Below are positions 1 through 21,725 of a stretch of DNA of 21,725 nucleotides, one piece after another (the first letter of the stretch is position 1; each line of letters opens with the position of its first letter). Both the position numbers and the translations under genes were made by a program. Source of the DNA: a virus. The notes under the pieces are model-generated. The model saw only the letters and a list, made by a program, of their open reading frames with translations, ran no database searches and was not told where the DNA came from. The stretch is taken from positions 1 through 21,725 of IMG/VR virus record IMGVR_UViG_3300028027_000920; one strand, 5' to 3'.

Positions 1-1799
1 TCAATGAGTTTATCACGTGATAGATTGCCATAAAACTTACGAACAAGAGGGTCCAAGGAAATATAGCAAGAATCAGTATCACTGTAGAAAGAGTAGTTGT
101 GTCCATTTGTTCCTACAACCTTGTTAAGATAGACGTCAAGTGCCTTACCTACTTCCTGAATAATATACTGACCAGTCGTAGTGATGCCCTCGGCAATACG
201 AGCATCATAGTAACGGAAATATTCATTTGCCAACGCACCGAACAGTGAGTTCAACTGAATCTTTCTTGCCATCTGGAAGTTATTATACTTCGAGATGTCA
301 TTCTTTAGTTTGGGATTTTTAGTTTCTTCATATTCTTTCTGAGCAATGATCATCAGTTTCTTATACCGTTGTCGGTCATCAAAGAACTTCTGAACAATCT
401 CAGGAAACATTCCCATCTTCTTACGAGTATAGCAGTAACCATTGGCAGTCATACAAACATCATCTTGTTTGAGATCCTCGAGGTCATAACTATGCCCAAG
501 CAATCCCTTCACCGTTGTGTCTTTTACTACACCCTGAACGAAAGTCTCTGGTGATTGGTTATACTGCATGATGATTGATGGATACAGCGAGGTAGCATCA
601 AAGGAAACAACCCAGTCATATCTTCCTGCCTTTGGTTCTTGCACATACGCACCCTCAATAGTCCTACCCCTGTTTTCTTTCTTCTGGGGAATCTGGATAT
701 TTTGATCATGCAAGTGATTGTAGATAATACAATCCCACGTGCGAACCTGTGAGAACACATCAGTATAATTGCACTTAGCATCGTATGCCATTGTAAGCAC
801 AAGTTCAATAAGTTTCATCTTACGCTCAAGTTCGTCGACGATCTCAACGTCGATGATGTTATACTCGACGAACCGTGTCCAGTCTTTGGTGTAAAACTCA
901 CGGAATGTTTCATACGGATGTTCAAGTTTTTTCTTACCAAGTTCTTCCTTGGCAATGTGATCCAACTTGTAACTCTCTTGTCGAGTATATGTAAACTTCT
1001 TATAGAGATCGAGATAGTCGATAACTGCAACGCCAGTAATATCATATGAGATATGTTCGCGACCCATGATTGTTAAATTCTTACGGCGAACGAGACCCCA
1101 TGGCGAGAACTTCTTGCGCATAGTGGTATCTTCTTCGGTGCAGAACAGACGATCTATCCGAGAGATAAGATACGCAACGTCGAACAGTTCGCAGTTCCAA
1201 CCTGTGATAATATCTGGGTGATCGTCAGAATAGAACCGCAGAAAAGTTTCTAGCAGGTCGCGCTCATCATCACATTTCACATAGAGAAACTTGTTACCTG
1301 CATCTCTCAGAGTCTGAACAATCTCAGAGTTCTTATCATCAAACTCACCGCAACCGAATGTGATGATTTGACGGGTGATAAGATTCTTGACTGTGATCAG
1401 CAGAACACTTTCGATAGGATTGTTTACATCAGGAAACCCATGCTCTGCAGAGGTCTCAATATCGACAGTCTGAATATTGAGTTGAGACATATCCCACTGA
1501 ATTTCACCAGGATATTTCTTTGTGATGTATTGGTAACCATAGTTGGTCTGACCAAAGATTTCAAAGTTGTCTACTTGTCCATATGTTTGGACGAACTGCT
1601 TGGCAGCATTGTTGTCTTCAAAGTCAATCGGTTGGAGATCTTCTCCATACAGAGACTTGTATTTTGTTTCTTCACCACCCTTGGATTTTACAAACAGGGT
1701 CGGACTGAAGTCATCGCGTTTGGTAAGGCGCACACCGTTATGTACTCCACGGACAAGAACCTTGGAACCATACTGGTGTGCGCATGTATAAAATTTCAT
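1..1799 (-). CDS. 43: Family B DNA polymerase gp43, N-terminal two thirds (3' end outside window)
   Basis: The replicative DNA polymerase with 3'-5' proofreading exonuclease. Translation from ATG at 1799 runs open to the window edge (about 599 codons). Exonuclease motif I DIET is at residues 113-116, Exo II (N202 to D207 in ITGWNCELFD) follows, and an Exo III-like YNIID lies further on. Polymerase motif A reads FDATSLYPSI, motif B is around KIQLNSLFGA, and motif C YSDTDS is coded near position 80. T4 gp43 is about 900 residues, so roughly 300 C-terminal residues, including the clamp-binding tail, are missing because the window ends. A GAGGG ribosome site lies 8 nt before the ATG. The gene has its own sigma70-type promoter just upstream (1825-1853), separate from the clamp/clamp-loader operon. 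No intein or frameshift is visible in this part. Confidence 0.97.
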   Translation of the reverse strand, partial: MKFYTCAHQYGSKVLVRGVHNGVRLTKRDDFSPTLFVKSKGGEETKYKSLYGEDLQPIDFEDNNAAKQFVQTYGQVDNFEIFGQTNYGYQYITKKYPGEIQWDMSQLNIQTVDIETSAEHGFPDVNNPIESVLLITVKNLITRQIITFGCGEFDDKNSEIVQTLRDAGNKFLYVKCDDERDLLETFLRFYSDDHPDIITGWNCELFDVAYLISRIDRLFCTEEDTTMRKKFSPWGLVRRKNLTIMGREHISYDITGVAVIDYLDLYKKFTYTRQESYKLDHIAKEELGKKKLEHPYETFREFYTKDWTRFVEYNIIDVEIVDELERKMKLIELVLTMAYDAKCNYTDVFSQVRTWDCIIYNHLHDQNIQIPQKKENRGRTIEGAYVQEPKAGRYDWVVSFDATSLYPSIIMQYNQSPETFVQGVVKDTTVKGLLGHSYDLEDLKQDDVCMTANGYCYTRKKMGMFPEIVQKFFDDRQRYKKLMIIAQKEYEETKNPKLKNDISKYNNFQMARKIQLNSLFGALANEYFRYYDARIAEGITTTGQYIIQEVGKALDVYLNKVVGTNGHNYSFYSDTDSCYISLDPLVRKFYGNLSRDKLI

Positions 1800-1824
1800 A
1801 AAAATCCCTCATCAATCAAATACT

Positions 1825-1853
1825 ACTATACTATAAAACATAACAAAAGTAAA
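1825..1853 (-). promoter_or_regulatory. Sigma70-type promoter for gene 43
   Basis: On the minus strand the sequence reads TTTACT, 17 bp, TATAGT. It lies in the 59-bp gap between the nuclease stop and the gp43 start. A second TATAGT overlaps the first (1830-1835) but is only 12 bp from the -35 box. The layout matches the other early-type promoters in the window. Confidence 0.7.
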
Positions 1854-1858
1854 GGGAT

Positions 1859-2503
1859 TTATCGTAACTTATATCCAATCTTTGCTTCAAGTTCTTCCAG
1901 TTTCATAGTTGAAACCTGTGACTTAGGAACTAGATTGTCTACAATATAGACTGCAACATTTCCACTCTCGAAGAATGCAACCTTGTAAAGAAAGTCTGGC
2001 ACAGGAACTTTATTCTTACCGATCACCTTTGGATTTTTAGAGTAATGTGCACCAGTAACTACCCACTTGAAGGGAACCGAACGAACACGTTCTTCCAAGT
2101 TCTTCCACGCTACACGATTTACCGATGGTAACTGAGGAGTCATGTTTGTCATGAAGAAAGTATCTGACATTTCATTCGGATCGTCTGCGTTTGCAGCAGG
2201 AACCATGTGTCCACGATCGTAACCAGAGTTGGTATAATCGGCAGGAGTTGGTGAGTCAGCGATGCGCTTGTCAGCACGGAAGTCGTCAGTACGTGGAGTT
2301 TTCTTCAACCGTTCTTGCGCAATCTCAGTGGAGAAAACATTTGCATTACGGTCATCGTCATAAACGATTGCGAAGAAAGAGTTACAAAGAACCTTAGTGT
2401 TTGGCACTACGATTTCTTTACCATTCGGATAGAACTGATCGCACGGTGAAGCGAATGCTGTTCCTGGAATCAGAAATAGTGCGAGAGCGATTAATGGTTT
2501 CAT
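1859..2503 (-). CDS. Secreted DNA/RNA non-specific endonuclease (beta-beta-alpha metal type)
   Basis: A 214-residue protein of the Endonuclease_NS family (Serratia nuclease/NucA type). The family signature DRGH is at residues 96-99, with H99 as the expected general base. N120 in FFMTNMTPQ is the expected Mg2+ ligand, followed by the conserved N..W..LE stretch (129-137). Residues 1-18 look like a Sec signal peptide: K2, a hydrophobic core, then TAFAS with likely cleavage after AFA. Cys21 and Cys40 could form a disulfide after export. The start overlaps the stop of the upstream gene (ATGA), so translation is probably coupled. Family members cut single- and double-stranded DNA and RNA. Export would keep the enzyme away from phage DNA in the cytoplasm. 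Its biological role in a phage is unknown. Confidence 0.92.
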   Translation of the reverse strand: MKPLIALALFLIPGTAFASPCDQFYPNGKEIVVPNTKVLCNSFFAIVYDDDRNANVFSTEIAQERLKKTPRTDDFRADKRIADSPTPADYTNSGYDRGHMVPAANADDPNEMSDTFFMTNMTPQLPSVNRVAWKNLEERVRSVPFKWVVTGAHYSKNPKVIGKNKVPVPDFLYKVAFFESGNVAVYIVDNLVPKSQVSTMKLEELEAKIGYKLR

Positions 2504-2799
2504 ATGATAATTTTACTTTCTGGAACAACCAGACCTGAACCGTAGCGAGTATTATACTCGTTTAGCATACCAGTCTCTGGTTCAAAAACTGTAATAACTG
2601 CACCAGAACGAAGAGGAACCAAGTCATCTTTCGCATATGGACAGAACGGTGCTAGACCTATGCCGAATTGATTATTCTGATTCGGAATCATCATAATCTG
2701 CGCAGGTTTCTTTAGAATGACAAGACCTTCAATTGTCTCATCGATATCAGCGATAATTTCATCACCACTGATTAACTTCACACATCTAATATTGCTCAT
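2500..2799 (-). CDS. Small conserved protein, Sm-like-looking, paralogue of 17896-18264
   Basis: A 99-residue protein with no enzyme motif. The N-terminal pattern VKLISGDEIIADI, then a predicted beta-rich body with LVP and AVITVF strands, suggests a compact beta-barrel. The opening resembles the strand-GD-strand start of Sm/Lsm folds, but that is inference only. It aligns along its length with the 122-residue protein at 17896-18264: K..xGD.xIA.I, then P...x.P, then LVP/xVITV, then L.E.Y and V.PE. The ribosome site AAGGTG lies 6-7 nt before the ATG. It sits between hsp20 and the secreted nuclease and overlaps the latter by 4 nt. Function is unknown; a role in binding RNA or single strands would be a guess from fold resemblance. 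Confidence 0.8.
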   Translation of the reverse strand: MSNIRCVKLISGDEIIADIDETIEGLVILKKPAQIMMIPNQNNQFGIGLAPFCPYAKDDLVPLRSGAVITVFEPETGMLNEYNTRYGSGLVVPESKIII

Positions 2800-2820
2800 G
2801 CATTCACCTTCATTGTTATT

Positions 2821-2847
2821 GGTGAGCGAGAATTAATCCCGCCCACC
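2821..2847 (-). terminator. Strong intergenic hairpin after hsp20 (weak or partial terminator, or RNA processing stem)
   Basis: The minus-strand RNA can form an 11-bp stem (two G-U pairs) closed by a 5-nt TTAAT loop. It lies just after the hsp20 stop. No U-run follows (AATAAC instead), and the ribosome site of the next gene comes shortly after. Read-through with transcript processing or 3'-end protection is as likely as termination. Confidence 0.5.
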
Positions 2848-2856
2848 ACATTTAAA

Positions 2857-3339
2857 TTACTTAGTCTTACCTTCTGCTAAAAACTCAGCAGCTTGTGAAG
2901 GATATTCTTCATCTTGAATATCAATCTTCTTGGGTTTCTTTTCTTCTGGAATGAATGCCTCAAGAAAGATTTTCAGCATACCGTTTGCCAGACTAGAACT
3001 CTTTACTTCGACGTTATCTGCGAGACTGAATTCACGTTTGAATCCTCGCTCAGCAATTCCCTTGTAAAGATATTCAGTGGATTCAGGCGAGTCACACTTT
3101 CCAGTGATTCTCAGTAGTCCCTCTTGCAATTCAATATCAATCTCCGACTTACCGAAACCAGCAACTGCCATTTCGATTACGTAGCGATCTTCATCGACCT
3201 TCTTAATATTGTATGGAGGATATTTAATTGGCATCATCTGCGAAGATTGATCAGCAATATCTGCTAGTCTCTTCATGACACGATCGGCACCAACGAAATA
3301 ACGGTCCCATTGCGGTAAACTTGTTGTATCAAATTTCAT
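2857..3339 (-). CDS. hsp20: Small heat-shock protein (Hsp20/alpha-crystallin)
   Basis: A 160-residue chaperone of the IbpA type, which binds unfolding proteins without ATP. The alpha-crystallin domain spans about residues 40-140. It starts with YPPYNI, has the core VIEMAVAGF followed by an acidic strand, then GIAERGFKREF, and ends with the signature NGMLKI (the G-x-L region). The C-terminal tail is rich in K and E. Related Hsp20 genes are frequent in T4-like phages of marine bacteria. The ribosome site AGGAG lies 6 nt before the ATG. The gene stands first in a small unit (hsp20, Sm-like protein, nuclease) behind a promoter that carries both an early-type and a late-type -10 element. Confidence 0.93.
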   Translation of the reverse strand: MKFDTTSLPQWDRYFVGADRVMKRLADIADQSSQMMPIKYPPYNIKKVDEDRYVIEMAVAGFGKSEIDIELQEGLLRITGKCDSPESTEYLYKGIAERGFKREFSLADNVEVKSSSLANGMLKIFLEAFIPEEKKPKKIDIQDEEYPSQAAEFLAEGKTK

Positions 3340-3364
3340 ATTTTGCTCCTATTAAGCGAGTGTT

Positions 3365-3393
3365 AAAAAAGGTGCCATCCGAAGCATGGCACC
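3365..3393 (-). terminator. Intrinsic terminator ending the clamp-loader/regA operon
   Basis: On the minus strand the arms GGTGCCAT and ATGGCACC enclose a CTTCGG loop with one bulged G, followed immediately by six T residues. The UUCG-type loop, GC-rich base and U-run are classical. It lies 35 nt after the regA stop. It also overlaps the start region of the promoter for hsp20. Confidence 0.88.
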
Positions 3394-3396
3394 TTT

Positions 3397-3427
3397 TATT
3401 TATACTATATTTTTATACGAAAGTCAA
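3397..3427 (-). promoter_or_regulatory. Dual early (TTGACT-N17-TATAAA) and T4-type late (TATAAATA) promoter upstream of hsp20
   Basis: The minus strand has TTGACT at 3427-3422, a 17-bp spacer and TATAAA at 3404-3399. The same -10 region is the exact T4 late box TATAAATA (3404-3397). Either form would start RNA around 3391-3392, inside the first arm of the terminator hairpin. Activity is inferred from sequence only. Confidence 0.7.
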
Positions 3428-3844
3428 TTATTTTTTGCGACCAATGTTATACTTCTGAACAAGTTCCCACTCATTCTTTTCCTTGAACGCAATGACTTTA
3501 ATCTGATTCAACGGTGCTTTATCTTCATGAATCTCTGGATTTAGAATAGTAATCAACCCCCAATCCGAAAGAAGATGCGCTACCGTATTTCTGCGTTGTA
3601 AATCATTGTCACTGAAGTCTGCATCTTTACCATCTAAGGCAAAGAGTTCCTTGAAGTGCACAATAAAATATCTGCCCTGCTTGTGTAGAATGTGACATGA
3701 TTGATAAAGAATCTTTTCTTTTCTTGACGCAACGCCAATACGGGAAAGGGTCTCGCGAACTTTCAAGAAGTCGTCAGGATTCTTTAAGTTGACTTCCAAG
3801 GGTGCATACCCAGGAAAGTCAATGTCAAAAAAATCTTCGCTCAT
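3428..3844 (-). CDS. regA: RegA translational repressor
   Basis: A 138-residue homologue of T4 RegA, which blocks translation of early phage mRNAs by binding their start regions. The match is clear over the core: NPDDFLKVRETLSRIG, then KILYQSCHIL, GRYFIVHFKELF, LLSDWGLI and a C-terminal KYNIG. The protein is about 16 residues longer at the N-terminus than T4 RegA (122 residues). No ATG exists between the chosen start and the conserved core, and AAAGGTGG precedes this ATG, so the extension looks real. The start overlaps the gp62 stop (ATGA), giving the T4 order 44-62-regA. In T4, gp44 and gp45 mRNAs are RegA targets; autoregulation within this operon is therefore likely but not shown. A strong terminator follows. 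Confidence 0.95.
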   Translation of the reverse strand: MSEDFFDIDFPGYAPLEVNLKNPDDFLKVRETLSRIGVASRKEKILYQSCHILHKQGRYFIVHFKELFALDGKDADFSDNDLQRRNTVAHLLSDWGLITILNPEIHEDKAPLNQIKVIAFKEKNEWELVQKYNIGRKK

Positions 3845-4296
3845 TTTTTACCACCTTTAAACAATTTCTCTTTTATATATTTTTTTTGTTCTTCAGAGAG
3901 AATTGTGAGTGCTTGGCGAGCTTTGTCATTGCTATAACCATAATACTCTTTCACCATCTCCACTTCGGCATCGTCTTCGATTTTGATCCATTTGTCAAAA
4001 CGTTTTCTAGCGCGAATAGTATTTATAAGATACATGTTTTGCATGCTCTTATCGAGATGGGGACGGCAGTTCATTTCATTTGCAGGGTGGACAGTATCAA
4101 TACTGAATGTCAACCCACGATTAATGATCCAAGGATTGTATTGTTTCTCAGACCAGTCATCAACAACCAGATTCTTCTTTTCGTAGTTTATATCTTTGAT
4201 AAAATCGAAGGGAGAAATACCCTTTTTCTTTTCTTTGTACTCCTCAGCATCATATTCTACAGTCGGAGCACCCAATCCATCGAGCACTCCAGTCAT
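3841..4296 (-). CDS. 62: Clamp loader small subunit gp62
   Basis: The small subunit that completes the gp44/62 clamp loader, which opens the gp45 ring and places it on DNA. It has no ATPase motif, as expected. Recognisable gp62-type features are the N-terminal FDFIKDINY, the segment NPWIINRGLTFSID, and the C-terminal helices with VKEYYGYSNDKARQAL. I place the start at ATG 4296 (151 residues). It shares one base with the gp44 stop (TAATG) and has GGAG 8 nt upstream; a GTG at 4305 would add three residues. An exact TATAAATA on the minus strand inside the gene (4020-4027) could be an internal late promoter for regA, but in coding sequence it may be chance. Confidence 0.93.
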   Translation of the reverse strand: MTGVLDGLGAPTVEYDAEEYKEKKKGISPFDFIKDINYEKKNLVVDDWSEKQYNPWIINRGLTFSIDTVHPANEMNCRPHLDKSMQNMYLINTIRARKRFDKWIKIEDDAEVEMVKEYYGYSNDKARQALTILSEEQKKYIKEKLFKGGKK

Positions 4297-5237
4297 TATT
4301 TCCACTCCATCCCTGCCATAATTTCAGCAAGGCAAGCAACCAGATTGATCTCAGGGTTAGCAGCGAACGCTGCCTTATACTGATAATCTGCAAGCAGCAG
4401 AACCAACTGCGAAGGATACTTTACTTCATCAAGAATGGTATCATAGATCTTACGGAAGATAAGATTTGGGTCATTGTCAATGTTATCGACCACCCAGTTA
4501 CGCATCTTCTTGAAGTCTTTGCTCTTCAATGAAGAAACCAGTTCCTTCATGTTTACTTCTTGAACGTTGACGAGGATACCTTCATCAATAGTTCCGGAGA
4601 CACTGTATCGCTGCAGTTCATTTAGGACACGGCGATAGTCAGGGAAGTGTTTCTTGAGAACTTCAGCAACAACCTTCTCGTCGAATGCAACATTCTCAGT
4701 AGCAAGGATGTCAGTGAGACGCTTCATGAAACGACCTGCCATCTTCGGACGGTCTGCCTTTGTCAACTTGAATTCAATGACAGCAGTTCGACTGTGAAGA
4801 GGAGCAATGATTCGGTTCTTGAAATTACAAGTGAAGATAAACCGACAGTTGTTTGCGAACTCCTCGATGAATGCACGCAACGCTGGTTGAGTAGAGTTTG
4901 GATTTAGATAGTCTGCCTCATCAAGGATAACTACCTTGGTCTTGCCACCAAAGGAAACAGAGGAGGCGAACTCCCGAATCTTAGTACGGAGAACATCAAT
5001 ACCTGATTCTTCAGAACCGTTGATGATGATGTAGTCACATTCAAGTTCTTCACAGATCGCTCGAGCAATGGTAGTCTTACCAACACCTGCCGAACCACAG
5101 AGAAGCATGTTAGGAATTTCACCAGTCGCAACGAACTCGCGAAATGTCTTTAGTTGATCATCGGGGAGAATGCAGTCATCAAGTTTGTGAGGACGATACT
5201 TTTCAACCCAGAGGAACTGTTCTTTTGATACGTTCAT
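4296..5237 (-). CDS. 44: Clamp loader ATPase subunit gp44
   Basis: The AAA+ ATPase of the clamp loader (313 residues; T4 gp44 is 319). Walker A GSAGVGKT is at 48-55, Walker B VVILDEAD at 102-109, and sensor-1 region FTCNF at 135-139. The SR of the arginine-finger-like motif (LHSR) is at 149-150, and a helical collar domain follows. Four copies normally join one gp62. The ribosome site GAAG stands before GTGAAAA and the ATG; this A-rich start region is the sort of site RegA binds in T4. The first 35 bases overlap the end of the epimerase gene, which is unusual placement for a metabolic gene next to gp44. Confidence 0.96.
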   Translation of the reverse strand: MNVSKEQFLWVEKYRPHKLDDCILPDDQLKTFREFVATGEIPNMLLCGSAGVGKTTIARAICEELECDYIIINGSEESGIDVLRTKIREFASSVSFGGKTKVVILDEADYLNPNSTQPALRAFIEEFANNCRFIFTCNFKNRIIAPLHSRTAVIEFKLTKADRPKMAGRFMKRLTDILATENVAFDEKVVAEVLKKHFPDYRRVLNELQRYSVSGTIDEGILVNVQEVNMKELVSSLKSKDFKKMRNWVVDNIDNDPNLIFRKIYDTILDEVKYPSQLVLLLADYQYKAAFAANPEINLVACLAEIMAGMEWK

Positions 5238-5940
5238 TTTTCACTTCTTCCATAATGTTATACTTGGGAGTCCATCCCAAGTTTCTCAATTGTGAATTGT
5301 CAGCATGTGTAACAATTCGTTCACCAGTTACTTCACGAATAGGAACATCACGGTATCCAAATTCACGAGCAACATCAATCACAGAGACAGGATTACCTGT
5401 CCCAATATCCATCTTACCCTGAATACGGGTATCTGTCAATATAATTCTCATCGCTGAAACAACATCTTCAACATGAGTCCAGTCACGTTTATGATCAGTA
5501 AGATACTCAACTTTGTCATTGAGCATCATATCGTAGAACATATCAGGACGAGAGTCAGGTCCATAGACAGTGTGAAAGCGCATTCCTACTGAATATTTTG
5601 GAGCAATTTCTTCCATTGCCTTCTTGCTAGTAGCGTATGGATTCTGCCACCATTCATATATTGAAGACGAGGAAGCATAGACGCACCGAAGATTGAGACG
5701 TTGGCATTCAGAGAAGACTTGCATCGATCCCTTAACATTTACGTCCCAATATTCTTCAGGGTCCAACCAACTCTTACGCACACCTGCTAGTGCGGCAAGA
5801 TGCAGGACTGCTCCGTAATACTCAGAGATTTTAAAATCTCGAATATCTCCCTCATACGGAATCATCTCGAAGGAGTCGGACAGAATGCGTAAAGCATTCC
5901 GCCCGATAAAACCTTCCCACCCAGTAATTAACACCTTCAT
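5203..5940 (-). CDS. NAD-dependent epimerase/dehydratase (extended SDR), short form
   Basis: A 245-residue Rossmann enzyme acting, by family, on nucleotide sugars. The NAD-binding motif is GWEGFIG (7-13), with D32 after GDIRD, LHLAA for the ribose side, and SSSSIY (90-95). The catalytic Y102-x3-K106 lies in PYATSKK, and VKG/VNV helices are as in GalE/RmlB relatives. At 245 residues it is shorter than usual (about 300-340), lacking part of the substrate domain. I chose ATG 5940 because it directly starts MKVLITG and overlaps the peroxiredoxin stop (ATGA); an upstream ATG (5958) would lie well inside that gene. The gene lies between peroxiredoxin and gp44 in the replication operon. The substrate cannot be told; surface-sugar or capsule modification is one possibility. 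Confidence 0.9.
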   Translation of the reverse strand: MKVLITGWEGFIGRNALRILSDSFEMIPYEGDIRDFKISEYYGAVLHLAALAGVRKSWLDPEEYWDVNVKGSMQVFSECQRLNLRCVYASSSSIYEWWQNPYATSKKAMEEIAPKYSVGMRFHTVYGPDSRPDMFYDMMLNDKVEYLTDHKRDWTHVEDVVSAMRIILTDTRIQGKMDIGTGNPVSVIDVAREFGYRDVPIREVTGERIVTHADNSQLRNLGWTPKYNIMEEVKNERIKRTVPLG

Positions 5941-6524
5941 GAGTTGTTGCGCAACCATTCGAGGATATTTTCTGGTGAAGTGACACCATAAGGATCATCG
6001 GCGCAGTTGTCCTCGACAACATCACCTTCAATGAACCACTTCTCAATCTGACCGTTGTTCACAACACATGCATAACGCCACGAGCGAACACCAAATCCAA
6101 GATTGTCCTTGTGAACATCCATCTTCATTGCATCGGTAAACTTACACGAACCATCAGGAATCATCTTGACCTTCTTGATCTTCTGATCCTTTGCCCAACA
6201 ATTCATGACGAAGGCATCATTGACAGATACACAGTAGATGTCCTTGATACCAAGTGCCTTAAACTCAGCAAAGTTCTTTTCAAATCCAGGCAACTGGTAG
6301 GTCGAACATGTTGGAGTAAATGCACCAGGAAGAGAGAACAGAACTACACGCTTACCTGCAAAGTAATCATAAGTTGTCTTATCTTCCCAACGGAATGGGT
6401 TTGGACCTTCAATCGAGTCATCACGGACACGGGTCTTGAAGACTACGGCAGGAACAATCTCAGGCAGTTCCTCTTCGCGTGTGTCGTCGTCCCACTTATT
6501 TTTAAATTTAAACTTCTCTGCCAT
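5937..6524 (-). CDS. Peroxiredoxin, Prx5-like
   Basis: A 195-residue thiol peroxidase of the Prx5/AhpC-TSA class that reduces peroxides. The active-site loop PGAFTPTCS (66-74) carries the peroxidatic Cys73, with T70 and the later Arg (R147 or R150 in GVRSWRYA) as expected partners. SVNDAFVMNCW (100-110) is typical of Prx5. Six Cys are present (73, 98, 109, 127, 153, 174), so a resolving Cys is possible, but there is no fused glutaredoxin domain. The first ~20 residues are charged and unlike the fold. GGAG for translation lies in the end of the preceding 60-residue gene. Embedded in the replication operon, it would be made early. Protection of replication during oxidative stress in the infected cell is an inference. 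Confidence 0.93.
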   Translation of the reverse strand: MAEKFKFKNKWDDDTREEELPEIVPAVVFKTRVRDDSIEGPNPFRWEDKTTYDYFAGKRVVLFSLPGAFTPTCSTYQLPGFEKNFAEFKALGIKDIYCVSVNDAFVMNCWAKDQKIKKVKMIPDGSCKFTDAMKMDVHKDNLGFGVRSWRYACVVNNGQIEKWFIEGDVVEDNCADDPYGVTSPENILEWLRNNS

Positions 6525-6527
6525 AGT

Positions 6528-6710
6528 TTATTCCACTCCAGATACAATAATGTCAATGTCATTCAGACGCAGAAACTTATTAAACTGACGAACAACTTCT
6601 TCTGGATTACTGAGATCTAAATCAAAATCCATACTCGTCGAGCGATTAAGATGTTCATCGTCACTGTTATAAGGTACACGCGAACTAAACGAAATTTCTA
6701 ACTTGTTCAT
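6528..6710 (-). CDS. Small conserved-looking protein of unknown function (60 residues)
   Basis: I do not recognise this protein. It starts with the beta-strand-like MNKLEISFSSRVPY, has an acidic middle (DFDLDLSNPEEV) and ends in VRQFNKFLRLNDIDIIVSGVE. That looks like a small beta-alpha-beta unit. A good ribosome site (GGAGAT, 7 nt before ATG) and tight packing (13 bp after gp45, 3 bp before peroxiredoxin) support it as a real gene. Its position directly after gp45 suggests co-expression with the clamp. No Cys, signal or membrane segment is seen. Confidence 0.7.
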   Translation of the reverse strand: MNKLEISFSSRVPYNSDDEHLNRSTSMDFDLDLSNPEEVVRQFNKFLRLNDIDIIVSGVE

Positions 6711-6723
6711 AATAAATCTCCAA

Positions 6724-7383
6724 TTAAACTACTGACGATGGTTCCATTGCCAACCAATACTCAAGGTTCTTGGTTCCATGCTTGAAGTGCATTGCTTTCT
6801 TGCGACCGAGAGCAACAGTATAGTCATCTGTAATGACCTTCAGATTCTCAACCTTGAGTCGGCAATCAAAGTCACCAACATCAGTCGTAGTCAGTTCCTT
6901 ACGATACGCATTCGCACGTGGATTGCTCGGGTCGCTGACGCTGAGAGTAACCTTACCATCCTTAGAAACAATACTCATGGTTGGAGCAGAGAGAACGTTC
7001 GCTGCCTTCTGCACCATGCTGATGTCAGCGGCGGATAGAGTGAAGTCGAAGAATGGATCAATCTCGAGAGTCTTGTCTGGAGCAGCAGTAACTACGCTGG
7101 GATCAGCATAACCATACTCGAACTCAGACTTACCTTCACGAAGGAACATACCTGTTTCTTCAAAGTCAATCTCAGGGTTTTCCCAAAGACTCAGCAACGC
7201 AAGGAAGTTGTTCAAGTCATATACCGCAAACTCACGGTCGAAAGTTTCTGCGACTGTTGCACGAGAGAGGATATTCTTACCTGCACTGACAGTGGAAAGA
7301 ACATTCCCCTGACGAACAAGAATATTGGTATTGATACTTGCAAAGTTCTTGAGAAGCGCAAGTGTTTCGGATGAAATCTTCAT
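6724..7383 (-). CDS. 45: Sliding clamp gp45
   Basis: The trimeric DNA clamp (219 residues; T4 gp45 is 228), processivity factor for gp43 and, in T4, mobile activator of late transcription with gp55. The N-terminus closely follows T4: MKISSETLALLKNFASIN, then FAVYDLNNFLALLSL. The segment ADPSVVTAAP matches the T4 ADPSTVVAPN region, and the end LEYWLAME matches the final strand. It is followed by a small gene, peroxiredoxin and the epimerase before gp44, whereas T4 has rpbA/45/44/62. The ribosome site AAGGA precedes the ATTATG start. That AU-rich start is plausible as a RegA target. Confidence 0.96.
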   Translation of the reverse strand: MKISSETLALLKNFASINTNILVRQGNVLSTVSAGKNILSRATVAETFDREFAVYDLNNFLALLSLWENPEIDFEETGMFLREGKSEFEYGYADPSVVTAAPDKTLEIDPFFDFTLSAADISMVQKAANVLSAPTMSIVSKDGKVTLSVSDPSNPRANAYRKELTTTDVGDFDCRLKVENLKVITDDYTVALGRKKAMHFKHGTKNLEYWLAMEPSSVV

Positions 7384-7389
7384 AATATA

Positions 7390-7890
7390 TTAGTCCTTTT
7401 TCTTTTTAGTTTTCTTACTGTTTTCTGCAGTAAAATCAATTATACCTGGAATAGTGTCGGAAGTCAATAGAGAAGTGGTTCCCATGTTATATTCATTCCA
7501 GTTGGGAGCAATCGTATATTCTGGATTGATATTAATAGTATCTGAAAGCGACAAGGATGTCTTCAATTCGTAAGTTTTAGTATTGACTTTTTCAAACGGA
7601 TCGGGTATACTAGTCTGTTGTTCCTTGTCGTGCACATGCATCGCAATGATTGCATAGTGAATGACCTTCAGCAAATCCTTACGCCAATCTTCGGGTGTCC
7701 CCTTATGTCCATAGCGTTGAGCATATTTCAGGATGTTTCCTACAGTAAAACCAATACCATGACCACCGTCGATAATAAACTCGGTTGCCTGATATTGATT
7801 CTGTGAGTAATGCTCACCATATGTGGCATCAATATACTGGGTAATCTCCCGAAGGAGATCACCCTCATCATACTTGTAATTAATTGTCAT
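7390..7890 (-). CDS. DUF3310-like phage protein
   Basis: A 166-residue protein of unknown biochemistry. Residues about 33-86 (YQATEFIIDGGHGIGF, then TVGNILKYAQRYG, then DLLKVIHYAIIAMH) follow the helical pattern of DUF3310, a small domain common in phages: a G.GF..GN.LKY core and a D..K..HY helix. The C-terminal half is not recognisable, is Ser/Thr- and Asn-rich, and ends in a basic KKTKKKKD tail. The ribosome site AAGGAG is 5 nt before the ATG. It lies 9 bp after the CobS-like gene and 6 bp before gp45, within the same transcription unit. The DUF3310 assignment comes from pattern memory. Confidence 0.65.
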   Translation of the reverse strand: MTINYKYDEGDLLREITQYIDATYGEHYSQNQYQATEFIIDGGHGIGFTVGNILKYAQRYGHKGTPEDWRKDLLKVIHYAIIAMHVHDKEQQTSIPDPFEKVNTKTYELKTSLSLSDTININPEYTIAPNWNEYNMGTTSLLTSDTIPGIIDFTAENSKKTKKKKD

Positions 7891-7899
7891 TATGTCTCC

Positions 7900-9039
7900 T
7901 TAGAATGGTACTTCTTCCATTTGGTTGAAATATGCGTCATCATTTTCAACTACATCATTGGTGCCATCATCAACCTTCTTATAGAGGTCTAGGAAGGCAG
8001 ACTTGGTGTCAGAGTCGAAGCGATTGACGCAGAGTTCGATTGCTTTAGAACGCGAACCGAACATAGCGAAAGCATTTACGATGTGCTCAAGACGACGAGT
8101 CGAGATAAGTTCCTCAACGCCACCTTCATAGAAGGTCTTACGGATAATATCCGCCCAAGTTACCAACTTGTCAGCGAATTCATCATCAACGCTGTTGACT
8201 TTTTCCATCTTGTTGAGAATGATTTGCTTCTCAATCTTCAACGAAGGATATTCCTGCTCAACGGTGATGGCGAAACGCTCAAGGAACGCATCGTCGAGAA
8301 TCTGGGCAGACATAAACTTACCGTCGTCTGAACCCTTACCCTTGGTGTTAGCAGTGGCGATGACGTTGAAACCACGTTTCGGGTGAACAGTCTCACCAGT
8401 CTTCTTATTGAAGTATGGTTTACCTTCAAGAATTGCCTGAAGGCACATCATCTTGTTCGAACCACGGTCGATTTCGTCGAGGATGAGGATAGCACCACGC
8501 TTCATAGCAGTAAGAACTGGACCTTCACGATAAACAACGTTACCGTCGACGAGGGTGTTACCACCAATCAGGTCATCTTCATCAGTTTCAATCGAGATGT
8601 TGACACGCAGACATTCGCGCTTCAACTTAGCGCATGCCTGTTCAACCATGGTGGTCTTACCGTTACCCGAAAGACCAGAGATGAACGTCGGATAGAAGTT
8701 CAAAGACTTCAGAACCTTCGTCAGATCCTTGTAGAAACCGAACGGAACATAGGTCGGATCAACCGACGGAACAAGGTTGTCGACGACAGTCTGCAACTTA
8801 GGTTGGATGACCATCTTGGGGGCAGCAACGGGGAGTTGTGTGACAGACGCAGAAGCACCTGCCATCAGCGGCGACAAGTCATAAGTACCACGCTTGATCA
8901 TACGGTCACGCTGAAAAATCCAACCAGGATATTTCATACCGAGCGATTCGGCAGCGGCGACAACGTCGCGTTTACGGAAAACACCACCGTTGGTGTTGTT
9001 GTTGGAAAGGAACTCAACCAAAGCATCACGATTCATCAT
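7900..9039 (-). CDS. cobS: CobS-like (MoxR-type) AAA+ ATPase
   Basis: A 379-residue AAA+ protein of the kind annotated CobS in T4-like cyanophages. Walker A GLSGNGKT is at 122-129, Walker B ILILDEID at 184-191, and the sensor-1 region IATANTKGKG at 227-236. An LDDAFLERF arginine-finger region is at 248-256. The N-terminal ~60 residues look like a small helical DNA- or protein-binding module (VFRKRDVVAAAESLGMKYPGW). In cells CobS pairs with CobT (a VWA protein) in cobalt insertion. Here the gene directly follows a peptidase-VWA protein, so an AAA+/VWA remodelling pair is more likely than cobalamin synthesis. GAGG precedes ATGATG by 8 nt; 9036 is an alternative start. It has its own promoter with a long inverted repeat. 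Confidence 0.9.
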   Translation of the reverse strand: MMNRDALVEFLSNNNTNGGVFRKRDVVAAAESLGMKYPGWIFQRDRMIKRGTYDLSPLMAGASASVTQLPVAAPKMVIQPKLQTVVDNLVPSVDPTYVPFGFYKDLTKVLKSLNFYPTFISGLSGNGKTTMVEQACAKLKRECLRVNISIETDEDDLIGGNTLVDGNVVYREGPVLTAMKRGAILILDEIDRGSNKMMCLQAILEGKPYFNKKTGETVHPKRGFNVIATANTKGKGSDDGKFMSAQILDDAFLERFAITVEQEYPSLKIEKQIILNKMEKVNSVDDEFADKLVTWADIIRKTFYEGGVEELISTRRLEHIVNAFAMFGSRSKAIELCVNRFDSDTKSAFLDLYKKVDDGTNDVVENDDAYFNQMEEVPF

Positions 9040-9077
9040 ATATTTTTCCTCACTTCACATCATCAATCAATATAACC

Positions 9078-9106
9078 ACTATACCCCGAAACGTGGAAAA
9101 AGTCAA
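9078..9106 (-). promoter_or_regulatory. Sigma70-type promoter for the cobS-45-44-62-regA operon
   Basis: The minus strand reads TTGACT, 17 bp, TATAGT, about 40 nt before the cobS start. The unit it drives appears to run to the terminator at 3365-3393 without another obvious promoter. It therefore probably controls clamp and clamp-loader supply. Confidence 0.8.
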
Positions 9107-9129
9107 GCCCTTTCTTTCGTTTCGGGGTA
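9082..9129. repeat. 12-bp perfect inverted repeat bracketing the cobS promoter -35 box
   Basis: TACCCCGAAACG at 9082-9093 and CGTTTCGGGGTA at 9118-9129 are exact reverse complements, separated by 24 bp. The -35 box lies between them and the inner arm touches the -10 box. It reads as a two-site operator. As RNA it would make a long-loop hairpin without a U-run, so terminator function is unlikely. Confidence 0.75.
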
Positions 9130-9136
9130 ATTATTT

Positions 9137-11392
9137 TCAAGCAACTGCTTGAATCATTTTGTTCAGCAGAACACGGTTGGTCTGCTTTTTGTTCTGAAAC
9201 TTCTTGAATGCTTGACGAAGTTTCTTCGGAGAATTATCTTCAGACTCCAGAACATCTTCCTCGATGCTCAAGTCTTCGCCACCTGGAATCAGGAAGCGGT
9301 CATTGAAACCGAAAGAATTTTTAGTGTGGAAATACTTTTGCTTCCATTCCTCTTTCCACTTCTTATCGAAATCTGCGGCAGAGTTATGCATACGTTTAGC
9401 AGCCCACTTTTGATTGTAACTGGCGATGAAGAAGTTGATAGTCCGCGAACCAGTTGCCTTCTGATACAAGTTGAGAAGTGCAGTTTGCATCTGGTACGAA
9501 TTATTATCATCATACTTAACGATCGTAACAGCACCAGTGGTAGAATCGGTGATATTTACATGGTTAGCACTATAGCGCGAACCTGAACCTTGGATGCTGA
9601 TATTGCCATCACCATCACCATCAGTCAGGAAGATAGTGTTCAAAACTTCAACGCGATTCTTAGCACGAAACTTATCAGCAATCGAACGAGCAACCATGAT
9701 TGATTCCTCGAGGGGAGTCGACGCCAGACCCATGATATTAGAATTGCGGAAGAATTTTTCTTCTTTCTTGCGACGAAGACGATAATCATATCCCATGCCG
9801 CACATAAGAAGGTTGCGAACTACCTCATTAAACTTACCCGAAGAACAATTATCGGAAAGGAACTGCAGCAGACTGAACGAGTTGTCACCAATGATAAGTT
9901 CTTTGCCACTTGCTCGTGCCGCATCATTGCGACGTTCGCGCATTTCATTTCCTAGAGGGAAACTGTCAGTGATCATACCGTTGTTGGTAAAACCATAGAC
10001 TTCAAACGGAATGCGAACCTTGCGGCAGAACATCATGAGAGTTACCAACTGCTCAATCGTGCCACGCATGTTTGTTGCCATAGAACCAGACATGTCGAGG
10101 AACAAAAGCATACCATGGTTTTTGCCATCAGGAACAACTGTGTTACGAGCAAACAAATCTTCGCTGATTTTATGTGCCCACACACGGTCAACGTCTAGAC
10201 GACCAGTCTTAGCAACCTGCGCACGAGCGAACTGAGAAGCGCGACGACGCAGTTCAAATTCCTGCACCATCAGGTTGATATACTTCTGGTTCTTGTTGCG
10301 GAAGTCAGAATAAACTTCGTTGGCAGTCGTGTCATAGTCAATTGTTTTTGTCAACCAGCGATCACTGTATACTGTAGGACGCATGTTATCAATGACCCAA
10401 TCCATAGGAATGACATAATCCTTGAGTTCAACCTTGCGGAGAATACCATAAGCATACGGACGCGACTTCGAGTCAATGAATTCTTCTTCCTTCTCACGGA
10501 ACATCTGATCAGTGATAGAAATAGGGTCTTCATCGAACACTGGCACATCGTTCGAACCTGGAAGTTTCACACCAGTATTAGGTTTACCAGCATCAGCATC
10601 GTCTTCACCAGAGTCACCGTCAGAGTCGGTATCACCAGCAGCATTCTTACCAGAATCAGCATCAGCATCGTCGGCAGGTTTATCAGCAGTTTCACCATCG
10701 CTATCGGCAGCACTATCACCAGTTGACTGGTCAGAATCCATTTCTGAAATCCACTTATCAACATCACCAGCAGCATCATCGTCGCCTGATGTTTCCATCA
10801 TTTCACCCATGAACGTTGACGAATCAAAGTCATACTCAGGTTCAGACTTAGCGAGTTCGTAGAGTTCTACTGCGAGCGTAGCAACATCATCCCATGTTTC
10901 CAACGCATCAACGCGAGCAAGATACTTACGCTCATCGTCGCTGAAGGGAGCAGCAAGCAAGGAACCAACCTTGTAATGCAGGTTGATACGGTCAATGAGG
11001 CGCAACTTGTTGAGGTCATATCCCTTAACACCGAAGAAGTTGTTGTTGAACAATTCCTGATAACCAGCGAAGAAGTTCTTGCGGATACCAGGAAACTTGT
11101 CCTTAATCTTACGCTCAATACGAGCATCCTCAAGAACGTTGAGGTAAGACTTGATGCCCATACCACGCTGGTCGATTTCACCGTGCCAACCCTGAGCAGG
11201 TGTGAACAATGCGTGACCAACCTCATGACCAATAAGCAGGTCATAAAGGTCGGTCGACATATCTTTCCAGATGGGGAGGATAAGGGTGCGATTCTTCAGG
11301 TCGAACATCGCGGTCGGAACCTTCTGATGTTCAATCCGAAGGTTCTCAGTAGCGAGCAATTTAGCAAGGGTAGACTTATGGGAAATAGACAT
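9137..11392 (-). CDS. Zinc metallopeptidase-like protein with C-terminal VWA domain (CobT-like partner)
   Basis: A 751-residue protein with three parts. Residues 1-190 are a gluzincin-like domain with HEVGH (56-60) and downstream NVLEDAR (85-91) supplying possible Zn ligands. Residues about 190-290 are a very acidic, low-complexity D/S/G/A linker. Residues about 425-640 are a von Willebrand A domain with the MIDAS motif DMSGS (433-437) and a later FLTDGDGDGN. The tail is basic. CobT/MoxR-associated VWA proteins share the acidic linker plus VWA design and are moved by an AAA+ partner, which is coded next (cobS-like). GAGG with ATG 11392 gives the better start; a GTG lies one codon upstream. 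It has its own promoter. Whether it cuts protein or acts as an adaptor is unknown. Confidence 0.88.
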   Translation of the reverse strand: MSISHKSTLAKLLATENLRIEHQKVPTAMFDLKNRTLILPIWKDMSTDLYDLLIGHEVGHALFTPAQGWHGEIDQRGMGIKSYLNVLEDARIERKIKDKFPGIRKNFFAGYQELFNNNFFGVKGYDLNKLRLIDRINLHYKVGSLLAAPFSDDERKYLARVDALETWDDVATLAVELYELAKSEPEYDFDSSTFMGEMMETSGDDDAAGDVDKWISEMDSDQSTGDSAADSDGETADKPADDADADSGKNAAGDTDSDGDSGEDDADAGKPNTGVKLPGSNDVPVFDEDPISITDQMFREKEEEFIDSKSRPYAYGILRKVELKDYVIPMDWVIDNMRPTVYSDRWLTKTIDYDTTANEVYSDFRNKNQKYINLMVQEFELRRRASQFARAQVAKTGRLDVDRVWAHKISEDLFARNTVVPDGKNHGMLLFLDMSGSMATNMRGTIEQLVTLMMFCRKVRIPFEVYGFTNNGMITDSFPLGNEMRERRNDAARASGKELIIGDNSFSLLQFLSDNCSSGKFNEVVRNLLMCGMGYDYRLRRKKEEKFFRNSNIMGLASTPLEESIMVARSIADKFRAKNRVEVLNTIFLTDGDGDGNISIQGSGSRYSANHVNITDSTTGAVTIVKYDDNNSYQMQTALLNLYQKATGSRTINFFIASYNQKWAAKRMHNSAADFDKKWKEEWKQKYFHTKNSFGFNDRFLIPGGEDLSIEEDVLESEDNSPKKLRQAFKKFQNKKQTNRVLLNKMIQAVA

Positions 11393-11420
11393 CACGGAAC
11401 CTCATCAATTAATATATTTC

Positions 11421-11449
11421 ATTCTACCCTATTTTGGCAGAAATGTCAA
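11421..11449 (-). promoter_or_regulatory. Sigma70-type promoter for the peptidase-VWA gene
   Basis: The minus strand reads TTGACA, 17 bp, TAGAAT, about 30 nt before the ATG. The -35 region shares a 17-nt identical stretch with the promoter at 11846-11874. Confidence 0.8.
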
Positions 11450-11456
11450 GCCCTAA
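11440..11456. repeat. 17-nt direct repeat of the promoter -35 region (copy 1; copy 2 at 11865-11881)
   Basis: GAAATGTCAAGCCCTAA occurs identically at 11440-11456 and 11865-11881. In both copies it covers the -35 box TTGACA of a minus-strand promoter and the flanking GGGC. Shorter versions (GGGCTTGACT, AGGCTTGACT) occur at the promoters near 9106 and 12518. This suggests a duplicated or selected extended -35 element. Confidence 0.8.
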
Positions 11457-11474
11457 AATCACTTTCAGGATAAA

Positions 11475-11822
11475 TTAATTACAGCGAGTGATGCGCTTTT
11501 CGTAGTAGTCACCATATCTGTCTACGCCGCTGGTAAAAATTTCACGGCAGACAGGACGACGATAGTGATAATCATATTCACGCTCAAAAACTTCGCGATC
11601 GGTCGCACGTTCGTCGGGTTGTCTGCGACTTGCAGCAGCACCAAGGATGAAGGCACCTACGCCGATAGCGATTGCTTCGCCAGTGCTAATGCGAGAACGT
11701 CTATGCTGGCGATCATCCCTGCGTTGTTCCCAACCATTACCATCACGATGACGTGCTTCAGCAGCGACAGGAGTCGCAACCACAGCGATAGCAATCAAAC
11801 TTGAAACAATATTCTTAATCAT
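11475..11822 (-). CDS. Small exported or membrane protein with glycine-zipper-like segment
   Basis: A 115-residue protein that I do not recognise by name. Residues 1-23 form a clear signal peptide or anchor (K3, hydrophobic IVSSLIAIAVVATPVAA, likely cleavage at AEA). A highly charged Arg/His/Asp-rich stretch (HRDGNGWEQRRDDRQHRR) follows. Residues about 45-66 (STGEAIAIGVGAFILGAAAS) are small-residue-rich like a glycine zipper or second membrane segment. The end is Arg/Tyr-rich with two Cys (CREIF and the terminal RCN) that could form a disulfide in the periplasm. AAGGAG lies 8 nt before the ATG, and it has its own early-type promoter. An envelope role during infection is inferred from the signal peptide alone. 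Confidence 0.75.
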   Translation of the reverse strand: MIKNIVSSLIAIAVVATPVAAEARHRDGNGWEQRRDDRQHRRSRISTGEAIAIGVGAFILGAAASRRQPDERATDREVFEREYDYHYRRPVCREIFTSGVDRYGDYYEKRITRCN

Positions 11823-11845
11823 ACACTTTCTCCTTCTATTATTCC

Positions 11846-11874
11846 ATTCTACTATAAAACGAATGAAATGTCAA
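11846..11874 (-). promoter_or_regulatory. Sigma70-type promoter for the small exported protein gene
   Basis: The minus strand reads TTGACA, 17 bp, TAGAAT, 24 nt before the ATG. The -35 box abuts the stop codon of the HAD gene. Confidence 0.8.
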
Positions 11875-11877
11875 GCC

Positions 11878-12483
11878 CTAATATTTCGTCATCGTTCCGT
11901 CGTGATGAGCGAGGTAGGGTTCAAACTTGATGTTCGGATATTCTTTAGCAAGACCCTTGAACATTTCAAGATTTGATACGGCATCATCGAACAGGCGAAC
12001 GCGAGCGTATTTGCCTGTATCGAGATATTGTTTGATGTAGATTTTCTTGCCTTCTGCAGAGTTCGGAGCATTAAGATTACCAGCGCGATGCACGTGGATA
12101 TCGTCAATGTCGATGTTTTGTTTGCGGAAGGTATCTAGGAACACGTCACGGTCATCAAAGTCAGCACGAGCAGTGATAACAATCATCTTGCTGCCTTTTG
12201 CTTTGACGTTCTTGTGAATAGCAATCAACTTATTAATTGCCTTCGCGATAGGTTCAGATGTATCGCGGAAGTGCTTGGCATCGCGGAACTCGCGGAAGTC
12301 AAAGGACTCACCAGCACCCAGTTTGTAGGTGTTAAACTCTTGGTTTGAAAGTTTCCGAACCAGTTCGCCACCCTTCATAACATAGATGAGTGCCTTAGTG
12401 TTGAAGAGGGTCTCGTCTATGTCCCAAATGGTCAGACCAGCACCCTCTTCGCGTTCGTAAATATAATCTTTAAAACCAATCAT
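11878..12483 (-). CDS. HAD-superfamily phosphatase
   Basis: A 201-residue hydrolase. Motif I is WDIDETLF with nucleophile D21 and acid D23. Motif II is VITAR (T104). Motif III Lys is probably K147 or K148, and motif IV is LFDDAVSN (D166, D167). This is the pattern of small HAD phosphatases, including the 3'-phosphatase domain of T4 polynucleotide kinase and nucleotidases. No kinase domain is attached. The likely substrate is a phosphorylated nucleotide or nucleic-acid end, but this is inference. ATG 12483 is the only start that keeps motif I. It has no ribosome site, and its promoter's -10 box ends 6 nt upstream, so the mRNA may be leaderless. It follows clpP by 37 bp. Confidence 0.88.
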   Translation of the reverse strand: MIGFKDYIYEREEGAGLTIWDIDETLFNTKALIYVMKGGELVRKLSNQEFNTYKLGAGESFDFREFRDAKHFRDTSEPIAKAINKLIAIHKNVKAKGSKMIVITARADFDDRDVFLDTFRKQNIDIDDIHVHRAGNLNAPNSAEGKKIYIKQYLDTGKYARVRLFDDAVSNLEMFKGLAKEYPNIKFEPYLAHHDGTMTKY

Positions 12484-12489
12484 AGAATT

Positions 12490-12518
12490 ACTATACCTGC
12501 TTTTTCCGTAAAAGTCAA
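12490..12518 (-). promoter_or_regulatory. Sigma70-type promoter giving a probably leaderless HAD mRNA
   Basis: The minus strand reads TTGACT, 17 bp, TATAGT, then six bases and the ATG of the HAD gene. The expected RNA start falls on or within a base or two of the start codon. The -35 box lies just after the clpP stop. Confidence 0.8.
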
Positions 12519-12520
12519 GC

Positions 12521-13129
12521 CTATTTATTCGTTACTGGTTTTTTTCTTGCACGTTTTGGTTGTTGAGTTTCTTCTGGCGGATCTTGTGCCACGATACGCT
12601 TCTCTAGACGCTTCGCGACCTCGTCGGCATCCAACCAGATATCCTTGTTGTCAAGCATCGACTTAATTTCTTCAGGAGTCAAGAAGTCCTTATAGAATGA
12701 ATCAAATAATTTTTCTGACCAAGACCTGAAGTGTGTGATTTGATCATACATCTCACCACCCTTACCGATTGTGCCACTGGAATAATTGTGGAACATGAAC
12801 ATGGTGTGGTCAGAGAGTTCGAACCTGTCTGCTGATAAGAATATCAAAGTCGCAGCACTCATACAAATACCTTCAACCGAACAGACGATAGTGGCATTTG
12901 ATTCCTGCATCGCACGAACCAGTTGTAACGCAGAGAACAAGTCACCACCTTCACTGTTAATGCGAATGTAGATTATATCAGTCTCACCTGCTGCTCGGAG
13001 AATCTGAAACCATTCAACATAATCTTCCGCTGGTTTAATTTCACCACAGAGATAAAATGTTACAGCAGTTGCTACTGGTTGCTGGAAGAACTTAGGTTTA
13101 GGAAAAAAGGGCAGGTCATTCTCACTCAT
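12521..13129 (-). CDS. clpP: ClpP-like serine protease
   Basis: A protein of about 202 residues (from ATG 13129) of the ClpP/crotonase fold. The nucleophile Ser91 is in GICMSAATLI, with oxyanion GG at 61-62 (NSEGGDLF). The catalytic His114 is in MFHNYSSG and the third residue is Asp163 in NKDIWLDADEV. The tail is Pro/Lys-rich. Phage ClpP enzymes often work in prohead maturation; this gene is far from the head genes here, so host-protein or regulatory proteolysis is also possible. No ClpX/ClpA ATPase is coded in the window; it might use a host unfoldase. The start is uncertain. ATG 13129 overlaps the previous stop but lacks a ribosome site; ATG 13168 adds 13 residues and has AGGA 12 nt upstream. 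Confidence 0.9.
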   Translation of the reverse strand: MSENDLPFFPKPKFFQQPVATAVTFYLCGEIKPAEDYVEWFQILRAAGETDIIYIRINSEGGDLFSALQLVRAMQESNATIVCSVEGICMSAATLIFLSADRFELSDHTMFMFHNYSSGTIGKGGEMYDQITHFRSWSEKLFDSFYKDFLTPEEIKSMLDNKDIWLDADEVAKRLEKRIVAQDPPEETQQPKRARKKPVTNK

Positions 13130-13487
13130 AGTGTCGCGTGATCGCGGTGATTTTGTCAATTTGTGCATCAATAATTGGTATCCTGTTTGGCCAATGAATA
13201 TACTCCTTCTCAGGATTCTTCATCAGGTTGTAAAGTAGCGGAAGAATCAGATCTTCGACTTGTTTTAATTTCTCTGATACTTCCATTTCAACGAGTCGTT
13301 TGTGTTCAGAGAGCATTGGTGACTGGTCTGCAGTCAGAATGCGAGACTCGATGTCGTAAAGTTTTGCCATAATCTCATCTTTGAGATCGCCAGTGTCAAC
13401 TGTTACTTGTGTGGTTGTTGCTGTTGGATTGTTTACTTCGATTGGATCTTCAAATGTGAATCCAAAATCATAGGTTGTGTTTGACAT
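13122..13487 (-). CDS. Conserved-looking T4-like phage protein of unknown function
   Basis: A 121-residue protein. The N-terminal third (YDFGFTFEDP, then Thr/Val-rich) looks flexible. The remainder is helical with a heptad-like pattern (LKDEIMAKLYDIESRI, then EMEVSEKLKQVEDLILPLLYNL). It ends in a motif that I recall from T4-like marine phages, EKEYIHWPNRIPIIDAQIDK, but I cannot attach a function. A coiled-coil oligomer is plausible. It overlaps the deformylase gene by 20 bp and the clpP start by 8 bp, so it is locked into that unit. No catalytic motif, Cys pair or signal is visible. Confidence 0.8.
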   Translation of the reverse strand: MSNTTYDFGFTFEDPIEVNNPTATTTQVTVDTGDLKDEIMAKLYDIESRILTADQSPMLSEHKRLVEMEVSEKLKQVEDLILPLLYNLMKNPEKEYIHWPNRIPIIDAQIDKITAITRHYE

Positions 13488-13983
13488 ATTTCCTCAGATA
13501 CTTTCTTGCTCGTTTGTTTAAAGACTTGAGTGCCATATCGAGTTTCAACTGTGATACATGATCAGAGAAATTCAATCCTTCCATATGATCAAATTCATGC
13601 TGGGCGATCCTCGCTTGAAGACCAACAAAAGTTTCCACAACATGGGTTCCATCAACTGTTTGATATGAAAGAGTAACTTGCTTAGGGCGTTTTACAGACA
13701 ACCACAATCCAGGATATGATAAGCAACCCTCCCGTGCAAGTTCTGTATCCTTGGAGACAGAAACTACTTGAGGATTAAAAACATTCTTACGATTCGTTTC
13801 ATCAGATCCCATCACAAAAACCTTAGAGTCGATACCAACCTGATTGGCAGAAAGTCCAAGTCCCTTTAGGCGGCGGCATTCTTCCCACAAAGTATCGGCG
13901 AGTTCCTGTGCATTTGCAATTTCAAAGTCAAATGTTTCTGGAACCTTGCGCAAAGCAGGGTCTGTAAATTTAAGTAATTCCAT
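13468..13983 (-). CDS. def: Peptide deformylase
   Basis: A 171-residue metal enzyme that removes the formyl group from new protein N-termini. All three motifs are present: GLGLSANQVG (41-50), EGCLSYPG (85-92) with metal ligand Cys87, and QHEFDHMEG (128-136) with ligands His129 and His133 and catalytic Glu130. The Ala usual in GxGxAAxQ is Ser-Ala here. The C-terminal basic extension (KRARKYLRKYVKH) is short. Deformylases occur in T4-like phages of cyanobacteria, where they are thought to sustain processing of host proteins. The ATG shares one base with the gp46 stop (TAATG), placing it in the 47-46 transcription unit. Confidence 0.95.
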   Translation of the reverse strand: MELLKFTDPALRKVPETFDFEIANAQELADTLWEECRRLKGLGLSANQVGIDSKVFVMGSDETNRKNVFNPQVVSVSKDTELAREGCLSYPGLWLSVKRPKQVTLSYQTVDGTHVVETFVGLQARIAQHEFDHMEGLNFSDHVSQLKLDMALKSLNKRARKYLRKYVKHNL

Positions 13984-15698
13984 TATACCACCATTTCACT
14001 GTAATTATTTTTCTTTTCAAACTTAATCAAACTACGGAACTTATCAAACAGTTGATCACCCTTGTGACTGATAACAAATACATTAGTATCTTCGCCCACA
14101 GTATCAAGCAATGTCATAACATAATCGGTGCCATTATTGTCTAACGAGGAATCAAACACCTCATCTAGAATAAGCAGATTAGTTGCTACGCTGTTCTTCA
14201 TCTTAGCAATTGTTCTCCATGTAAAGAGAAGCGCCAAGTCGATGCGTTGCTTTTCACCTTCTGAGAACGAAGCATAACTAAAGTCATCACGATGTCGAGA
14301 CTTGATAGTTTCATCAAACTTCTCATCAAGATTAAACTGCACGAAGAAGTCCATTGCTTGTAGATATTTATTCACCAGTTTATTGATAACTGGAAGATAC
14401 TGCCGAATAATCTTAGTCTTAATACCAGTGTCCTTGAGGAGTGTCGAGACAACTTCCATGTAATGCTTTTCTTCATTCAGTCTTGCCTTCTCCTCGTTCT
14501 GCGTCAGAACTTCCTTAGCATATGACTTGAGTTTTTTCTTTTCTTCATCAATATCTGCAGTCTTGGTTGTAATGTCATTCAGTTCTAGATTTAGTGCTTG
14601 GATTAGACGCTGTTGGACAATCATCTCGTTGTTATTACCAAGGATTTCTTTGTTGAGGACTGCTATCTGTTCACCCAGTTCTGCATGCTCTGCAATCAGA
14701 GTATCTAACGCCGCAAACTCCTGTTGAAGTTTTTCCATTCCTTCTGTCAGTTCGCCGATCTTATCTTGCCGCGATGTCACAATTGTTTCTTTGTGATCAT
14801 GCGCAATGCCTTGGCGACAAGTCGGGCATTCATCCGTATCATTATAGAATGCTACTTCTTTTTGCAACTCACGAAGTTGCGTAGAGAACTTGGTCTTGAA
14901 TTGCTCTAGTTTCTTCTGCTTGACACTCAACTCACCAAGAGATTTTTGCTTTAGTTCTGTATCTTCTTTGCTGGTTTCTAAGTTTGTTACCAGAGTTGTG
15001 AGAAGAGTTATCTTGTCCTCGCCATCAGCGATGCGACTCAGAATTTCATCAACTCTCTTTTCTTTGTTCGCCTCAAGCGTATCGACATACTCTTTCTGGA
15101 TGGTTGCCTTCTGCTTCAGGACTTCTAGTTTACCATCAGCATCATGAAGACTGTCTTTAAGTTCGTTCATCTTGTCACGCAGAACAGTATTCATTGTCGT
15201 GAAGATTTGAATATCAAGAATGTCCTCAATAATTTCGCGACGAACAAATGGTGGCAACTGCATGAATGGAGTAAACGATGCCGAACCCAGAATAACAATC
15301 TGAGTAAACGACTTGTAATTTAGTTTGAGAACTGATTCCTCGAGATACTTCTGGTAGTCACGAGCAGCAGCATCCTGATTGATTACTTCGCCATCAGATT
15401 GAATCTCAAAGATGTTAGGTTTAATACCACGAATAATCTTATAATCTTTACCACCAATATCAAACTCAATTTCAACAAGAAGGTTTTTCTTGTTAATCGA
15501 ATTTAACAGTTGTGGTTTATTGATACTACGAAAAGGTTTACCAAACAATCCAAAGCAGAGAGCATCGAGCAGAGTGGATTTACCACCACCATTCTCACCA
15601 ACAATCAAAGTGCTAGGCGAACGGTTGAGTTTTATTTCAGTGAAAGTATTACCTGTCGAAAGAAGATTCTTCCAACGAATTGTTTTAAAATTAATCAT
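13983..15698 (-). CDS. 46: Recombination endonuclease subunit gp46 (Rad50/SbcC-like)
   Basis: The ATPase subunit of the gp46/47 complex that resects DNA ends for recombination-dependent replication (571 residues; T4 gp46 is 560). Walker A GENGGGKST is at 34-42, the Q-loop is near residue 133, and a long coiled coil spans about 175-410. It is split by a zinc hook CPTC (291-294). The ABC signature SFSEGEKQR is at 477-485, Walker B LLILDE at 508-513 with a D-loop SSLD, and the H-loop His is in ISHKGD. The start overlaps the gp47 stop (ATGA). The coiled coils are short, as in the T4 form. Confidence 0.97.
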   Translation of the reverse strand: MINFKTIRWKNLLSTGNTFTEIKLNRSPSTLIVGENGGGKSTLLDALCFGLFGKPFRSINKPQLLNSINKKNLLVEIEFDIGGKDYKIIRGIKPNIFEIQSDGEVINQDAAARDYQKYLEESVLKLNYKSFTQIVILGSASFTPFMQLPPFVRREIIEDILDIQIFTTMNTVLRDKMNELKDSLHDADGKLEVLKQKATIQKEYVDTLEANKEKRVDEILSRIADGEDKITLLTTLVTNLETSKEDTELKQKSLGELSVKQKKLEQFKTKFSTQLRELQKEVAFYNDTDECPTCRQGIAHDHKETIVTSRQDKIGELTEGMEKLQQEFAALDTLIAEHAELGEQIAVLNKEILGNNNEMIVQQRLIQALNLELNDITTKTADIDEEKKKLKSYAKEVLTQNEEKARLNEEKHYMEVVSTLLKDTGIKTKIIRQYLPVINKLVNKYLQAMDFFVQFNLDEKFDETIKSRHRDDFSYASFSEGEKQRIDLALLFTWRTIAKMKNSVATNLLILDEVFDSSLDNNGTDYVMTLLDTVGEDTNVFVISHKGDQLFDKFRSLIKFEKKNNYSEMVV

Positions 15699-16750
15699 AC
15701 AGAAACGTGCTGTGCCTCAATATACAAAGTCCTTAACATGTTCTTAATCTTATCTTTATCAAGATCGGTACTGACGGTGTCAACAAAATCAGACAGAACA
15801 GTCATCGTATCTTCTACATCCAGTTTATCTTCTTCAATTACATCTGCTTCGAACTCAGAGAAGTCTTCGATGATTTTCAATTCGATTAAATTCAAATCAT
15901 ACAATTTATCCACGAAGCGATCGAACTTATAGAAGTCTGCTTTCTTGACTACGATTAGTCTTACGCAACTGCCACTAATTGCTCCAAGGTCCATACTATT
16001 AGGATCGCCAGCAGTATCATCATAGTACAACTTATGAAAGATTTTAAATGGGTTTTCACAAAACTCTACCTCATTAGTTTCCGTCTCATATATGTGATAC
16101 CCTCGAGGGTCATTATAGTCAGACCAAGTAAACTCATAGGTATTACCAAGATACAGAATATTACCAGTACGACTGCGATGGTGGAAATGACCACTACATA
16201 CGAGAGGAAATCTATCAAAACGTTCAGTGCCCATTCCATGATCATTTTTGTGCCCACGATACATTTCAAAACCTGAAAATTCAAAGTGTCCGAATACTGC
16301 TTGTGCATTACTTTTATCTACAACCTCCATGGTCTCATCATAGTTACCAGAACAAATCCATGGAACGAGCAATAGATTCTTCCCACCCAGAACGATTTCT
16401 TCTGCGCTGGAATATGTGATAACATTTTCGTATTCGCGCAGCAACAAATCTAGAGAGTTTACTTCGTTGGTATTCTTGAAGAATGTGTCATGATTACCTG
16501 CAATCATGTGGACATCAATACCAAGATCGCGAGTCTTGTCAAAGAAATACTCGCGGCACTTCTTCAGCGTATTGTAATTGATAAACTTGCGTCGATCAAA
16601 GACATCACCAAGATGGATAATAGTTTTGATTCCTTCACGTTCTAGATGAGGGAAAAACACCTCAGTATAAAACTTCGCAAAGAAGTTATCAAACGGAATA
16701 GAATCAGACCTAGCACCGAAGTGAGTGTCTGTGATCAACGCAACCTTCAT
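15695..16750 (-). CDS. 47: Recombination endonuclease subunit gp47 (Mre11/SbcD-like)
   Basis: The metallophosphoesterase subunit of gp46/47 (351 residues; T4 gp47 is 339). Metal and catalytic residues are in order: D8 and H10 in TDTHFG, D49 in HLGDVFD, N86-H87 in GNHD, H155 in FGHFEFSG, and H188 and H190 in SGHFHHR. The C-terminal ~100 residues form the capping/Rad50-contact region. ATG at 16750 follows the TM protein stop by 15 bp, so both share a transcript. In T4-like phages this pair supports join-copy recombination and host DNA breakdown. Confidence 0.97.
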   Translation of the reverse strand: MKVALITDTHFGARSDSIPFDNFFAKFYTEVFFPHLEREGIKTIIHLGDVFDRRKFINYNTLKKCREYFFDKTRDLGIDVHMIAGNHDTFFKNTNEVNSLDLLLREYENVITYSSAEEIVLGGKNLLLVPWICSGNYDETMEVVDKSNAQAVFGHFEFSGFEMYRGHKNDHGMGTERFDRFPLVCSGHFHHRSRTGNILYLGNTYEFTWSDYNDPRGYHIYETETNEVEFCENPFKIFHKLYYDDTAGDPNSMDLGAISGSCVRLIVVKKADFYKFDRFVDKLYDLNLIELKIIEDFSEFEADVIEEDKLDVEDTMTVLSDFVDTVSTDLDKDKIKNMLRTLYIEAQHVSV

Positions 16751-16765
16751 ACTCGAACTTTCTAA

Positions 16766-17095
16766 TTACTTTGCAGGTGTAGTAGGTTTCGCTTCGGTAG
16801 GAACTACTTCTTCCAACTTTTCTTCAGTCGTTGTTTCTACATCACCTTCTTCGGCGAGACGCTTAAGAACAATCTGACCGTCACAGATCATGTAGTGTTG
16901 TTCGGCGCCAAGATCGCTTGACTCCAGATAGATGCACCCTGCATTCTGCTTAGAAACTTCTTGAACACTATTCCTGTGACTGATGACGTCACCCACCAAT
17001 GACCCAATGATTACAAAAAATAAAATCGCCAACCCTGCCGTAAACCCATTCTCTGTAAACCATGCAACGTACTTGTTAGTTTTTACTTCAGACAT
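16766..17095 (-). CDS. Single-pass membrane protein of unknown function
   Basis: A 109-residue protein. After a short N-terminus (MSEVKTNKYVAWFTENG) comes one membrane helix, about residues 19-38 (AGLAILFFVIIGSLVGDVIS). A soluble tail with Cys pairs (AGCIYL and YMICDG) and an acidic/Thr/Pro-rich end (EEVVPTEAKPTTPAK) follows. AAAGGAG is 7 nt before ATG 17095, which decides this start over an upstream ATG at 17113. Its promoter lies in the 3' end of gp55, and it leads the unit into gp47/gp46. I do not recognise a family. A membrane role tied to recombination is only suggested by position. Confidence 0.75.
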   Translation of the reverse strand: MSEVKTNKYVAWFTENGFTAGLAILFFVIIGSLVGDVISHRNSVQEVSKQNAGCIYLESSDLGAEQHYMICDGQIVLKRLAEEGDVETTTEEKLEEVVPTEAKPTTPAK

Positions 17096-17127
17096 ATACA
17101 ACTCCTTTAACAATGTTTAATAAATCC

Positions 17128-17156
17128 ATTCTACTCTATATCAAGAGAATTGTCAA
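17128..17156 (-). promoter_or_regulatory. Sigma70-type promoter for the TM protein-47-46-def-clpP unit
   Basis: The minus strand reads TTGACA, 17 bp, TAGAAT. The -35 box and spacer lie inside the last codons of gp55, and the -10 box spans its stop codon. It is the likely early promoter for the recombination nuclease genes. Confidence 0.8.
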
Positions 17157-17742
17157 TGATTTTTTGGTCTAAATATTTTGGTCGACGCTTCGGTAAGTTA
17201 TTGACCTTTGGTGCATCTGGTTTATCGAACTCATCAATCATGTCCATTTGCTTCTTGACATAGTCAATAAACTCATTGCCGTAGTCACCTGTATCGTGGT
17301 CTTGAGTAATCAAGTCATGAACATCAATGTTTCTCATGTATCGATACTTAGTTTGTTGCTGGCGTTTCTCTTTAGCGATGCGTCGCAGAAAGGCATAGTA
17401 TGTTATCTGTGTGAAATACGCGAAGGGATTCTTAGACTTTTCAGGATTGAAGTTATCGATGTAAGTAATACAATTTTCGATACCATCCGATACCATTTCT
17501 TCTCGATACGTATAGTTGATGAAGTTACTCTTGTATGCCAAGTGAGTTGCGATCTTTAGAAAGCATTCTCCGATGTAGTTGGGGATACGGGGTTTCAATG
17601 TTCCTGCTTCTTTTGCAGCAAGAACACTATCTCTATACTTAGTAATCTCTTCTAAAAACTTAGAGTTATCTACATAATGTATGTTGTTTTTCTTATTCTT
17701 TTTGAATGGTTTTTTCACATTCTTTTCTGGTATTTCAGTCAT
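17131..17742 (-). CDS. 55: Late sigma factor gp55
   Basis: A highly diverged sigma factor (203 residues; T4 gp55 is 185) that directs host RNA polymerase to TATAAATA late promoters. T4-like landmarks are YREEMVSDGIENCITYIDNF and NPFAYFTQITYYAFLRRIAKEKR (sigma region 2, -10 recognition). The N-terminus is very Lys-rich (KKPFKKNKKNN). The last residues (KYLDQKIIDNSLDIE) may include the clamp-binding tail, but the T4 hydrophobic end is not obvious. GGAG is 7 nt before the ATG. It has its own promoter. The exact late boxes at 3397 and 20847 fit its presence. Confidence 0.95.
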   Translation of the reverse strand: MTEIPEKNVKKPFKKNKKNNIHYVDNSKFLEEITKYRDSVLAAKEAGTLKPRIPNYIGECFLKIATHLAYKSNFINYTYREEMVSDGIENCITYIDNFNPEKSKNPFAYFTQITYYAFLRRIAKEKRQQQTKYRYMRNIDVHDLITQDHDTGDYGNEFIDYVKKQMDMIDEFDKPDAPKVNNLPKRRPKYLDQKIIDNSLDIE

Positions 17743-17765
17743 TTATAACTCCATCTATACATACC

Positions 17766-17794
17766 GTTATACTATACTTTTTCTTATTAGTCAA
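17766..17794 (-). promoter_or_regulatory. Sigma70-type promoter for gene 55
   Basis: The minus strand reads TTGACT, 17 bp, TATAAC. A TATAGT at 17771-17776 is a better -10 match but is only 12 bp from the -35 box. The RNA start would lie about 20 nt before the gp55 ATG. Confidence 0.65.
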
Positions 17795-17827
17795 TGATTT
17801 TTTTTCACTATTATTTCAGTATATAGC

Positions 17828-17856
17828 TTGACAACACTCGCGATTCGAGGTATAAT
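17828..17856 (+). promoter_or_regulatory. Consensus sigma70 promoter on the plus strand (divergent from gp55)
   Basis: TTGACA, 17 bp, TATAAT: both hexamers match the bacterial consensus exactly. The spacer holds a CTCG-N5-CGAG inverted repeat. It is the only clear plus-strand promoter in a window with no supported plus-strand gene. Downstream lies a 12-codon ATG frame (17861-17899), then the 3' end of the Sm-like gene in antisense. Confidence 0.75.
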
Positions 17857-17895
17857 GACTATGTCGAGTATGATGAATAATAGCTTTACTACTGC

Positions 17896-18264
17896 TTAAT
17901 TGAGTAGGTTTCTGCTTCTGAGCAGTCGGGAGTGGAGCAGGTCGAGATCTAAGTTTCCCTCCTGGGTCTCCTCGGGAAGTTTTACTTCTCCGGAAATATA
18001 TTTTTGATACTGTTCTAGAAGGTTCTCTCTCAAGAGGCAGACAGTAATTACTTCAGACTTGGGTACGAGGAAAATCTTCTCTGTGGTAATACCAATCCAT
18101 GGTTTCAGAAGAAACGTTTCCCCGACAACATCTTCTTGAATTATAGGATAGGGAACCACCGCAATGGGATTATCCATCCAGAATAAATCGTTCGATTCAC
18201 TGTCTCTTATCGATGCGATTACTAAATCGCCATTCTTAAATTTAATTACCTTTGGTGTTTCCAT
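17896..18264 (-). CDS. Small conserved protein, Sm-like-looking, paralogue of 2500-2799
   Basis: A 122-residue protein with the same plan as the 99-residue protein at 2500-2799: IKFKNGDLVIASI, then NPIAVVPYP, FLLKPWIGI, LVPKSEVITVCLL, and L.Q.YQKYISGEVKLPEE. It differs by a longer middle loop and an extra C-terminal ~25 residues, rich in Leu/Arg/Ser (DLDLLHSRLLRSRNLLN), likely helical. It overlaps the end of uvsW by 23 bp, so it is co-expressed with the recombination helicase. No function is known to me; a small beta-barrel is inferred. Its 3' end would be covered by any RNA from the plus-strand promoter at 17828. Confidence 0.8.
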   Translation of the reverse strand: METPKVIKFKNGDLVIASIRDSESNDLFWMDNPIAVVPYPIIQEDVVGETFLLKPWIGITTEKIFLVPKSEVITVCLLRENLLEQYQKYISGEVKLPEETQEGNLDLDLLHSRLLRSRNLLN

Positions 18265-19771
18265 CAGTAGATATCCTCACGAGTTTGTATCTAAAACCTT
18301 CTTCATTATATAACTTAATTCTCTCTATCATGTGTAGTAGAGTGTAATTTTTTCTGCTTTTCCAAGACAAGTCATCACCAATATCAAAAAGACGGCAGGA
18401 AGTTTTGTCATCCCCCTTACGTAATCCTCTACCAATAGACTGGAGATTTCTTACTCTAGATTTCGAGGGAGAAGCGAATATGACATTATGTAGATTCCTT
18501 ATATTTATTCCCGTCGAAAACGTGCCGTATGATGCGATGATCACTGCATCTTTTTCTTTCTCGGTAATCTCTCGAACCTTCTCGCGTTGTTGAGTGTCAG
18601 TTCCGCCATGAACAAAGAAAACCTGACGAGAATTTCCGACCTTCTCATTGATCAAGTCATACAACACCGCACCATGTTTCTCAACAAACTGGAATAGCAC
18701 CAGCGTGTTGCCTTTTTGTGTGGTTGCTAGATTCTTGATTATGTTGTTGCGTTTTTGGTGTGTTACCAACCAGTCCATTTCTTCTTGGTAGGTATACTTC
18801 GTTAGTGCTTTCTTCTCTTCATCAGCATAATCTAACACGATGCAAGTTATGTCTAGATCAGCAACAGATCCTTGTTCCATTAATTCTTTGGTCGAGATAA
18901 CCTTATGCACCTTACCGAACAGACCCTCGAGAATTAACTTATGCGTCTTAGTCCCATCGAGAGTACCAGTAGTTCCGATGCGAAACTTAGTCTTGGTGCA
19001 CTTATTGAAGATTGACGTCAGCGATTTCGCTTTGAAAAGATGCGCTTCGTCTCCATATATAACATCAAACTCATCAAAAAACTTTTTAGGTAATTTGTAG
19101 ATGGATTGCCACGTTGATATAGTAATGGGATACTCATTCGACTTCTCGAACCCTGAATAGATTCTCGCACAATTATAACTTGCTTTCCAGTCTGTTTCCG
19201 AGGCATAATCTTGAAAGTCCTTATACATTTGTTCAACTAGGGAAGTGGTTGGGACGATGATCAATTGCTTGCGCCCAAATTTCTGGTGGTAACGCATCAA
19301 CAGATAGATGATCAGCGACTTACCTGATGCAGTTGGTGACAGTAGCAGAGTTCTGCCGATACGAATCGCATACTTGACAGCATCTAACTGATAGTCTCTT
19401 GCTTCGATCGGTTGACCTTGCGAGTGGAGATTCAACGAGTCGGCATATTCAACCAGTTCTTCGTAGGTTATTGGGTCTCCGATGCGTTCGATCTGAACGT
19501 CCATCTCATATTCATTACGCTGGCAAAATTCCCTGAGATATGGAAGAAGACCTACGTAAAGTTCTTTAGTCCACATATTAAACAACCGTGCCTTGCCATC
19601 CCATAACTTAGCGCGATAGGTTGGCATAAATTTTGCTCCTGGAACATCAAACGTAAAGTAGTCGTTGAGTTCCTGTGCAATGCTGGGGTCGCATTCCACA
19701 TTCAGATACACTTCATCTTTTTTAGTGATTGTTAGATCGGTCACATTAATCCATTTGTAAACTTGGTCCAC
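18242..19771 (-). CDS. uvsW: UvsW helicase
   Basis: A superfamily 2 RNA/DNA helicase (509 residues; T4 UvsW about 500) that unwinds R-loops, reverses forks and moves branches, switching origin use to recombination-dependent replication. An N-terminal ~110-residue domain precedes the motor. The Q-like motif ARDYQLDAV is at 124-132, Walker A SPTASGKS at 145-152, motif Ia VPTTSLVEQ at 173-181, DEAH at 241-244, motif III GTTGTLDG, motif V region YGTFSTGINI, and motif VI QSIGRGLRKG. It overlaps uvsY by 31 bp at its start. Confidence 0.96.
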   Translation of the reverse strand: MDQVYKWINVTDLTITKKDEVYLNVECDPSIAQELNDYFTFDVPGAKFMPTYRAKLWDGKARLFNMWTKELYVGLLPYLREFCQRNEYEMDVQIERIGDPITYEELVEYADSLNLHSQGQPIEARDYQLDAVKYAIRIGRTLLLSPTASGKSLIIYLLMRYHQKFGRKQLIIVPTTSLVEQMYKDFQDYASETDWKASYNCARIYSGFEKSNEYPITISTWQSIYKLPKKFFDEFDVIYGDEAHLFKAKSLTSIFNKCTKTKFRIGTTGTLDGTKTHKLILEGLFGKVHKVISTKELMEQGSVADLDITCIVLDYADEEKKALTKYTYQEEMDWLVTHQKRNNIIKNLATTQKGNTLVLFQFVEKHGAVLYDLINEKVGNSRQVFFVHGGTDTQQREKVREITEKEKDAVIIASYGTFSTGINIRNLHNVIFASPSKSRVRNLQSIGRGLRKGDDKTSCRLFDIGDDLSWKSRKNYTLLHMIERIKLYNEEGFRYKLVRISTDGNTKGN

Positions 19772-20181
19772 TCAATCGCGGACTTAATATCCCATGTCCT
19801 ACTATTTAGTGACCGCAGAATCTGCTCTAATTGGTATAGGACTGCTTTGATATAATCAATCTTATCTTGCTGTTTGATCATCTCTTCATCACACTGAAGA
19901 ACATCATCCATCTCATTCTTTAGTGGTTTGAGACCTTGGTATTGATTCCACCCATGTTCTTCTAGTTCTTCGCGTGTAAGTTCTCCACGATAATACCGCA
20001 TCTTAGTTCTGCGCAAGCGATAATAATCTGCCTCTGCCTTGCGTAACTGCAGTTTAGAATTTGATAGTATGTTAAGATACTTGGAGTGTAACTCTGGTGT
20101 CTTAGTTGATTCTGGACCAAGATTTAATTGGTCGATCTTACAGTCATTAGACCATGACTCTTGGATTTCAGATAGTTTCAT
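19741..20181 (-). CDS. uvsY: UvsY recombination mediator
   Basis: A 146-residue protein matching UvsY (T4: 137) in length, in its opening LxEIQE pattern and its position beside uvsW. It also shares the arrangement L.SKYLNILSNSKLQLRKAEADYYRLRRTKMRYYRGELT, an amphipathic basic helix ending at YY.G. In T4 UvsY displaces gp32 and loads the UvsX recombinase on single strands. The C-terminal half (DEEMIKQQDKIDYIKAVLYQLEQILRSLNSRTWDIKSAIEWTKF) resembles the oligomerising region. It has its own promoter at 20208-20236. Confidence 0.88.
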   Translation of the reverse strand: MKLSEIQESWSNDCKIDQLNLGPESTKTPELHSKYLNILSNSKLQLRKAEADYYRLRRTKMRYYRGELTREELEEHGWNQYQGLKPLKNEMDDVLQCDEEMIKQQDKIDYIKAVLYQLEQILRSLNSRTWDIKSAIEWTKFTNGLM

Positions 20182-20207
20182 AATGCCCTCAATAGAAAAA
20201 TAATATA

Positions 20208-20236
20208 ATCATACTATAAAATTGCGCGAAAGTCAA
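20208..20236 (-). promoter_or_regulatory. Sigma70-type promoter for uvsY-uvsW
   Basis: The minus strand reads TTGACT, 17 bp, TATGAT, 26 nt before the uvsY ATG and just after the stop of the upstream structural gene. It would give early expression of the recombination genes independently of the late structural unit. Confidence 0.75.
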
Positions 20237-20239
20237 TAC

Positions 20240-20824
20240 TTAAAGTGGTGTAATTTCATAATGTCGATATTTAAATGCGGCGATACCTTGTAGGAAGTCT
20301 GCTCTACCAGTACTAATGTCAAAGTCAAGACCCTCTAGACTCACAGGGAAAACATCATAGTATGAGATCTTTACGTTTGGATTGTTATCAGAGTCGAGAA
20401 TAAAGAAGTCAGCATCAGAGAAGTTACCTAGTGCGCCAAGTCTTTTATCAGAAACTGCTGGGAATCTATATCTTTGACCCTCGTTCCAATCTTTGTATTG
20501 TTGACGATCTGTAGGAAACCCAAGACCGATTAACCAATTATACAATTCGATGTAGTTGCTCATATTTTCTTGAACAAGAAACCTGATCACCAGATCGCCG
20601 TATGCTAGTTTATCACCTGGAACTGGAATATCTGACAATGGTGTTTGAAATGTAGGTGAACCGAGTTGTATCGCTGGTATATTTGCTGCCTGACAGAAAT
20701 ACGAAACGTTTGGTAGATTGTGGATCTGAAATTTAAATCCATTTGGTTTCAGATAATCGAGATCGCTGGGTTGTTGATTGACCCAGTTTGCTTCTGTTAC
20801 ACCTAGTGATGTTTTTAATACCAT
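20240..20824 (-). CDS. Tail-tube-fold structural protein (gp19-like)
   Basis: A 194-residue virion protein. The pattern resembles the gp19 tail tube fold: a FKFQIHNLPNVSYFCQAANIPAI opening, then PTFQTPLSDIPVPGDKLAYGDLVIRFLVQEN, a YIELYNWLIGLG helix, and a beta-rich end with IAAFKYRHYEI. T4 gp19 is 163 residues and has the same order (CKA..LP, GD..FDDW.VTV). It lies directly after the capsid gene and behind an exact late promoter, which fits a structural gene. Other possibilities are a second tube-like or baseplate-hub protein, or tail-completion protein gp3. TGAGGG lies 4 nt before the ATG. Confidence 0.65.
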   Translation of the reverse strand: MVLKTSLGVTEANWVNQQPSDLDYLKPNGFKFQIHNLPNVSYFCQAANIPAIQLGSPTFQTPLSDIPVPGDKLAYGDLVIRFLVQENMSNYIELYNWLIGLGFPTDRQQYKDWNEGQRYRFPAVSDKRLGALGNFSDADFFILDSDNNPNVKISYYDVFPVSLEGLDFDISTGRADFLQGIAAFKYRHYEITPL

Positions 20825-20846
20825 AATACCCTCATATGTTTCATAC

Positions 20847-20854
20847 TATTTATA
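20847..20854 (-). promoter_or_regulatory. T4-type late promoter box TATAAATA
   Basis: An exact TATAAATA on the minus strand, 23 nt before the tail-tube-like gene and immediately after the gp23 terminator. There is no TTGACA-like element at 17 bp, as expected for gp55-dependent late promoters. The RNA start is expected near 20841. Confidence 0.8.
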
Positions 20855-20857
20855 ATG

Positions 20858-20886
20858 AAAATGGGGAGAGCATTTCTGCTCCCCCC
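20858..20886 (-). terminator. Terminator after gene 23
   Basis: The minus strand forms a 10-bp stem (one G-U pair) with a GAAA tetraloop (20863-20886), then ATTTT. It sits between the gp23 stop and the late promoter. A second, weaker hairpin (CCTCTC/GAGAGG arms, 20901-20919) precedes it. Confidence 0.8.
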
Positions 20887-20925
20887 AGTTTCTTAGCAAC
20901 CCTCTCTCTAACGGAGAGGTATCGA

Positions 20926-21725
20926 TTACATAAGGTTAGTAACCTTAACGCGACGATAGTATTGGTTGCGGTTGGCAGTGAATGTATCACCGTCAGTTGT
21001 ACCGTTCGACTGAGTTACGAATGGGTTAGCGATCATGCCGTAACGAGTCTTGAAACCAATTTTTGGTTGGAAGGTGTTAGGGTCGATAGCACGAACCATT
21101 TGTAGTGGAACGTATGGGCAATAGAAGATACCAGCGTCATAAGCATTAGCACCCTTATAACCAACAACATAGAACTGCGATGCAGCGCCAGTGTTTGCTG
21201 AGTAAGGATCAACGAATACCTTGTAACGACCGTTCAGCGTACCAACGAAGGTATTGCCTGTGTCATCAACTTGAAGAGTTGGCGAACCATTAAGTGCACC
21301 ACCTGTGTCAAGCATACCTGCCATTGCAAGAGCAGCAGCAACGTCTGACGAACAGATAATGAAGTTACCCTTACCACGACGAGTGTCTTGAGCGATTACG
21401 TTAGCGTCACGTTCGATGTTGAACAGAAGACCCTTGAAACGCTCAACCGACCAACGACCGTTTGAGTCAACGTCAAGATCGAAAGTACCAGCAGTTGCAG
21501 TCGAAGCAGCACCTGTCTTAGCAACCTTGTAGATCGTACGGATAACTTCGCGGTTGATTTCAGCAAGAATTTCTTGTGAAAGGATGTTGGAAAGTTCGCC
21601 TTCAGCGTCAAGACCGTGAATTGCCTTGAGATCTTGAGCGAGTTCTACTGTGTATTCTGCTTTAAGAGCACGTGTCTTAGCAGTTACAGTTGTCTTCTCG
21701 ATCGAGAATGCCATTTCGTTGAAGT
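20926..21725 (-). CDS. 23: Major capsid protein gp23, C-terminal part (5' end outside window)
   Basis: The HK97-fold shell protein of the T4 head. The reading frame is open to the window edge (codons for FNE precede the internal Met at 21714), so the visible ~266 residues are the C-terminal half. The highly conserved gp23 stretch MAFSIEKTTVTAKTRALKAE, then YTVELAQDLKAIHGLDAE, is diagnostic. Further conserved parts are INREVIRTI, the FIICSSDVAAAL segment, and PYVPLQMVRAIDPNTFQPKIGFKTRYG near the end. The internal Met at 21714 should not be taken as the start. It ends before two hairpins, one a strong terminator. Confidence 0.97.
   Translation of the reverse strand, partial: FNEMAFSIEKTTVTAKTRALKAEYTVELAQDLKAIHGLDAEGELSNILSQEILAEINREVIRTIYKVAKTGAASTATAGTFDLDVDSNGRWSVERFKGLLFNIERDANVIAQDTRRGKGNFIICSSDVAAALAMAGMLDTGGALNGSPTLQVDDTGNTFVGTLNGRYKVFVDPYSANTGAASQFYVVGYKGANAYDAGIFYCPYVPLQMVRAIDPNTFQPKIGFKTRYGMIANPFVTQSNGTTDGDTFTANRNQYYRRVKVTNLM

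Follow-up and report, generated by a model that had tools for sequence, protein, structure and literature searches.

The plus strand of a viral DNA record of 21,725 bases (the window, analysed over its whole length) carries an exact sigma70-type promoter, TTGACA-17-TATAAT, inside the 153-nt gap between a gp55-like gene and gene 139. The site is very probably a selected promoter, as judged from its constraint among close relatives and its fixed place in many phages. With no protein gene in front of it, it probably makes an antisense RNA. We consider it an evenly balanced proposition, given the sequence, that it is an early promoter for host sigma70 whose non-coding RNA would start at about 17863 and run antisense into gene 139 and uvsW.

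The promoter and its neighbours

The match to the consensus is 12/12, as a sequence-only reading had proposed, and it is the single exact TTGACA-16..18-TATAAT site of the record. The reversed pattern occurs 0 times, and about 0.01 exact sites would be expected in the window by a hand estimate from base composition. That reading had also placed the site above all coding-strand promoters and found no supported plus-strand gene; both claims hold, as sense-strand sites reach at most 11/12 when the whole window is scanned and PHROG gives no match to any of the nine plus-strand ORFs that are 100 aa or longer. Weak promoter-like sites are common (41 in the 11.7 kb from 10000 to 21725, compared with 27 in shuffles), which speaks for a chance match to the consensus that has no function. 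However, the constraint and the place-specific recurrence described below contradict this reading at the sequence level and make it hardly credible.

Read from its genes (gp44, gp45, gp46, gp47, gp62, gp55, uvsW, uvsY and hsp20), the phage is T4-like, and its translation suggests that a gp43-like polymerase is encoded as well. The nearest named records are cyanophages and Melnitz, with 68-70% DNA identity over about one third of 6.7 kb, and are Kyanoviridae wherever taxonomy was checked. Gene 139 has 122 codons, and its Pfam matches to Sm_like and DUF6561 fall below the cut-off. It is followed by uvsW and then uvsY, all on the minus strand like gp55 (Table 1). An antisense transcript would meet gene 139 first, 33 nt past the predicted +1, and then uvsW.

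Table 1. Coordinates of the antisense promoter and surrounding features in the window
Feature	Position	Strand	Remark
gp55-like late sigma factor gene	17131..17742	-	PHROG 234, E 7e-60
Sense gp55 promoter TTGACT-17-TATAAC	17766..17794	-	back to back with antisense promoter
-35 box TTGACA, antisense promoter	17828..17833	+	exact consensus; invariant in 19 distinct close relatives
Spacer of 17 nt with CTCG-N5-CGAG	17834..17850	+	3/17 positions vary in close relatives
-10 box TATAAT, antisense promoter	17851..17856	+	exact consensus; invariant in 19 distinct close relatives
GAC-TAT-GTC inverted repeat over predicted start	17857..17865	+	invariant in close relatives
12-codon frame, judged non-functional	17861..17899	+	length 1-67 codons over 26 representatives
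Predicted antisense RNA, conserved first part (untranslated)	17863..17930	+	1/42 variable over 17857-17898
Gene 139 (T4-GC 139, 'methylamine utilization'; Sm-like at best)	17896..18264	-	PHROG 471, E 2e-11
uvsW helicase gene	18242..19771	-	Pfam UvsW_N and helicase domains; PHROG 16

Other promoter-like elements lie elsewhere on the minus strand. Sense promoters of the form TTGACA/TTGACT-17-TAGAAT or TATAGT are found directly before genes at 17156, 12518, 11874, 11449 and 9106. At 3427-3365, TATAAATA, of the T4 late-promoter type, leads directly into a terminator-like hairpin and T run. A distant relative shows an equal arrangement at 90149 (+) of its record (G003) with paired stem changes, and a pattern search of the compared loci gave no further copy.

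Constraint in close relatives and recurrence in distant ones

Two scans of viral contigs, one of which gave the best 80 of 597 matches, provided 100 loci. Close relatives were compared as a set of 14 distinct sequences (25 loci) and as a larger set of 19 (50 loci). In the smaller set, a single position out of 56 varies in the promoter core (the -35 box plus two flanking bases, the -10 box and 17857-17898), compared with 3/17 in the spacer, 9/42 in the sense gp55 promoter and 10/25 in the stretch between the two promoters. Four-fold sites vary at 22/35 in gene 139 and at 38/55 in gp55. Setting the core against these sites together (1/56 vs 60/90) gives a Fisher p of 5e-17, which is only a guide because the sites share one tree.

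Across the 19 relatives neither hexamer shows any change, and variation over 17857-17898 is confined to 1/42 positions. The promoter is therefore under constraint, and so are 36 nt or more at the beginning of the predicted RNA. Further into gene 139, third positions of codons for invariant residues vary at 1/8 over 17899-17930, compared with 35/70 in the rest of the gene (p = 0.06), and third-position variation is low at the start of gene 139 too (5/21). Constraint that extends past what a promoter acting by pure interference would need hints at a sequence-specific role of the RNA start. The spacer contains a CTCG-N5-CGAG repeat that had been suggested as an operator. The repeat is present in the window, but it is confined to close relatives and imperfect there, with its G at 17840 among the three variable spacer positions of the 19 relatives and CTCA at a repeat arm in L004; as a general operator it is rejected.

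Conservation of the site had been named as a check, and its outcome strongly supports a plus-strand sigma70-type promoter directed in antisense against the adjoining genes; it extends well beyond invariant hexamers in close relatives. The antisense promoter is present in the gp55-side gap at 61 of the 92 loci examined, which drew partly on the scan giving the best 80 of 597 matches, with gp55 identity down to 46%. This figure derives from a census of 89 loci, of which 70 have an antisense site scoring 9/12 or more within 170 nt, 51 of them with the TGT described below. Adding to these 51 L010-L016 and L018, where another site in or near gp55 scores equal or higher and the expected site is still present, and removing L065 gives 58/89; Syn9, P-HM2 and S-PM2 bring the count to 61/92. 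Viral contigs whose gp55 is just 52-64% identical carry the promoter in the equivalent gap, and so do the cultured cyanophages S-SM1, Syn19, ACG-2014d, ACG-2014f, S-RIM2, S-CAM1 (the one with gp55 46% identical), ACG-2014i, Syn9, P-HM2 and S-PM2. The start would fall on the minus strand near 123698 in Syn9 (NC_008296), and in P-HM2 (NC_015284) about 35 nt beyond a -35 box whose first base is 120744. The -10 box is weaker (TATAAG, TATAAA or TATAAC) in L008-L016, L018 and L019, and the whole promoter reads TTTACA-17-TATAAG in L012 and L015. Wherever the gene order of a positive locus was viewed, the start faces the tail of gene 139, with uvsW beyond it.

These occurrences exceed the expectation from shuffles and are almost restricted to the gp55 gap. 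When loci are grouped into gp55 clusters at 80% identity, gapless ones included, 17/32 clusters contain a site of 11/12 or better, where dinucleotide shuffles predict 0.17; at 10/12 or better the figures are 20/32 and 1.75. These counts score the window's own gap as 0, and including it gives 18/32 and 21/32. As a control for place, we took 203 same-strand gaps of 60-400 nt from 28 loci and 7 long records. They hold 20 antisense sites of at least 11/12, which fall in 19 of the 25 gp55 gaps and in 1 of the 178 other gaps, after relabelling of the L042 gp55 gap, whose start codon had been called late; under the original labels the counts are 18/24 vs 2/179 (p = 1e-18). The 19 rows amount to 18 sites, as G002 duplicates the L007 site.

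At 30 of the 31 loci that lack the site, the upstream ORF abuts or overlaps gp55, so that there is no gap; in L062 and L063 the abutting ORF is not gene 139. Phages can therefore do without the site. Melnitz is the exception: its gap contains a site of 8/12 in which a -10 box and the TGT are retained.

In Melnitz a small opposite-strand ORF is annotated in the equivalent gap (132367-132462; L135 4368-4463 (-)); by position, it starts inside gp55, upstream of the -10 box. In gapless relatives such as L040, L049 and L063, an antisense 10-11/12 site with TATAAT recurs at the junction of the uvsW end and the next gene. These sites follow conserved codons and have no TGT start, and from this reading of the codons we set them aside as a by-product of a coding motif.

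The start element and the predicted RNA

Usual sigma70 spacing predicts +1 at G17863, within a TGT at 17862-17864, with A17861 possible. In 43 of 47 distinct downstream sequences a TGT begins at 5 to 7 nt from the -10 box, a slightly circular figure in that site choice favoured TGT by a half-point bonus. The other four (L012, L015, L057 and L065) are wrong picks, which were kept in the inverted-repeat mean below and left out of the RNA tests. With the bonus removed, TGT is found at 51 of the 70 sites of at least 9/12; the 19 others comprise eight loci where another site near the gp55 start was picked and eleven without a gap.

A short inverted repeat surrounds the TGT, and its arms differ by phage: GAC/GTC, AGGC/GCCT, AAGAG/CTCTT, CAGC/GCTG, CGCT/AGCG and AACC/GGTT. 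The mean repeat score is 9.72, compared with 5.9 for shuffles and 6.38 (sd 0.42) after exchange of right arms among the phages; 0/200 swaps reach the observed mean, a margin flattered by counting related sequences one by one. In the window the repeat has 3 bp only. As usual sigma70 spacing puts the left arm upstream of +1, the repeat looks like a feature of the DNA or the initiating complex rather than an RNA hairpin.

The start design is not confined to antisense sites. Syn19 has three sites of this design, and they include the sense promoters at +17298 (cpeT) and +50786. A close relative (the 96.5-kb record G001) has one and no second exact copy. A search with the AACC form returned 24 viral contigs (L185-L208), in 14 of which the element stands before a frame of 153-160 codons and in 1 before a 97-codon frame; 7 of the 24 are the antisense site beside gp55, and 2 are without a -10 box. 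The AACC-TGT-GGTT element may act as an operator or may signal initiation.

We compared the predicted RNA over 26 representatives, selected for carrying the antisense site. The ATG at 17861, from which a 12-codon peptide had been suggested, does exist, but the frame ranges from 1 to 67 codons and meets an immediate stop in 6/26. We reject the peptide, as the frame is not conserved.

A rival reading of the product is a short small RNA of about 45-70 nt that would act in trans, its overlap with gene 139 being incidental. Conserved sequence to about 17898-17930, equal to 36-68 nt of RNA, is consistent with such a product. In the L020 clade (L020, L021, L025, L029, L035, L044 and L046; 7/7 listed), the antisense RNA would stop after about 44 nt at a stem, AAGGATA...TATCCTT, with a T-rich run behind it; the stem is partly made of the sense gene's last codons. 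However, this terminator, convincing by eye in that clade, does not rise above shuffles over the representatives: a score of at least 5 within about 60 nt is found in 3 of 26, compared with a shuffle mean of 2.05, and 33/100 shuffles reach 3. Folding also argues against this reading. The tandem small stems noted earlier are present as sequence in the window, but its RNA is not unusually stable (z -0.96; 33/200 shuffles fold equally well or better), and over 31 sequences the fold z-scores are ordinary (mean -0.03 for 50 nt and -0.27 for 70 nt), so that the stems do not stand as conserved RNA structure. The window has no Rfam family at gathering scores. A structured small RNA is thus unsupported by fold z-scores or by Rfam (window), and we consider the trans-acting reading unlikely.

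Possible roles and known systems

The antisense promoter often has a close partner on the other strand. In the window, 33 nt separate its -35 box from that of the sense gp55 promoter. A sense site of at least 10/12 is present in 15/26 representatives, in none of which are the -35 boxes more than 35 nt apart, and the two promoters overlap in S-SM1, Syn19 and S-RIM2. This proximity favours a role in which the antisense promoter would tune the back-to-back gp55 promoter by polymerase competition or supercoiling, with the RNA irrelevant. However, in the other 11 representatives no sense site reaches 10/12, and the constraint runs 42 nt beyond the -10 box. The antisense site itself scores at least 10/12 in 25/26 with the TGT bonus removed, although this cannot be compared with 15/26 as a rate because the representatives were chosen for it. 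As the antisense site persists without a strong sense partner, tuning of gp55 by a promoter pair is not the whole story, and we regard it as a distinctly unlikely account.

We favour an early hold-down of gene 139 and uvsW by antisense transcription. T4 UvsW has a late promoter and unwinds the origin R-loops that prime early replication, as described in part of PMC3016281, and delaying UvsW would therefore make sense. Host RNA polymerase of the sigma70 type would start a non-coding RNA near 17863 early in infection; we infer the early timing because the promoter is sigma70-type and resembles the cpeT promoter. This transcription would lower expression of the 139/uvsW tail, through interference or RNA pairing, and the repression would last until gp55-dependent late transcription takes over. 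The job of the promoter would then be cis regulation at the border where the uvsY-uvsW-139 genes meet the gp55 module, an assignment that we make tentatively, at somewhat less than even strength. In cyanomyoviruses, part of PMC2984593 describes motA and asiA homologues as lacking and the early/late timing as unsettled.

A broader model joins these elements. An early non-coding unit, widespread in Kyanoviridae and relatives, may help to set the early-to-late switch by silencing UvsW or priming replication and may fall silent once gp55 replaces host sigma, while the start repeat, with its co-changing arms, may be a control element common to some protein-gene promoters. Taken whole, this sequence-derived model is speculative and rather less probable than the cis role. 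Lakes and oceans contain T4-like cyanophages and related phages in abundance. A promoter without a gene that is kept across many of these phages points to something hidden from gene-centred annotation, either a regulatory RNA or a start of replication.

The lambda OOP antisense RNA comes from a promoter that faces the end of an opposite-strand gene, and it ends at its own terminator. The gp55-side site shares the first of these features, a promoter running into the end of an opposite-strand gene, but is without a conserved terminator.

T4 replication origins offer a different parallel. The transcript could prime replication via an R-loop, for which oriF, oriG and oriE are T4 precedents, and oriE depends on an early promoter (both from part of PMC3016281). 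The likeness to oriE and oriF is a promoter whose RNA, not protein, would matter. In addition, the first 50 nt are slightly richer in A+T than the loci (66.5% vs 61.5%, mean of 26). The gp55-side site differs in having no lasting GC-skew change in four long records and no clear unwinding element, with A+T at 60.6% over +51..+100 (mean of 26). The missing skew change makes an origin less likely, although T4 oriA and oriC likewise lack one (PMC3016281, in part); overall we hold an origin to be improbable.

Within cyanomyoviruses, an antisense RNA, CfrI at psbA, has been reported, with expression in S-PM2 (PMC2984593, in part). The likeness is that both are non-coding, antisense and from a T4-like cyanophage. 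CfrI differs in locus (136544-136741 of S-PM2), and S-PM2 has the gp55-side antisense site too. The gp55-side promoter design was not seen in the sequence upstream of CfrI, and we reject a promoter design common to the two. The published Syn9 start-site map aside, no account of an antisense promoter upstream of gp55 was found among the titles and passages surveyed.

The sense promoter of cpeT in Syn19 (17298) shares TTGACA-17-TATAAT, a TGT at the start and the AACC/GGTT repeat with the antisense design, but it precedes a protein gene, whereas the gp55-side antisense site does not. Set beside these systems, the gp55 antisense site is a phage antisense promoter that is unusual both in how deeply it is conserved and in its start element.
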